A stretch of 64,000 nucleotides of DNA, from positions 1 to 64,000 of the forward strand of contig JAHJCU010000003.1 of the NCBI GenBank assembly GCA_018812925.1. The letters are read 5' to 3'. This DNA comes from Candidatus Omnitrophota bacterium. Lineage in GTDB: Bacteria; CAIJMQ01. A program made the position numbers and the translations under genes. Within the stretch, counting starts at the first letter, position 1. Each line of letters opens with the position of its first letter. The notes under the pieces were generated by a model, which saw nothing but the letters and a program-made list of their open reading frames with translations, was not told where the DNA came from and did not search any database. Below, in pieces: positions 1 to 64,000 of this stretch.

Positions 1-141
1 GAGATGGTAATGCCCGGAGATAATATTACAATGGATATAAAACTGATAGCTCCTATAGCTATGGAGAAGGGACTTAGATTTGCTATAAGAGAAGGCGGTC
101 ATACTGTAGGTGCAGGTGTTGTTAGTGAAGTGATTAAATAA
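1..141 (+). CDS. tuf: Elongation factor Tu, C-terminal end (partial)
   Basis: Frame-1 translation [46 protein letters not shown] is the classic EF-Tu C-terminus; it sits directly upstream of rpsJ. Confidence 0.97.
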
Positions 142-152
142 GGAATTAGACT

Positions 153-485
153 ATGACGAAGAAAAAAGAGAAAAACACAAATCAGCAACGAATGAAAGTG
201 AAACTCAAGGCGTACGATCATAGGATATTGGATGGATCAATTAAAGAGATTATCCGAACGGTCGAAAGGACCGGTGCTAGAATGGTAGGTCCAATTCCTT
301 TGCCTACAAAAATAGAAAAATGGACTGTTCTAAGATCTCCTCATGTAGATAAGAGATCAATGGAATCTTTCGAAATTAGAATTCATAAAAGATTATTTGA
401 GATTGTGGATCCCACAAGGAAAACTACAGACGCATTGATGAAGCTGAATCTTCCTGCTGGAGTTCATGTGGAGATAAAAATATAA
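153..485 (+). CDS. rpsJ: 30S ribosomal protein S10
   Basis: ORF with S10 motifs ([39 protein letters not shown]); operon position. Confidence 0.98.
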
Positions 486-528
486 AAAAGACTAATAGTT
501 AGGTAACCAAGCAACTCGATAAGAAAAA

Positions 529-1218
529 ATGATAGGACTAATTGGTAAAAAAGTAGGGATGACCCAAATATTTAGCGAGGAAGGCAAGGTAATTCCCGTT
601 ACTGTTATTAAAGCAGGTCCTTGCAAAGTTGTTCAAAAAAAGACAAAAGCAAAAGATGGGTATGATGCTATACAATTAGGTTTTGGAGAAGTAAAAGAAA
701 GTAGAGCGAGCAAACCTTGTATTGGCCATTTTAAAAAAATAGGGTTAAAACCAATGGAAATATTGGAAGAAATAAGGATAGAAGATTTAAGTAAATTTAA
801 AGAATGTGATGAAATTAAGGTGGACATATTCTCAAACTCCAAATTTGTAAATGTACAGGGAATAACAAAAGGCAAAGGTTTTATGGGTGTTATGAAAAGG
901 TGGGGATTTAAAGGAATGCCTGCTAGTCATGGAACGCATAGAAAACACAGACATCCTGGGTCTATTGGTCAGCATACAGATCCTGGAAGAGTATTTAAAG
1001 GTAAGAAAATGGGCGGAAAAACGGGAAATGAAAAGATTACCGTAAAAAAATTATCAGTTGCTGGGATTGACTTGGAAAAGAATATTTTGTTGGTTAAAGG
1101 TTCTGTTCCCGGATCAAGAGGTTCGGCCTTATTTATTTTTTCGGATTTGAACGTACCCGTTAATTTGCAAACAACTCAGCTACAGGCGGAGAATAAGCCT
1201 GTCTCTGTAGAAAAATAG
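529..1218 (+). CDS. rplC: 50S ribosomal protein L3
   Basis: [15 protein letters not shown]..., [34 protein letters not shown]. Confidence 0.98.
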
Positions 1219-1238
1219 ATTGACGAGAGGAAATAACA

Positions 1239-1871
1239 ATGTCTGAAGTAGATGTTTATGATATGGAAGGTAAAATAGTCAAAAAGATAGAGTTGAAAGA
1301 TTCTATTTTTAACTTCCAACCAAATCTTCAATTAGTGTCTGAAGTAGTGAATATGTATTTGGCTAATATAAAAATCCATACCGCATCTACTAAAACAAAA
1401 GGTGAGATACGTGGCGGCGGGAAAAAACCTTGGAGGCAAAAAGGTACCGGCAGAGCAAGGGCGGCCTCTATTAGGTCTCCTTTATTTAGAGGCGGGGGCG
1501 TTACATTTGGTCCGCGGCCTAAAAAAGTAGTATGCCATATCCCCAAAAAGAAGAGAGGGATTGCCTTAAAATCGACTCTTTCCTTAAAGTTGCAGGAAGG
1601 AAAGATAAGAGTTGTTGAAGGCATAAATTTGGAAGAAGGGAAATCAAAAAATTTTAATGAAATCTTAAACAAAATTCAAGTTGATAATGATAAAGGCAAA
1701 AAAATGATGGTGATTATAAATTCGCCGTCAGAAACCGTTATCAAAGCGACAAGTAATTTAAAAAAAATAAGAATAAAGAATCCATTAATCCTTAATGCTC
1801 TTGACGTAATGTCTTGTGATTGGTTAATCTTGGAGCTTAATTCTTTACCTTTATTGGAAAAGAGAGTTTAA
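1239..1871 (+). CDS. rplD: 50S ribosomal protein L4
   Basis: GGGKKPWRQKGTGRARAASIRSPLFRGGGVTFGP motif. Confidence 0.98.
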   Translation: MSEVDVYDMEGKIVKKIELKDSIFNFQPNLQLVSEVVNMYLANIKIHTASTKTKGEIRGGGKKPWRQKGTGRARAASIRSPLFRGGGVTFGPRPKKVVCHIPKKKRGIALKSTLSLKLQEGKIRVVEGINLEEGKSKNFNEILNKIQVDNDKGKKMMVIINSPSETVIKATSNLKKIRIKNPLILNALDVMSCDWLILELNSLPLLEKRV

Positions 1872-1874
1872 AAA

Positions 1875-2165
1875 ATGATAGCCGAACCAATTAAAATTAT
1901 CAGAGAACCAGTAATAACGGAACAAACGACAGCCAGGATGGAATCTGATAATAAATATTCTTTTAGAGTTGACCCCAGAGCTAACAAAAGCGCAATTAAG
2001 CGGGCAGTTGAGCAAATGTTTAACGTAAAGGTAGTAAAAATTAATACTAAAGTAAGAAAGTCGAAACCTCGTAAAGTCAGGTTAAGACAAGAAGGCAGAA
2101 CACCGTTTTGGAAGGAAGCAATAGTTACTTTAAAGAAAGGACAATCAATAGATATATTGGGTTAA
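1875..2165 (+). CDS. rplW: 50S ribosomal protein L23
   Basis: IIREPVITEQTT...YSFRVDPRANKSAIKRAVEQMFNVKV. Confidence 0.97.
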   Translation: MIAEPIKIIREPVITEQTTARMESDNKYSFRVDPRANKSAIKRAVEQMFNVKVVKINTKVRKSKPRKVRLRQEGRTPFWKEAIVTLKKGQSIDILG

Positions 2166-2229
2166 ATATAAAAATAGTTGATAGTCTATAGTTTATAGCT
2201 ATAAACTATTCAAACAAAGCGAGATACAC

Positions 2230-3045
2230 ATGGGATTGAAAACACATAAACCAGTTACTCCAGGTCAAAGGAATATGGTCAGTCAAACCTTTGAGGACTT
2301 GACGAAAAAGTCACCGGAGAAGAGCCTGACAAAAGGACACGTAAGAAGAGCAGGGAGGTCTCGCCAAGGCAGTATAACGGTTAGAAGAAAAGGTGGGGGA
2401 TGTAAACGTCGTTATAGAATAATAGATTTCAGCATGAAAAAAGAAGGAGTAAAAGGAAAAGTCTCAAGTATAGAATATGATCCTAATCGAACTGGTCGTA
2501 TTGCATTAATAAAATATATAGATGGCGATAAGAGATATATAATAGCTTCTGCGGGTTTGAAAGTTGGCGATGAAATATCAAATGGGGAAAATGCTAATTT
2601 AACGAGTGGTAGTTCTCTGCCATTAAAGAATATTCCCGTTGGAACGCTTATATATAATATCCAATTGAACAAAGACAAGAGTGCTCAAATGGTAAGAGCC
2701 GCAGGAACATATGCGCAAATTTTAGCTAAGGAAGGTGATTTTGCTAATGTAAAATTGCCGTCGGGAGAAGTAAGAAAATTTAGAATAGATTGCAAAGCAT
2801 GTATTGGGCAAGTAGGGAATATTGAACATTCTTCCATTAGGATAGGCAAAGCTGGTAGAAATCGACATTTAGGAAAAAGACCCCGAGTTAGAGGTGTTGC
2901 AATGAATCCGATAGACCATCCTCTTGGTGGTGGTGAGGGAAGAAGTTCCGGCGGAAGGCATCCTTGTTCTCCTTGGGGCAAACTTGAAAAGAAAACGCGC
3001 ACAAAGAAGCTTTCAAATAAATATATAGTAAAAAGAAGGAAATAA
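2230..3045 (+). CDS. rplB: 50S ribosomal protein L2
   Basis: GLKTHKPVTPGQR..., VAMNPIDHPLGGGEGRSSGGRHPCSPWG. Confidence 0.98.
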   Translation: MGLKTHKPVTPGQRNMVSQTFEDLTKKSPEKSLTKGHVRRAGRSRQGSITVRRKGGGCKRRYRIIDFSMKKEGVKGKVSSIEYDPNRTGRIALIKYIDGDKRYIIASAGLKVGDEISNGENANLTSGSSLPLKNIPVGTLIYNIQLNKDKSAQMVRAAGTYAQILAKEGDFANVKLPSGEVRKFRIDCKACIGQVGNIEHSSIRIGKAGRNRHLGKRPRVRGVAMNPIDHPLGGGEGRSSGGRHPCSPWGKLEKKTRTKKLSNKYIVKRRK

Positions 3046-3048
3046 AAA

Positions 3049-3333
3049 ATGGGTAGATCAGTAAAAAAAGGTGCTTTTGTAGACTTGAAATTGGTTGCTA
3101 AAATAGAAAAAGCGAAGAGAGAGAACAGCAGAAAGCCAATTAAGACATGGAGCAGGAGTTCTATGCTTACCCCTGACTTTGTAGGGTTGACTCTTTCTGT
3201 TCATAATGGTAGAACCTTCGTCAATCTTTATGTTACGGAAAATATGGTAGGTTATAAAGTTGGAGAGTTTGTTCATACCAGAACTTTTAGAGCTCACGGC
3301 GCACATACTGAAAAATCCGCGACGACAACATAG
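3049..3333 (+). CDS. rpsS: 30S ribosomal protein S19
   Basis: [12 protein letters not shown]...[28 protein letters not shown]. Confidence 0.98.
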
Positions 3334-3383
3334 TTATCCACCATTAATTTGCTAATGATGTTTAAATTGAGAGGGAATTTTTA

Positions 3384-3782
3384 GTGATTGGAAAAGCAGT
3401 ATTAAGTTTTGTTAAAATATCGCCCATAAAACTGAAGGAAGTTGCTTCTTTGATTAGAGGCAAAGAAGCGAATAAATCCTTGGTGGTATTACAATTTACA
3501 AATAAAAAAGGAGCGGGGATTTTAGGAAAAGTTTTAAAAAGCGCTATCGCTAACGTTTTACAAAAAGAAAGTTCTATAGATGAGGATTCTCTTATTGTAA
3601 AAGAAGTGAGGGTTGATGAAGGTTCAAGAGGGAAGAGAATAAGCTTTGCTGCGAGAGGCGGAGCTTCAGTTATCAAGAAAAGAACATCGCATGTAACGAT
3701 AGTTGTAGAAGGTAAACCTAAAATAAAAGAAAGCAAGAAGAAAAAGACAGTAAAGGATAAAGTAAAAGGTAAACCCCGTTAG
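3384..3782 (+). CDS. rplV: 50S ribosomal protein L22 (GTG start)
   Basis: Operon position; L22 core (VKISPIKLKEVASLIRGK..., RGGASVIKKRTSHVTIVVE) with Lys-rich C-terminus. Confidence 0.95.
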   Translation: MIGKAVLSFVKISPIKLKEVASLIRGKEANKSLVVLQFTNKKGAGILGKVLKSAIANVLQKESSIDEDSLIVKEVRVDEGSRGKRISFAARGGASVIKKRTSHVTIVVEGKPKIKESKKKKTVKDKVKGKPR

Positions 3783-3893
3783 AGATTAACGGGGAAATTT
3801 TGTATTTATGTTATTCAAAACAAAAAATATGGTAGACATTATCGAAAAATTGCGGTTGCCACAGATACAATGGCAACCTATCTCTAAACGGGG
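3774..3893 (+). promoter_or_regulatory. Candidate structured RNA element between rplV and rpsC (mutually exclusive hairpins)
   Basis: CCCCGTTA(3774-3781)/TAACGGGG(3787-3794) 8-bp hairpin; GGTTGCCA(3854-3861)/TGGCAACC(3871-3878) hairpin; TCTCTAAACGGGG(3881-3893) can alternatively pair with CCCCGTTAGAGA(3774-3785). Confidence 0.5.
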
Positions 3894-3902
3894 TAAATAA
3901 AT

Positions 3903-4703
3903 ATGGGTCAAAAAGTTAATCCTAAAGGTTTTCGCGTTGGTGTCACAATAGATTGGGAATCTAAATGGTATGCTGATAAAGATTATTCGAAATTGTTGCA
4001 TGAAGATATAAAAATAAGAAGTTTGATAAAAGATAAATTAAAATTTGCCGGTGTTCCCAAGATTGAGATTGGCAGACTTTCCGAACAGGTTGTAATTGAT
4101 GTGTTTACCGCAAAACCAGGTATAGTAATTGGGAGAGGTGGAACGGAAGTAGATAAATTAAGAGGTCAGATACAAGGATTGGTAAACAACAAAGAAGTCG
4201 TATTAAACATCAAAGAGGTAAGAGATGTTAATACGAACGCTCAATTGATAGCGGAAAATGTAGCTTTGCAATTAGAGAAGAGAATACCTCACAGAAGAGC
4301 TATGAAAAGAGCTATTAGTCAGGCGATGGACTCTGGCGCTAAAGGAATAAAAATTAAATGTAAGGGTAGGTTGGGTGGTAATGAGATAGCCAGAGACGAA
4401 GAGTATAAAGAAGGAAAAGTTCCGCTTCACACAATAAGAGCTATTATCGATTATGGTTTTATTGAGGCAAAGACAATGTTTGGAACTATAGGTGTTAAAG
4501 TGTGGGTATATAAAGGGGATATTTTAAAAATTAAAACTGACCAAGCTACTGAAAGTAAAGAGTCTTCTGAGAATAAAGGGATTGTTGATGCTTCCGTTAC
4601 TGAAAAAAAAATTGTAAGCAGGCAAAAATCTCGCTTTCCAAAACAAAAAGTAAACAAAAGTAAAAACGTCAAAGAAAAAATCGACAAAGCTGGGGGAAAA
4701 TAA
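3903..4703 (+). CDS. rpsC: 30S ribosomal protein S3 with Lys/Ser-rich C-terminal extension
   Basis: [14 protein letters not shown]..., [42 protein letters not shown]. Confidence 0.98.
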
Positions 4704-4706
4704 TCC

Positions 4707-5135
4707 ATGCCTCTTATTCCTAAAAGAATCAAATATAGAAAAAGACATAAAGGTCGCATAAAAGGTAAGAGTTCAAGGGGAACTGTGTTGACGCATGGCG
4801 AATATGGAATTAAAGCTGTTGAGGTGGGCATAATCACTTCTCAACAAATGGAAGCTGCAAGGTTGGCGATAGCTCGAACTATTAAGAAGGGTGGCAAAAT
4901 ATTTTTTAAAATTTCAACGGATAAGCCGATTACAAAGAAACCGTTGGAAACAAGAATGGGAAAGGGAAAAGGAGAAGTTGCAATGTGGGTTGCTCCGATT
5001 CAACCGGGCAGAATAATACTGGAAATTGAAGGAATTTCTGAAGATATTGCAATGAAAGCTTTAAAAGTTGCTTGTGATAAGTTGCCATTTCAGACGAAAA
5101 TAATTTCTCGTCATAAACTTGGAGTTGCACAATGA
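4707..5135 (+). CDS. rplP: 50S ribosomal protein L16
   Basis: MPLIPKRIKYRKRHKGR..., GKGKGEVAMWVAPIQPGRIILE. Confidence 0.98.
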   Translation: MPLIPKRIKYRKRHKGRIKGKSSRGTVLTHGEYGIKAVEVGIITSQQMEAARLAIARTIKKGGKIFFKISTDKPITKKPLETRMGKGKGEVAMWVAPIQPGRIILEIEGISEDIAMKALKVACDKLPFQTKIISRHKLGVAQ

Positions 5136-5344
5136 AGAAGGTAGAATTTGAACAGTATTCTAACGAAGAATTACTCTCGAAAAGAAATTCTTTCTATACA
5201 GAGCTTTTTAATTTAAGAACTCAACTTATTACAGGACAATTAGGAAATATGAAAAAGGTAAAAGAAAGAAAAAAAGATATTGCTCGTATATATACAATAC
5301 TAAAAGAAAGACAATTAAAAAATGAGAAAACAAAGACAAGGTAA
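5132..5344 (+). CDS. rpmC: 50S ribosomal protein L29
   Basis: Operon position; FNLRTQLITGQLGNMKKVKERKKDIARIYTIL. Confidence 0.96.
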   Translation: MKKVEFEQYSNEELLSKRNSFYTELFNLRTQLITGQLGNMKKVKERKKDIARIYTILKERQLKNEKTKTR

Positions 5345-5633
5345 GGTTATATCTGATAAGATGCAGTTCACAGTTATTGTGGAAACGGTTAGTTTAGTGT
5401 CTCATCCTATGTATAAAAAGACGCTAAAGAGAAAAAGTAAATTTGTAGCTCATAATTCTGAAAATAAGGCAAAATTAGGCAACATAGTCAGAATAGTGGA
5501 AACAAAACCTTTATCAAAAACCAAACGATGGAAAGTGGTCGAAATTATAAAGGCCGATGGGTCTACATTAGGAACTGCTCTTCAGAAAAAGACTTTTAAA
5601 CTCAAGAAATCAAAGAAGAAAGGTGCGAAATGA
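5322..5633 (+). CDS. rpsQ: 30S ribosomal protein S17
   Basis: [23 protein letters not shown]...[17 protein letters not shown]. Confidence 0.97.
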
Positions 5634-5995
5634 TTGGTTTAGCCTCGAGATTAGATGTTGCAGACAATACCGGCGCAAAAAAAGTTTATTGTTTTCAGGT
5701 ATTAAGTGGTAAAAAGAAATTTGCTACTGTTGGCGATATTATAACAGCGTCGGTAAAAGAAATAAGTGTTGGCGGTAGTATTAAAAAAGGCGAAGTTGTA
5801 AGAGCCGTTGTTGTAAGAGTAAAAAAAGAAATAAGACGAAATGACGGGACATATATAAGATTTGACAGAAATTCGGTAGTGTTGATTGATAAAACTAATA
5901 ACCCAATAGGGACACGTATTTTTGGCCCTATTCCTAGAGAATTGAGAGATAAAAATTTTGCAAAAATAGTATCTCTTGCTCCCGAAGTGGTATAA
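5630..5995 (+). CDS. rplN: 50S ribosomal protein L14
   Basis: [20 protein letters not shown]..., [24 protein letters not shown]. Confidence 0.98.
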
Positions 5996-6010
5996 ATCAA
6001 AGAGAAAAAT

Positions 6011-6334
6011 ATGAGTATTTCTATTAAAAAAGGCGATACTGTTCTTGTGATATCCGGCAAAGATAAAGGTAAGACTGCCAAGGTTAAGGTGGTGTTGTCT
6101 AACAAAAATAAAGTAGTTTTAGAACGTATAAATATTGCTAAAAGACATACTAAACCTTCGCGAAAAAACGCTCAAGGAGGAGTTGTAGAGTTAGAGAAGT
6201 CAATTAACTGTTCTAATGTAATGATTTATTGCCAGAGATGCACAAAAGGCGTAAGAATCGGCGTAAAAGTGTTAAAAGACGGTGCCAAAAGCCGTTTCTG
6301 TAAAAAGTGTGGTGAAATAATAGAAAAAGGATAG
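6011..6334 (+). CDS. rplX: 50S ribosomal protein L24 with C-terminal Cys4 zinc-ribbon-like end
   Basis: IKKGDTVLVISGKDKGKTAKV; C-term CQRC...CKKC. Confidence 0.96.
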   Translation: MSISIKKGDTVLVISGKDKGKTAKVKVVLSNKNKVVLERINIAKRHTKPSRKNAQGGVVELEKSINCSNVMIYCQRCTKGVRIGVKVLKDGAKSRFCKKCGEIIEKG

Positions 6335-6372
6335 CTTTGTCTTTTTATCCAAAGACATGGAGTTAAATAGAA

Positions 6373-6933
6373 ATGACAGAAGAAAAATATGTTCCCAGGT
6401 TAAAAGATAAGTATATAGGAGAAGTTGTCCCATATATGATGAAGAAGTTTAAATATACTAATTTATTGCAGGTTCCCAAAATAAAGGCGATAGTCATAAA
6501 TATGGGGGTTGGGGAAGCCAAAGATGACAAGAAATTCTTAGACGAAGCGTTAAAACTTCTTTCAATAATAAGTGGGCAGAAACCGGTTGTTACCGTAGCT
6601 AAAATATCAGTTTCGGGTTTTAAACTAAGACAAGGAAAACCTATAGGGTGCAAAGTTACTTTGAGGAAAAACAATATGTATGAATTTTTAGATAGGCTTA
6701 TTTCTTTTGTCCTGCCTCGTATAAGAGATTTTAGGGGTGTTAATCCCAATTCTTTTGATGGAAGAGGGAACTATTCTATGGGAATGCAAGAGCAACAAGT
6801 TTTTCCAGAAATAGCTCACGAACAAATTCCTCATGTTATGGGAATGGATATTTGTTTTGTGACTACGGCAAAAACAAATGAAGAAGGATATGCGTTATTA
6901 GAATCTTTTGGAATGCCGTTTAGAAAAGATTAA
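6373..6933 (+). CDS. rplE: 50S ribosomal protein L5
   Basis: [19 protein letters not shown]..., [10 protein letters not shown]-like block, [20 protein letters not shown]. Confidence 0.98.
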
Positions 6934-6946
6934 AAATTAAAATAAT

Positions 6947-7132
6947 ATGGCAAGGAAAGCGTTAATAGAAAAGACAAAAAATAAGAGTAAATTTAAGGTT
7001 CGTTCTTATAATCGTTGTCAATTATGTGGAAGACCCAGAGCTTTTATAAGAAAATTTGGTCTTTGCAGGATATGTTTCCGAAATTTAGCTCACAAGGGAC
7101 AAGTTCCTGGAGTGACTAAATCTAGTTGGTAA
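6947..7132 (+). CDS. rpsN: 30S ribosomal protein S14 type Z (zinc)
   Basis: 61 aa with CQLC...[31 protein letters not shown]. Confidence 0.98.
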
Positions 7133-7187
7133 ACAACGGACTATATTAATTATTACCTTAATTTTTAATATGTGTTAAGGAGAAAAT

Positions 7188-7580
7188 ATGAGTATAACTG
7201 ATCCAATAGCAGATTTTATAGTTGCTTTAAAAAATGCTTCTTTGTCACGCAGAGCTGAAATAGTTATTACTTTTTCTAACATGAAGATGGATATTTTAGA
7301 AGTGCTTAAGAAAGAAGGATTCATAGAGGATTACGCTAGCAAAAAAGAAGGCAAAAAAAGCAATATAACAATAAAATTAAAATATTTCGGCAGTGAGTCG
7401 GCTATCAGAGATGCAAAAAGAGTAAGCAAAATAAGCAAAAAAGTTTATGTTGGAAAAGACACTATGCCTTTAAGAGAGGGAAATAGAATATGGGTTGTGT
7501 CAACATCTAAAGGAATAATGACGTCGGATGAATGCAAAACAAAAGGCATTGGTGGAGAAATCTTGTGTTACGTAGAATAG
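7188..7580 (+). CDS. rpsH: 30S ribosomal protein S8
   Basis: TDPIADFIVALKNA..., VSTSKGIMTSDECKTKGIGGEILCYVE. Confidence 0.98.
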   Translation: MSITDPIADFIVALKNASLSRRAEIVITFSNMKMDILEVLKKEGFIEDYASKKEGKKSNITIKLKYFGSESAIRDAKRVSKISKKVYVGKDTMPLREGNRIWVVSTSKGIMTSDECKTKGIGGEILCYVE

Positions 7581-7591
7581 GAGAGTGAATA

Positions 7592-8155
7592 ATGTCACGA
7601 ATTGGTAAAATGCCAGTTGCTATACCTAATAATGTTAAAGTAGAAATTAATCAAAACATTGTTTCGGTTGAAGGTCCAAAAGGCAAATTGTCTGAAAAGT
7701 TTTCTCCCTTAATGGATATTGCAAGAGACAAGGAAGAAATTATTGTCAAACGTTCTTCGGATGAAAAATTCAATCGCGCTCTTCATGGAACCACGCGAGC
7801 TTTAATTGCTAATATGATAAAAGGGGTTTCTGATGGGTTCCAAAAAGAACTGGAGATAATAGGGGTTGGTTATTCTGCCAAGATGGAAGGCAAGAAATTA
7901 GTTATGAAACTCGGTTTTTCTCATCTGGTTGAGTATGTGCCATCGGATATAGTTAAATTGGAAGTGAAAAAAACAAAGAATTTTGAAGTGATTATAAGTA
8001 GTCCAAGTAAGCAGGAAGTAGGTCAGGCGGCCTGCGAAATTCGTAAGTTTTGTCCGCCTAATGCTTATAAAGGTAAGGGAATAAGATACAAAGGGGAATA
8101 CATAAAATTAAAACCAGGTAAGACCGCGGCAACAGGGGCGGCTGGCGCAGCATAA
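7592..8155 (+). CDS. rplF: 50S ribosomal protein L6
   Basis: MSRIGKMPVAIP..., VSDGFQKELEIIGVGYSAKMEGKKL, KGKGIRYKGE. Confidence 0.98.
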   Translation: MSRIGKMPVAIPNNVKVEINQNIVSVEGPKGKLSEKFSPLMDIARDKEEIIVKRSSDEKFNRALHGTTRALIANMIKGVSDGFQKELEIIGVGYSAKMEGKKLVMKLGFSHLVEYVPSDIVKLEVKKTKNFEVIISSPSKQEVGQAACEIRKFCPPNAYKGKGIRYKGEYIKLKPGKTAATGAAGAA

Positions 8156-8184
8156 AAAGGCAGAAACAATATCTGAAGAATATT

Positions 8185-8550
8185 ATGAGTAGAGAACTTA
8201 AAGAAAAACGTATAAAGAGAGAAAGAAGACATAGGAAAACAAGAGCAAAAATACACGGGACTTCTCTATGTCCTCGAATATGTATTTTTAGAAGCAATAA
8301 GAATATATATGTTAATATGATAGACGATGAGAATAATAAGGTCCTGATGACTTTCTCTTCTCTTTCTAAAGAATGTAAAGAAGGGAAAATTAATGGCTCC
8401 AATGTTAAGGCTGCTGTGTTTGTCGGAGAATTAGCAGGTAAAAAAGCCATAGAAAAAGGCATTAAAAAAGGCATTTTTGACAGGAGCGGATATCGATATC
8501 ATGGAAGAGTAAAAGCTGTGGCTGAAGGTTTAAAGAAAGCCGGGATATAA
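8185..8550 (+). CDS. rplR: 50S ribosomal protein L18
   Basis: RRHRKTRAKIHGTSLCPRICIFRSNKNIYVNMIDD..., FDRSGYRYHGRVKAVAEGLKKAGI. Confidence 0.97.
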   Translation: MSRELKEKRIKRERRHRKTRAKIHGTSLCPRICIFRSNKNIYVNMIDDENNKVLMTFSSLSKECKEGKINGSNVKAAVFVGELAGKKAIEKGIKKGIFDRSGYRYHGRVKAVAEGLKKAGI

Positions 8551-8569
8551 ATAGAACAAGCGAGGAATT

Positions 8570-9070
8570 ATGGAACGTACTAGGGAAAAATTTAGATCAG
8601 GAAGTGAGGTAGGTTTCAAAGAGAAAGTCGTATATATAAACCGCGTAGGTAAAGTAGCTAAAGGCGGAAGGAAAATAGCTTTCAGCGCAGTTGTGGTAGT
8701 AGGGGATGGTAATGGCAGGGTGGGGTATGGTTTAGGCAAGGCACCCGAAGTAGCGGAAGCCATAAGAAAAGGGATTAAAATAGCTACAAAAAATATGGTC
8801 GAGATTCCCATGAAAGACAATACAATACCTGCTTCGGTTGTAGGGGAATATATTGCCTCAAGAGTAGTTCTTAGACCTGCTTTCAAAGGAACCGGTATCA
8901 TTGCCGGAGCACCTGCTAGAGCAGTTTTGGAACTTGCCGGTATTAAAGATATTCTTACCAAGTCCTTGGGTTCCAATAATCCTCTCAATGTAATAAAAGC
9001 GACTTTAAACGGACTGCAAAAGATAAAAGAAGATATAGAACGTTATCAGATGAGGATTGAAAATAAATGA
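8570..9070 (+). CDS. rpsE: 30S ribosomal protein S5
   Basis: INRVGKVAKGGRKIAFSAVVVVGDGNGRVGYGLGKAPEVAEAIRKG. Confidence 0.98.
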   Translation: MERTREKFRSGSEVGFKEKVVYINRVGKVAKGGRKIAFSAVVVVGDGNGRVGYGLGKAPEVAEAIRKGIKIATKNMVEIPMKDNTIPASVVGEYIASRVVLRPAFKGTGIIAGAPARAVLELAGIKDILTKSLGSNNPLNVIKATLNGLQKIKEDIERYQMRIENK

Positions 9071-9744
9071 AATTACATAATTTATTACCTCCTTATGGTG
9101 AAAAACATAAAGTAAAAAGATTGGGCAGAGGAAATTCTTCCGGAAGCGGTAATTACAGCGGAAGAGGGATGAAGGGACAAGGCTCTCGCAAAGGCCGTGT
9201 TAATTATCTCGGTTTTGAGGGTGGACAGATGCCTTTATACAGAAGACTGCCTAAAAGAGGTTTTACTCCTTTAAATAAAGAAAGATATCAGGAAGTTAAT
9301 CTTTGTTCTCTTAATAGTTTGAAAGACGAGAAAGAGATAACGCCGGAGATTTTACGAAAAAAAGGTCTTATCAAAAAAGTAGACGAAAAAATAAAAATTC
9401 TTGGAAAAGGGACGCTTGAACTAACGCTTGTCGTAAAAGCCCATAAATTCAGTCGCAGAGCAAAAGAGGAAATAGTTAAAAAAGGCGGCAAAGCTATAGA
9501 GATAGTCTCCTATAAGTCTAAACTCAAAGTAAATAAAGAAGAAGTGGAAAGAAACAAAGTAACGGTAAAAGAATCTTTAGCAGAAAAAGAGCAAAAAACA
9601 AAAGAGAAGACAAAAGAAGTAAAAACAGCAAAGGTTACAAAAGGTAAAGAAAAAACAGAGATAAAGCCGAAAATTATAAAAAAGAAGAAATCTTTAAAAA
9701 GTAAAGATAAGGCAAAAACAAAAGGGAAGAAGAAGGACAAATAG
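9067..9744 (+). CDS. rplO: 50S ribosomal protein L15 with long Lys-rich C-terminal extension
   Basis: MKLHNLLPPYGEKHKVKRLGRGNSSGSGNYSGRGMKGQGSRKG..., GFEGGQMPLYRRLPKRGF. Confidence 0.97.
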   Translation: MKLHNLLPPYGEKHKVKRLGRGNSSGSGNYSGRGMKGQGSRKGRVNYLGFEGGQMPLYRRLPKRGFTPLNKERYQEVNLCSLNSLKDEKEITPEILRKKGLIKKVDEKIKILGKGTLELTLVVKAHKFSRRAKEEIVKKGGKAIEIVSYKSKLKVNKEEVERNKVTVKESLAEKEQKTKEKTKEVKTAKVTKGKEKTEIKPKIIKKKKSLKSKDKAKTKGKKKDK

Positions 9745-9782
9745 AACCTTTTCATCTGTATCCTTAACATAAAAACTAAAAA

Positions 9783-11111
9783 ATGGCTGTAAATCTTGGT
9801 GGATTAAGAGATATTTTTAAAATTCCGGAATTATCAAGACGGATATTTGCGACTTTAGGTTTTCTTGCTCTTTATAGAGTGGGAATACATGTCCCTACCC
9901 CTGGAATAAATAGCGCATCTTTGGCAGATTTTTTTGAGAAAATGAAAGGGACTCTTTTCGGAATGTGGGATCTATTTGCCGGCGGGGCTTTGAGCCAAGC
10001 TTCAGTATTTGCTTTGGGCATAATGCCCTATATCACCGCTTCCATTATCATTCAGATGTTGGTTCCGGTTGTTCCCTATCTGGAAAAAATTTCCAAAGAA
10101 GAAGGCGAAGAAGGAAGAAGAAAAATAGTGCAGTTTACCCGCTACGGCACTATTCTGATTGCGTTAATACAGTCTTTGGGAATTGCAAAAGTGCTCGAGA
10201 TGCCGGGCAATTTTGGAGGGATTATCATGGTTGATTCCCCAGGATGGGCATTTAGAATAATGACTATAATAACAATGACTGCGGGAACTACTTTTATAAT
10301 GTGGATTGGGGAACAAATTTCCGAAAAGGGTATAGGTAATGGTATTTCTTTAATAATTTTTGCGGGTATATTAGCGCGTTCTCCAGGCGATGTCCTGAAG
10401 ACCCTCACACTTGTAAAAAACAAGCAAATGAGTATTCCTTTATTAATTTTCATTATAATTTTTGCGGTAGCGATAGTTGCAGGGATAATATTAATAACTC
10501 AAGCACAGAGACGAATTCCTGTTCAATACGCAAAAAGAGTTATAGGTAGAAGAATATATGGAGGGCAATCCACTTATGTCCCTTTAAGAGTAAATCAGGC
10601 AGGAGTTATTCCCATAATATTTGCGGTTTCCATAATGCAGTTCCCTGAAACTATAAGCACATTTTTTCTTCGCGGCACTGAATCTAAATTTACAGAAATT
10701 TTATCTCTTTTCTCATTAAGAAATCCTTTAGGAATGTTTGTTTATGCGGTTTTAATAATTTTCTTTACATATTTTTATACTGCTATGACTTTTAATCCTA
10801 ATGATATGGCTGATAATATAAAAAAACAGGGCGGATTTGTTCCGGGGATAAAGCCCGGTAGAACTACGGCTGATTATTTTGAACGGATAATGTCAAGAAT
10901 TGCGCTTCCTGGAGGATTGTTTCTTGCGGCGATAGCGTTGCTTCCGATGATTCTTGAACGCAAACTTAGTCTTCCTTTTTATTTTGGAGGAACGTCTTTG
11001 CTCATTGTTGTAGGTGTTGCACTGGATACAATGGGACAATTGGAATCACATTTATTGATGCGCCAATACAGTGGATTTATTCAAAAAGGCAAGATTAAGG
11101 GCAGATACTGA
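9783..11111 (+). CDS. secY: Protein translocase subunit SecY
   Basis: Multi-TM; RIGVHVPTPGI-like N-terminus, GIMPYITASIIIQ, FNPNDMADNIKKQGGFVPGIKPGRTTADY. Confidence 0.98.
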   Translation: MAVNLGGLRDIFKIPELSRRIFATLGFLALYRVGIHVPTPGINSASLADFFEKMKGTLFGMWDLFAGGALSQASVFALGIMPYITASIIIQMLVPVVPYLEKISKEEGEEGRRKIVQFTRYGTILIALIQSLGIAKVLEMPGNFGGIIMVDSPGWAFRIMTIITMTAGTTFIMWIGEQISEKGIGNGISLIIFAGILARSPGDVLKTLTLVKNKQMSIPLLIFIIIFAVAIVAGIILITQAQRRIPVQYAKRVIGRRIYGGQSTYVPLRVNQAGVIPIIFAVSIMQFPETISTFFLRGTESKFTEILSLFSLRNPLGMFVYAVLIIFFTYFYTAMTFNPNDMADNIKKQGGFVPGIKPGRTTADYFERIMSRIALPGGLFLAAIALLPMILERKLSLPFYFGGTSLLIVVGVALDTMGQLESHLLMRQYSGFIQKGKIKGRY

Positions 11112-11114
11112 TAT

Positions 11115-11768
11115 ATGAAAATATTGATAATGGGACCACCGGGCGCAGGAAAAGGTACGATAGCCGAAATGTTGCAGGAAAATTTTGACGTTGTTCATCT
11201 TTCAAGCGGAGATATCTTAAGAGATGCGATAAAAGAAAACAATCCGCTTGGCATGAAAGCAAAAGCGTTTATGGAAAAAGGCGTGCTTGTTCCGGATGAA
11301 ATAATCATAGAGATTATGAAAGAAAAAATTAATGCAGATGCTTTTGTATTGGATGGCTTCCCGAGAAATTTAGTGCAGGTCAAAAAACTAGAGGATGCAG
11401 ACATAAAAATAGACATAGTGCTGAATTTACAGGTAAGTGAAGAAACTGTAATTTCTCGCATTTCGGGTAGACGTATTTGCGCTCAATGCGGCAAGATATA
11501 TCATCTTAAAAATATGCCTCCTAAAAAAGAGGACATATGCGATGTTTGTAATGGGAAACTTTACCAAAGAGAAGATGATAAGCCTCAGACGATAAAAGAG
11601 CGACTCAATACTTATAGGGAGCAGACTGAAGAATTGGTAAAATATTATGACGAAAAAAATATACTAGAAAATATAGATGCTGGTGGAAATAAAGAAACCA
11701 CCTATGATAAAATAACGGGTTTAGAATGGCTAAAAAAGAGAAAATACAAGTCAAAGGCAGGATTGTAG
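11115..11768 (+). CDS. adk: Adenylate kinase (zinc-lid type)
   Basis: [31 protein letters not shown]...CDVCNGKL. Confidence 0.98.
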
Positions 11769-11947
11769 AATCTTTGCCTAATGCATACTTCAGAGTAGAG
11801 CTCGAGAATGGACATAAGATTTTAGCCCATATTTCCGGAAAAATGAGAGTGCATTTTATACGAATTTTGACGGGAGACGAAGTTACAGTCGAACTTTCTC
11901 CTTATGATTTAACAAGAGGCAGAATAACATATAGGCACAGTAGATAA
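11726..11947 (+). CDS. infA: Translation initiation factor IF-1
   Basis: [72 protein letters not shown]; overlaps adk by 43 nt. Confidence 0.97.
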
Positions 11948-11995
11948 AAAGTAGAGAGAGCCCCGCGTGGGGTTCTGGGTAGGTAAATAGAAAAA

Positions 11996-12109
11996 ATGAA
12001 AGTAAGAGTTTCAGTTAAAAAAATATGCGGGAAATGTAAACTTATAAGAAGAAGAGGACGTCTTCATATAATTTGTTCCAATCCTGCGCATAAACAAAGG
12101 CAGAAATAA
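11996..12109 (+). CDS. rpmJ: 50S ribosomal protein L36 (37 aa; too short for the ORF track)
   Basis: [37 protein letters not shown]. Confidence 0.97.
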
Positions 12110-12111
12110 CC

Positions 12112-12519
12112 ATGGCAAGAATTATGGGTGTTGAAATACCGGATGGGAAAAAAAGCAAAATATCGCTCAGGTATATTTATGGAATAGGGTCTGCTAGGGC
12201 TATGTTTATATTAAGTTCTACCGGCATAGATCCCGACAAAAAAATAAAAGAACTAAGTGGAGAGGAATTAAGCAAAATAGCCGCAGCAATTCAATCTAAC
12301 TTTAAGGTTGAAGGGGCATTGAAACAGGAAATCGCAGGTAACATAAGAGAACTTTCAAGCATAGGAACGTATAGAGGATACAGACATAAAGTGGGATTAC
12401 CTGTTCGCGGACAAAGAACATCTTGCAATGCACGCACAAGAAAAGGCCCAAAGAAGACTGTTGGTGTTTTAAGGAAAAAAGTAAAAGAAAGAATATCAGG
12501 ATCAGATAAAAAGGGATAA
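12112..12519 (+). CDS. rpsM: 30S ribosomal protein S13
   Basis: ARIMGVEIPDGKKSKISLRYIYGIG..., SIGTYRGYRHKVGLPVRGQRTSCNARTRKGPKKTV. Confidence 0.98.
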   Translation: MARIMGVEIPDGKKSKISLRYIYGIGSARAMFILSSTGIDPDKKIKELSGEELSKIAAAIQSNFKVEGALKQEIAGNIRELSSIGTYRGYRHKVGLPVRGQRTSCNARTRKGPKKTVGVLRKKVKERISGSDKKG

Positions 12520-12535
12520 CTAAAAAGGTAAAACT

Positions 12536-13096
12536 ATGGCAGATCCAAAACCAGAAAAAGAGAAGAAAGAAAAATCGACCGAAAAGCAGAAAAAAACTGA
12601 AGAGAAAAAAAAGGTTGAGGCAAATCAGAAAGTTGAACAAGCCAAAGATCCTAAAGTTGTTGCTGAAGAAAAACCGGTTGACGAAGGCAAAATAGTCGAA
12701 GAAATTAAAACGACTATTAGCAAGGGCAAGAAAAAAAGAAAGAATTTAAAGATTTCCAAAGGCATTGTTCATATAAAATCGACTTTCAACAACACACTGG
12801 TAACAATTGCTGATTCGCAAGGGAATACTATTGTTTCTTCTTCTTCCGGGGCAGTCGGATTTAAAGGCACAAAAAAATCTACCCCTTTTGCGGCTTCACG
12901 TGCCGCAGATATTGCGGGCAAGAAAGCTTTGGCATTTGGCATGAAAGAAGTAAGTGTTTATATTAAAGGACCCGGGGCAGGAAGAGAAGCGGCTATAAGG
13001 TCTTTGGAATCTGCAGGGCTTACGATAACACTTATAAGAGATGTAACCCCTATCCCGCATAATGGATGCAGACCGCCTAAGAGGAGAAGAGTGTAA
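12536..13096 (+). CDS. rpsK: 30S ribosomal protein S11 with about 60-aa Lys/Glu-rich N-terminal extension
   Basis: [46 protein letters not shown]..., CRPPKRRRV. Confidence 0.97.
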
Positions 13097-13097
13097 A

Positions 13098-13739
13098 ATG
13101 AGATATAGTGGACCTAGTTGTAAATTATGCAAGAAGGCAGAAGAAAAATTATTTTTAAAAGGATCCAAATGCAATACAGCTAAATGTATTATTGCACGCA
13201 AAGCAGAAAAATCCGATAAAAAAAGTAGAACCAAAAGAACTACTTCCCAAAAAAGAAGGACTAAACTGTCGGATTATGGAATCAGACTTGCGGAAAAACA
13301 GAAACTAAGAAGAATTTACGGTCTTTCGGAAAAAAGTTTTAGAATAATTTTTGACACCGCTTCTAAGAAAAAAGGCAATACTGGTGAAGTATTTTTGACC
13401 CTTTTGGAAAGACGGCTTGATAACGTTATTTTTAAAATGGGTTTTGCAAATTCAAGAGCGCATGCAAGGCAGCTTGTAGGTCATAAGTTTTTCATTGTCG
13501 GCAAAAGAAAGGTTAATATTCCTTCATATCTTGTAAAAGAGGGAGAAGTAATTAAATTAGATTCTGCCAAACAAGAAAAATTAAAGAAGACTATATCAAC
13601 TGAAGCAGAGATGGGAGTGCCTCTATGGCTTTCCTCCGATAGAAAAAAATTAGAAGGCAAGGTATTAAGGGATCCTAAACGAGAAGAAATTTCTGTTCCT
13701 GTGGAGGAGAATTTGATTGTCGAATTTTATTCTCGTTAA
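13098..13739 (+). CDS. rpsD: 30S ribosomal protein S4
   Basis: MRYSGPSCKLCKKAEEKLFLKG..., RRLDNVIFKMGFANSRAHARQLVGHKFFIVGKRKVNIPSYLVK; start set at ATG 13098. Confidence 0.97.
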   Translation: MRYSGPSCKLCKKAEEKLFLKGSKCNTAKCIIARKAEKSDKKSRTKRTTSQKRRTKLSDYGIRLAEKQKLRRIYGLSEKSFRIIFDTASKKKGNTGEVFLTLLERRLDNVIFKMGFANSRAHARQLVGHKFFIVGKRKVNIPSYLVKEGEVIKLDSAKQEKLKKTISTEAEMGVPLWLSSDRKKLEGKVLRDPKREEISVPVEENLIVEFYSR

Positions 13740-13797
13740 TCTATTATTTCACTGATCAAAAGATTTTTATAACGGTTTAAAAAGGGGATAAAAAGCT

Positions 13798-14787
13798 ATG
13801 GAAGAAAATAACAAGATTAAGTTTCTAATTATGCCGGAAAAATTAGAATGGGAAACATTGACCGAATCGTATGGAAAAGTTCTCGTATATTCTCTTGAAA
13901 GAGGATTTGCTACAACGCTAGGTAATTCTTTAAGGCGAATGCTTCTGTTTTGTATTCCGGGTGCAGCTATAACTTCTGTCAACATAGAAGGTGTCAAACA
14001 CGAATTTTCAAGCATACCGGGTGTTTTAGAAGACGTCCCCCAACTTATTGCTAACCTTAAACAGACAATAATAAAAATTCATGATGAAGAGGGCGGTAAA
14101 AAAGAACTTTTACTTGATGTTCAAGGCGAAGGAGAAGTAAGAGCCGGAGATATAAAGACTGACAAAGATGTGGAAATACTCAATCCACATCTTCATCTTG
14201 CTACATTGAGTAAAGGCAAAAGTTTAAAGATAAGTATTCAAGTTGAAAGAGGTAAGAGCTACATACAAGCTAAAAAAATGCCTGTTGATGCAGATGTGCC
14301 GATAGGAACTGTAGCTGTCGATGCGCTGTTTTCTCCTGTCCAAAAAGTAGATTTTAAAGTGGAAAACACGCGTGTAGGAGATAGAATAGATTATGAAAAA
14401 CTAGCCTTGGAAATCCGGACAAACGGAACGATAACTCCAGATAAAGCATTAGAGTATGCAACGGAAGTTTTGATTAAGCACTACGAATTCATTTTGAATG
14501 TTTTAGAGAAAAAAGATGTCAAAGAAGAGATAGAGGAAGAAATTCTAAAAGAAACTAAAAAAGAAGATAAAAAAGGATTGTTATCTAGAAACCTTTCTGA
14601 GTTTGATCTCTCAGTTCGTTCAATGAATTGTTTGAAAGCTGGGAACCTAAAGACATTGAACGATTTAGTGAAAAAAAATGAAGAAGAATTGATGCAGATT
14701 AAGAATTTTGGCAAAAAATCTCTTGATGAATTGAGCGATTTGGTTGCTAAACTTGGGCTTTCGTTCAAACAAACAAAAGAAAAATAA
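13798..14787 (+). CDS. rpoA: DNA-directed RNA polymerase subunit alpha
   Basis: FATTLGNSLRRMLLFCIPGAAITSV..., C-terminal LDLSVRSMNCLKAGNLKTLNDLV-type alpha-CTD. Confidence 0.98.
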   Translation: MEENNKIKFLIMPEKLEWETLTESYGKVLVYSLERGFATTLGNSLRRMLLFCIPGAAITSVNIEGVKHEFSSIPGVLEDVPQLIANLKQTIIKIHDEEGGKKELLLDVQGEGEVRAGDIKTDKDVEILNPHLHLATLSKGKSLKISIQVERGKSYIQAKKMPVDADVPIGTVAVDALFSPVQKVDFKVENTRVGDRIDYEKLALEIRTNGTITPDKALEYATEVLIKHYEFILNVLEKKDVKEEIEEEILKETKKEDKKGLLSRNLSEFDLSVRSMNCLKAGNLKTLNDLVKKNEEELMQIKNFGKKSLDELSDLVAKLGLSFKQTKEK

Positions 14788-14802
14788 CACTAATCACAAA
14801 AA

Positions 14803-15243
14803 ATGAGACACATTAATAAAAAAAGAAAACTTGGGATGAAGGCGTCTCGAAGAAAATCTGTTTTAAAGAATTTATTCACTTCGCTTCTTGCTTACGGTAA
14901 GGTAAAAACGACAGAAATAAGAGGCAAAGAATTAGTGAGAGTTGGCAATAGTCTTATAGAAAAAGCGAAAAAGAGTGATTTAGCTTCCCGCAGAAAAGTT
15001 TCATCGCATATTACCAAAGACACGGTTTCCATAAACTTTTTTCAAGAAATCTTGCCAAAATTGGCTAATCGTACAGGCGGGTATCTTAGATTGCTTAGAG
15101 TAGGTATTCGAAAAGGTGATGGAGCTAAAGTAGTAATGGTGCAGCTGATTACAGAAGATGGTTCCAAGAACACACCTGCTAGTCAAATCGCAGGCTCAGA
15201 AGACAGAAAACAGAAGGCAGAAAGCAAAATACAGAATGCATAG
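14803..15243 (+). CDS. rplQ: 50S ribosomal protein L17 (C-terminus encoded by repeat-like sequence)
   Basis: MRHINKKRKLGMKASRRKSVLKNLFTSLLAYGKVKTTE..., NRTGGYLRLLRVGIRKGDGAKVVMVQLI. Confidence 0.97.
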   Translation: MRHINKKRKLGMKASRRKSVLKNLFTSLLAYGKVKTTEIRGKELVRVGNSLIEKAKKSDLASRRKVSSHITKDTVSINFFQEILPKLANRTGGYLRLLRVGIRKGDGAKVVMVQLITEDGSKNTPASQIAGSEDRKQKAESKIQNA

Positions 15244-15287
15244 GGTGGAAATCCAACTTCTGACTTCTGACCTCTTATATCTTGATA

Positions 15288-16463
15288 ATGAGCATCAAAG
15301 TTATAAATGACAAATGCACAGGCTGTAGATTGTGTCTTAATGTCTGCCCCGTTAACGCAATCGATATCAATGACAAAAAAGCTGTAATCCTTCCAAACTG
15401 CACGTTTTGCGGTGTCTGCGTAGACATATGTAAATTTAACGCTATAGTTATTACAAAAGAACAAAAAAAAGCAAAAGAAGGATATAAAGGCGTTTGGGTG
15501 TTTGCCGAAAGAAAAGGCGATGCACTTCATGATGTAGGTATAGAACTCTTATCTTGTGGCAGAGATATAGCAAGCAAATTAGGTGTTGAGTTGGTATCAG
15601 TTCTTGCTGGCGATCATTCTGAAGACGATGCTCAAAAACTTATTTATTACGGTGCAGATAAAGTTTTTATAATAAAAGATTCAAAATTAAATACAGCCGA
15701 AATAGGATTTTTAACTAAAGCATTCTTCGATTTGGCAGAAAGAGAAAAACCTGAAGTTATCCTTTTTGGAGCAACCTCATTAGGTAGGTCATTAGCTCCT
15801 CGCATTGCAGGACGTCTCAATACGGGACTTACAGCCGATTGCACGGAACTTGATGTAGATACTGATAAAAAACTCTTACTCCAAACACGCCCGGCTTTCG
15901 GCGGAAACATAATGGCTACGATCATAACTCCCGCAATGAGACCGCAGATGGCTACAGTTCGTCCAAAAGTAATGAAGAAACCCGAATTGGACAAAACAAG
16001 AAAAGGCGAAATAATAACGATAACCCCCTTGCTTGATGCAAAAGACCAACTTACAAAAATACTGCAAACCATAAGAGAAGAAAAAGATGTAGTTGATTTA
16101 CAGGAAGCAGATATAATTGTTTCTGGCGGAAGAGGAATAGGTAAAAAAGAAAATTTTGTTCTTATACAAGAACTTGCAAAGATTTTAGGCGGCGCAGTCG
16201 GCGCATCAAGAGCAACTGTTGACGCAGGCTGGATTCCTTCTTACCATCAAGTCGGGCAAACAGGCAAAACTGTTCAACCCAAACTCTACATTGCTTGCGG
16301 CATTTCAGGCGCTATTCAACATCAAGTAGGCATGCGTTCATCAGACATAATAATAGCAATCAATAAAGATCCTGAAGCTCCCATCTTTGACATTGCAACC
16401 TATGGTATAGTCGGTGATCTCTTTGAAATAATCCCTACTTTAATAAAACAACTCAAGAAATGA
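15288..16463 (+). CDS. etfA: Electron transfer flavoprotein subunit alpha with N-terminal 2[4Fe-4S] ferredoxin domain
   Basis: CTGCRLCLNVCPVNAI...CTFCGVCVDICKFNAI; C-terminal SGGRGIGKKENF..., GASRATVDAGWIPSYHQVGQTGKTVQPKLYIACGISGAIQHQVGM. Confidence 0.95.
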   Translation: MSIKVINDKCTGCRLCLNVCPVNAIDINDKKAVILPNCTFCGVCVDICKFNAIVITKEQKKAKEGYKGVWVFAERKGDALHDVGIELLSCGRDIASKLGVELVSVLAGDHSEDDAQKLIYYGADKVFIIKDSKLNTAEIGFLTKAFFDLAEREKPEVILFGATSLGRSLAPRIAGRLNTGLTADCTELDVDTDKKLLLQTRPAFGGNIMATIITPAMRPQMATVRPKVMKKPELDKTRKGEIITITPLLDAKDQLTKILQTIREEKDVVDLQEADIIVSGGRGIGKKENFVLIQELAKILGGAVGASRATVDAGWIPSYHQVGQTGKTVQPKLYIACGISGAIQHQVGMRSSDIIIAINKDPEAPIFDIATYGIVGDLFEIIPTLIKQLKK

Positions 16464-16545
16464 TAGGTAAAGCTGTAAGTTTAAGTGTCAAGTATGAAGA
16501 TAAAACTGACGACTAAAGATTATAAACCATAAACTATAAACTAAA

Positions 16546-17631
16546 ATGTCATTCACTTTTGAATTCAGTATCTTGCCGAAAGTTAATCACGCAATTATAG
16601 AAATAGAAAGAGTAAGGGGTTTCTTAGACGCAGTCAAAGCCAAAAAAAATCGGCTGTTAGATATGCAAAATGAAGTTCTTATGCTTGAATCTCATTACTC
16701 TACGCATATTGAGGGAACGGAGCTGACTTTAAACGAGTCAAAAGATATATTAGAAGATATACCCGTTAAAGATGTAAATTCTGAAGATAAGCAAGAACTA
16801 CTTAACTACAGAGAAGCTTTGAAATTTATTTGTAAATACTTAAACACAAACACTCCCGTTACGGAACAACTAATCAAAGAAATTCATAGGATAACTGTAA
16901 AAGACGTAAGGAATAACCAAGCCGAGCCGGGGAATTATCGTAAAGTCCAAAATCATGTGGTGAACCTAAAAACACAGGAAATTATATATACTCCGCCGCC
17001 TTCTTCAGAAGTGCCGCGATTAATGAAAGAATTCGTAATGTGGCTTAATAAAAAGAAAGAATTTCTATCGCCTGTTTTTATTGCAGGCATAGCTCAGATC
17101 CAACTTGTTAACATTCATCCCTTTGTTGATGGCAACGGCAGAACTGCGCGACTGCTTGCTACCCTAATCCTTTATAAAAAAGGATATAATTTTAAACAGC
17201 TTTTCAGTATATCGGAATATTATGACAAAGATAGACCCGCCTACTATGAAGCCATTCGTTCTGTCAGCCAAAACGATATGGATTTGACCTTATGGCTTGA
17301 ATATTTTGTAAAAGGATTGCAATTTCAGATATCTAAAATTAGAGAAAAAGCCGAAAATATTATCCAATTGGAATTATTAATAGAGCAACTAAATTCTTGC
17401 AAACTCAACGACTGTCAAGAAAAAATTATCGGCTATATTTTCCTAAAAGAAAGTATTGACAACGAAAAATGTCAAAAACTGTGTTGCTTAACGAAGACAA
17501 ATTCTACTCGCAATCTAACTTATCTGGTTAAAGAAAATTTAATAGAAACGAAAGATCACGAAAATATATCTTCCTATCTTTTTTCTAATTTAGTGCTTGG
17601 AATAATAAAAAATATAAAGAAACACAGGTGA
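16546..17631 (+). CDS. Fic domain protein (class II-like, N-terminal inhibitory motif)
   Basis: HPFVDGNGRTARLL Fic motif; STHIEGT matches the (S/T)xxxE(G/N) inhibitory helix. Confidence 0.93.
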   Translation: MSFTFEFSILPKVNHAIIEIERVRGFLDAVKAKKNRLLDMQNEVLMLESHYSTHIEGTELTLNESKDILEDIPVKDVNSEDKQELLNYREALKFICKYLNTNTPVTEQLIKEIHRITVKDVRNNQAEPGNYRKVQNHVVNLKTQEIIYTPPPSSEVPRLMKEFVMWLNKKKEFLSPVFIAGIAQIQLVNIHPFVDGNGRTARLLATLILYKKGYNFKQLFSISEYYDKDRPAYYEAIRSVSQNDMDLTLWLEYFVKGLQFQISKIREKAENIIQLELLIEQLNSCKLNDCQEKIIGYIFLKESIDNEKCQKLCCLTKTNSTRNLTYLVKENLIETKDHENISSYLFSNLVLGIIKNIKKHR

Positions 17632-17647
17632 GAATTTTTTAAAAATC

Positions 17648-18055
17648 TTAATCGTTTGATTTAAATGAAGTTATCTTAATAACCTTGCCGTCATCCATTA
17701 TCTTTTGAATCTTTTTCTTAAGCTCTTTCTTTATAAATGCTCTGGTGACGGGGATAAGAGCTAAGAAGCCAACAGCATCAGTTAACAATCCGGGGGTAAG
17801 CAGTAGTATTCCTCCGCAAAGTATTATTACTCCGTCAATTATCTCTTCGCCGGGCATTATGCCGCCATTTACTTCTGTTTCTATTTTCTGGAGTGTTTTA
17901 AAACCTTGTTCTCTTGCAAGGAATGCGCCCAGCACTCCTGTTACTATTACAATTGTCAGAGTATAAATAACACCGATATGCTTGCCGATTTCTATTAATA
18001 GAGCAAGTTCTATAATCGGGATTAATGTAAAAAGCAGAATTAAATATCCTAACAT
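17648..18055 (-). CDS. FxsA family membrane protein
   Basis: LFTLIPIIELALLIEIGKHIG..., GGILLLTPGLLTDAVGFLALIP. Confidence 0.85.
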   Translation of the reverse strand: MLGYLILLFTLIPIIELALLIEIGKHIGVIYTLTIVIVTGVLGAFLAREQGFKTLQKIETEVNGGIMPGEEIIDGVIILCGGILLLTPGLLTDAVGFLALIPVTRAFIKKELKKKIQKIMDDGKVIKITSFKSND

Positions 18056-18163
18056 TTGCCGTCTCCTCCTTTGGATTCTTTCTCATTATACTAAATAACA
18101 AGTGCGACATACCAAAACGCAATACTTCTGACAAAGAATGTAAAAGTGAGTATAATCCTTTCA

Positions 18164-18904
18164 ATGCCCGACAAAAGAATGCTCTTCCCTGATTCTTTTT
18201 CTAAAATAAAAAACGGGGACGTTGCAATTAAGATAGACAAGATAATTCGTTCAAAGCGTAAAACTCTTGGATTGGAAATTGCGCATGATGCTTCTTTAAT
18301 CGTTCGGGTGCCACATAACGTTTCTTTGAATGATATTCAAAAGGTGGTATTTGAAAAAAGGGATTGGATAGCAAATAAGCAGAGGTTTATAAGAGAAAGG
18401 CGTCTTAAAGCATTTCCCAAAAAATTTCTAGATATAGAAGAATTCTTTTATTTGGGTGAAAGTTATCCTCTTGTGATTTTAGAGAATGCCCAAAGTCCGC
18501 TTTTGTTTGATAGAGAATTTCAGCTGAGAAGAGAAAATCTTTTATCGGCAAAGCGTTTGTTTGTAGATTGGTATAAGAAACAGGCGTCTTTAAAAATAAA
18601 AGAAAGATTGGATTTTTATTCGGATTTATTGGGATATGAGTATAATAAGTTCGGCATATCTAATGCCAAGAGGCGCTGGGGTTCTTGCAACGGCAAGGGG
18701 AATATTTATGTTAATTGGAGATTAATTATGGCGCCTTTGGACGTTATAGATTATGTTGTTGCACATGAATTAACGCATTTGGCACATAGAAATCATTCCA
18801 GAAAGTTTTGGAACAGGATGGAAATAATCCAGAGCGATTATAAACAGAGAAGAAAATGGTTAAAAGAAAATGGACACTTGTTAATGATAGATAATTGTTG
18901 TTAA
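18164..18904 (+). CDS. YgjP-like metallopeptidase family protein
   Basis: RRWGSCNGKGNIYVNWRLIMAPLDVIDYVVAHELTHLAHRNHSRKFW (HELTH). Confidence 0.9.
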   Translation: MPDKRMLFPDSFSKIKNGDVAIKIDKIIRSKRKTLGLEIAHDASLIVRVPHNVSLNDIQKVVFEKRDWIANKQRFIRERRLKAFPKKFLDIEEFFYLGESYPLVILENAQSPLLFDREFQLRRENLLSAKRLFVDWYKKQASLKIKERLDFYSDLLGYEYNKFGISNAKRRWGSCNGKGNIYVNWRLIMAPLDVIDYVVAHELTHLAHRNHSRKFWNRMEIIQSDYKQRRKWLKENGHLLMIDNCC

Positions 18905-18943
18905 ATAAGATATATTAGATAATAACGAAAGGAGGGATGAGAT

Positions 18944-19318
18944 ATGGGATGGTTATTGATGATTATTAAAGCGCTGGGTGTGATTATGGCTGTTGTTGGA
19001 GTGTTGTTTAGTGCGATACCGGAAAAATTGATTAAGTTTATACCTTTATTTAAAGTGACTAAGCGAATCCGCATTGTCGGTATTGTAAGGTTGGGGATTG
19101 CTGTTATTTTTTTACTTGCTGCATCAGGGAGCAGATGGCCTATTGTTATAGCAGTCTTGGGTATTATTACTCTTATAAGCGGTGTTCTTGCTCTTACGCT
19201 CAAGGTGAAGCATATAAAGACGTTTATTGATTGGATTGAGGCTAGAAATGAAATGTTTGTCCGTATTATGGGCGGAGTCGTTGTGCTGATTGGATTGCTG
19301 ATTATTTTTGCGGCGTAA
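18944..19318 (+). CDS. Small multi-TM hypothetical membrane protein
   Basis: ORF with RBS-like aaaggaggg upstream; hydrophobic segments. Confidence 0.7.
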   Translation: MGWLLMIIKALGVIMAVVGVLFSAIPEKLIKFIPLFKVTKRIRIVGIVRLGIAVIFLLAASGSRWPIVIAVLGIITLISGVLALTLKVKHIKTFIDWIEARNEMFVRIMGGVVVLIGLLIIFAA

Positions 19319-19371
19319 TAAAAACAAACAAAAAATACGCGTAGAGTTTTGTTAAGACAAGAATCTGATGT

Positions 19372-19815
19372 ATGGCAAATAAAAAAGCAAGAGACCTTTT
19401 TGAAAAACTTAAGAAAGAAACATTTTCGCGTAAAAGTCCTCACGAGATATCTCTTGGGATAGGGTTTGGCGTCTTTTTGGGAGTGTTGCCGCTACAGGGT
19501 TTTAAAACGGCAATTGTCGCGCTTATAGGTGTTTTGTATAAAAAAATAAATCTTATAGCGATATTTACGGCAAGTACCGTTTTTTCTTTTATCCCGGTAG
19601 TTCCTTTTGTGTATTTTTTTGATTATTGGGTAGGGGCTAAAATTTTAAGTATACCGGTAATTTTTACGATGGAATTTTTTAAACATTTCAATGTTAAAAT
19701 ACTGGGTAGCGCTGTAGGAGCTTTGTTTTTGGGTGGGGCAGTTGTTGGGATAACATTTGGAATCCTTTCTTATTTTTTATCGTTTTATATTATTAAACTG
19801 AAACAGAGTAGGTGA
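19372..19815 (+). CDS. DUF2062-like membrane protein
   Basis: SPHEISLGIGFGVFLGVLPLQGFKTAIVALIGVLYKKINLIAIFTAS. Confidence 0.75.
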   Translation: MANKKARDLFEKLKKETFSRKSPHEISLGIGFGVFLGVLPLQGFKTAIVALIGVLYKKINLIAIFTASTVFSFIPVVPFVYFFDYWVGAKILSIPVIFTMEFFKHFNVKILGSAVGALFLGGAVVGITFGILSYFLSFYIIKLKQSR

Positions 19816-20285
19816 GGTGTTTTAAATTGCATATAAAACGAACTTTGAAAAAAATTGTTTCAGGTGGACAAACGGGTGTTGACAGAGCAGCACTTGATGT
19901 CGCTTTGAAGTGCAAGATTGTTTGCGGCGGATGGTGTCCTAATGGGCGTATTGCAGAAGATGGGATTATACCCAAACGTTATCCTTTAAAAGAAACGGAA
20001 TCTTCAGATTATGAAATCAGGACTGAATGGAATGTAAAGGATTCCGACGGGACGCTTGTGTTAAATGAGGGTGAACTTACAGGCGGAACGGCTTTTACTG
20101 TTGAATGTGCGAAAAAACATAAAAAACCTTATCTTATTGTGGATTTGGATAATTGCAGTGCGAATGTATTAGATGCTTTTTGGAATTGGATTGAGAAAAA
20201 TAATATTAAAATTTTGAATATGGCAGGTCCAAGAGAAAGTAAATTACAGGGAATATATAAAATTGCGAAAAAGTTTTTGGAATGA
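19812..20285 (+). CDS. Putative molybdenum-carrier / YpsA-SLOG-like protein
   Basis: KKIVSGGQTGVDRAALDVALK...GGWCPNGRIAEDG..., DGTLVLNEGELTGGTAFT, NMAGPRES. Confidence 0.85.
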   Translation: MRCFKLHIKRTLKKIVSGGQTGVDRAALDVALKCKIVCGGWCPNGRIAEDGIIPKRYPLKETESSDYEIRTEWNVKDSDGTLVLNEGELTGGTAFTVECAKKHKKPYLIVDLDNCSANVLDAFWNWIEKNNIKILNMAGPRESKLQGIYKIAKKFLE

Positions 20286-20363
20286 CTGCTGTTTACTGTA
20301 TAATGAAAAAGTTGAGCAAATGTAAGACTTTCTAATGAATTTTTACGACAATTTTTTAAAATT

Positions 20364-21815
20364 ATGATTTCAAATAAACCTATTTTTTTCAAACCAATAA
20401 AACTTCTCTTTTTATTTTTTCTCTTTTTCGGGGTTTTTTCTCCGATGCAAGCCGAACAAAAGGAATCTTTCACCATTGCTTTGACGGGAAAATACCCGCC
20501 GTTTAGTTTTTATTCCCAAGAAGGAGAGTTAGTTGGTTTTGATGTAGATGTTGCCGAAAAAATAGCGCAATATTTGGATAGGGACTTAAATATTGTTACC
20601 ACTGAATGGGACGGGATTTTAGCCGGGCTGCTTTCAGGAAGATATGATGCTATTATCGGCTCCATGGCAATCACTCTGGAACGCGAAGCGAGTGTAAATT
20701 TTTCTCATCCGTATTATATTTCCGGCGCGCAGCTTTTTATCCATGAAGAAGATAAAAATGAAATAGATAACATCGAACACCTAAACGCTCAAAATGTCGG
20801 GGTAGGGCTTGGAGAAACTTATCAGCATTATCTGGAAAACAACCATCCTGAAATTAACACTGTTACTTATAAAAGTACGGTGGATATATTCCTGGATATG
20901 CAAAACAGGCGTATTAAAGGTTTTGTTACTGACCGGTTGGTTGGCCTTTATCAGATAAAACAATCCGATGCTCCGTTTATTTCTGCAGGTCCGCTTTTAT
21001 ATGAAGAGCGCATGGCAATACCGGTTGTAAAAGAAAGAGATGCTTTACTGACAAAAATAAATAATGCCTTGATTGCCATGGAGGGGAAAGGCGAACTTGC
21101 GCAGATACAAGAAAAATGGTTTGGAACTCAAGCAGAGCCGATAGCGAAACAAACAGCAATGGAAAACATAATAGTTGCTAAAAAGTTATTGCGTGGATTT
21201 GGGATAACTTTATTTGTTGCCTTTTTTTCAATAGTTACAGGGTTTTTGCTAGCTATTCCGTTCGGGCTTTTACTCAACAATAAAAAGTTTTATCCTTTAC
21301 ATTTTACTGCGCGCACATTCAACGATTTTATAAGAGGGACACCTCTTTTGATTCAGCTGTTTTTTGTTTATTTCGGCGCGCCGCAAATAGGAATTTTCTT
21401 TACTCCTATCCAGGCGGCAATATTTACTTTAACTATAAACGCTTCTGCCTATATGGCGGAAGTTATTCGTTCTGGGCTTATGGCTGTCAGCCCGGGACAA
21501 AAACTGGCCGGCAAAGCCTTGGGGTTGACAAATGTCGGTGTATTTACCTATATCATTTGGCCGCAAGCATTTCGTATTGCTCTTCCGCCTCTTATGAATA
21601 CGGTTGTGGCCTTAATGAAAGACACTGCTTTGGTTTCTCTGATTGCAGTGGCAGAGGTTATACGCGAGGCGCAGTCAATAATAAGTGTTACTTATAATCC
21701 TATGAAGTATTATTTTATAGTTGCGGTAATGTTTTTTGTAGTTACATTTCCTTTGATGAAGTTGGCCGGTAAAATAGAAGCTAAGATAAAGAAAAGAGGG
21801 TTTACTAATGCTTAA
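20364..21815 (+). CDS. Polar amino-acid ABC transporter, fused substrate-binding protein and permease
   Basis: N-term SBP (GFDVDVAEKIAQYL, ITLEREASVNFSHPYY), C-term HisM-like permease (FNDFIRGTPLLIQLFFVYFG, ALPPLMNTVVALMKDTALVS). Confidence 0.92.
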   Translation: MISNKPIFFKPIKLLFLFFLFFGVFSPMQAEQKESFTIALTGKYPPFSFYSQEGELVGFDVDVAEKIAQYLDRDLNIVTTEWDGILAGLLSGRYDAIIGSMAITLEREASVNFSHPYYISGAQLFIHEEDKNEIDNIEHLNAQNVGVGLGETYQHYLENNHPEINTVTYKSTVDIFLDMQNRRIKGFVTDRLVGLYQIKQSDAPFISAGPLLYEERMAIPVVKERDALLTKINNALIAMEGKGELAQIQEKWFGTQAEPIAKQTAMENIIVAKKLLRGFGITLFVAFFSIVTGFLLAIPFGLLLNNKKFYPLHFTARTFNDFIRGTPLLIQLFFVYFGAPQIGIFFTPIQAAIFTLTINASAYMAEVIRSGLMAVSPGQKLAGKALGLTNVGVFTYIIWPQAFRIALPPLMNTVVALMKDTALVSLIAVAEVIREAQSIISVTYNPMKYYFIVAVMFFVVTFPLMKLAGKIEAKIKKRGFTNA

Positions 21816-22536
21816 GATAAAAAACTTAACTTATACTTATCCGGAAGGGGCAACTGCTTTAAAGGATGTTACAATGGAATTGCCGAAAGAACATATCTTA
21901 GCAATACTGGGACGGAGCGGTTCGGGGAAAACCACTTTACTGAAATGCATAGGTAAATTTCTGAAGCCCCAATCGGGAGATATAATCTTAAACGATGAAA
22001 GTATTTTTGGTATCCCGCGGGAGAAGCTAAGACGTTCAATAGGAATAGTTTTTCAGGAGCTTTATTTGTTTCCGCATCTAACAATTTTGGAAAATATGAT
22101 ATTGGCTCCGGTGAGAGTGCTTAAAAAAGATAAGGAGATAGTAAGTAAGGAAGCTGAAGATATTTTGGCTAAGCTCGGCATAAAAGATTTGTGTGACAGA
22201 TACCCTTCTCAAATAAGCGGAGGACAAGCTCAGAGAGCGGCAATAGCGCGAGCTTTAATTATGAAACCCCAATATGTGCTTTTGGATGAGCCGACTTCCG
22301 CCTTGGATTTGAATACGACAGAGGAATTCGGTAAATGGTTACTGGAACTAAAGGCGAAAACAACTTTTGTTATTGTAACTCATGATGTTTTGTTTACGCA
22401 GAATATAGCTAATTTCGGTTTTTTATTTTCAAAAGGAAAAGTGCAAGCTCAAGGAACCATGGAACATATTGTAGAGACATTGAAACGCAAGAAACACACA
22501 GGCAACGACTTACCTCTGCGCAGTAATAAGCATTGA
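21808..22536 (+). CDS. Polar amino-acid ABC transporter ATP-binding protein
   Basis: Walker A GRSGSGKTTLLKC, ISGGQAQRAAIARAL, LLDEPTSALD. Confidence 0.94.
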   Translation: MLKIKNLTYTYPEGATALKDVTMELPKEHILAILGRSGSGKTTLLKCIGKFLKPQSGDIILNDESIFGIPREKLRRSIGIVFQELYLFPHLTILENMILAPVRVLKKDKEIVSKEAEDILAKLGIKDLCDRYPSQISGGQAQRAAIARALIMKPQYVLLDEPTSALDLNTTEEFGKWLLELKAKTTFVIVTHDVLFTQNIANFGFLFSKGKVQAQGTMEHIVETLKRKKHTGNDLPLRSNKH

Positions 22537-22552
22537 AAATCCGAATACTATT

Positions 22553-23002
22553 CTATTCCCAAACAACTTTCACCTGAAGCCGCTGTCTTCCCCAATCTAA
22601 TGCTTGTTGGTGTGATGAGAAAAATATATCGATGTGGTTTCCCTTAATATCACCGCCTACATCGTGGACAACGCCCCAACCATAACCCGGAATATACATA
22701 TGAGTTCCGAAAGGATACATTGAAGTATCTGCGGCAATTGTTCCTTTTTTTGCTTTTGTTCCGTCAGCTGTTATCCCTACTTTTTTTACTTTCCCTTTTA
22801 AGGGCCCGCTAGTGTAAATGGGTATTCCGAAAAATCCTCTCCTATAGCCGCAACATTCACCGCAGGGACAATACGCGGTAACTGTCATTGCAATTGTAGC
22901 TTGTCTACTTCCCTTTATTGGAGGACGCGATCCGGAAACGCAACCGGCTAATAATAGAAGACCTGCTAATGATATAAATAATAGTATATTTTTCATAATC
23001 AA
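22553..23002 (-). CDS. 3D-domain lipoprotein (Asp-Asp-Asp, MltA/RpfB-like fold)
   Basis: MTVTAYCPCGECCG..., GTIAADTSMYPFGTHMYIPGYGWGVVHDVGGDIKGNHIDIFF; lipobox LLAGC. Confidence 0.88.
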   Translation of the reverse strand: MIMKNILLFISLAGLLLLAGCVSGSRPPIKGSRQATIAMTVTAYCPCGECCGYRRGFFGIPIYTSGPLKGKVKKVGITADGTKAKKGTIAADTSMYPFGTHMYIPGYGWGVVHDVGGDIKGNHIDIFFSSHQQALDWGRQRLQVKVVWE

Positions 23003-23012
23003 TGCTAAGGAT

Positions 23013-23090
23013 TAAATCGTAAGTTTTAGCTTACGTAATTAGTAATCCGTAAACTGTAATTCGTAATTTTTAAATTACCATTTACGGGTT
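23013..23090. repeat. AT-rich dispersed intergenic repeat (copy 1), overlaps the uvrB stop codon
   Basis: gtaatccgtaaactgtaattcgtaatttttaaattaccatttacgggtta; related copies near 53217-53303 and 57620-57693. Confidence 0.6.
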
Positions 23091-25076
23091 ATGAATCTTC
23101 TTTTTCATTGTTTCCCTCATTCTTTTTATTTCGTCCCTTATTATAGCGGCCTTTTCGAATTCCAGCTCTTTGGCGGATTTAAGCATTTCAGTTTCAAGTT
23201 CTGCGATTAAAGATTCGTCTTCAATAGTATATCTTATCCCTTTTTCTCTTACCAAAGAAATAAGATGCAAACTTTCTGTCTTTGTTTTTATCTCTCTCTT
23301 GAGCAAGTCAACGATTTCTTTCTTTATTGTTTTGGGCGTGATGTTGTTTTTGCGGTTATAATCCATTTGCAGTTTTCTTCTTCTTACAGTCTCATAGATA
23401 GCTCTTTTCATGGAATTGGTTATTTCATCGGCATACATCACTACTTCGCCTCCCACATTCCTTGCGCATCGGCCCATCACTTGGATTAGTGATGTTTCAG
23501 ACCTAAAGAGACCTTCTTTGTCGGCATCAAGAATCGCAACCAGCGAGACTTCGGGCAAATCAAGACCCTCTCTTAAAAGATTTATTCCTACAAGACAGTC
23601 AAAGTCGCCTTTTCTTAAACCGCTTAATATTTCAACTCTTTCTATTGTCTCTATTTCCGAGTGGAGATATCTTACTTTTACACCCTTCTCAGAAAGATAT
23701 TCCGCCAATTCTTCTGACATTCTTTTAGTGAGCGTCGTAACAAGAATTCTTTCATGTTTTTCTGCCCTCTTTCTTATTCTTTCAAGTAAATCATCTATCT
23801 GGTGTTCAGTTGGTTTTATAGTAATTTTCGGATCTACTAAACCGGTAGGTCTTATAATTTGCTCAACGACTTGTTTACTTCTGTTCAGTTCAAACGGCGA
23901 AGGTGTTGCCGATAAAAAAATTGTCTTATTCATTATCTTTTCAAATTCTTCAAACCTCAATGGCCTGTTATCTAAGGCCGAAGGCAGACGGAAACCGTAT
24001 TCTACAAGTGTTTCCTTGCGGGCTCTATCTCCGTTATACATCCCACGAATTTGGGGAACTGTAACGTGTGACTCGTCTATTATCAAAAGAAAATCCTTAG
24101 GAAAATAGTCAATTAAAGTATAAGGTTTCCCCCCGGGTTTTCTTAAAGAAAGATGCCGTGAATAGTTTTCTATTCCCTGACAATGCCCTAATTCCTGAAG
24201 CATCTCCATATCATAGTTCGTGCGTGTTTCGAGCCGCTGGGCTTCAAGAAGTTTATGTTGTTTGTTTAGGTCAGCAAGACGGGTTTTAAGTTCCATTTTT
24301 ATTGTTTTGATTGCAGTATTCAAATTGTCCTGACTGGCAACAAAATGCTTGGCCGGATAGAGCATTATCTTATTTATTTCTCTGACAGTATGATTTGTTA
24401 AATGGTTGATTTCTTTCATTCTTTCAATCTTATCACCCCACATTTCGAGCTTTAAAGCGGTTTCTTCATAGGCGGGGAAAACTTCGAGCGTATCGCCTCG
24501 CACCCTGAATGTTCCTCTCTTGAAATTTATATCGTTTCTTTCGTATTGCATTTGAATAAGCCGTTCAAGTATATGTTCGCGTTTGTATTTCTTATTTTTC
24601 TCTAATACCAGCGCCATGTTTTGCCATTCTTCAGGCGAGCCAAGCCCGTAAATACAGGAGACACTGGCAACGATAATCACATCGTCTCTTGAGAATAGGC
24701 TTGAAGTCGCTTTCAATCTCAACCTGTCAATATCCTCATTTATAGAGGAGTCTTTTTCGATATATAAATCTTTCATCGGGAGATATGCTTCGGGCTGATA
24801 ATAATCATAATAACTGACGAAATATTCAACGGCATTATTGGGAAAGAACTGTTTGAATTCGGAGTAGAGTTGCGCTGCCAATGTTTTGTTATGGGAAATT
24901 ACAAGCGTAGGTTTATTTATGTTGGCTATGACGTTGGCGATAGTGAATGTTTTCCCCGAACCTGTGACTCCAAGAAGTGTCTGCTCCTTATAACCGCGTT
25001 TCAAACCGTCAGTTAATTTTTCGATGGCTTTCGGTTGGTCGCCTTTGGGTTTGTATGGAGAAATTAGGTTAAACAT
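23082..25076 (-). CDS. uvrB: UvrABC system protein B
   Basis: [57 protein letters not shown]-like, C-terminal UVR motif. Confidence 0.98.
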
Positions 25077-25108
25077 AAGTAACTAATCGGTTTTCGGTGT
25101 TCGGTTTG

Positions 25109-25140
25109 CGGTTATCGTTAAAGATTGTTTACGAAAACCT
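25109..25140. repeat. Inverted-repeat arm (partner 26604-26635)
   Basis: cggttatcgttaaagattgtttacgaaaacct; reverse complement matches 26604-26635 at 30/32. Confidence 0.7.
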
Positions 25141-25150
25141 AAAACCCACG

Positions 25151-25184
25151 TCCCCCTGTTACATTATGAAAGAATGTAGGGGGA
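25151..25184. repeat. Dispersed hairpin element, copy 1
   Basis: tccccctgttacattatgaaagaatgtaggggga; near-identical to 53327-53360. Confidence 0.7.
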
Positions 25185-25337
25185 GATAACCGTTTTCAGT
25201 ATTTGCGATAATCTATTCTACTGGTCTTCCGTATTCATTTCAAATTAGTGTGTTTGACAAAAGACTCATTCTAACCTACTATTCTCTCAGGTTTAGTAAA
25301 ACAAATATAAGTTCTTTGTTTGGAAGGAGGTAGACGG

Positions 25338-25769
25338 ATGAAGAAATTCTTGTTTATTCTTGGCATTGTTGTTCTTGCTGGTGGTATCTTCGTTGGCGGG
25401 ATGGTTATCGGCACTCAACTCGATTTCATGAATGCTATGTTCCAATTCTCGACATTGGATAAAGCGTTAGTCGATGCATCCGAGGTTTTCCAAACAGTGT
25501 CCTATCTTGACAATGGTGAGTCAAAAAATGCGAGAGGTTGGCTGAATCTCAAACTCGACAGTTATATAATTACAATAGATCAATTTATCAAAGACTGCCC
25601 GAATTTTGAAACGAGAGAACATGCTGAAAGATTTCTTATTCGTGTTGCCAAGCATCGTCAGAAGTATCCTTCAAAGGTCAGTTTATCAAAAGAAGTTCCC
25701 GATTATGCAGGAGTAGAGGAACATATTCAATCAATTCTTGAAAATGTCTTGGAACAGGAGGGTAAATAG
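25338..25769 (+). CDS. Hypothetical protein with N-terminal TM segment
   Basis: RBS aaggagg at 25325; MKKFLFILGIVVLAGGIFVGGMVIG... Confidence 0.75.
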   Translation: MKKFLFILGIVVLAGGIFVGGMVIGTQLDFMNAMFQFSTLDKALVDASEVFQTVSYLDNGESKNARGWLNLKLDSYIITIDQFIKDCPNFETREHAERFLIRVAKHRQKYPSKVSLSKEVPDYAGVEEHIQSILENVLEQEGK

Positions 25770-25866
25770 AACGGCTGAATCGAAAAAATAGTAACAGCGC
25801 CTATTTATTAACTTTTAAATTTTGATTTGTAATTTTACCTTTTTACTTTTAAATTTTAACTTTTTC

Positions 25867-26574
25867 TCACTTCCCCCACCTTCTCTGCCGTCTCTGGTAC
25901 TCTGTAATCGCTTCGTGTAATTTTTCTTTACTCAAATCGGGCCATAATTCGGGGATTATGACAATTTCGGTGTATGCCATTTGCCAGAGCAGGTAATTAG
26001 AGATGCGGAAATCTCCTCCGGTTCGTATTAGAAGGTCGGGGTCTGGTAGCCCTGCGGTATATAAATTTTCCGAAATGGTTTCTTCATCTACTTTTTTAAT
26101 ATCTTTATTTTCTAATATTTTATTGACTGCATCTACTATTTCTTTTCTACCGCCGTAATTTACAGCGAGGTTTACGACCATCTTGTCGTTATTCTTCGTG
26201 GTTTCTTCTGCATAATCTATGGCTTTTTTGAGATTTCCTTCAAGCTCATGGATTCTTCCTATAAATCTGACTTTAATATTTTTTGAATGGAAATAGTCTA
26301 TTTTCTTCTTAAGAAAATTTGTACCAAATTTCATTATGAAATTTACTTCTTTCTCTTTTCTCTTCCAATTTTCTGTGGAAAAGATATAAAAGGTGAGCAC
26401 AGGTATCCCCAGTTGGAGGCAATCTTCGATTACTCTAAGGACGGTATCGCTGCCTTTTTTATGTCCTTGGGTTGAAAGGAGTTTATTTTTTTTAGCCCAT
26501 CTGCGGTTGCCGTCGACGATGAATGCAATGTGTTGAGGAAATTGACTCTTATCTAATATTATTTTAGGACTCAT
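25867..26574 (-). CDS. uppS: Isoprenyl (undecaprenyl) diphosphate synthase
   Basis: HIAFIVDGNRRWAKK, LTFYIFSTENWKR, DPDLLIRTGGDFRISNYLLWQMAYTEI. Confidence 0.96.
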   Translation of the reverse strand: MSPKIILDKSQFPQHIAFIVDGNRRWAKKNKLLSTQGHKKGSDTVLRVIEDCLQLGIPVLTFYIFSTENWKRKEKEVNFIMKFGTNFLKKKIDYFHSKNIKVRFIGRIHELEGNLKKAIDYAEETTKNNDKMVVNLAVNYGGRKEIVDAVNKILENKDIKKVDEETISENLYTAGLPDPDLLIRTGGDFRISNYLLWQMAYTEIVIIPELWPDLSKEKLHEAITEYQRRQRRWGK

Positions 26575-26603
26575 TTTATTTCCGTTATTCGGTTTTCGGT
26601 GTT

Positions 26604-26635
26604 AGGTTTTCGTAACTAATCTTTAACGATAACCG
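26604..26635. repeat. Inverted-repeat arm (partner 25109-25140)
   Basis: aggttttcgtaactaatctttaacgataaccg. Confidence 0.7.
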
Positions 26636-26743
26636 TCATTTTCTTTTCCGTTATTCAAACCATTATACAAAATTTTCTCCTAAAAAATAAATTAGTATTT
26701 TTTTATCATTTATCCCGCTATCATTTTTATTTATATCATACAG

Positions 26744-26772
26744 TTGACTTTAATATTATGAAATTGTATCAT
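26744..26772 (+). promoter_or_regulatory. Candidate sigma70-type promoter for the serine-biosynthesis genes
   Basis: TTGACT-N17-TATCAT, 40 nt upstream of the ATG at 26813. Confidence 0.5.
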
Positions 26773-26812
26773 TCCACCTTCTCTAAACTTAACCTACAAG
26801 GAGGTAGCACAA

Positions 26813-27955
26813 ATGAAAAAGAAATATCTTTTGACTCCGGGACCTACACCTCTGCCGCCGGAAGTTATGAGCGCTTTGGCAAAGCCGATTATACATCATA
26901 GGACTGCCGAATATAGCGCATTGTTTGTGGAAGTAAATAATGGTTTGAAATCTTTATTTCAGACCGCAGAAGATGTTTTTACTTTTGCTTCTTCGGGTAC
27001 CGGCGCTATGGAAGCGTCTGTAGTAAATTTGCTTTCCCCGAAAGATAAAGTAATTATGGTTGAGGCAGGTAAGTTTGGAGAAAGATGGCTGGAACTTGGT
27101 AATACGTACGGTTTGGACGTTATCCCTGTGCATGTCCAGTGGGGTAAAGCGGTTGAGTCGTCTTTGATAGAAAAATTATTGAAAGAAAATCCTGATGCTA
27201 AAGCGGTTTTTGTCACATTATGCGAAACATCTACGGGTGTAAAAACAGATATCAAAACTATTGCGGCGATTACCGCAAAAACCAATGCCGTATTAGTGGT
27301 GGACGCAATATCAGGTCTTGGCGCTATGGAACTTAAGACCGATGAATGGGGCGTTGATGTTGTTGTTTCCGGTTCGCAAAAAGGTATGATGTTGCCGCCG
27401 GGGCTTGCTTTTATCTCATTGAGCAAAAAAGCGCAGAAAATGCTCGAAACGTCAACATTACCTAAGTATTATCTGAATCTTAAAGCGTATAAGAAAGCTT
27501 TGGATAAATCGGATACACCATATACGCCTGCAATTAGTTTGACGGTGGCTTTGACAGAGGCGCTTAAACTTATAAATGATGAAGGGCTTGAAAATGTGTT
27601 GAAGAGACACGCTGTAATGGCTGAGGCGACAAGACAAGCAGTCAAAGCGTTAGGACTGGAAGTTTTTGCTTCTTCTCCTGCTGATGCTGTTACCTCTGTG
27701 AAATTACCCGAGGGTATGGATGGTAGTAAACTATATAAGACAATGAAAGACGAATTAGGTGTTCAGGCTGCGGGCGGTCAGGGAGACCTAAAAGGCAAGA
27801 TACTGAGAATTGCGCATCTGGGATATATGGATGCTTCCGATGTAATTCTTGGTATTTCTGCTTTAGAAGTTGCATTGGGTAAAATAGGTTACCCTGTGAA
27901 AATGGGTGAAGGTGTAAAAGCCGCCCAGAAAGTTTTATATCAAATAAATAGTTGA
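26813..27955 (+). CDS. Alanine-glyoxylate / serine-pyruvate aminotransferase family (PLP)
   Basis: LLTPGPTPLPPEVMSAL...HHRTAEYSALF, VVSGSQKGMMLPPGLAF; next to phosphoglycerate dehydrogenase. Confidence 0.93.
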   Translation: MKKKYLLTPGPTPLPPEVMSALAKPIIHHRTAEYSALFVEVNNGLKSLFQTAEDVFTFASSGTGAMEASVVNLLSPKDKVIMVEAGKFGERWLELGNTYGLDVIPVHVQWGKAVESSLIEKLLKENPDAKAVFVTLCETSTGVKTDIKTIAAITAKTNAVLVVDAISGLGAMELKTDEWGVDVVVSGSQKGMMLPPGLAFISLSKKAQKMLETSTLPKYYLNLKAYKKALDKSDTPYTPAISLTVALTEALKLINDEGLENVLKRHAVMAEATRQAVKALGLEVFASSPADAVTSVKLPEGMDGSKLYKTMKDELGVQAAGGQGDLKGKILRIAHLGYMDASDVILGISALEVALGKIGYPVKMGEGVKAAQKVLYQINS

Positions 27956-28027
27956 TAGTAAATAGCAAAAAATATTCAAAGACCATAAACCATCCCGAAC
28001 ATAGTGAGAGAAATGGAGGATAATTAA

Positions 28028-28978
28028 ATGAAGGTACTTATATCAGATAAATTAGAAAAACAAGCCGTGGATATTCTGCAGGCGGAAGGGTTGCAGGTTG
28101 ATATTAATACCGAACTTACACCGGAACAGTTGAAAGAAAAAATAAAAGGATACGATGCTTTGATTGTAAGGTCAAAGACCAAAGCCACAAAAGAAATAAT
28201 CGACGCATCTGATAATCTGAAAGTAATCGGCAGAGCAGGTGTAGGTGTGGACAATATAGATATTCCTGCGGCAACGGCTAAAGGAATTGTGGTAATGAAT
28301 GCTCCTTCCGGCAATACGATATCTGCCGCAGAACATGCATTTGCCCTGATGATGTCTCTTTCGAGAAATATTCCTTATGCCAATTCTTTGCTGAAGAATA
28401 AAAAATGGGAGAAGAAATTATTGGGTGTTGAGCTTAACGGCAAGACGATTGGTGTAATAGGATTAGGAAGAGTAGGTAGTCACATGGCTAAAATGGCTAA
28501 AGGAATCGGAATGAAAGTTATTGGTTACGATCCTTTAATAACAGAGGACAAGGCAAGTAGCGTTGGTGTTGCACTTGTAAGTTTGGATGAAATATTTAAA
28601 ACGGCTGATTTTATTTCTCTGCATGTTCCGCGTACACCCGAGACAAAAAACCTTATAGGGGAAGATGCATTAAATAAGATGAAGAAGAATGTCAGGATAA
28701 TAAATTGCGCCAGAGGCGGTGTGGTTGACGAGGACGCTCTTTATAAAGCATTGAAAGAAGGAAAAATAGCCGGCGCAGCGCTTGATGTTTTTGCGCAGGA
28801 ACCACTTCTTGATTCTCCGCTTCTTGAGTTGGATAATGTGATAGTTACTCCGCATTTGGGCGCTTCCACACAGGAAGCTCAAATTAAAGTAGCGGTAGAT
28901 ATTGCCAATTCAATAGCATTGGCTTTAAAAGAAGGAAAATTTAATAACGCATTGAATTTGTCTCAAATAAAGAGATAA
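28028..28978 (+). CDS. serA: D-3-phosphoglycerate dehydrogenase
   Basis: GRAGVGVDNIDIPAATAKGIVVMNAPSGNTISAAEHAFALM, GVIGLGRVG, CARGGVVDEDAL, ALDVFAQEP. Confidence 0.94.
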   Translation: MKVLISDKLEKQAVDILQAEGLQVDINTELTPEQLKEKIKGYDALIVRSKTKATKEIIDASDNLKVIGRAGVGVDNIDIPAATAKGIVVMNAPSGNTISAAEHAFALMMSLSRNIPYANSLLKNKKWEKKLLGVELNGKTIGVIGLGRVGSHMAKMAKGIGMKVIGYDPLITEDKASSVGVALVSLDEIFKTADFISLHVPRTPETKNLIGEDALNKMKKNVRIINCARGGVVDEDALYKALKEGKIAGAALDVFAQEPLLDSPLLELDNVIVTPHLGASTQEAQIKVAVDIANSIALALKEGKFNNALNLSQIKR

Positions 28979-29003
28979 ATTTAATTTTACGGAGATTTAA
29001 ATT

Positions 29004-30278
29004 ATGGTTAAGAAACTTCAGCCTGTTAAAAAGAAAATTCTAAAGGGACCAAGAATACATATTCTTGATGTAACCAATAGAGACGGTGTTCAGACTTCTC
29101 GCCTCGGATTGGCTAAACTCCAGAAAACAATGATAAATCTCTATCTTGACAAGATGGGTGTTTATCAGAGCGAGATGGGGTTTCCATTTACGAATCACGA
29201 AATAAGCTATATCAACGCCAATCTTGAACTTAAAAAAATAGGCGCGTTTAAATCACTTATCCTTTCAGGATGGTGCAGACCCGTAATTAAAGATATAGAG
29301 AAGTCATTAAAACTTACCAACATTAAGGATATGAATATATCTGTCTCCACTTCCAAGCAGATGCTTGACAGCAAGTTTGGAGGCAAATATTCCAAAGATG
29401 ATATCATCAGAATGATTTCGGAAGCTACCAAATATGCCAAGAAAAGCGGAGTCAAAACAATAGGCGTCAATGCAGAAGATGCTTCCAGGTCTGATGTAGA
29501 TTTCCTTATAGATTTTGCCATTGCCGCTAAAGAAGCCGGAGCCGATAGGTTTAGATACTGTGATACTTTGGGATATGATGATCCTTTTTCAATCTATGAA
29601 AGAATATCCAAGATAGTCGCTTCCGTCAAAATAGGCGTTGAATTGCATTGTCATAATGATTTGGGTATGGCTGTTGCAGTTTCAATAGGCGGAGCTAAAG
29701 CGGCAGTTGACAGCGGAGTAGATGCGTATATAAATACTACTGTTAACGGAATGGGCGAAAGAGCCGGCAATGCGGATTTAGTGTCCACAATATTGGCTAT
29801 AAAGAAGGCAAGTGGTTTAAAAGGAAAATATGCAATGGATGACAATATAGATTTAAAGATGGCTTGGAAAATTTCCAAATACGCATCTTATGCTTTCGGT
29901 GTCCCGATTCCCATTAATCAGCCGGGAGTAGGGGATAACGCTTTTGCGCACGAGTCCGGCATTCACGTTGACGGCGCTCTGAAAGATTCCAGGAACTATG
30001 AACTTTATCACTATAAAGAGTTAGGCAGAGGAGAACCGGAAATTATTGAAACCGGAAGACAAATAACAGTCGGAGAATATAGCGGTATTAAAGGTTTCGG
30101 CAATGTTTACGGCAAAATGGAAATAGAGTTTAAAAATGATGAGGAAGCTACTAAAATATTAGAATTAGTTAGATATGCAAATGTCCATACTCAAAAACCT
30201 TTAGTTGAGGATGAGTTGAGATTTATTGCGTCTTATCCTGAAATGGCCAAACAGATTATGACGGTTACTCCTCCATAG
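29004..30278 (+). CDS. 2-isopropylmalate/homocitrate synthase family protein
   Basis: HILDVTNRDGVQTSRL, ELHCHNDLGMAVAVSIGGAKAAVDSGVDAYINTTVNGMGERAGNADL. Confidence 0.88.
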   Translation: MVKKLQPVKKKILKGPRIHILDVTNRDGVQTSRLGLAKLQKTMINLYLDKMGVYQSEMGFPFTNHEISYINANLELKKIGAFKSLILSGWCRPVIKDIEKSLKLTNIKDMNISVSTSKQMLDSKFGGKYSKDDIIRMISEATKYAKKSGVKTIGVNAEDASRSDVDFLIDFAIAAKEAGADRFRYCDTLGYDDPFSIYERISKIVASVKIGVELHCHNDLGMAVAVSIGGAKAAVDSGVDAYINTTVNGMGERAGNADLVSTILAIKKASGLKGKYAMDDNIDLKMAWKISKYASYAFGVPIPINQPGVGDNAFAHESGIHVDGALKDSRNYELYHYKELGRGEPEIIETGRQITVGEYSGIKGFGNVYGKMEIEFKNDEEATKILELVRYANVHTQKPLVEDELRFIASYPEMAKQIMTVTPP

Positions 30279-30286
30279 GTATTGAC

Positions 30287-30314
30287 TTGATATTTTAGTC
30301 AAATCGGATATAAT
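30287..30314 (+). promoter_or_regulatory. Candidate sigma70-type promoter
   Basis: TTGATA-N16-TATAAT upstream of the TPR gene. Confidence 0.5.
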
Positions 30315-30335
30315 AAAAAAATAAAAATTAAGAAA

Positions 30336-31847
30336 ATGAGATTAATAAAAAAGTTAGGTCTTTTAGGATTGATTTTTTCTATATGCTGTCTTTTTTCCGT
30401 TTGTGTTTTTTCCGCGGATTCTTCCCTGGAAGCAGATAAAGAATTGAACGCAGGAATCCTTTTGTTAAAAGTCGGGGATTATGACGAAGCTCTAGAAAAA
30501 TTCCTAAAGGTGTTGGATGTTGACCCCATAAATGCAGAAGCTTATTACTATTTGGGAATGACCTATTCTCAAATGGAAGACTTCTATAAAGCGATTTCTT
30601 ATTATCAGAAAGCTCTGATATTAAATCCGCAGTTAACAAAAATACATTTTCAGCTTGGCGTTGCTTATTATCAACTAAAACAATACGCAAACGCGTTAGA
30701 ATCCTTGTCGCAAGCGGAAAAATATTCGCCGGAAGATGCCATGGTCTATTATTATCAAGCCTCGACATATTACGGTATGAAAAGATATTACAAAGCTGTT
30801 GCCCCTTTTAAAAAAGTGAGAGAACTTGACCCTGCGCTTACGGTTTTGTCTTACTATTGGCAGGGCGTATCTCTTTTTCATCAGGGTTTATATAATGAAG
30901 CGCAGTTTAATTTATATCAGGTAAAACGTCTTTCTTCCGATTCACAACTTGGCAAATCTGCCGATGAATTTTTACGCGCAATAGAAAAACAAACCAAACC
31001 TTTAAGTTTGAAAGCAAGTCTTGGCGTGGAATATGACGATAACGTTACTTTACAATCAGCGGATGACGATGCTTCGACGGTCTCCGACAAAGAAGACGAA
31101 AGAGCTGTTGTTAATCTAAAACTTGCGCATCGTACTTTTGTAGAACCGGGAGAAATAGGGATTTCTTATTCGTTTTATCAGTCCATGCACCAGGATTTGA
31201 CCGAATACAATGTTCAGGGACATACAGGTTCGCTGTATTTTGCTTCAAATTTGCGCCCCTTCCAACCGTCTGTACAATATAGTTATGACTATTATTTTGT
31301 TGACAACGACGAATATTTGGCGAAACATACTCTTACTCCTTCTTTAAATATTTCCGTATTCTCGCCGAATATAACACAAGTATATTTCCAATATGAAAAC
31401 TTAAATTATCTTATAGATGTGGAGGAAGATGAATATGACAGAAGCGGCTATGCCGGTGCAATCGGCGTAAGCCAATATTTTTCTATCATAGATGGTAAAG
31501 GTTACATAAAACTCAGCGGTGAATATAAAAACAATGATGCTCAAGGAGATGATTGGGATTATTCGGAACCCAAAGTCAGGTTAAGCGTATACGCTCCGAC
31601 TCCGATTGACAAAATGAATGTAGAAATCGGAGGTGAACAGTCATACAGTAATTTTAATAATGAAGACTCGTTTTATGAGCAAACCAGAAAAGACACAACT
31701 TCAAGCGGATGGCTGGAACTCATATACAAATTAAACAACAATTGGAGCGTCGCTTTGAATTATAAACATATCAACAATAACTCCAATATTGATTTTTACG
31801 AATATAAAAGAAACATCACTTCGTTATTTTTAAGTTGCAGTTTTTAA
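30336..31847 (+). CDS. TPR-repeat secreted/outer-membrane protein with beta-rich C-terminal half
   Basis: Signal peptide; TPRs (AEAYYYLGMTYSQMEDFYKAISYYQKALILNP); C-terminal alternating aromatic beta-barrel-like sequence. Confidence 0.85.
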   Translation: MRLIKKLGLLGLIFSICCLFSVCVFSADSSLEADKELNAGILLLKVGDYDEALEKFLKVLDVDPINAEAYYYLGMTYSQMEDFYKAISYYQKALILNPQLTKIHFQLGVAYYQLKQYANALESLSQAEKYSPEDAMVYYYQASTYYGMKRYYKAVAPFKKVRELDPALTVLSYYWQGVSLFHQGLYNEAQFNLYQVKRLSSDSQLGKSADEFLRAIEKQTKPLSLKASLGVEYDDNVTLQSADDDASTVSDKEDERAVVNLKLAHRTFVEPGEIGISYSFYQSMHQDLTEYNVQGHTGSLYFASNLRPFQPSVQYSYDYYFVDNDEYLAKHTLTPSLNISVFSPNITQVYFQYENLNYLIDVEEDEYDRSGYAGAIGVSQYFSIIDGKGYIKLSGEYKNNDAQGDDWDYSEPKVRLSVYAPTPIDKMNVEIGGEQSYSNFNNEDSFYEQTRKDTTSSGWLELIYKLNNNWSVALNYKHINNNSNIDFYEYKRNITSLFLSCSF

Positions 31848-31881
31848 TCGGAACACAGTTCCGGTTAAAGGGAGGTTTAAA

Positions 31882-32721
31882 ATGAATAAAAATATTTTAA
31901 CAATGGTTTTGATAACAGTTTTAATGTTTACAGGCGTTGCAGGCGCTTTGTTCTCCCAGGAAGCAATCGGCAAAGTTGTTTCTTTACAGGGTAGTGTAGA
32001 GGCGAAACTTGATGAAGACGGAGCGTGGAGGGCGTTAAGTAAAAAAAGCGACGTTTACGAAAAAGATACTATTAAAACCGGCGAAGATTCCAAAGTAGTT
32101 CTTTTCTTCATTGACGAAACGAATGTCTCTATAGGACCCGAGACGACTATAAAAATAGAAAAACTTATATATTCTCCGGCCCAAAACCATCGGGAAGGCA
32201 AAATGAATGTTGTTATGGGAAAGGCAAGATTTAATGTAGGAAAACTTTTCTCCAAGGATTCATCTTTTGAAGTCCGTACGCCTACGGCGGTAGCGGGAGT
32301 CAAAGGAACAAGTTTTATCGTTAATGTAACATCCGAACAATTGACGCAACTGCTCGGTTTAAGCGGGGTCGTGACCGTAACAAGTATTTCACCCGAAATC
32401 GGAGGCGAAATGCTTTTGACAAGCGGCTTTATTATATCGGTTGAAGACGGCGCGCCGCCCGGCGACCCGATACCTATAAGTTTTGACGAATTGTTGGATT
32501 TCCTCCAAAACTTAGGACTTATTAATGGTGGAGATGACGGTGGTGGAGGTGGCACCGGAAATGTCGGCGGAAATAATTTTGGAGATTTGAGGCCCGGCGG
32601 TGGTACGGGTGGTGGACAGGGTATAATTAACCAGCCGTTGGGAGGAAATCCTCCAGCCGGTGGACCGCTTCCCGAACCGCCTGAACCGCCTTATGAACCA
32701 CCTAATGGTATTGAAGATTAA
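31882..32721 (+). CDS. FecR domain secreted protein with Gly/Pro-rich C-terminus
   Basis: GKVVSLQGSVEAKLDEDGAWRALSKKSDVYEKDTIKTGEDSKVVLFFIDETNVSIGPETTIKI, FEVRTPTAVAGVKGTSF. Confidence 0.9.
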   Translation: MNKNILTMVLITVLMFTGVAGALFSQEAIGKVVSLQGSVEAKLDEDGAWRALSKKSDVYEKDTIKTGEDSKVVLFFIDETNVSIGPETTIKIEKLIYSPAQNHREGKMNVVMGKARFNVGKLFSKDSSFEVRTPTAVAGVKGTSFIVNVTSEQLTQLLGLSGVVTVTSISPEIGGEMLLTSGFIISVEDGAPPGDPIPISFDELLDFLQNLGLINGGDDGGGGGTGNVGGNNFGDLRPGGGTGGGQGIINQPLGGNPPAGGPLPEPPEPPYEPPNGIED

Positions 32722-32768
32722 CACAATAGATATTTAGTGAAACAGTTATTTAAAGAGGTGAAATAGAT

Positions 32769-35700
32769 ATGTGTAAAAAATTAAATTTAATCGGCAAAAA
32801 GTTCCTACCGTCGCTATTTGTAGTTTTTGCTTTGATTTGTTTTACTGTACCTCTTCACGCTCAAGAGCACCCATGGACTGTTATGGTCTATATGGCGGCT
32901 GGTGGAGATTTGCAAGAAACAGCTCTTGCTGATTCGGTAATAATATCGGCAGGTGGTTCGGAAGACGTTACTACTGCAGTATATTTAGATGGAGATGGGA
33001 GCGATGCTCCGACGTTAGTGAGTTTTGTCCAAACCACTGTGGCGGCGAACTCTGCTTCCAATTATGCTCTTATTTTATGGAATGCGGCAAGTCTTTATGG
33101 CGGTGAAGGAAAACTTTCCATAGCGGAAGTGAGAGAAGCTTTGACAAGTTTAGATGGTGTAAGCATAAACCTTGTAGGTTTTGATGGCGGCTCTATGGGT
33201 ATGCTTGAATCCGCTTACGAAATAAAAGATTATGCCGATGTAATGGTCGCTTCCGAAAAATACCAAATCCCAGGAACATGGCCATATCAACAAATTTTAG
33301 AAGAGTTAGTCGCCGATACGGAAATAACCGCTGCCCAATTATCCCAAACGATAGTGGAGAAATATGAAGAGGATACCGATAACGCTGATAACACTCTTTC
33401 ATCAGTCCTTCTTGCAAACTATTCCACCCATGACCTTGCAGGCACCTGGTATATAAATTCTTTGCAGTGTGGCTCAGACGAAGGGGATTGCGATGCGTTT
33501 TTTGGCGGGATGGATATAAGTGAAACAGGAGTGGTAGAGCAATGGTATGGAGAGGAATTTGAATCGGACGATATGCCTACTAAAATTTATATAGATTCTG
33601 ATGGCTTTGTATGGATTGACAGCGACGAATATTTTTATGGTTTTATGTCGCCGGATAAAAAAACGGTTACAGCAACAATTAGCGACGATGATGGTTACGA
33701 TACGGCGCAGATTATTGTTTTGCAAAAAAGAGATGAGGATGTGGATTTTACGCTTTCCGACCTTGCAGGCGACTGGGACATGCATTCTTTTAGATGTGAT
33801 GGCTATGGAAATTGTGGCTGGTCGCGTGGAGAGGCAAATATAACATCCGAGGGGGCTATGTCGTGGGTGAACGGCACCTTTGAAGATAGCGATGGGAGCG
33901 CAGAGGATACCAATATTTATCAGCTTTCTATAAATTACGAAGATGAAGGCACTCTTTGGAACGGAATCGTTACCGTTGAAGAAGATACTGGATTTGTCCC
34001 GTTTGGAGCTATGTCCCAGAACAAAAATGTTGTTGTCGGAACGATTGAAGACGAGGGTGAAGGCGGGCAATCCCAAATTGTTATTTTACAAAAGAAAAAC
34101 GGTGTGGCGTTTGAACAATCAGACCTTGAAGGATACTGGAGTATGCACGTGTTAGGGTGCCAGTTTTTTTATGAGTATTGGCAACATATTGGAGCGTCGG
34201 TGCCTGTTACAATAGATTCAGGAGGATATTTTTATATAGGGGAGGTTGAAAGTAGAGTTACTATAACAGGAGACGGTGTTGTTTCTCTTGAAGAAGGCGG
34301 AGCGCTTTTAACGGAGTTTAGCGGAACAATGTCGCAGGACAAGGAAATGATTGTTATAAACGGCGGGGAAGGTGACGCAAGCGATACGCCATATCAATTC
34401 CTTGTTTTCCAAAAAATCAGAGATGTCAGCCCAATTCGGTCCCTTGCTGATGCCGTAAGCGATTTTGCGGATGCGGCGCTATACACCGAACCCGCCCACG
34501 ACGATTGGGATGTTATATTTGCGGCGCAACAACGCTCGGGTTCTTATACCGATTCTGGCGGAAATAGTGTTTCCCGCGATTTGAAAGGTTTTGCGCAGGG
34601 GGTTAGCGATTACGCCAAAAATGAGGATATTTTCCAATCTGCTTATGACGTTAATGAAGCGTTTGACCAATGTATAATCGCGAATCATAGTTCTTCTTCC
34701 AATAAAGACAACGGCCTTTCCATATATTTTCCAAGATGGTATCTGGATTCTGTGGATAGTAATTATGACAACGAACATTTATCATTTCTCGATGATGATG
34801 TGGTTGAGATGTGTAAAGGAATATATGAAGATGGAACGCCCTACATACAGTCATGGGATAACTTTTTAAGTACATACATATCTCCTCCTCATGAACTTGT
34901 TTCAAACCATACAGGAGAATGGATATTCACAAGAAACATTTCCGGCGGGACTACCGCTTCGTCTTATGTTATGGTTTCCTCTACCGTGTTTCCTGATGAT
35001 GCGGATCCATTGTTAGATGATTTGGGTAGTTACGATACGGAACTGTGGCGTGCTTTCAGATGGAATCCTACTCTTGAACCGGCAGGTTACGAGGAATATC
35101 CTTTTAATGATTTTGGAGATTATGTGGTGGAAGGGGAACTTGCCGCTTATTATTCTGAAGAAGGATATAATTATATGGAACCAGGCGCTGGTTTATGGCT
35201 TATTTCGCGCAACGATGTCACTTTAGATGTAATCGGCTCTTTGCAAGAAACCAATTCTCCGTATGAAATTTATCTTTATCCCGACTGGAACCAGATTGGC
35301 ACTCCGTTTAATTTCCAAATAGATTGGAATACAGTAGAAGTTTCTTCTTATGGTGAAAGAGAAGGAGATGTTTATGGTATCCTATCTGATGAAAATACCT
35401 TTACATCCCATATGCTTTGGAGATATTCAAACGGAAATTATAGCGGCTCTACTGTCGTTGCTGTTATGATACCTGGCGAGGGTTATTGGATTTACAGTAA
35501 TGACTATGCAACTTTATGGGTTAATCCTGTTCGTAGCAGTATATCTAACGATTTTATTCCGTTATTGGAGTGGACTCTTACTTTATTTGCAAAAGCAAGC
35601 GGAGAAGAAATGCCTCCTCCACCTCCGGGAGGAATGGAGCCGGAATCTGATGAAGAAGGTAGTAGCGGTGGCACAAGCGGATGTTTTATCGCAACTGCTT

Positions 35701-35918
35701 GTTTTGGTTCACCTATGTCGGGAGAAGTTAGTATCTTGAGAAATTTTAGGGATACATATCTATTGACTAATCCTATCGGACAATTATTCGTTTCTACATA
35801 TTACAGATATTCTCCAAAAGTTGCGGATTTCATAGCAAAACACGAATTCTTGAAAGTTTTGGTTAGAACGAGTTTATATCCTGTTGTTAAAAGTTGTAAG
35901 TTGGCTATAGAAGATTAA
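32769..35918 (+). CDS. Clostripain (C11)-like secreted protein, catalytic residues apparently lost, with internal repeats and CFI-box C-terminus
   Basis: PWTVMVYMAAGGDLQ..., GFDGGSMGMLESAYEI (canonical DACLM absent), LILWNAASL (canonical WDHGxG absent), GLSIYFP; C-term GCFIATACFGSPMSGEV. Confidence 0.82.
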   Translation: MCKKLNLIGKKFLPSLFVVFALICFTVPLHAQEHPWTVMVYMAAGGDLQETALADSVIISAGGSEDVTTAVYLDGDGSDAPTLVSFVQTTVAANSASNYALILWNAASLYGGEGKLSIAEVREALTSLDGVSINLVGFDGGSMGMLESAYEIKDYADVMVASEKYQIPGTWPYQQILEELVADTEITAAQLSQTIVEKYEEDTDNADNTLSSVLLANYSTHDLAGTWYINSLQCGSDEGDCDAFFGGMDISETGVVEQWYGEEFESDDMPTKIYIDSDGFVWIDSDEYFYGFMSPDKKTVTATISDDDGYDTAQIIVLQKRDEDVDFTLSDLAGDWDMHSFRCDGYGNCGWSRGEANITSEGAMSWVNGTFEDSDGSAEDTNIYQLSINYEDEGTLWNGIVTVEEDTGFVPFGAMSQNKNVVVGTIEDEGEGGQSQIVILQKKNGVAFEQSDLEGYWSMHVLGCQFFYEYWQHIGASVPVTIDSGGYFYIGEVESRVTITGDGVVSLEEGGALLTEFSGTMSQDKEMIVINGGEGDASDTPYQFLVFQKIRDVSPIRSLADAVSDFADAALYTEPAHDDWDVIFAAQQRSGSYTDSGGNSVSRDLKGFAQGVSDYAKNEDIFQSAYDVNEAFDQCIIANHSSSSNKDNGLSIYFPRWYLDSVDSNYDNEHLSFLDDDVVEMCKGIYEDGTPYIQSWDNFLSTYISPPHELVSNHTGEWIFTRNISGGTTASSYVMVSSTVFPDDADPLLDDLGSYDTELWRAFRWNPTLEPAGYEEYPFNDFGDYVVEGELAAYYSEEGYNYMEPGAGLWLISRNDVTLDVIGSLQETNSPYEIYLYPDWNQIGTPFNFQIDWNTVEVSSYGEREGDVYGILSDENTFTSHMLWRYSNGNYSGSTVVAVMIPGEGYWIYSNDYATLWVNPVRSSISNDFIPLLEWTLTLFAKASGEEMPPPPPGGMEPESDEEGSSGGTSGCFIATACFGSPMSGEVSILRNFRDTYLLTNPIGQLFVSTYYRYSPKVADFIAKHEFLKVLVRTSLYPVVKSCKLAIED

Positions 35919-35923
35919 TTCGT

Positions 35924-35955
35924 CCCCACGCTGAAAATTCGGCGTGGGGTTTTTT
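35924..35955 (+). terminator. Rho-independent terminator
   Basis: CCCCACGC(35924-35931)/GCGTGGGG(35942-35949) stem followed by TTTTTT. Confidence 0.9.
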
Positions 35956-35966
35956 CTTTCTGAAAA

Positions 35967-38189
35967 TTGAAAAAACTCCGTGTAATCAATTCCTATACTA
36001 TCGGCTTTTTCACCATCGCAGTAATCGTTTTCCTTTATTTCGTCCCGATCGATTTCATTAACCAACTTGAACTGAAAACATTTGATTTAAGATTTAAAAT
36101 TTTTCAGGAAACAATTCCCTCGCAAAATATCGTTATCGTTACCATAGACAACAAGTCGGAAGATAAAATCGGACGATTCCCCTGGTCCAGAGACACATAT
36201 GCAAAGGTTATAGATAACTTAAATAAATGGGGCGCTAAAGTAATAGGAATAGATGTTCTTTTCTCGATGGCAGAAGATAATCCGTTATCGGAGGTTCTTA
36301 ATAAAACAGATTTAAAAGATAGGGTTTCCGAAGACCTTATAGAAGAATACAGGAAGAAATTCGATAACGATAAAATCTTGACTGATTCGATAAAAAAAGC
36401 CGGCAATGTAGTGCTTGGGTATTATTTTTTGACAGAGGGCGATGAGCAGGTAAAACACATTACGGAAGCTGAAAAACAAAAGGCAAAGAGATTAATCTCA
36501 AAAGCTCAAATTTCTTTGGTAAGTTCCGGTGTTAAAGGCGATGAGAAATTCCTCCTTCGCAGAGGATATGGAATAGAGACAAGTATTGAGCAAATATCTC
36601 GCGCTTGTAAAAACTACGGATTCTTAAACATATTCCCCGATTCGGATGGGGTCTTGAGAAAAGTCACGTTTCCGATGAAATATGAACACGAAAAAGACTG
36701 GTATGCTTCGTTCCCATTGCAGATATTAAAAAATTATTTTGATGAAAATATACAGCTCGGAGTTTCTAATAATGGCATATCAGCTCTTGCTTTGGGAGAA
36801 AAAATTATTCCCGTTGATGCGAGCGGGGCGTTATTTGTAGATTACAGCGTTAGTTCCCAATCTTTCCCTACCGAATCTTTTGTAGATGTTATGACCGGAA
36901 CAGTTGATAATCCCGCGAAATTCAAGGATAAAATTGTTCTAATAGGAATAACAGACCCGGGTCTTGTTCGTGATACCTGGCCTACGCCGACCGAGACGGT
37001 AGTCCCGGGCATAAAAATACACGCGCAGACAATAGATACTGTTCTTAATAACAGATTCATATCTTATGCCCGCACAATGATGAACGGTGAATTTGTGTAT
37101 TCTTCCGACGGAATAAACATTTTAAATCTTTTAGCCATAATTCTGTTAGGCGCAATACTAATTTTTGCTATTCCGAAAGTTTCTCAAGCAAGTTACGGAG
37201 CTTATATAAGTTTGTTGCTTGTTGCAGGTTATAGTTTTGCTGGGTTTTATTTATTTCATAATATGAAAATACGGCTAAATATGTTCTATCCGCTTTCAAG
37301 CATTGCTCTTGTTTATACGACACAGGCGCTTTACAGAGCGTTGACTACCGAACGAAAGGCGCGCGAAATAAGAGGCGCTTTCCAAACATATGTTCCTCCC
37401 CAAATTGTAGACGAACTTATAAAAAATCCCGAGAAATTAAAACTTGGCGGAGAAAGAAAAACTGTTTCGATACTTTATTCAGATGTAAAGGGTTTTACGA
37501 CTATCTCGGAGAAGCTTTCCCCTGAAGAACTTGTAGAATTTATGAATAATTATCTTACGCCAATGAGCGACATAGTGTTTAAATATGAAGGCACACTTGA
37601 TAAATATATCGGGGATGCTGTATTGGCTTTCTACGGCGCGCCATTGCCGCAGGAAGACCATCCTTTAAGAGTTGTCCTTTCGGCTTTGGATATGATAAGC
37701 GCTCTAAAAGAATTGCGGAAAAAATTAAAAGAAGAAAACAAACCCTCAATAGATGTAGGAATCGGTATCAATACGGGCGAAGTGTCCGTAGGAAACATGG
37801 GTTCTAAGATGCGGCTTGATTATACGATAATGGGGGATAATGTAAATCTTACCCAGCGGATAGAAGAATTGACCAGAATATATAAAAACAATATCTTACT
37901 AAGCGAATATACTTATCAAAAGATAAAAGAAAATATCGTTTGCAGAGAAATTGACGAAGTTACTGTAAGGGGAAAGACGCAAGGTGTAAAAATTTATGAA
38001 CCGATTTGCAGGAAGGAAGAAATAACTCCTGAAATCGAAAATATTGTTAAACATTTTGAAGCGGGGCTAAAACTTTATAAATCGGGTGAATTTTCTTCCG
38101 CAGGGAAAGAATTTTCACAAGTATTGCAAATTGTCCCTGAAGACGGTCCAAGTAAATATTATTTGGAGAAATGCAGACAAATTAAATAA
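35967..38189 (+). CDS. CHASE2-domain adenylate/guanylate cyclase
   Basis: IVIVTIDNKSEDKIGRFPWSRDTYAKVIDNL, C-term SILYSDVKGFTTISEKLSPEELVEFMNNYL, GDAVLAFYGAP, GIGINTGEVSVGNMGS. Confidence 0.95.
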   Translation: MKKLRVINSYTIGFFTIAVIVFLYFVPIDFINQLELKTFDLRFKIFQETIPSQNIVIVTIDNKSEDKIGRFPWSRDTYAKVIDNLNKWGAKVIGIDVLFSMAEDNPLSEVLNKTDLKDRVSEDLIEEYRKKFDNDKILTDSIKKAGNVVLGYYFLTEGDEQVKHITEAEKQKAKRLISKAQISLVSSGVKGDEKFLLRRGYGIETSIEQISRACKNYGFLNIFPDSDGVLRKVTFPMKYEHEKDWYASFPLQILKNYFDENIQLGVSNNGISALALGEKIIPVDASGALFVDYSVSSQSFPTESFVDVMTGTVDNPAKFKDKIVLIGITDPGLVRDTWPTPTETVVPGIKIHAQTIDTVLNNRFISYARTMMNGEFVYSSDGINILNLLAIILLGAILIFAIPKVSQASYGAYISLLLVAGYSFAGFYLFHNMKIRLNMFYPLSSIALVYTTQALYRALTTERKAREIRGAFQTYVPPQIVDELIKNPEKLKLGGERKTVSILYSDVKGFTTISEKLSPEELVEFMNNYLTPMSDIVFKYEGTLDKYIGDAVLAFYGAPLPQEDHPLRVVLSALDMISALKELRKKLKEENKPSIDVGIGINTGEVSVGNMGSKMRLDYTIMGDNVNLTQRIEELTRIYKNNILLSEYTYQKIKENIVCREIDEVTVRGKTQGVKIYEPICRKEEITPEIENIVKHFEAGLKLYKSGEFSSAGKEFSQVLQIVPEDGPSKYYLEKCRQIK

Positions 38190-38211
38190 GAATTAATAGA
38201 GATTTAAAAAT

Positions 38212-38263
38212 AATTATCTGCTATCATGAACTCATTAAGAGTAACTGTTCAATGATATATATT
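38212..38263 (+). promoter_or_regulatory. 52-bp promoter/attI-like block, copy 1
   Basis: aattatctgctatcatgaactcattaagagtaactgttcaatgatatatatt; 47/52 identical to 42127-42178; extended -10 TGcTATCAT at 38219-38227; ends at the cassette-1 junction. Confidence 0.55.
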
Positions 38264-38277
38264 CGGTGGAGGAGAAA

Positions 38278-38796
38278 ATGAAGAAGAGTAACTGGATTGC
38301 CATCATTGCTCTTGTTGCTCTGGTCGCAGGCGAGGCTATTGCTGCCCCCGGAATGCAGAAGGTGGAATACCTGTCTGATTCAATCGCACAGAAGGACGGA
38401 AAGGTGATCAAACTTCTCGGTGGTTCAAGCTGGGTGTTGTCGTCACCGACTCTTGCGCTAGTGACTGACGACATCATCATTGTGTTTCAGGATGTCGTGT
38501 TGAAAAACAAGAAGACGGTAAAGGTAGCCATCGCCTACGTCGATGGTGACGAGATCATTGCGACTCATGCTGGCGGGACATACGCCACAAGCACCGGGTT
38601 CCTGACTGCCGTAGTCGAGTCACTGGGAGATGGTGCCGTCCTCAAGTTGGCGGACGGTTCACTCTTGTCCATTCCGCAGTATGACCGATACGACACGGGT
38701 TGGTGGTTGCCGCCATACAAAGCGCTGCTGACCGGCAATCGGATGTACCTCTGGAATCTGAAGAAAGGCAAGCGTGTCTGGGTCCAGATGAAGTAG
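38278..38796 (+). CDS. Cassette 1: secreted hypothetical protein, GC-rich codon usage
   Basis: RBS ggagg at 38268; MKKSNWIAIIALVALVAGEAIAAPG signal peptide. Confidence 0.8.
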   Translation: MKKSNWIAIIALVALVAGEAIAAPGMQKVEYLSDSIAQKDGKVIKLLGGSSWVLSSPTLALVTDDIIIVFQDVVLKNKKTVKVAIAYVDGDEIIATHAGGTYATSTGFLTAVVESLGDGAVLKLADGSLLSIPQYDRYDTGWWLPPYKALLTGNRMYLWNLKKGKRVWVQMK

Positions 38797-38801
38797 AAAC
38801 C

Positions 38802-38859
38802 ACCAAACCAAGCACTGCACGGTACGGCGTACCGCCGCCCGTGAGGGGCGACGTTAGAG
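38802..38859 (+). repeat. attC-like site 1
   Basis: ACCAAACCAAGCACTGCACGG...CCCGTGAGGGGCGACGTTAGAG; L'' GCACTGCACGG vs L' CCGTGAGGGGC imperfect inverted repeat; core GTTAGAG. Confidence 0.65.
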
Positions 38860-38869
38860 GTAAATAAAA

Positions 38870-39388
38870 ATGGATCCAATAGCATTTAGTTTACATATTC
38901 AAGACTTAGAAAATAAATGCAATTTGCCTCAAGGCTTTATGCATTCGCTACCAAATGAAAATGACTGGAGCTTTATCATTAAGACCTATGCTATTTTTGA
39001 AGCCTTGCTGTCTGAATTGATTGCTAAAATATCTGTTAAACCGGAATTGCGATCTTTTTTTCTGAAGCTCGATATGTGTTCGAATCCTATTGGTAAATTA
39101 GCTTTGTTAAAAAAGTTATCGCTACTAGAGGAACCTGAATGTAAATTCATACGTGCTTTATCTGATTTACGAAATATTTACGCGCACAATATTAAAAAGA
39201 TTTCAGCCTCCATAGAAGATACCATCGTTTCATTCCCATCTGATAAACAAAAAAAGATAGTTCAAGATTTGAGTTTTAGTTTGCACAAAAAAGATGATTT
39301 CGAAAAAAATAAAAAACAATGCATTTGGGTTGCGTCAGTTATGTTGTTGTGTCAAATAAATGAAAGAACGTATAAGAAAACTCTATAA
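38870..39388 (+). CDS. Cassette 2: HEPN-like hypothetical protein
   Basis: All-helical appearance; LSDLRNIYAHNI = R-x4-H HEPN signature. Confidence 0.7.
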   Translation: MDPIAFSLHIQDLENKCNLPQGFMHSLPNENDWSFIIKTYAIFEALLSELIAKISVKPELRSFFLKLDMCSNPIGKLALLKKLSLLEEPECKFIRALSDLRNIYAHNIKKISASIEDTIVSFPSDKQKKIVQDLSFSLHKKDDFEKNKKQCIWVASVMLLCQINERTYKKTL

Positions 39389-39467
39389 CAAATCAATCGA
39401 GCGGACAATCCTCGCCGCTAAATCGGATTCGGGAAGGCTCGTCACGCCGCTGATTTTTATGTTATAG
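39383..39467 (+). repeat. attC-like site 2
   Basis: CTATAAC(39383-39389)...GTTATAG(39461-39467) perfect inverted core sites; AACAAATCAATCGAGCGGAC...GCCGCTGATTTTTAT arms. Confidence 0.85.
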
Positions 39468-39480
39468 GAAAAAATGAAAA

Positions 39481-40119
39481 ATGAATATAACTCCTAATAT
39501 TCTCAAAAACAAGTTTGAAATGAGTGCGAAAGATATAAATACGTGGATATTAAATAAAGACTGGGCTTTCGATATAGATTTCGATAACGGGAAAATTAGC
39601 TTATTTCGTGAAAGAAACAAAAATGAATATACCTGTAGATTTGCTCCAAAAGGCATTGAAGTTTGTTACTTGGCACAAGACCCCGTTGAAAGAGAAAAAG
39701 AAGTAGGCGGTTCGAAACAAACAAAAAAAGTATATTTTATTAATAAAAATTTAAGAATTATTGATTTAAATTTACAGGGTCCAACTAACAGAGTAAATGA
39801 TATAAAAAAATCATTTAAAGGCCTCGAAAAATTAGTAGGCGGAAAAAGAAGCAAAGAAAACTATAAGGATAGTTGTTTATTTGCAAAACACGCAATAGAG
39901 GCAGGATTTGATGGCATTTATTATTCTGTACACCCAGATGAAAAACACACTAGTGAGTTTCAGGAGAAAGTTATTGAAACAATTAAAAAAACAAGCCCCC
40001 ACTTTGAGTTTAATAACGCTATGGGCCCTAAAGAACGACTTGTGATTTTTAAAAATAATAAAGAGATAATAAGCTTTGCTAAAGATAAATATCAAGACCA
40101 AATAAAGTTTGAAAAATAA
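39481..40119 (+). CDS. Cassette 3 gene a: RES-domain-like protein
   Basis: CRFAPKGIEVCYLAQDP...KVYFINKNLRIIDLN...CLFAKHAIEAGFDGIYYSV resembles the RES-family layout. Confidence 0.55.
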   Translation: MNITPNILKNKFEMSAKDINTWILNKDWAFDIDFDNGKISLFRERNKNEYTCRFAPKGIEVCYLAQDPVEREKEVGGSKQTKKVYFINKNLRIIDLNLQGPTNRVNDIKKSFKGLEKLVGGKRSKENYKDSCLFAKHAIEAGFDGIYYSVHPDEKHTSEFQEKVIETIKKTSPHFEFNNAMGPKERLVIFKNNKEIISFAKDKYQDQIKFEK

Positions 40120-40122
40120 ATT

Positions 40123-40641
40123 ATGGCAAAAATAATTGCTTTTAAGAAATGGCACATATCTCTAGATGACAACAAGGGAGTCACTTTGGACCTTCCCTAT
40201 CCTGAAAAATTTGAAAATAACGAAGAAAAAGAAAAGTACGAAAAGGCAAAAAATATGGAAGCCCCTACACTCCTCATAGAGAATAAATTTCTATTTGGAG
40301 AATGGCTATTTGAATTAAATAACTATGAAAGAACACTGGATGATGAAAAGATTAAATTAATACTGTTGGAAGCCATAGATAAAGAAAGAAAAAAATTTGA
40401 ACGATTAAAGAAAAAATTCTCAACTCAATATTCTACCGATGAGATTAAAAGAAAAAGTATCCCTGAAGAAGTTCGCATCTTTGTATGGAGACGAGATGGT
40501 GGTCGCTGTGTAGAATGCAATAGCCAAGAAAATTTAGAGTTTGACCATATAATTCCTGTGAGCCAAGGAGGCTCTAGCACTGCCAGAAATATTCAACTGT
40601 TATGTGAAAAATGTAATCGACAAAAAAGCAATAAAATATAA
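40123..40641 (+). CDS. Cassette 3 gene b: HNH endonuclease
   Basis: RRDGGRCVECNSQENLEFDHIIPVSQGGSSTARNIQLLCEKCNRQKSNKI. Confidence 0.93.
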   Translation: MAKIIAFKKWHISLDDNKGVTLDLPYPEKFENNEEKEKYEKAKNMEAPTLLIENKFLFGEWLFELNNYERTLDDEKIKLILLEAIDKERKKFERLKKKFSTQYSTDEIKRKSIPEEVRIFVWRRDGGRCVECNSQENLEFDHIIPVSQGGSSTARNIQLLCEKCNRQKSNKI

Positions 40642-40651
40642 AGAGGATTTT

Positions 40652-40789
40652 ATGAAATGCTCAATATGTGGCGAAGAACAAGTATCTACTTGCGAAAGAC
40701 CTATTACTCTTGGTGGTCTAGGAGAAGCAAAAACTCAACCAATTTGTGATGATTGTTATGCTAAAATGTTAGAAAATGAGGAGGGATAA
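40652..40789 (+). CDS. Cassette 3 gene c: 45-aa zinc-ribbon-like protein
   Basis: MKCSICGEEQVSTCERPITLGGLGEAKTQPICDDCYAKMLENEEG; CxxC...CxxC; gaggat upstream. Confidence 0.7.
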   Translation: MKCSICGEEQVSTCERPITLGGLGEAKTQPICDDCYAKMLENEEG

Positions 40790-40791
40790 CA

Positions 40792-41220
40792 ATGTTCAAA
40801 GATTATTCTTTTGAAATTGAACAGATTAAGGAATCGCTTTCTTCTATAAAAGATAAGATCGATAAAATAGAAAAACTTATAGTAGGCACATCAGATGATA
40901 TTAATTTTGTGAAAAGTCATTTTGGATTAGAGCATAATTTTAGAAAAGGAAAACGAACAAAATATGATATAACACGGTTAATCCATTGGATTTTACTAAA
41001 GAATAAAGACATAAAAGATGAACAAGTATTTAATCAAATAATTGATTTTATAGCTACAATGGATGATAAAAAATTCAACTTCACACTCCATAATGATGAT
41101 AAAAATAAAAAAGCTAAAGAAGAATATAATATATGGAGAGATGAAATTAAGAATGAATGGTTGGAAGAGATTAAATGGGTAAGAGAAGAAATTGAGGCAG
41201 ATAAAGTGGGAAATAAATAA
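40792..41220 (+). CDS. Cassette 3 gene d: hypothetical protein with N-terminal coiled coil
   Basis: EIEQIKESLSSIKDKIDKIEKLI heptad-like; starts 3 nt after gene c. Confidence 0.7.
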   Translation: MFKDYSFEIEQIKESLSSIKDKIDKIEKLIVGTSDDINFVKSHFGLEHNFRKGKRTKYDITRLIHWILLKNKDIKDEQVFNQIIDFIATMDDKKFNFTLHNDDKNKKAKEEYNIWRDEIKNEWLEEIKWVREEIEADKVGNK

Positions 41221-41223
41221 AAT

Positions 41224-41303
41224 TTATAACAACTCAATCCAGCGGATAATCCTCGCCGCTTCTTCAGCTGGAGGCTCGGTTTGCCGCTCATTTTATGTTA
41301 AAT
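41224..41303 (+). repeat. attC-like site 3
   Basis: TTATAACAACTCAATCCAGCGGATAATCCTCGCCGCTT...GCCGCTCATTTTATGTTAAAT; strongly similar to attC 2. Confidence 0.82.
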
Positions 41304-41889
41304 GAAAAATAAAAATGACAATAATCTGGAGGACCAAATGCCTAACAAGACAAAAAATTTGATATATCAAGCTTTACCCGCTTTGATTAATGGCGCAGAA
41401 TCAATTTCATGGAATAGGTTTAATAATTTTCTCCTATTCAATTCCATTCTAATATTAGCATGGGCAACTATTTATGCGAATATCAATGAAGAAATCACTA
41501 CCAACCACTCTTTTTTATTAGGCGGTATTTGTATATTAGGTCTCGCCATAAGCTTCATTTGGTGTGCATTAGGTTTCCGGGGCAGAAGTAACGTTGACTT
41601 ATTTCTTAAAATAGGGAAAGCTATTGAGTCGAATTATCCAGAGGGTCATAAACCAATCACGGAGGCGGCAAAATTGAGAGATACGCAGCCTTTCTCATGG
41701 AGCGGATCAACTTATATACTCACTATAACCCCTCTCTTAATAGCATTGCTCTATACATTATTTTTGTGGTTCTCAATTCCAAAATTAATAATCAAAACAA
41801 TTTTTTTAACAGTATCAATTATACTCATTATTGTTTTTATTTGTCTTACACTGGGATATATCAAGAGAAGGCATTCGAAGAAGTGTTGA
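41302..41889 (+). CDS. Cassette 4: multi-TM hypothetical membrane protein
   Basis: ATG in or near the attC junction; TM segments; FRGRSNVDLFLKIGKAIES, FSWSGSTYILTITPLLIALLY. Confidence 0.7.
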   Translation: MKNKNDNNLEDQMPNKTKNLIYQALPALINGAESISWNRFNNFLLFNSILILAWATIYANINEEITTNHSFLLGGICILGLAISFIWCALGFRGRSNVDLFLKIGKAIESNYPEGHKPITEAAKLRDTQPFSWSGSTYILTITPLLIALLYTLFLWFSIPKLIIKTIFLTVSIILIIVFICLTLGYIKRRHSKKC

Positions 41890-41942
41890 AAATTGTCCCT
41901 GAAGACGGTCCGAGTAAATATTATTTGGAGAAAAGCAAATAA
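41880..41942 (+). pseudogene. Remnant of a CHASE2-cyclase-like 3' end
   Basis: Frame of ORF 41697-41942: AFEEVLKIVPEDGPSKYYLEKSK vs EFSQVLQIVPEDGPSKYYLEKCRQIK at the end of 35967-38189. Confidence 0.75.
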
Positions 41943-41968
41943 AATTCAAAAGTCAAAATGCAAAATGC

Positions 41969-42030
41969 CCTTAGAGATTGAAAACAATCTCAAGGACTTT
42001 AGTCCCGGAAATTCTCTGAATTTCTCGGGG
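41969..42030. repeat. Double stem-loop in the non-coding gap
   Basis: CCTTaGAGATTG-aaaa-CAATCTCAAGG (41969-41995) and CCCGgAAATTC-tct-GAATTTctCGGG (42004-42029). Confidence 0.55.
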
Positions 42031-42113
42031 CAAAATTACAAAGCAAAATTCAAAATCTCAAAAGATTATAAAAAAATTTATATTTAATGTTTGATTTAAG
42101 AGCTAGAACTTCT

Positions 42114-42178
42114 TTGACGCATATAAAATTATCTGCTACCATGAACTAATTAAGACTAACTGTTCAATGATGTATGTT
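42114..42178 (+). promoter_or_regulatory. Promoter plus 52-bp attI-like block, copy 2
   Basis: TTGACG(42114-42119)-N17-TACCAT(42137-42142), extended TGc; block 42127-42178 is 47/52 identical to 38212-38263; ends at junction GTTATAT. Confidence 0.6.
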
Positions 42179-42180
42179 AT

Positions 42181-42576
42181 ATGAATAAAAAGATTAAAAA
42201 TAAATTAATAAATTTACCCATAGCATTGTTATTACTGCTTGGCGGAATTTTGACATTTATAATCACCCAGCAAGGGATAGATGATTTATTCTCTACGATT
42301 ATTTATATAGCTTTTGGCATCCTTTTTGTTCTATCTAGCATAACTTTGGTAGGATCAATTTCAAAACGCAGTTATTTATTAACAATCACAACGTGTTCTT
42401 TATATATGCTGTTTTTTTTAGGGATCACTACTTATATTTTAAAAACAGATAAAACAGGACAAGGCCTAGTAGGTTTAATGTTTCTTGTGCCTCAGGCAGC
42501 CATAAGTTTATTAGCAGTTCTTTTTTCAATTTTTAGATTGAAAAATATAAATCATATAACAAGTCAATCCAGCTGA
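42181..42576 (+). CDS. Cassette 5: multi-TM hypothetical protein (stop codon inside attC)
   Basis: ORF start overlaps the junction GTTATAT; ends ...NHITSQSS* within attC 4. Confidence 0.7.
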   Translation: MNKKIKNKLINLPIALLLLLGGILTFIITQQGIDDLFSTIIYIAFGILFVLSSITLVGSISKRSYLLTITTCSLYMLFFLGITTYILKTDKTGQGLVGLMFLVPQAAISLLAVLFSIFRLKNINHITSQSS

Positions 42577-42626
42577 CCCTTCACGCCGCTTGCAGCGTGA
42601 AGGGTCAGCTGATTTTTGTATTAGTT
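42554..42626 (+). repeat. attC-like site 4
   Basis: ATATAACAAGTCAATCC + perfect 16-bp stem AGCTGACCCTTCACGC(42571-42586)/GCGTGAAGGGTCAGCT(42595-42610) + GATTTTTGTATTAGTT. Confidence 0.78.
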
Positions 42627-42642
42627 TGAAAGGAGAAACAAG

Positions 42643-43122
42643 ATGAAGAAGATTCTGTCTATGATTTTCCTTGCTCTATTGTGTGGAGTATGCGGGAATA
42701 CATCGGTTCAGCAAGTGAATACTATTGACCAAAACGTTACGATTGAATTGTCGGTCAGAATGGAAGTCAATGGTAATATTGAGGATTCACATAATACCCA
42801 ATTCATCATAACAAAAGGAAGTGCGATTCCTGCTAGTTTGACCCTCAAATCAGACAGTAATGTCACTGTGACTTTTACAGACTTTCGTCTTGAAGACGAG
42901 AAGGTTCTATTTGGCGCATGGGGGTTTGATGGGTTCGCTAACCTGTCATCCAAGAGCGGAACAAAGGGTACTGCCTGGCCTTATAACGCTCAGCAATCAG
43001 GCGGTTTCTCTATTCCCGTTGATGGAAGCAAGGAACTGGATAAATTGCTGACTTGGTACGAGACGGAGATCAACGACGAACTGATGAAAGCCTATGTGAC
43101 CATGAATATGAGGACAAACTAA
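42643..43122 (+). CDS. Cassette 6: secreted hypothetical protein
   Basis: RBS aaaggaga; MKKILSMIFLALLCGVCG N-terminal signal. Confidence 0.75.
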   Translation: MKKILSMIFLALLCGVCGNTSVQQVNTIDQNVTIELSVRMEVNGNIEDSHNTQFIITKGSAIPASLTLKSDSNVTVTFTDFRLEDEKVLFGAWGFDGFANLSSKSGTKGTAWPYNAQQSGGFSIPVDGSKELDKLLTWYETEINDELMKAYVTMNMRTN

Positions 43123-43188
43123 CAACCGCCTGCAACATATTTGCTGAAAGCTGCGCTTTCAGCAAAATGCTGAGGCGAAACATTATAG
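43117..43188 (+). repeat. attC-like site 5 (array end)
   Basis: AACTAACAACCGCCTGCAACA...TGCTGAGGCGAAACATTATAG; inner 12-bp stem TTTGCTGAAAGC/GCTTTCAGCAAA. Confidence 0.8.
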
Positions 43189-43332
43189 GAAAAAGTTTGA
43201 GAGTAGATTCCATTAAAACCCCGAAAACTCATCTTTCGTTTGTAACGGGGCAAGCAAGGATTGGAACTGTTACCTTCTCTTCATATACATAGCAAGAGAC
43301 TTTACTATTTTCCCGATAATAGTTTCACTTAA

Positions 43333-43362
43333 TTGACACCCTGTATAAGACTAACTTAAAAT
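43333..43362 (+). promoter_or_regulatory. Candidate sigma70-type promoter upstream of the histidine kinase
   Basis: TTGACA-N18-TAAAAT. Confidence 0.45.
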
Positions 43363-43425
43363 ATCTTTTGTTTTGAATTTGCTGTTTTTTACAATGGTTT
43401 AAATTTTGTAGTATGAGAAGAAAAA

Positions 43426-44643
43426 ATGTTTAGAGAAAGAAAGTCATCATTAACGAAAGAACTTGCTACTCTGCACCGAGTTTCAAAATTCATCGATTCA
43501 ATAACCGACCTGAAAGAACTACTTAAACTGATTATGGAGGAAAGCAAGAATGTTGTAAATGCAGAAGCAAGTTCTCTTCTTTTATACGATAGAGAAAAAG
43601 ATGAATTGTATTTTGAAGTTGCGTTGGGCAAGAAAGGGGGCAAGGTAAAAGAAATTCGGCTTAAAACAGGTGAAGGCGTTGCAGGAACTGTTGCTAAAAA
43701 GAAAAAATCCATAAATATAGGTAATGTCGAAAAAAATAATATGTGGGATAGCAGCGCTGATAAAACATCAGGGTTTAAAACGCGTTCGCTGCTTGCTGTT
43801 CCAATGTTCAGAAAAAATGAACTTGTAGGTGTGATAGAGGTTCTGAATAAAAAAGGTTCTAAAAATTTTTCTAATGAAGATGTTCGCATTATGGAGATAT
43901 TGGCTGAACAAGCAGCTTTATGCATTGAGAATGCCAGATTATATGAAGAGAGTTTAAGAGCGGCGCGGATGGCGGCCATCGGACAAACAATGGCGGAATT
44001 ATCGCATTACATAAAAAATGTTTTGGCGGGTTTCGAAGGAGCCGGCTATCTTCTTGAATCGGGGTTGCAAAAAGAAAACCGTGAAATGATAGAACAAGGA
44101 TGGTCTTTTTTGAAGAAAAGTCAGGAAAAAATATCCACTCTTGTTATGAATATGTTGAGTTATTCCAAAGAGAAAAAGCTTTCTTTTAATTTATATGATA
44201 TTAATAAAGTTATATCGGATGTGGTGTCGTTGATGGCGCCGCGGTTAAAAGAAAAATCCATAACTATCGAGAAAAATTTAGATAAGAATATAAAAGAAAT
44301 AGTAATTGACTCCGACGGGATTTACAACTGTGTTCTTAACCTGATATCTAATGCGATGGAAGCTATGGAAAGTGAAAATGGTAAAATAACGGTAAGCACG
44401 CTGAATGATGAAAAGAATAAACAGGTTAAAATAGAAATCAAAGATAATGGGAACGGTATCCCCAAAGATAAAATTAATGATGTGTTTAGTCTTTTCTATT
44501 CATCAAAGAAAAAGGGTACGGGGCTGGGTTTAGCGGTAACGAAAAAAATAATCGACGAACATAAAGGGGAAATTTTAGTAGAGTCGAAAGAAGGAAAGGG
44601 AACAACGTTTACGATTGTTTTGTCTGCTGATACAAACAAATAA
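43426..44643 (+). CDS. GAF-domain sensor histidine kinase
   Basis: GAF (LIMEESKNVVNAEASSLLLYD...), LSHYIKNVLAGFEG H-box, NLISNAMEAM, DNGNGIPKDKI, GTGLGLAVTKKIIDEH. Confidence 0.93.
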   Translation: MFRERKSSLTKELATLHRVSKFIDSITDLKELLKLIMEESKNVVNAEASSLLLYDREKDELYFEVALGKKGGKVKEIRLKTGEGVAGTVAKKKKSINIGNVEKNNMWDSSADKTSGFKTRSLLAVPMFRKNELVGVIEVLNKKGSKNFSNEDVRIMEILAEQAALCIENARLYEESLRAARMAAIGQTMAELSHYIKNVLAGFEGAGYLLESGLQKENREMIEQGWSFLKKSQEKISTLVMNMLSYSKEKKLSFNLYDINKVISDVVSLMAPRLKEKSITIEKNLDKNIKEIVIDSDGIYNCVLNLISNAMEAMESENGKITVSTLNDEKNKQVKIEIKDNGNGIPKDKINDVFSLFYSSKKKGTGLGLAVTKKIIDEHKGEILVESKEGKGTTFTIVLSADTNK

Positions 44644-44660
44644 TAATTAGGAGTTTAATT

Positions 44661-45929
44661 ATGAAACAAACGTTAGTGGAGAAAATTTTATCAAGGAAAT
44701 GTAACAAAAAAATTACAGCCGGGGATATCGCAATTGTACCATTGGATTGGGTTATGGCACAGGACGGCACGGCACCGCTTGCAATTGATTCATGGAAAAA
44801 ATTAGGTTTACACAAAGTTGCTAAACCAAAAAATACTATTTTCTTCCTAGACCATTCTGCTCCAGCTCCAAGAAAAGAAATGGCCGGACATCATCAAGTA
44901 ATGAGAGAATTTGCCAAAGAACACGGAACCGTTATTTCAAATGTAGGAGACGGAATTTGTCATCAAATCTTACCTGAATCATATGTGGGGCCTGGCGATA
45001 TAGTAATCGGCGCGGATTCGCATACATGCACTCATGGAGCATTAGGCGCTTTTGCAACGGGTATGGGTTCAACGGATATTGCGGTAGGTATGGCGTTGGG
45101 AAAGATGTGGTTTAAAGTTCCCGCTACTATAAAGGTCGAGGTGACAGGTAAATTTCCTGAAGGCGTTACGGCAAAGGATTTGATTCTTAATGTTATCAGT
45201 ATTCTCTCCAGCGAAGGCGCTATTTATAAAGCATTGGAATTTACAGGAAAAACAATTTCTAATCTTCCGATAAATGAACGGCTGACAATATGCAATATGG
45301 CGGTTGAAGCGGGCGCAAAGGTTGGTGTTGTAGCTTCAGATGAAATCACAAAGGAATATCTTGCCAGTATGGGAAGAGAAAAACAGTATATAGAAATAAA
45401 AGCAGACGAAGATGCTTCGTATGAAAAGATTATATCTATTGATGCAGGTAAACTATCTCCCCAAATAGCGGCTCCTCACGGCGTAGATAATGTGAAAGAT
45501 GTAAAAGAACTAAGAGGGACAAAGGTAGACCAGGTTTTAATTGGCACTTGCACGAACGGAAGGCTGGAAGATTTTAGAGCTGTTTGTAAAATACTAAAGG
45601 GCAAAAAATGCGCCAAGAGTGTGCGGCTTGTTGTTGTCCCCGCTTCTAAAAAAATTTATGCGCAAGGGTTAAAAGAGGGTTTGTGGGAAATCATAGTTGA
45701 AGCAGGCGGTCTTATACTTCCGCCCGGATGCGGACCTTGCGTAGGAATACATCAGGGAATCTTAGCTGACGGAGAAGTTTGCTTATCAACGGCAAACAGA
45801 AACTTTCAGGGCAGGATGGGGAATCCTAATTCATATATTTACCTTGCTTCGCCCTTAACTGCTGCAGTTTCGGCTATAAAAGGTGAAATAACAGACCCGA
45901 GGGATTATTTCCCTCAAGATAAAAAATAA
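44661..45929 (+). CDS. 3-isopropylmalate dehydratase / homoaconitase large subunit family
   Basis: GADSHTCTHGALGAFATGMGSTDIA, IGTCTNGRLEDFRA, LPPGCGPCVGIHQGIL. Confidence 0.93.
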   Translation: MKQTLVEKILSRKCNKKITAGDIAIVPLDWVMAQDGTAPLAIDSWKKLGLHKVAKPKNTIFFLDHSAPAPRKEMAGHHQVMREFAKEHGTVISNVGDGICHQILPESYVGPGDIVIGADSHTCTHGALGAFATGMGSTDIAVGMALGKMWFKVPATIKVEVTGKFPEGVTAKDLILNVISILSSEGAIYKALEFTGKTISNLPINERLTICNMAVEAGAKVGVVASDEITKEYLASMGREKQYIEIKADEDASYEKIISIDAGKLSPQIAAPHGVDNVKDVKELRGTKVDQVLIGTCTNGRLEDFRAVCKILKGKKCAKSVRLVVVPASKKIYAQGLKEGLWEIIVEAGGLILPPGCGPCVGIHQGILADGEVCLSTANRNFQGRMGNPNSYIYLASPLTAAVSAIKGEITDPRDYFPQDKK

Positions 45930-46003
45930 AAGAGAATATAGACCTTAATTTGATTGGTGTGATAAAATATAAAGGCTTTAAAAAGGGGTCAAGACGAGAA
46001 AAT

Positions 46004-47893
46004 ATGAAGAAAATAGCTAATGAAAATTTTTTGGGGATAATATCAGCAGTGATAATATTATTTTCAGTGTTGTTATTCCCAACCATGGCATTTGCTCAAA
46101 CTGTCAAACCACTTGGCGCCATAGAAAGAATTCAAGCAGATTATAAAGCTCAGAAGATAACGATTGACGAATATATATTAAATAAAGCCTGGGCAATTTT
46201 TAAACCGGAGAAGTTATCGAAGACGGGATATGTTTTGACCCCAAGGGATGCAGAATTTAGAAAAAGCGGTACACCAATGATATTGGAGATAAAAAAGAAC
46301 TGGGAAAAATTAAGCCCGGAAACACAAACTATACTTGAATGTAATATTCTTTTCAGACCTAATGAGGTTTCTACATGCGAAGGAAATATTGACCCTTTGG
46401 CTACTAATCTTGATTCCGCAAATTTTAGAGTGCATTATACTACTGTTGGAGCTCACGCGGTTACAGCAGGATATGCGCAAAACATATCCGACTATTTTGA
46501 AGCTTCTTACACGGCTGAAGTGACAACTTTAGGTTATTCGGTGCCGCCAAGCGATATAGGAGCAGTCAACAATGGCGGAGACGCGAGATATGACGTCTAT
46601 ATTTTTGATTTAGGTAGCGGATTATACGGTTATACATGTCCCGAACAATATCCGACAACACCTTCTTACAGTTACATTGCGGTAAATACCGACTATAGCT
46701 GGGCACCAGTGAATGATGACCCTGTAAGTGATGCAGTCGGAGCGGCGAAGGTTACGGCAGCTCACGAATTATTCCATGCTATTCAATTCAACTATGATGT
46801 GACCGAAGACTTATGGTGGATGGAAACAACTGCAACGTATATGGAAGATGAGGTTTATCCGGGTGTAAACGATAATTATAACTACTTAGTATATTGGTTT
46901 GACAACTGCGATATATTGGGTTTGGAAGCATTGGTCGGACTACATGAATACGGAAACTTCATATTCGCTAAGCGTTTATCGGAAGAATTCACAGACGATA
47001 TAATCAAAGATATTTGGGAAGAATGCCAGACAACCGATGGACTTACGGCAATAGACAATGTTTTAACAGGAGAAGGTTCGACCCTTGTAGATGAATTTGG
47101 GAAATTTACAAGAGCCAATTTCTTTTTGGAAGATGACTATGTTGATGGAAATGCTTACAGGGCGGCAATAGGAGCAGCTACATTTGACGGAGTATGGGTT
47201 GAGTATGAATATAATGCAGCTACAGATGGGGCTCAGGTTACAATAGATAATAGTAATGTAAACTGGGATGCATGGATGGACAAATGGGGGACAGATTACA
47301 TTACTCTTACATTGTCCTCTACCTCTGCAACTTACACTATTGATTTTAATGGAATTGATATTACCACGAATTATTTAGTGAAATTAATAATGAAAAAAGG
47401 TGCCGTATTTAGTGAACAGATATTCTCTTTAGATGCTGCAAAAGACGGGCAAATAACTTTAACTTACGATACCTATACAAATGTAGTGCTTATGATAATG
47501 AATGCAGGAAATACAGATACAGCTGATCCCTCATGGATTGTAACGATTACGCGCGAAGTTTCTGATGACGACGATGCTTATGGCGAAGGCGAAGATTCTT
47601 TTGATAGCGGCGATGGATTTAATAGCGGCGATGGATTTGGTAGCGGTCGTGGTGAAGGTTGTTTCATAGCCACTGCTTGTTATGAAACACCGATGGCAGA
47701 TGAAGTTCAAACTTTAAGTGAGTTTAGAGATGAATGTTTACTTACTAATCCTGTTGGAAAATTTTTTGTGAATACTTACTATAAAATATCTCCGCCAATG
47801 GCTGACTTTATAAGCGAACATCCTATGTTGAAAAATATAGTAAGAGGGATATTGAAGCCTATAGTTTGGCTGGCAAAAGAATTCGAGAGTTAG
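46004..47893 (+). CDS. Secreted HExxH metalloprotease-like protein with CFI-box C-terminus
   Basis: [14 protein letters not shown]...[12 protein letters not shown]; C-term [52 protein letters not shown]. Confidence 0.85.
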   Translation: [629 protein letters not shown]

Positions 47894-47938
47894 TAAGCGA
47901 TATAATAAACAACAGTTATTATTAATCTCTTTTTGTAC

Positions 47939-49768
47939 CTATTGTTTTAATCCCTGATAAATTGTCATTCCGCATTTATCGCAGTTGAATTCCACTTTAA
48001 ATTGCCTGCCGTCTTCATCTTCTAAGAACATTGCTCCAGTAGTGTCTATCCGTTTTTTTCCTTCGCATAATCCCAACTCTTGCTTAATACAGTATTTGGT
48101 GAACATTAATGCTTTGCCGTTTAAATCAATATTGGATTCAGCGGCGGGTTCTATTGTCTCTACACCGTGGCGTTCGTAAAACGCTTGAGCTTTTTTATTA
48201 AGCACATTACTCAGATAGCTTAATTGTTTTTCAGGGTAGGGGATATTATTGCCTTCTATTTTGATTTTATTTTGCACACGATTATTTTCGCGAACTTCTA
48301 AAAGTTTTTGAACAATTTTCCGTCTAAATTCATTCAATACCGAAACAGGAAAGAAATAAATCTCGCATGTTTCAATGCTTACGCCTGTGGCTTCAAAAAT
48401 CGTATTTCCTAATTTTTGTAGTTGTGTAGTAATAGTTTGTTTGGCTGTTTCTTTTTTCTGCGCCAATGTTTTTTCAGTTTTGATTTCAATCGTTGCCTCA
48501 CTATTGTCACAATCTTTGGCGATAAGCATTATGCCTTCAGTTGTATCGCGTAATATCAACGAAATGAGTATTTTTCTCTGTGCAGGATTTGTTTCAATCA
48601 GCTTATTAAATTCGTGGTCAGAGTTACGGTAAATTTTCATACCGGTGCGTATATTGTAAAGTTTTTGCGGGTATATATTTCCACCTTCAACATTATTAAC
48701 GGTTGTCCCGTCAAGATTATTCCGTTCATCAAAAAAGCAAATGCCGTCACCGTTATGCAATTTACTTTTGCCCTCGATTGTGAATGCGTTTTTATCAACT
48801 TTTGATACAATACCTACAAATTCGCCTATGGATTTTGGCGTATTTATTGAGCCCATATTTGTGCCTTTGCCCGTAATACCATAATCGGTATAACCGCGGT
48901 TAAAGGTTTTATTTAAATCGGATTTAAAATTTAACGATACTTTTCCTGACGAACTCTTTTGTAATCCTTTTTTGGCAAGAATAGCATCTAATTTTTGCCG
49001 GTAGAATCCCACAACATTTGCTACATAGGAAATTTCTTTTAATCGTCCTTCTATTTTGAATGCGTTAACTCCGGCATCAATAAGTTCTTCCAGTTTATCT
49101 GATAAGTTTAGGTCTTTAAGTGAGAGTAGGTAGCGGTCTTTAACGATGGTCTTACCTGTTTTATCTTTCAAACTATATAATCTTCTGCAGGGTTGTGCGC
49201 ATACTCCGCGGTTGCCGCTTCGTCCACCGTTTGAATAACTTATATAACATTGTCCGCTTGCTCCCACACATAACGCTCCGTGAATGAAACATTCAAGCTC
49301 TATTGTCGTATGTTTTCGTATATCTTTAATCTGTTCAAGCGTCAGTTCTCTTGCCAAAATTGCCCGAAAAAAACCAACATTCTGCAAAAACTTCACTTTT
49401 TCAAAAGACGCATTATTCATTTGCGTGCTAGCTATTAACGGTATGGGCGGTAAATCCAGTTCTAATAAACTCATATCCTGAATCATTAATCCGTCAATGC
49501 CGATTTTGTAAAACTGATTAATCATTTTTTCGGCGGCAGGCAGTTCATTGTCAAAAAGTAATGTATTTAACGCGACATAAACTTTGGCGTAGTATTGATG
49601 AGCAAATTCAACGACTTGTTTTATATTATCTATACTATTGTCTGCGGCTTGACGGGCGCTAAAACGAGGCGCTCCGATATATACCGCATCTGCTCCGCAT
49701 TTGATTGCGGCGTTCGCCGTTTCGGTATCTTTGGCAGGAGCCAATAGTTCAATTTTTTTCTTATCCAT
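47939..49768 (-). CDS. Peptidase U32 family protein
   Basis: [73 protein letters not shown]. Confidence 0.93.
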
Positions 49769-49941
49769 TTTTAACTCTAAAAGAAATTAGTGCTTCATTG
49801 TACTCTGTTATAGAAAAATTCTCTAACGAGACGAGCGGGGTTGAACCTTTTCGCTGTGCAGGGTATAATTTGCGGATATGTTCTGAATACGGAACTATGT
49901 GTATGATTAAAAAAAGAAATTTCGGAAGGGGTAATAAAACA

Positions 49942-51612
49942 ATGAAAATGACCGGCGCAAAAGCTATTATTGAGTCATTGAAGAAAGAAGGAGTTGATAC
50001 TATTTTCGGATTTCCGGGTGGGACAGTTCTTCCTATTTTTGATGAGCTTTATGATGCACCTATACGGTTTATATTAACCGGTCATGAACAGGGCGCTGCT
50101 CATATGGCAGATGGTTATGCCCGCGCTACCGGGAGAGTAGGGGTATGTCTTGCAACCTCCGGTCCCGGGGCGACTAATTTGGTCACAGGTATTGCTACCG
50201 CTTATATGGATTCAGTTCCTATGATTGCTCTTACCGGACAGGTTCCAAGAAAAATGATAGGTAACGATGCGTTCCAAGAGGCGCCCATTACTGAAATAAC
50301 AAAATCAATTACGAAACATAATTTTCTTGTTCAGGATGCGAATGAATTGCCTGAAATTATTAAGTCGGCGTTTCATATTGCTTCTTCAGGACGTCCGGGG
50401 CCTGTTCTTATAGACCTTCCCAAAGATGTGCAGATGGGAGAAATGAATTTCAGCTATCCAAGCAAGCTAAATTTAAAGAGTTACAAACCTGTTTTAAAAG
50501 GGCATATCGGACAAATAAATAAGGCGTGTCAGTTTATTGCCAAAGCAAAGAAGCCCGTTATATATATCGGTGGTGGCGTTATTATATCCGGCGCCCATCA
50601 ACTTGTACTCAAGTTGGCGGAAAAAACGAAAATACCCGTTACTATGACGCTTTTGGGATTGGGAGGATTTCCTTCTGCGCATCCGTTATCACTGGATATG
50701 CTTGGTATGCACGGAACCAGATATGCCAATTATGCGATTATGGAATCGGATTTGATTATAGCCATAGGCGCAAGGTTTGACGACAGGGTAACCGGTAAAA
50801 CTGAGTCTTTCGCGCCGCATGCAAAGATTATACATATTGATATAGATCCGACATCGATAAGTAAATCGGTAGGAGTGGATGTTCCTATAGTTGGTGATGC
50901 TAAAGAAGTATTGAAGGAATTAATTCCCAATGTAAAAGCGCCTGATACTTCGGATTGGCTGAAAAAGATAAATGGATGGAAAAAGAAATATCCGCTTACA
51001 TATAAAAAGGACAATAAATTAAGACCGCAATATGTTATAGAAGAAATTTGCGATTTGACCAAAGGTAAAGCGATTATAGCTACTGAAGTGGGTCAGAACC
51101 AGATGTGGGCTGCTCAATTCTATAAATATAGCGCTCCTAAAACATTTCTTTCTTCGGGTGGATTGGGAACTATGGGATATGGGTTTCCGGCGGCTATTGG
51201 CGCAAAGCTTGGTTGCCCCGACAAAATAGTATTTGATATTGCCGGTGACGGCAGTATTCAAATGAATATTCAGGAGCTTATAACAGCGGTGTCATATAAA
51301 ATTCCTGTCAAAATAGCTATTTTGAATAATTCGTATCTAGGTATGGTCAGGCAGTGGCAGGAACTTTTCTATAAGAGAAGATATTCAGCCACTGACTTAA
51401 AGAGAAATCCCGATTTTGTGAAGATAGCTGAAGCATACGGCGCATTGGGTATAAGAGTGGACAAGAAGAAAGATGTAAGAAGTGCCTTGCAAAAAGCGAT
51501 TAAGAGTCCGCTTCCGGTTGTTATGGATTTTGTTATAGAAAGGGAAGAAAATGTTTCTCCGATAGTTCCGCCGGGAGAAGCGCTTGACCAGATGATAGGG
51601 GGAATGGCATAA
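49942..51612 (+). CDS. ilvB: Acetolactate synthase large subunit
   Basis: [66 protein letters not shown]. Confidence 0.96.
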
Positions 51613-51695
51613 GAAAGTTAAAAGTCAAAAATCGAAAGTTAAAAATTAAATATAAAAAAGGAAAAACAAAGGAAGAAAATTAAAAGAGAGGGAAT

Positions 51696-52199
51696 ATGAA
51701 AAAACATATAATATCTGTTTTAGTAGAAAATAAGTCAGGGGTTCTTTCAAGAATTGCGGCTTTATTTGCAGCTCGCGGATTTAATATAGATTCTTTGGCG
51801 GTTGGCGAAACGGAAAATCCTAAGGTTTCGCGTATGACCATTGTCTCCGAAGGAGAAGAAAATGTTTTGGAGCAAGTTGTAAAGCAACTTCGACGGCTCA
51901 TTGATGTTATTAGTGTTTCAGACTATACTAAAAAAGGTCTTGATTATGTGGGCAGAGAGTTAGTTCTGGTTAAAGTAGACGCTCCTGCTTCCAAGCGCTC
52001 GGAGATTATTGAAATTGTAGATATTTTCAGAGCGAAGACCGTGGATGTGTCACTTAATGCGTTATCTATAGAGATTACCGGTACAGAAGAGAAAATCCAG
52101 GCATTTTTAAGTTTGATGCATGATTTTAAAATAAAAGAAATTGTGCGGACAGGTAAAATTGCCATAGTGCGCGAGAATCAATCCAATAATAACCAATGA
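51696..52199 (+). CDS. ilvH: Acetolactate synthase small subunit
   Basis: ISVLVENKSGVLSRIAALFAARGFNIDSLAVGETENPKVSRMTIV. Confidence 0.96.
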   Translation: MKKHIISVLVENKSGVLSRIAALFAARGFNIDSLAVGETENPKVSRMTIVSEGEENVLEQVVKQLRRLIDVISVSDYTKKGLDYVGRELVLVKVDAPASKRSEIIEIVDIFRAKTVDVSLNALSIEITGTEEKIQAFLSLMHDFKIKEIVRTGKIAIVRENQSNNNQ

Positions 52200-52202
52200 A
52201 TA

Positions 52203-53165
52203 ATGAATAAAGAAAAAATATTTCCCCCAGTTATTTTCATATTTTTTATTATGTCTTTAATCGCGGCAAGTTTTCTTGTTATTGGAACCCCCGGGAAAAA
52301 ATTTTCAAAATTTTCTCCTGACGTCAGGGGATTTTCCATGGCAAAAGAAAATATTGCCATAGTCAATATATATGGTTCTATACAAATTCAAACCAGCGGA
52401 TTTTTGGGATCATTACCCTCAGGAGCCGATTATACGGTTCAGGAATTAAAAAGATTACGAAACAATCCGAATATTAAAGCGGTTGTTTTAAGAATTAATT
52501 CGCCGGGCGGGTCTGTCGGCGCGGTGCAAGAAATATACAGTGAACTTTTAAAATTAAAAGAAAGCGGGAAAAAAATAGTCGCTTCGCAGGCGGAAGTGTC
52601 GGCTTCGGGCGGATATTATCTCGCGGTTGCTGCGGATAAAATTGTCTCAAATCCCGGAGCTATAACCGGAAGTATCGGGGTTATTATCTCTATAACCAAT
52701 GTTGAAGAGCTTTTCGGGAAAATTGGCGTTGGGGTAGAAGTAATTAAATCCAAAGAGCTTAAGGATATAGGTTCAAGTACGCGGGCAATGACCGATGAAG
52801 AGAGGGAAATTTTAAAAGATATGGTGGATAGCGCCTATCAACAATTTTTGACTGCAGTTAAAAAAGGCAGAGGCGCGGTAATGACTGAAGAAAAGATAGA
52901 AGAAGTATCCGACGGAAGAATTATGACGGGCGCGCAGGCAAAAGAAATTGGTCTTATTGATGAATTGGGAAATCTTGAGGATGCTATAAATATTGCCGCT
53001 GAACTTGCAGGAATAAAGAAAGACGATATAAGAGTTTTTGAGGAAAGAAGAGATTGGAAAAAAATGTTGATGCAACAGTTAGGAAATAAAGCTTCTAATC
53101 CTCTTAGTAGTTTCTTGCCTCCCAAAACAGGACTATTCGAATATCTTTGGGTTCCGGAATACTGA
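52203..53165 (+). CDS. sppA: Signal peptide peptidase SppA
   Basis: VVLRINSPGGSVGAVQEIYSEL, SASGGYYLAVAADKIVSNPGAITGSIGVI. Confidence 0.94.
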   Translation: MNKEKIFPPVIFIFFIMSLIAASFLVIGTPGKKFSKFSPDVRGFSMAKENIAIVNIYGSIQIQTSGFLGSLPSGADYTVQELKRLRNNPNIKAVVLRINSPGGSVGAVQEIYSELLKLKESGKKIVASQAEVSASGGYYLAVAADKIVSNPGAITGSIGVIISITNVEELFGKIGVGVEVIKSKELKDIGSSTRAMTDEEREILKDMVDSAYQQFLTAVKKGRGAVMTEEKIEEVSDGRIMTGAQAKEIGLIDELGNLEDAINIAAELAGIKKDDIRVFEERRDWKKMLMQQLGNKASNPLSSFLPPKTGLFEYLWVPEY

Positions 53166-53216
53166 GATGATTAATAACCAATCTTTGAAAAAATAGTAAT
53201 AGGTAACGGTGACAAA

Positions 53217-53303
53217 ACGATGTTTCGTAATTGGTAACTCGCAAAGCGTAATTCGTAATTTTAAAAATTACCATTTACCAATTACTATTTACGGATTACG
53301 AGA
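53217..53303. repeat. AT-rich dispersed intergenic repeat (copy 2)
   Basis: cgtaattcgtaattttaaaaattaccatttaccaattactatttacggattacg. Confidence 0.6.
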
Positions 53304-53326
53304 AAATGGGCATCGTAACTCCCTGT

Positions 53327-53360
53327 TCCTCCTGTTACATTCTGAAAGAATGTAGGGGGA
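53327..53360. repeat. Dispersed hairpin element, copy 2
   Basis: tcctcctgttacattctgaaagaatgtaggggga. Confidence 0.7.
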
Positions 53361-53377
53361 TAACTGAATAGGAATAT

Positions 53378-53965
53378 ATGAATAATCTAGAAATTTTATT
53401 TAATCTCCTCATTCACCCCACTTACGCCTTAAGAAGAGAAGACAGAAACCTAGGGCTTGCAATTATGGTATTAATAGCGGCTCTTTGGTCTTCAATCGCA
53501 GGCGATTATCTTATAAGAGGAGCATCTGTAAACGCTACACTTTTCTCGTTTAGTATTATCATCTCAATTGTCGCTACGCTCTTTTCCATAGTTATGGGCG
53601 TTTCCCTGTGGCATTTCATTTCCGAAGGTTTCAAGGGCAAAGGAAAGGCAAGCGAACTTTTTGTATGCATTTGTCTTTGCTTTCTTCCGTATGTATTTTT
53701 TTCTCCAATGGCGCTAATTATGAAATTTTTAAGTATAAATGCGGCTTTCTTTGGATTGTTTAGGATGTTAATGATTATATGGGTAGTTGTCCTGCAAATC
53801 TCTTCCATAAGAATCGTATATGAATTAAGCGGTTCGCAAGCTGTTTTAACTTATTTTATTCCCTTCACAGCTATATTCTTCATCTTCTTTTTAGGATTAA
53901 TGCTTTCAGTGATATTTATAGCTACTACTGTTTCTGAAGTATTTATGCCTTTGTTGGAGTTATGA
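53378..53965 (+). CDS. Yip1-like multi-TM membrane protein
   Basis: Multi-TM ORF; N-terminal LLIHPTYALRREDRNLG. Confidence 0.6.
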   Translation: MNNLEILFNLLIHPTYALRREDRNLGLAIMVLIAALWSSIAGDYLIRGASVNATLFSFSIIISIVATLFSIVMGVSLWHFISEGFKGKGKASELFVCICLCFLPYVFFSPMALIMKFLSINAAFFGLFRMLMIIWVVVLQISSIRIVYELSGSQAVLTYFIPFTAIFFIFFLGLMLSVIFIATTVSEVFMPLLEL

Positions 53966-54044
53966 CAGAGGACAGAAAACAGACGACAGAAGACAGAAAA
54001 ATCTTATGTCTGGTATCTGTTATCTGACTTCTGTTATTTGAAAC

Positions 54045-54131
54045 GCCGAGGTGGCGGAATTGGCAGACGCGCATGGTTCAGGTCCATGTTCCCTAACGGG
54101 ATTGGGGGTTCAACTCCCCCCTTCGGCACCA
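54045..54131 (+). tRNA. tRNA-Leu (anticodon CAG), CCA encoded
   Basis: GCCGAGG/CTTCGGC acceptor pairing; CATGG-TTCAGGT-CCATG anticodon arm; long variable arm; GGGGGTTCAACTCCCCC T-arm. Confidence 0.95.
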
Positions 54132-54192
54132 GATTTCATATTAAAGAAAAAAGACCAAAGACTCGGTATCAAGGGTAAAGTTTATAATCTTT

Positions 54193-54717
54193 ATGGATTT
54201 ATTACGAAAGAAGAAATTAAAATTGTTGAAGAACAATAACTTTTGGCGATATTTATACTTGTTAGTAAATAAATGGTATATGTATATTAGTATCTTGCTG
54301 ACTGTTTATAATCTTTTAATAATTTATCCTAGACCAGATTGGCAAATTCCATCGCGAATAGTTGTCATAATCTTTATCTTAACTATTATATATGCAGGTT
54401 ACAAAATTTGGGTAGGAGAAAAATCCGAGAAAGAAAAGCTTCTCATAAAGCAAGAAGAATTAACAATTGAAGAAAAAGAAATCTTATCGGGTGCCCTACA
54501 AAGTTCACATATAATTTATTTACCTTCCTCTGACCAAATAGGAAGCTGGGTTCAATCTGGGGGTATAGACTTCTTATACAAAAATGATTTAAATAAAACC
54601 AGAACTTATGTCTATGCTCTTAAAACTCTATGTGAAAAAGGTTTAGTAGAAAAAAACAGTCAAGTAAAATATGAATTAACTCCTCAAGGTTTTAAGGAGG
54701 CTGAGAAATGTCGTTAG
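54193..54717 (+). CDS. Hypothetical protein, 2 TM plus C-terminal winged-helix-like region
   Basis: ORF; hydrophobic N-terminus; C-term LKTLCEKGLVEKNSQVKYELTPQGFKEAEKC. Confidence 0.6.
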   Translation: MDLLRKKKLKLLKNNNFWRYLYLLVNKWYMYISILLTVYNLLIIYPRPDWQIPSRIVVIIFILTIIYAGYKIWVGEKSEKEKLLIKQEELTIEEKEILSGALQSSHIIYLPSSDQIGSWVQSGGIDFLYKNDLNKTRTYVYALKTLCEKGLVEKNSQVKYELTPQGFKEAEKCR

Positions 54718-54738
54718 TCTTGGGTCTTTAGTCTAAAA

Positions 54739-56307
54739 TTACTTCTCTTCCTGGTCTTTTAGCAATTTATATTCTATTGCGTCAACTACTGCTTCCCACG
54801 AGGCTTCAATGATATTTGTAGATACTCCGATTGTTGACCATGTGCTTTTATGGTCGCGGAATTGGATGAGAACTCTTGTCTTTGCTGCGGTTCCTTCTTC
54901 TGGATTAATTATTCTCACTTTGTAATCTATTAGTTCAAAGTCAGTTAAGGATGGATAGAATCCAATCAGAGCTTTCTTTAACGCATTTGTCAGCGCGTCA
55001 ACAGGACCGTCGCCCAAAGAAGCAGTATGTTCTTCTTGTCCGTCTACTTTGGCTCTGATTGTTGCTTCAGAAGAAAGTTTGTTTTTTTGGAGGTAAACAT
55101 GAACATCATATCCTTCCACCTGGAAGAATTTTTTATATTTGGCAAAATTTCTTTTTATTAAAAGTTCAAAAGAAGCTTCCGCCGCTTCAAAATGGTATCC
55201 TGCGTGTTCTAATTCTTTTATTTTATTTAACAAATTAATTATTTTGGGGTCTTTTTCATCTAAATTGATTCCCATTTCTTTGGCTTTAAGAAAAATAGTG
55301 GATTTTCCCGAAAGTTCTGAAGCCAGTATTTTCCTCTTATTGCCGACGAGAACAGGGTTTATATGTTCGAATGTGACGGTATTTTTCTTTACCGCGTCTA
55401 CGTGCATACCGCCTTTATGTGCGAAAGCGTTTTCGCCGACAAAAGGCTGGTTATTCATTGGGATTAAATTAGCAATTTCGTCAATATAAAGAGAAAGCTC
55501 GGTTAATTTTGCCAGGTTTTCATCAGTTAAGCACTTGATACCCATTTTAAGCTGTAGGTTTGGGATGATTGTAATAAGGTCTGCATTTCCGCATCTTTCA
55601 CCTAATCCATTTACGGTTCCCTGAATATGAGTTATGCCATTTTCTACGGCTATTATTGAGTTTGCCACTGCCATTCCGTTGTCGTTGTGAGTATGAATTC
55701 CTACCTCGCAATTTATCTCTTCCTTGACTTTTTTTGTCATTGAAACGATTTGAGAGGGTAGGGCGCCGCCGTTTGTATCGCATAAAACAACGCAGTCTGC
55801 TCCGCCTTTTACGGCGGCTTTCAAGGTTTTTAAGGCATAAGAGGAACTATTTTTGAATCCGTCAAAGAAATGCTCTGCATCATAGATAACTTCTTTATTG
55901 TGTTTTTTGAAGAATCGGACAGATTCTTCTATCATCTTCAGGTTTTCTTCTTCCGTTGTTTTTAAAACGTCCGTTATATGTAGTTTCCAGCTTTTACCGA
56001 ATATTGTTACTACCGGAGCCTGTGATTCCAAAGACCTTCTAAGCGAAACATCTTCTTCCGCTTTTGTATTTGCCCTTCTAGTAGAAGTGAAAGCTGCTAT
56101 TTTGCTTTTGCCAAGATTTAGGTTTTGTACTTCTTTGAAAAAACTTATATCTTTGGGGTTAGAACCCGGCCAACCACCCTCAATGTAATGGACACCTATT
56201 TCGGAAAGTTTTTTTGCTATCTTTAATTTATCTTCCAAAGAGAAAGATATCCCTTTTGATTGGGCTCCGTCTCTTAAGGTAGTATCGTATAGTTTCACTT
56301 TATTCAT
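54739..56307 (-). CDS. cimA: (R)-citramalate synthase
   Basis: LYDTTLRDGAQSKGISFSLEDKLKIAKKLSEIGVHYIEGGWPGSNPKD, HTHNDNGMAVANSI, GMHVDAVKKN. Confidence 0.93.
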   Translation of the reverse strand: MNKVKLYDTTLRDGAQSKGISFSLEDKLKIAKKLSEIGVHYIEGGWPGSNPKDISFFKEVQNLNLGKSKIAAFTSTRRANTKAEEDVSLRRSLESQAPVVTIFGKSWKLHITDVLKTTEEENLKMIEESVRFFKKHNKEVIYDAEHFFDGFKNSSSYALKTLKAAVKGGADCVVLCDTNGGALPSQIVSMTKKVKEEINCEVGIHTHNDNGMAVANSIIAVENGITHIQGTVNGLGERCGNADLITIIPNLQLKMGIKCLTDENLAKLTELSLYIDEIANLIPMNNQPFVGENAFAHKGGMHVDAVKKNTVTFEHINPVLVGNKRKILASELSGKSTIFLKAKEMGINLDEKDPKIINLLNKIKELEHAGYHFEAAEASFELLIKRNFAKYKKFFQVEGYDVHVYLQKNKLSSEATIRAKVDGQEEHTASLGDGPVDALTNALKKALIGFYPSLTDFELIDYKVRIINPEEGTAAKTRVLIQFRDHKSTWSTIGVSTNIIEASWEAVVDAIEYKLLKDQEEK

Positions 56308-56384
56308 AATAATAAGGGTTAAATTTTATTTAAGGTCAAGAAACTTTAAATGTTTATATTTTTAATGTTGAACGCAATATTTTA

Positions 56385-57599
56385 TCATTTTCCCAATTCA
56401 AATTCTTTATGCAGGACTTTTACAGCTTTGTCACACAAATTTCTTCTTATTGCACAGGAAATTCTTATTTCGGAGGTTGTAATCATCTCTATATTTATAT
56501 TTGCTTTTGCTAATGCTTCAAACATTTTTCCTGCAATTCCTGAATTAGTTTTCATCCCAACTCCCACAATAGCGATTTTCCCAATATCTGAATCGCTTGA
56601 AACTTTTCCTGCTTTAAGATGTTCTCTTGCTCTCTCCATCACTTCTAACGTTTGAGCAAGCGATTCTTCATTTACAGTAAAAGATATATCGCTTTTACCT
56701 TGATGATCGGAAGATTGAATAATCATATCGACGTTAATTTTTTCTTTGCCTATTTTCCCAAAAATATAAGCGGCTATTCCGGGTTTATTAGGAACATTAT
56801 GAATGGTAACTCTTGCTTCGTTTTTAGCGATTACCACACCTCTTACAAAAACCTTTTCCATTGACTCGCATTCTTCCATTATTATCGTCCCCTCCTTTTT
56901 ATTAAAACTTGAACGAACGTGAAGTTTGAGTTTGTATTTACTTGCCAGTTCTATTGACCTTGATTGCATTACTTGAGCGCCGCTTGATGCTATTTCCAGC
57001 ATTTCTTCGTAAGAAATTATTTTTATTTTTTTCGCATCTTTAACAACTCTTGGGTCTGAAGTATATATACCCTCAACATCGGTAAATATTTCGCATACAT
57101 CTGCTTTTAACGCTATTGCCAAAGCGGTTGCTGTAGCATCTGAGCCGCCTCTTCCAAGTGTAGTTATTTCGTCACAGTCGTCTTTTCCTTGAAAACCTGC
57201 TACAACGACTATATTGCCTTTTTGTAATTCCTTCTTAATTCTTTCGGTTTTAACTTTCCTGATTGAAGCGCGCGTGTGCGCGCTGTCGGTCATAATTCCT
57301 ATTTGTGGACCTGTCAAAGAAACTGCTTTTTCTTTTAAATTATCTATGGCCATTGCCATAAGCGAACTTGAAACTATTTCTCCGGTTGAAAGCAACATAT
57401 CCATTTCTCTGTGTGGCGGATTGGGATGCATTTTCTTTGCCATAGAAATCAAATCATCAGTAGTATCTCCGCTTGCGGATACTACAACGACTATACTGTT
57501 GTTTTTTTGTTTGTCTTCTACTATTCTTTTGGCTATTTTTTTTATATGTTCAGGTGTTGCCAGAGAAGAACCACCGAATTTTTTCACTATCAATGCCAT
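56385..57599 (-). CDS. lysC: Aspartate kinase
   Basis: MALIVKKFGGSSLATPEHIK, LGRGGSDATATALA, EIFTDVEGIYTSDPR; C-terminal ACT repeats. Confidence 0.96.
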   Translation of the reverse strand: MALIVKKFGGSSLATPEHIKKIAKRIVEDKQKNNSIVVVVSASGDTTDDLISMAKKMHPNPPHREMDMLLSTGEIVSSSLMAMAIDNLKEKAVSLTGPQIGIMTDSAHTRASIRKVKTERIKKELQKGNIVVVAGFQGKDDCDEITTLGRGGSDATATALAIALKADVCEIFTDVEGIYTSDPRVVKDAKKIKIISYEEMLEIASSGAQVMQSRSIELASKYKLKLHVRSSFNKKEGTIIMEECESMEKVFVRGVVIAKNEARVTIHNVPNKPGIAAYIFGKIGKEKINVDMIIQSSDHQGKSDISFTVNEESLAQTLEVMERAREHLKAGKVSSDSDIGKIAIVGVGMKTNSGIAGKMFEALAKANINIEMITTSEIRISCAIRRNLCDKAVKVLHKEFELGK

Positions 57600-57619
57600 A
57601 TTTTTCCCCTAACAAATCA

Positions 57620-57693
57620 AAAATATCGTAATTCGTAAATTGTAACCTATAAAGCGTAATTTTTAAATTACGAATTACTTATTACGGATTACA
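57620..57693. repeat. AT-rich dispersed intergenic repeat (copy 3)
   Basis: cgtaattcgtaaattgtaacctataaagcgtaatttttaaattacgaattacttattacggattac. Confidence 0.6.
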
Positions 57694-57702
57694 TAAATAT
57701 TT

Positions 57703-58932
57703 TTATTTTAAAAAATACTCCATTAATTTATAACCTTTTTCAAAATATAAAGAAGAAGCAGAGATGGCTATTTCATCATAAGAAACACAGCCATTTCTTT
57801 TGTCTCCCCATATTACGAAGGGAATTGCTTCATCTGTATGCGTTTTTAACATTACGGGAGTTGCGTGGTCACATCCTACGAAAATCTTATATTCATCTTT
57901 ACTTTTTAAAACATATTTTAGTATCTCTCCCACAATTTTTTTATCAAATAATTCGATGGCTTTAATCTTTAAATTTACATTTCCTAAATGTCCTGCTTCG
58001 TCGGGAGCTTCCAAATGGACTAAAACAAAATCTTTGGTTTTTATAGCTTTAATAGCTGCGTTTACTTTTCCGCGATAATTTGTATCCAGAAATCCTGTAG
58101 CGTTTTTCACGAATATGCTTTCCATACCGATAGCTTTTCCTATGCCTTTTACAATATCTACCGCCGATATAACCGCGCCTTTTTTACCATATTCCTTATA
58201 AAAAGAGGGTAGATCAGGTTTCTCCCCTTCTCCCCATAACCATATCATGTTTGCTGGATTTTCTTTTCTTTTTTGTCTTTTGATGTTTATAGGATGGTCT
58301 TTTAATAATTCATAGGACTTTTGCATTATTCTTCTTAATATTGCGGAACTTTTACCTTTGGGTAAAATATCGGTTAAAGGAGCCCCTGTTACATCATGAG
58401 GGGGGCGAGTTTCCAAATTATCTAATAATATACCTAAATTTCTTCGCACTACCATAATATTACGGTAAGACAACCCGGCATAAAAAGAAAATTGGTTGTT
58501 TCCCAGCTTCTGCTGCAATATTTCTATTAAAATTTTTGCTTCTTTTAACGAGATATGACCGCCGGAATAATCGATTAATTTATTATCTAAAACGGTAACA
58601 AAATTACATCTAAAAGCAATTTCTTTTGTTTTTAGATTTATGCCAAGATTAAGCGCTTCAAGCGGACCTCTGCCTGTATAAAATTTTTTAGGGTCATATC
58701 CCAAAAGAGACATTATTGCTACGTCGCTACCCTTTGGTAGTTCGGGCTGCAGGGTCTTTACCATCCCGCATTCTCCTTCTTTGGCGAGCTTATCCATATT
58801 AGGAGTTTTTGCCAATTGAAGCGGTGTTTTGTGACCCCTGTTTGCAATTTTTCTATCAGCCATACCATCGCCGATAAGCATTATGTATTTCATTTTTCTA
58901 TACTTGTTAGTTGATACCTTCGTATTTTTCAA
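57703..58932 (-). CDS. apgM: Cofactor-independent phosphoglycerate mutase, archaeal-type
   Basis: YIMLIGDGMADRKIANRGHKTPLQLAKTPNMDKLAKEGECGMVKTL, HLEAPDEAGHLGN, VGCDHATPVMLKTHTDEAIPFVIWG. Confidence 0.92.
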   Translation of the reverse strand: MKNTKVSTNKYRKMKYIMLIGDGMADRKIANRGHKTPLQLAKTPNMDKLAKEGECGMVKTLQPELPKGSDVAIMSLLGYDPKKFYTGRGPLEALNLGINLKTKEIAFRCNFVTVLDNKLIDYSGGHISLKEAKILIEILQQKLGNNQFSFYAGLSYRNIMVVRRNLGILLDNLETRPPHDVTGAPLTDILPKGKSSAILRRIMQKSYELLKDHPINIKRQKRKENPANMIWLWGEGEKPDLPSFYKEYGKKGAVISAVDIVKGIGKAIGMESIFVKNATGFLDTNYRGKVNAAIKAIKTKDFVLVHLEAPDEAGHLGNVNLKIKAIELFDKKIVGEILKYVLKSKDEYKIFVGCDHATPVMLKTHTDEAIPFVIWGDKRNGCVSYDEIAISASSLYFEKGYKLMEYFLK

Positions 58933-59843
58933 AAAGCGATATCATACGTTAGGAATGGATTTGATGTTGTCCCATATATTTTATAATCGATTTCCAAAAC
59001 CCCTTTGCTCTTTACTTTTTTTATAAGAGATTTAATGCGCTGGTTTTCTGTTTCACATGATAATTCGTAGACTAAAAATTTTAATTTAGAATCGATATTC
59101 TGTTCGTTTATCTTGCCGTCCCCGGTAATATTCATTTTCCCTTTAATATCCACTGTTAAAACGTCTTTTAAATAAAGAGAAAGAAGCTGTTCTCTTATTT
59201 GCACTGGTAAAAATTTCTCTTCTAAAGTATTTAATATCTCAAGAGATATATCTTTGCCAAAAACGTGATAGGTAAGACGTTTTTTCCAATCATCGAAATC
59301 AAAATCTCCTTTAATTTCCACAAAAGAAGAGTTAGCCGATGCATTAATTGAAAATGTTGTTTTTTTATTTGTCCCTATACCTTTTAATGAGCCGGATATA
59401 TTGATATCTGAAATAGTTTCACCATTAGAAGGACCGATTTTTAAGATTAAATTTTTTATTTCTATTTCATCTATAGCAAAAGGTTTTTCTGTCATAGCAG
59501 GAAAAGAAAACGGAATAAAATTTTCGAGCATTAGCTCTGCTTTGGTTATATGTATTCCTTTGATGCTTCTATCAGACAAGAACTCCGAAATTTTGAAAGT
59601 AATATACCCTTGTTTAATCTTGAAAACATTATCTTTCTGTTTGAGAGTTAAATTTTTAAAATTGATATTTCCTGTCAAAAGATTTACATTGCACTTGAAA
59701 TCTGAAATTTCTATGCCGTATTCTCCTGCCCAATTCTTTATTGTCTGCTTTATTTTAGAAGATAGTGAAATCTGGACAACTGCAAGCGTTATAATTGCCA
59801 GTAGAACTATTATTGTTGTTATGAAATAGGAACGTTTTTTCAT
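58929..59843 (-). CDS. Hypothetical membrane-anchored protein (AsmA/DUF748-like)
   Basis: N-terminal TM, beta-rich repeats; overlaps apgM and thrC by 4 nt each. Confidence 0.6.
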
Positions 59844-60895
59844 TTAACACCTATTATGTCCAGCATTTTCCCTATGTCATTTTTTGACAAGACAGTTGGT
59901 TTGGGCAATTCTTGAACCGCTCTGTCAGGGTCTTTAAGTCCGCATCCTGTTAGTATGCATACGATAAGAGAGTCTTTTAGTTGCAGAAGGTTTTTTTCTT
60001 TTGCTTTAATAAGACCTGCAACCGAAGCACAGGAGGCCGGTTCAGCAAATACCCCTTCTTGGTCTGCAAGAAGATGATATGCGTTTAAAATTTCTTTATC
60101 AGACACTGCATTTATAAAGCCGTCGGAAGATGAGGAAGCATCTTCTGCTTCTTTCCATCTTGCAGGGTTTCCTATCCTAATTGCAGTAGCTATGGTTTCA
60201 GGTTTTTTTATTACCATTTTATTTACAATTGGAGCGGAGCCTTCTGCCTGCCATCCTATCATTTTGGGTAGAGAGTTTATTTTTCCTCTATCTTTATATT
60301 CCTTATATCCGAGCCAATAAGCAGTGATGTTGCCGGCGTTTCCCACAGGTATAAAATGAAAATCTGGAGATTTCTCGAGTTGATCGCATATTTCAAAAGC
60401 GCCTGTTTTCTGTCCCTGCAAACGATATGGATTTAGGGAATTTACTAATGTTACAGGATGCGATGAAGTGATTTTTACAACCAATTCCAATGCATCATCA
60501 AAATTTCCTTTGATAGCGATGACCTTTGCGCCGTGCATAAGTGCTTGAGAAAGTTTGCCAAGTGCAATCATTCCATCAGGTATTAAAACCGCACATTTTA
60601 TTCCCGCCCTTGCGGCATAAGCCGCAGCTGAAGCTGAAGTGTTGCCTGTAGATGCGCACATTACAGAAGTAGACCCTTCTTCTATTGCTTTTGAGATAGC
60701 CAATGTCATACCTCTATCTTTAAAAGAACCTGTAGGGTTTGCACCCTCATATTTTAAATATACTTTAGCTCCGGTTATTTTTGATAATGTTTTAGCAAAT
60801 ATAAGTGGAGTATTGCCCTCGTTGAGCGTTATTATGGGCGTATCTTTCCCGACCGGAAGAAACTCTTTATATTTATTAATTATTCCCTGCCACAT
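59840..60895 (-). CDS. thrC: Threonine synthase
   Basis: [53 protein letters not shown]. Confidence 0.96.
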
Positions 60896-61460
60896 TTTCT
60901 TCTCTTTTCGTATTCGAAGGTTCGCAAAGTTCTTTATTTAATAACCAATTATACCAGACGATAAATTTACCCGATAGATAACCGATTATTCCACCTGCTA
61001 TTATATCCATTGGGAAATGTGCTCCTACATATATTCTTGAGTATCCGACTATAAATGCCCACAGATAAAATAATTTCCAATTTTTTTTGTATTCTTTGGC
61101 AAGGATTACTGCAGTTGAGAAACAAAGTTGTGTATGTCCCGAAGGAAAAGAGCCCATCTTCAGTGGTTCTCCTAAAAAGTGTGCATCGGGAAAAATGACT
61201 AGTGGTCTTGAAGCATCTATACCCAGTTTCAAAAGATGGACAACAATTCCCCCGACTATCCCAGCTAATAGAACAGATAAAAATACCCGCAACATTTTTT
61301 TTCTGTCAAAAATAGCTAAAGCAATAAGAATAAAAGTTATCAAAACCAATCCGTTTCCCGTAGATGTAATAAGAAGCATTAATTTATCAGCCAAAGGAAA
61401 ATTATATTGGTTGAGAAAAAGAAAAAGATTATGATTTAAGTTTATTAGAATATCCATCAT
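60876..61460 (-). CDS. PAP2 superfamily phosphatase
   Basis: GIDASRPL..., [36 protein letters not shown]. Confidence 0.92.
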
Positions 61461-61506
61461 TACAGTTTATAGTGAATGGTTATAACTAACGGTTAAATTT
61501 TTACTA

Positions 61507-62799
61507 TTAACTATTTTCTACTCTTATTCTAACAGTATTTCCTTTGACGGCAGGTAATTTGTCTATTTTTTTGATTGCCGTGCTTATGTTTTTTTCTGTT
61601 GCCTCGTGAGTCATCATTACTATTGGAACCGCTTCAGCTTTATTTCTTTCTTTTTGGAATACGGAAGCAATGCTTATTTTATACTCTGCGAGAATATTAG
61701 CTATCTTGGCAAGGACGCCTGGTTTATCAATCGCCATCATTCGCAAATAATAAGAGCTTTTTAGTTGTTGCAGAGGAATAACCTTATATGATTTTTCATA
61801 GGATACAATGGGGGGAATCCTCATGCAAGTTTTAGATTTAAAATTTCTTGCTATATCAATAACATCGCTCAAAATGGCGGATGCAGTAGGCATTTGTCCT
61901 GCTCCTTTTCCGTAAAAGAGCATTTCTCCGGTTGCATTACCTTCAATATATACTGCGTTATATTCGTCTTTTACAGTAGCTAGTGGATGTTTTGTATCTA
62001 TTAAAGCTGGGTGCACTCTGAATTGAAAGTTGCCATTATTCTCTTTTGCTATTGCTAGTAATTTTATGACATAACCAAACTCTTTGGCGAATTTTAAATC
62101 CATAGGAGTAAGCAAAGAAATACCTTCTGTATATATGTTGCTTAAAGTCAAAGGTATGTTGAAAATTAGGCTTCCCAAGATGACGAGTTTGTGAGCCGTG
62201 TCTGTTCCCTCAATATCTAATGATGGGTTTTTTTCTGCGACACCTTTTTTTTGTGCGTCTATAAGCGCTTGTTTAAAAGTGAATCCCTCTTCCATTCTGC
62301 TTAAAATATAATTGGCAGTTCCGTTAATTATTCCCGCCATGTAGTTTATGCGATTAGCAAGCATCCCTTCCCTTATTATTTTTATTATCGGTATCCCTCC
62401 GCAAACGCTTGCTCCAAAATATATATCCTGATTGTTGTCTAAAGCGGTTTTTAGAATTTCCCTGCCTTCTTCGGCAAGAAGTGCTTTGTTTGCAGTGACT
62501 ACAGCTTTGCCTTTTTTAAGAGATTGGATAATATATTCTTTTGCGGGATGTATTCCCCCCATAAGTTCCAAAACTATTTGTATTTTAGGGTCGTTGATAA
62601 CTTCTTCTGCATCTTTGGTAAATGTCTTCCTGTCTATTTTTATGCCTCTATTTTTTTTGACATCTATATCTGCGATTCTTTTTATATGAATTTCCATCCC
62701 TATTCTTTTCTTAATCAGGGCGAAATTCTTTTTTAAAAGTTTGACTGTGCCGCTTCCGATATTCCCGAATCCTATGATTCCTATATATATTTTCTTCAT
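61507..62799 (-). CDS. hom: Homoserine dehydrogenase
   Basis: GIIGFGNIGSGTVKLL, VTANKALLAEEGREIL, MAGIINGTANYILSRMEEG; ACT domain. Confidence 0.96.
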   Translation of the reverse strand: MKKIYIGIIGFGNIGSGTVKLLKKNFALIKKRIGMEIHIKRIADIDVKKNRGIKIDRKTFTKDAEEVINDPKIQIVLELMGGIHPAKEYIIQSLKKGKAVVTANKALLAEEGREILKTALDNNQDIYFGASVCGGIPIIKIIREGMLANRINYMAGIINGTANYILSRMEEGFTFKQALIDAQKKGVAEKNPSLDIEGTDTAHKLVILGSLIFNIPLTLSNIYTEGISLLTPMDLKFAKEFGYVIKLLAIAKENNGNFQFRVHPALIDTKHPLATVKDEYNAVYIEGNATGEMLFYGKGAGQMPTASAILSDVIDIARNFKSKTCMRIPPIVSYEKSYKVIPLQQLKSSYYLRMMAIDKPGVLAKIANILAEYKISIASVFQKERNKAEAVPIVMMTHEATEKNISTAIKKIDKLPAVKGNTVRIRVENS

Positions 62800-62800
62800 T

Positions 62801-63688
62801 TTAGTTTTTTCTTTCTAAACACCAATCAGCTATATGATTTAGTATTTTAGCATTTTTCCCGAAAATCTTTAGGGCATTTTTAGATTTTTTTATTGCCTTT
62901 TTTGCTTCTTTCTCTGCATCTTTAAGCCCAAGCAGGGTTACATAGTTTTCCTCTTTGCTTTTTGCTTCTTTTGCCTCTATTACATCATCCATAATTTGAA
63001 AGCCGAATCCGAGATTTCTCCCGTAACAGGATAAAGCCATAAGTTCTCTTTTATTTGACCTGGCGACTATGCCTCCTATTTTAACGGAAGCTTCTATTAA
63101 AGAGGCGGTTTTACCTATATATATATTTTTTAGTTGCGCTATGTTTAATTTTTCACTTTTAGCTATATCTTTTGCTTGTCCTCCGACAACTCCTTTTATC
63201 CCTAAAAAATAAGAAATTTCTTTAATAACATTTACTTTTGTCTTATCGGGAAGTTTTGAATTTATGATAACCTCATAACCTAAATTAAACAAAGCATCTC
63301 CCGCTAGCAGAGCTATTGGTTCCCCTACAATTTTATGCAATGTGAGTTTACCTCGTCTGTAATCGTCGTTGTCCATACAGGGCAAGTCGTCATGGACAAG
63401 CGTAAAAGCGTGAAACAATTCGATAGAGGAAGCAATGGTTAATATATTGTTATTTTCAGGCAGAAACATCTCATGTGTTGCCATGCATAAAATCGGCCTG
63501 AATCTTTTTCCGCCGGATAATACGCTGTAGCATATGGCTTTTGAGAGGGCATCTTTATTTTTGGCAGGTAACAATTTTTTAAGCGCAGCGTTTACCTTTT
63601 TCCGCTTTTTTTCTATATAATTTTTCAAATCCGAAGAAATTAGAGGTATCATGAAAAACTTGTCTCTTATTTTATATGTTATCTGCAA
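62801..63688 (-). CDS. Polyprenyl (farnesyl/geranylgeranyl) diphosphate synthase
   Basis: GGKRFRPILCMATHE, LVHDDLPCMDNDDYRRGKLTLH, GFQIMDDVIE. Confidence 0.95.
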   Translation of the reverse strand: MQITYKIRDKFFMIPLISSDLKNYIEKKRKKVNAALKKLLPAKNKDALSKAICYSVLSGGKRFRPILCMATHEMFLPENNNILTIASSIELFHAFTLVHDDLPCMDNDDYRRGKLTLHKIVGEPIALLAGDALFNLGYEVIINSKLPDKTKVNVIKEISYFLGIKGVVGGQAKDIAKSEKLNIAQLKNIYIGKTASLIEASVKIGGIVARSNKRELMALSCYGRNLGFGFQIMDDVIEAKEAKSKEENYVTLLGLKDAEKEAKKAIKKSKNALKIFGKNAKILNHIADWCLERKN

Positions 63689-64000
63689 AAGATTTCAGTA
63701 ATTTCCCGTATTTACCTTTCGCCTCGATAGTTATTTTTCTTGCGTTTTCTGCAGGTAAAAAATCAAGGTTTATATGTAGCCATTCTCTTGCGGGAATCTT
63801 GTGCATTTTTTCAATCCATTCTATTATACATACGCCTTCGCCGAAAAGATACTCTTCGCAGTCCAAGTCGGCTATTTCTTTTGTATTTAAACGATATAAA
63901 TCCATGTGGTAAACCGGAAATTTCCCTTCGTATTGGTGCGCTAAGACAAAAGAAGGGCTTCTAACATACTGTTTACTGTCTACTCCTAAACCGCGAGCAA
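63672..64000 (-). CDS. tsaE: tRNA threonylcarbamoyladenosine biosynthesis protein TsaE (partial, runs off the window)
   Basis: Reading through the edge gives ...RGLGVDSKQYVRSPSFVLAHQYEGKFPVYHMDLYRL...IIEWIEKM. Confidence 0.9.
   Translation of the reverse strand, partial: ARGLGVDSKQYVRSPSFVLAHQYEGKFPVYHMDLYRLNTKEIADLDCEEYLFGEGVCIIEWIEKMHKIPAREWLHINLDFLPAENARKITIEAKGKYGKLLKSFADNI

Follow-up and report, generated by a model that had tools for sequence, protein, structure and literature searches.

The analysed window comprises bases 1-64000 of contig C10 of genome G000, a metagenome assembly of 1.47 Mb in 14 contigs that is 92% complete. The comparison set contained six close relatives, namely G001 and G002 of the same genus, G003 of the family and three genomes of the class; all other genomes shared only the domain. 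The completeness of the metagenome assemblies ranges from 64 to 96% (96% for G001, the sister genome of G000). Between a cyclase gene and a kinase gene, the window carries six gene cassettes, five attC repeats and two copies of an attI-like block, arranged as follows:

35967-38189, + strand: CHASE2/adenylate cyclase-type gene (ORF), the left flank; its ortholog in G001 is followed by the same attI-like block
38212-38261, + strand: attI-like block, copy 1; crossover at 38261/38262, A^TT and not G^TT; homology ends there
38262-38853, + strand: cassette 1, with an ORF (38266-38796) and the degenerate attC1 (38800-38860)
38854-39461, + strand: cassette 2, with an ORF (38870-39388) and attC2 (39383-39467)
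39462-41297, + strand: cassette 3 (1.8 kb), with four ORFs and attC3 (41223-41304)
41298-41889, + strand: cassette 4, encoding a membrane protein (8xMP-like, below cut-off); attC lost
41864-41952, + strand: degenerate copy of the cyclase gene 3' end (81% over 89 bp; 90% in the best 63 bp)
42114-42176, + strand: attI-like block, copy 2, with TTGACG-17-TACCAT and a TG extension; crossover at 42176/42177
42177-42620, + strand: cassette 5, encoding a small membrane protein; attC4 (42553-42628), A^TT at the crossover
42621-43182, + strand: cassette 6, encoding a secreted protein; attC5 (43115-43189), A^TT at the crossover
43183-44643, + strand: right flank, intergenic DNA and a GAF-histidine kinase gene (43426-44643), homologous to G001 from the crossover

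The ORF of cassette 1 encodes a secreted protein of no known family, without a Pfam match, and that of cassette 2 shows weak HEPN similarity (PF18730, E 0.01, below the cut-off). The ORFs of cassette 3 comprise (i) a RES-like protein (weak similarity), (ii) an HNH endonuclease (PF01844, E 7e-14), (iii) a small zinc-binding-like protein and (iv) one unassigned product. The ORF of cassette 4 runs at 41864 into the copy of the cyclase gene end, which is followed by the second attI-like block; the attC of this cassette is therefore gone.

The five repeats had been described in the initial annotation as attC sites lying on one strand and separating short, unrelated same-strand ORFs. All were found again at these positions, as was the motif ATAACAAnTCAATCnAGCnGA...CGCCGCT common to repeats 2-4, and the R''/L''/L'/R' architecture was borne out by box pairing, a covariance model and the self-complementarity of the cassettes. 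Three of the sites (attC2, attC3 and attC4) are strong, while the outer repeats, attC1 and attC5, are degenerate. In the strong sites R'' pairs with R' and L'' with L', with one extra base, bulged out in the fold, on the L'' side. Folding of the bottom strand as DNA gave negative z values for all five repeats (attC1 -1.3, attC2 -3.3, attC3 -1.1, attC4 -7.8, attC5 -5.8). The drawn structure was checked on 15 attC sites taken from G000, its relatives and viral contigs: 77.6% of cells are paired, compared with 20-43% when it is slid by up to 3 columns, and compensatory changes are present. On the top strand, the attC4 hairpin followed by ATTTTT (42570-42611) also fits the pattern of an intrinsic terminator.

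The covariance model was built in this analysis from attC-like sites of G000, its relatives and viral contigs, together with further matches (R2). In the 64 kb window (filters off) it matched attC2, attC3 and attC4 at 47.7, 43.5 and 49.2 bits (E <= 1e-9), these three being training rows of the model whose own scores are not independent; the next-best match was repeat 1 itself (12 bits, E 0.9). Independent support for the model comes from the attC sites that it found next to genuine intI genes of unrelated genomes, on the intI contig itself in G093:C304, G091:C28 and G092:C64. Control genomes with intI yielded up to 37 model sites in one genome and zero in several others, and control genomes without intI yielded at most one weak match of ~29 bits. 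Neither attC1 nor attC5 received a meaningful score; both are real though degenerate, on the basis of their self-complementarity (5/6 and 6/6 informative positions) and not of the model. Rfam gave no meaningful match to the array region, and a scan for paired R''/R' arms alone did not separate attC from chance.

In integrons, the crossover falls between the G and the TT of the core site, so that each cassette starts with TTRRRY and carries an R'' complementary to this start. In 13 cassettes of G000 and G001, with the TT itself excluded, 62 of 78 positions pair between the cassette start and its own R'', compared with a permutation mean of 30 and with none of 200,000 shuffles reaching 62; the cassette boundaries were set by hand and the exact p-value should not be pressed, although the contrast is large. 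When R'' was compared with the start of the next cassette, i.e. the sequence truly following the attC, only 29/72 positions paired, against 57/72 for the cassette's own start. Within the window, the start of cassette 1 (TTCGGTGG) pairs with R'' (CCACCAAAC), that of cassette 5 (TTATATGA) pairs at 6/6 positions with its own R'', and that of cassette 6 (TTAGTTTG) at 6/6 with R'' (CAAACTAAC). The limits of the array coincide exactly with G^TT-type crossover points, at 38261/38262 and 43182/43183. At the right end, G000 and G001 are 86% identical over 100 bp from the crossover onward and unrelated to the left of it.

The array is headed by a block of ~50-65 bp that ends at the crossover and that the initial annotation had missed. 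Four copies are present in the sister genomes: two in the window, one in G001:C32 and one in G001:C22, the two in G001 being followed by unrelated cassettes. To the left of the crossover the four are 82-90% identical across 50 bp, and to its right the identity is 19-42%; copy 2 and the G001:C22 block share 89% over 69 bp. In G001:C32 (near 4300), a partial fifth copy with approximately the final 14 bases is found between cassettes. Two copies begin with TTGACG-17-TATCAT/TACCAT with TG before the -10 part, the latter being present in all four, while copies adjoining the cyclase gene keep the -10 only. Judged from its position and its boundary at the crossover, the block looks like an attI site; its putative extended -10 promoter would serve as the cassette promoter Pc. 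In favour of the promoter there is only the fact that the block is conserved; promoter matches are about as numerous in the region as in shuffled sequence (19 vs 18). In the window, copy 2 comes directly after the cyclase-end fragment; it interrupts the array and stands in place of the attC of cassette 4, features likewise overlooked in the initial annotation. The exact pattern of the block was absent from 2.9 million viral contigs, the block was not found in plasmid records, and the array had no match in phage records.

Comparison with the relatives bore out the cassette turnover anticipated in the initial annotation, and the order of the ORFs is not conserved: related genomes are empty at the locus or carry other cassettes. 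Neither G002 nor G003 has an array here: after the cyclase gene comes leuC in G002 and, with hardly any spacer, the kinase gene in G003. In G001, the array begins at the same place as in G000 and ends before the kinase gene; it is spread over two contigs with overlapping sequence. For each of the nine G000 cassette ORFs, the G001 arrays contain no relative. The base before the crossover has changed from G to A in ~4/11 junctions of G000 and in 0/~15 of G001 (hand count; Fisher p ~0.02), which looks like decay in G000.

A second array of G000, also missed earlier, lies between an RND efflux gene and valS (C11, 198694-201400, i.e. 198.7-201.4 kb; L203 2195-5300). Its cargo includes a beta-lactamase-family hydrolase (PF00144), a C39-like peptidase and other cassettes, and the same locus of G001 holds different ones. 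At its right end, the flank TTATACTTCC... starts exactly after the G in both sister genomes (91%). The cyclase-end copy at 41864 and a copy of the RND gene end next to valS were initially read as insertions accompanied by duplication of gene ends; for the RND copy this was dropped, as G002 has another RND gene right before valS, and the copy would more simply be the remnant of a second RND gene.

Small arrays are dispersed in G001, G004 and G005, with further G001 arrays on C22, C34 and C12 and several in G005. A cassette protein in G001:C12 (L214 140-1027) has PADLOC matches to the anti-phage proteins PD-T7-1 (E 1e-15) and PD-T7-5. REP-like GGGGACAG.CACC elements and a REP-associated transposase gene are inserted in arrays (L068 2900-4350, in G001:C32; L069 2255-2290), apparently interrupting one attC and one attI-like block. 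The G005:C287 array (L072 2600-5544), from another family of the class, carries toxin-antitoxin-like cassettes, with no intI above the cut-off in G005.

The window contains no tyrosine recombinase gene, as had been noted from the sequence. Searching all of G000 with PF00589 returned two proteins, its only tyrosine recombinases, encoded on contigs C1 and C4 and identified by NCBIfam as XerD and XerC. These also gave the best scores in G000 with the integron integrase model TIGR02249, below its cut-off of 265 bits, and none of the seven genomes G000-G006 had a protein above it. Aligned with eight IntI proteins, XerC and XerD lack the IntI-specific patch segment. No remnant of intI was detected in the array regions at E <= 0.1, and the other recombinases of G002 and G003 are phage-like or unrelated in appearance. 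No intI above the cut-off lies next to the attI-like blocks in G000, as it would in a complete integron. The absence of intI rests on draft metagenome assemblies and is hence not proven; with none found, we infer that the integrase was lost or is supplied in trans.

In the established integron pathway, IntI recombines the folded bottom strand of attC with double-stranded attI. We consider it likely that the region is a CALIN-type cassette array, in which the cassettes were inserted by an integrase whose gene is no longer present, and which is ancestral to G000 and G001 and later underwent turnover and damage. The attC structure, the pairing of cassette starts with their own R'', the exact boundaries, the sister array at the same point, the empty locus of G002 and G003, the turnover of cassettes and the lack of a detectable intI in the assemblies all argue for this reading. 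An integron integrase would have inserted folded single-stranded cassettes at attI, beside the promoter, and the array would already have been at this locus in the common ancestor of G000 and G001. The cassettes would then have been wholly replaced in at least one lineage, and the integrase subsequently lost or acting from elsewhere. In G000, the damage would comprise a duplication of the head region (cyclase end with attI/promoter), the loss of the cassette 4 attC and the change of several crossover bases from G to A.

The integrase could still be present, either in a part of the genome that was not assembled or on a plasmid left out of the bin, in which case the integron would be complete but split. 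The G000 assembly is 92% complete, arrays break contigs in G001 (C32/C91, C12/C24), and draft genomes overstate CALINs (PMC9024848). However, no intI was found in G000, in the 96% complete G001 or in five further relatives, and the contigs extend leftward beyond the attI-like blocks, into DNA other than intI. We regard a missed integrase as unlikely.

A reading that appears more doubtful still is a platform served in trans, with attI/promoter blocks kept at several places and integrases brought on other elements exchanging the cassettes. This would agree with the presence of the block at two loci in each sister genome with different cassettes after each, with the full turnover despite both sisters lacking a detectable intI, and with the small arrays dispersed in three genomes. 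The decay-like crossover bases of G000, not seen in G001, speak against it, as does the absence of the array from phage records and of the block from plasmid records. That the lineage keeps several integrase-free platforms, reloaded and reshuffled by trans-acting integrases in a genus-wide exchange without a resident intI, is similarly improbable.

Movement of the cassettes by the host XerC/XerD, with the block as a dif-like site, has hardly any likelihood: these are the only tyrosine recombinases of G000 and G001, but they lack the IntI patch, no dif-like 11-6-11 sites flank the modules, and the block, which agrees with dif at 5-9/17 positions in register and nowhere better than shuffles, does not resemble the probable dif of the genus (AGTTATCATAAGATATATTATGTTAACT, at G000:C6:58712-58739, conserved in G001, G002 and G003). 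That the repeats are terminator or REP hairpins of the usual kind, lying between the genes of an operon, is a reading for which the terminator-like attC4 and the REP-like elements near some arrays might be cited; it is refuted by the boundary and pairing tests, the empty sites and the model matches beside true intI genes, and its probability is negligible.

The preferred reading, a CALIN-type array, is in line with one half of the In0/CALIN label proposed in the initial annotation. An In0 is an integron integrase without cassettes, the reverse of what was found here, while CALINs are attC clusters without an integron integrase, and are frequent and widely distributed (PMC9024848, PMC9668308). 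By definition they have two or more attC sites, each within less than 4 kb of its neighbour, and no integron integrase nearby; the window has three model-scored sites within 3.2 kb and five attC in total, with no integrase nearby. The attC structure and crossover point are likewise those of CALINs. In contrast to them, a conserved attI-like site with a putative promoter heads the array and is repeated at several loci, and the genome yielded no intI.

Sedentary integrons of Xanthomonas show intI loss and CALINs at recurring loci (PMC12444791), and resemble the present case in their ancestral locus, lineage-specific integrase loss and recurring chromosomal places of CALINs. However, in Xanthomonas damaged intI genes can be seen and the arrays stabilise once intI is inactivated, whereas here the sister genomes share no cassette and no remnant was detected. 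In class 1 and 2 integrons, attI or a truncated attI occurs inside arrays (PMC12901181); similarly, a copy of the attI-like site or its last bases lies between cassettes here and can replace an attC, but the internal copy of G000 is accompanied by part of the host gene from upstream. Cassettes at attG genome sites, as these are cited in PMC12444791 and PMC12901181, likewise form arrays away from the intI platform, although here a conserved module, and not an arbitrary genome site, lies left of the first cassette. What is unusual is the retention of an attI/promoter-like module at several loci without any detected intI, together with full turnover between sisters in which no intI was found.

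In bacterial genomes, integrase-less arrays occur about as often as complete integrons. The sister pair, with two common array loci, different cassettes, an attI-like site and no integrase found, bears on the question of whether such arrays are dead remains or platforms in use. With further genomes of the lineage, such a pair makes it possible to ask whether the cassettes were exchanged before or after the integrase disappeared. The analysis also adds integron arrays for a rarely sampled, uncultured bacterial lineage (seven genomes of the class among those compared), with cargo comprising toxin-antitoxin, HEPN, HNH, beta-lactamase-family and possible anti-phage genes. Several attC sites of the same family are carried by IMG/VR contigs filed as viral (L169, L170 and L171), with at least five in L171.

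Follow-up and report, generated by a model that had tools for sequence, protein, structure and literature searches.

The window, i.e., the whole stretch of 64,000 nucleotides analyzed here, contains an integron cassette in which four genes are packed in front of a single attC site. The first gene encodes what is very probably a divergent RES-domain protein, and the others encode an HNH endonuclease, a 45-amino-acid probable zinc ribbon, and a protein predicted to be helical. We read the set as an operonic RES/HNH conflict module (toxin-antitoxin [TA] or abortive defense) that moved as one integron cassette, and we consider this reading evenly balanced between right and wrong.

The features of the cassette are listed in Table 1. 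It is 1,836 bp in length and is flanked by attC2 and attC3, whose G|TT recombination points, placed from the R' boxes, fall at 39461/39462 and 41297/41298, respectively, in exact agreement with the cassette coordinates given by the first-pass annotation (39462-41297). The four tightly packed ORFs it had described are also found. All are on the plus strand (212, 172, 45, and 142 codons), leave 3, 10, and 2 nt between neighbors, and occupy 94% of the cassette, so that there is hardly any other DNA inside. All four look coding, because their in-frame codon scores are positive (0.20 to 0.37 bits/codon) and those of the other five frames are all negative when 18 long ORFs from the 64-kb window serve as the training set. 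Shine-Dalgarno sequences are clear ahead of ORF3 (GAGG) and ORF4 (GAGGAGGG). Promoter- and terminator-like sites are as frequent as in shuffled sequences, i.e., there is no promoter evidence above chance.

Table 1. Positions of the attC sites, the cassette, and its ORFs in the window
Feature	Position	Strand	Basis
First attC site of the array	38793-38858		
attC2, left boundary, part of the upstream HEPN cassette	39384..39466	+	99.8 bits, local attC model; bottom-strand fold z -2.6
Four-gene cassette (G|TT to G|TT)	39462..41297	+	Recombination points inferred from attC R' boxes
ORF1, very probable divergent RES-domain protein, 212 aa (R43, R53, Y63, E74, S149)	39481..40119	+	Pfam and profile tests
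ORF2, HNH endonuclease, 172 aa (HNH, aa 129-171; orphan N-terminal ~100 aa)	40123..40641	+	PF01844, E 7e-14; PHROG HNH families
ORF3, 45-aa CxxC...CxxC protein, probable zinc ribbon	40652..40789	+	Four cysteines, Shine-Dalgarno, coding-like codons
ORF4, 142-aa helical/coiled-coil protein	40792..41220	+	Low-confidence all-helical model, pLDDT 50
attC3, right boundary, recombination site of the cassette itself	41225..41302	+	84.5 bits, local attC model
Fifth attC, strongly palindromic, ends the array	~43118-43187		

No attC lies within the cassette, as had been claimed from the sequence at the outset. The sites attC2, attC3, and attC4 were used to build a covariance model, which was run without filters over 36-46 kb; at the cassette it finds only the flanking sites. 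The best internal match reaches 9.6 bits (E 3.2), versus 69-100 bits for the real sites, which rules out a missed attC; gaps of 2-10 nt leave no space for one. The lowest of the real scores is that of attC4 (69 bits). The bottom strand of attC4 folds better than its shuffles (z -7.7), that of attC5 also folds well, and that of attC3 gives a weaker signal (z -1.3) than attC2, with which attC3 shares 85% identity over 48 nt.

The cassette lies in an array of approximately six cassettes and five attC sites (about 38262-43187). The products are, in order, a secreted protein, a HEPN-like protein, those of the four genes described here, an 8xMP-like membrane protein, and then a membrane protein of 131 aa and a secreted one of 159 aa. 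The ORF of the last of these (42643-43122) is also a cassette gene, because the fifth attC closes the array. The definition of a CALIN, an attC array without its own integrase, was applied (PMC9668308). At least two attC sites with a bottom-strand fold and R'/R'' boxes are required within 4 kb, and five are present in 38793-43187; the genes between the sites are in one orientation, and the contents vary among relatives. Matches to the intI integrase model TIGR02249 over the cut-off number zero in 7 genomes of the phylum, as opposed to what a complete integron would contain, and the two matches under the cut-off in the source genome are Xer-type recombinases of ~300 aa. Since the genome lacks intI, the array is a CALIN, with the caveat that this genome (1.47 Mb in 14 contigs) is an estimated 92% complete.

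The same site was compared in two relatives. In a sister genus (G001), the cyclase and histidine kinase genes that neighbor the array here are adjacent with zero cassettes between them, i.e., the insertion site is empty. In a congener (G002), the 3' border is homologous, with its break at the identical base (TTATAG|GAAAAAG versus TTAGAG|TAAAAAG), but the array upstream of it is a different one (L052:3460-4540), in which attC-like sites follow a YafQ toxin gene and a Phd/YefM-ParE pair. The empty site in the one and the other cassettes in the other show that the array turns over between relatives, and a variable cassette array is thereby documented in a poorly sampled phylum.

Several features of the neighboring cassettes were also observed. 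In the adjoining single-gene cassette (38854-39461), the product of the ORF at 38870-39388 is HEPN-like and contains RNIYAH, a motif of the RNase type (PF18730, E 0.01; Csx1/Csm6 HEPN region in PADLOC, E 0.0014). The gene at 41302-41889 resembles the 8xMP membrane family (PF24838, E 2.5e-6, slightly under the cut-off), and its C-terminus extends into a duplicated flank: the cyclase gene's 3' end, together with the ~50 nt after it, is present twice with ~80% identity (38102-38285 and 41864-42200), the second copy being inside the array. The copies part at TAT[AG]|TT (38262 and 42177), as though a cassette had entered at both copies of one attI-like site. A segment of ~175 nt with short inverted repeats (41953-42126), which is possibly a small repeat element, separates the halves of the duplicated flank. 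The first cassette gene (38266-38796) has a GC content of 53% versus 37% for the window, which points to a foreign source.

ORF1 very probably encodes a RES protein that is divergent and has no Xre partner. Its match to the Pfam RES family (PF08808) has an E value of 0.0019 and a score of 18.7 bits, under the curated cut-off of 23.2 bits. Against a profile of 30 independent RES domains from other genomes, picked by PF08808, ORF1 scores 13.0 bits, and none of 5,000 shuffles of ORF1 reaches this score (best, 6.0 bits). The RES-like call made for 39481-40119 in the first-pass annotation thus appears to survive independent statistics. ORF1 scores best with a RES sub-group (e.g., L273, L275, and L276; L275 itself has a weak HEPN/RES N-terminal domain match), and a profile of five such sequences (L273, L275, L276, L277, and L279) gives 16.9 bits, the highest-scoring of 5,000 shuffles reaching 9.7 bits, whereas a profile of 18 other RES sequences (group B) does not separate ORF1 from its shuffles. 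These sub-groups were chosen by eye after the sequences had been seen, and the 30-sequence test is the one that carries weight. When ORF1 is compared by hhalign with a four-sequence RES profile, the score is weak.

The order of the RES motifs is recognizable in ORF1. R53-x9-Y63-x10-E74 aligns with the R-x9-Y-x10-E pattern conserved among RES domains, and residues 142-146 (GFDGI) align with their G[FY][DE]G motif. S149, which follows GFDGIYY, is placed by this motif, and counterparts of the active-site Arg, Tyr, Glu, and Ser can accordingly be assigned in ORF1. Arg, Glu, and Ser are described as the putative catalytic triad of RES proteins (PMC12457610), and R23, R82, Y93, S184, and N193 are the residues listed for NatT (PMC11535050). 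The active-site Asn (N193 of NatT) is absent at the expected place in ORF1, where R186/E185 is found before LVIF, and ~35 aa are inserted after S149. The AlphaFold model of ORF1, made from the single sequence without homologues, has a pLDDT of 36 and is not interpretable; Foldseek matches from the models of ORF1 and ORF4 (pLDDT 36 and 50) were dismissed as noise.

ORF2 contains an intact HNH domain with the DH, N, and zinc-binding CxxC pairs, and the HNH nuclease claimed for it is confirmed by the PF01844 match (Table 1). Its last ~65 residues are 50-66% identical to HNH domains of phages, plasmids, and bacteria, including bacteria of the same phylum, and these relatives carry many different N-termini. 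The N-terminal ~100 aa of ORF2 have zero relatives in 386 genomes. A homing endonuclease was rejected because there is no intron or intein context, and Septu, IscB, or Cas9 identity was rejected because the match is limited to the generic HNH region. The two CxxC pairs expected of the 45-aa protein are present in ORF3, which has no significant family match; its identity as a zinc ribbon is probable and is read from the CxxC...CxxC pattern. ORF4 has no family match, including in Pfam, PADLOC-DB, and PHROG.

In 386 genomes sampled across the domain, no convincing relative turned up for ORF1, ORF3, or ORF4. Searches of plasmids and phages were negative for all three, and searches of viral contigs were negative for ORF1 and ORF4. 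An 8-mer scan for ORF1 in 85,000 species genomes, sensitive only to close relatives, returned none. A DNA pattern that joins an HNH end to an MKC start detected no pair of HNH and zinc-protein genes, either in viral contigs or among the 118 genome matches listed, and degenerate motif searches of the viral collection, with patterns steered by synthetic alignment rows, found nothing. The single ORF1 match in the 386 genomes (L006) is a chance match inside an unrelated epimerase-like gene, and five weak matches to ORF3 and ORF4 (E 0.002-0.009) were taken as chance, i.e., short stretches within frames of 419-1,699 aa. The genomes, plasmids, phages, and viral contigs searched yielded no further copy of the four-gene set. 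The cassette is a singleton so far, which is usual for cassettes, most of which are known from a single integron (PMC8618304).

In the conflict module that we propose, ORF1 would be an enzyme of the RES family with an ADP-ribosyltransferase fold, predicted to consume NAD+ by phosphorolysis, hydrolysis, or ADP-ribosylation and to bring about cell arrest. The HNH nuclease of ORF2 would have DNA as its substrate and serve as a second effector or as a DNA-sensing arm, and ORF3 and/or ORF4 would be the likeliest control or antitoxin partners that hold the effectors in check. The four-gene operon would have been acquired and moved as a single unit. Because no second copy of the set was found, its function is something that we infer, including the enzymatic activity, the toxicity, which ORF restrains which, and an anti-phage or stabilizing role. 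The TA or anti-phage module suggested in the first-pass annotation is plausible and is favored by the Phd/YefM-ParE and YafQ genes that the congener carries at this site, by the adjoining HEPN-like cassette, and by how often integrons carry TA and defense functions; on the other hand, no defense model matches beyond the generic HNH region, there is no recognizable antitoxin, Xre or other, the set has no second copy, and the RES score of ORF1 is below the Pfam cut-off.

If the module were a new four-component defense system (a RES-type NAD+ consumer, an HNH nuclease, a four-cysteine protein, and a helical partner) travelling as a single cassette, which we think distinctly unlikely, integrons could move complete multigene immune operons and RES enzymes would extend to phage defense. 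A compact four-gene operon with one attC would show that larger modules shuffle as one cassette, and a RES enzyme together with a nuclease and without an Xre antitoxin is a concrete candidate that can be tested.

It is somewhat unlikely that the set is an accidental chain, i.e., that a multi-ORF piece such as a phage or plasmid operon fragment was captured with one attC and that its genes have unrelated roles, the HNH nuclease being free-standing and the RES protein acting alone. The four genes are not found together elsewhere, and the generic C-terminal HNH domain is fused to many N-termini, in relatives from the phylum and in phages, both of which would suit such a capture. The 2-10-nt gaps and the strong Shine-Dalgarno sequences, however, read as those of an evolved operon with almost no other DNA, this tight packing being the reason to regard the operon as having evolved as a unit, and no relatives of ORF1, ORF3, or ORF4 were seen among phages or plasmids. 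A TA core of two genes, the RES gene and one small partner, to which the HNH gene was added later and remained outside the mechanism, is improbable. Such a core would fit the RES proteins known mostly as toxins of two-gene systems (PMC2701414 and PMC11535050) and the TA genes in the congener cassettes, but the HNH gene directly follows the RES gene (3-nt gap) and precedes both small ORFs, which is an odd place for an insertion into a TA pair. It is very improbable that ORF1 has another fold and resembles RES enzymes by chance, as the subthreshold Pfam score, the weak hhalign score, the unusable model, and the group B profile would allow, since none of the 5,000 shuffles matches its score with either the 30-sequence or the five-sequence profile and the order and spacing of the RES motifs are kept.

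Among known systems, PADLOC-DB contains no full-length match to any of the four ORFs, only generic HNH-region matches, and the four-gene combination matches no PADLOC system. The proposed module resembles the HNH nucleases of phages and bacteria that have a C-terminal FERLK...CNRxK module (PtuB/IscB type) in its intact HNH domain, but differs from them in the N-terminal ~100 aa of ORF2, which have no detectable relative, and in having no Septu, IscB, or Cas9 context. It resembles the RES-Xre TA systems (ParST, MbcTA, and NatRT; COG5654) in the RES-like domain of ORF1, with aligned Arg, Tyr, and Glu and a Ser after GFDGI. In contrast to these systems, the cassette has no Xre, MbcA, or ParS antitoxin gene, and no Xre/HTH match was obtained in the four ORFs or the neighboring cassette genes; the lack of the Asn at its expected place and the insertion after S149 are further differences. 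According to the NatT paper, no RES TA system has been implicated in immunity (PMC11535050).

TA and phage-defense genes are common in integron cassettes (PMC8618304 and PMC12409362), including the TA and defense cassettes of Darracq et al. 2025 and Getz et al. 2025, as reviewed in PMC12409362. Cassettes are described with one, sometimes two, ORFs (PMC8618304, PMC12409362, and PMC12444791), and defense systems of more than two genes are reported as absent from integrons in the account that PMC12409362 gives, citing Darracq et al. The four ORFs in one cassette are therefore unusual relative to the published norm. The cassette differs in this respect from the TA and defense cassettes of Vibrio chromosomal integrons, and it resembles them in its conflict-type genes, in being bounded by attC sites, and in its place in a variable array.
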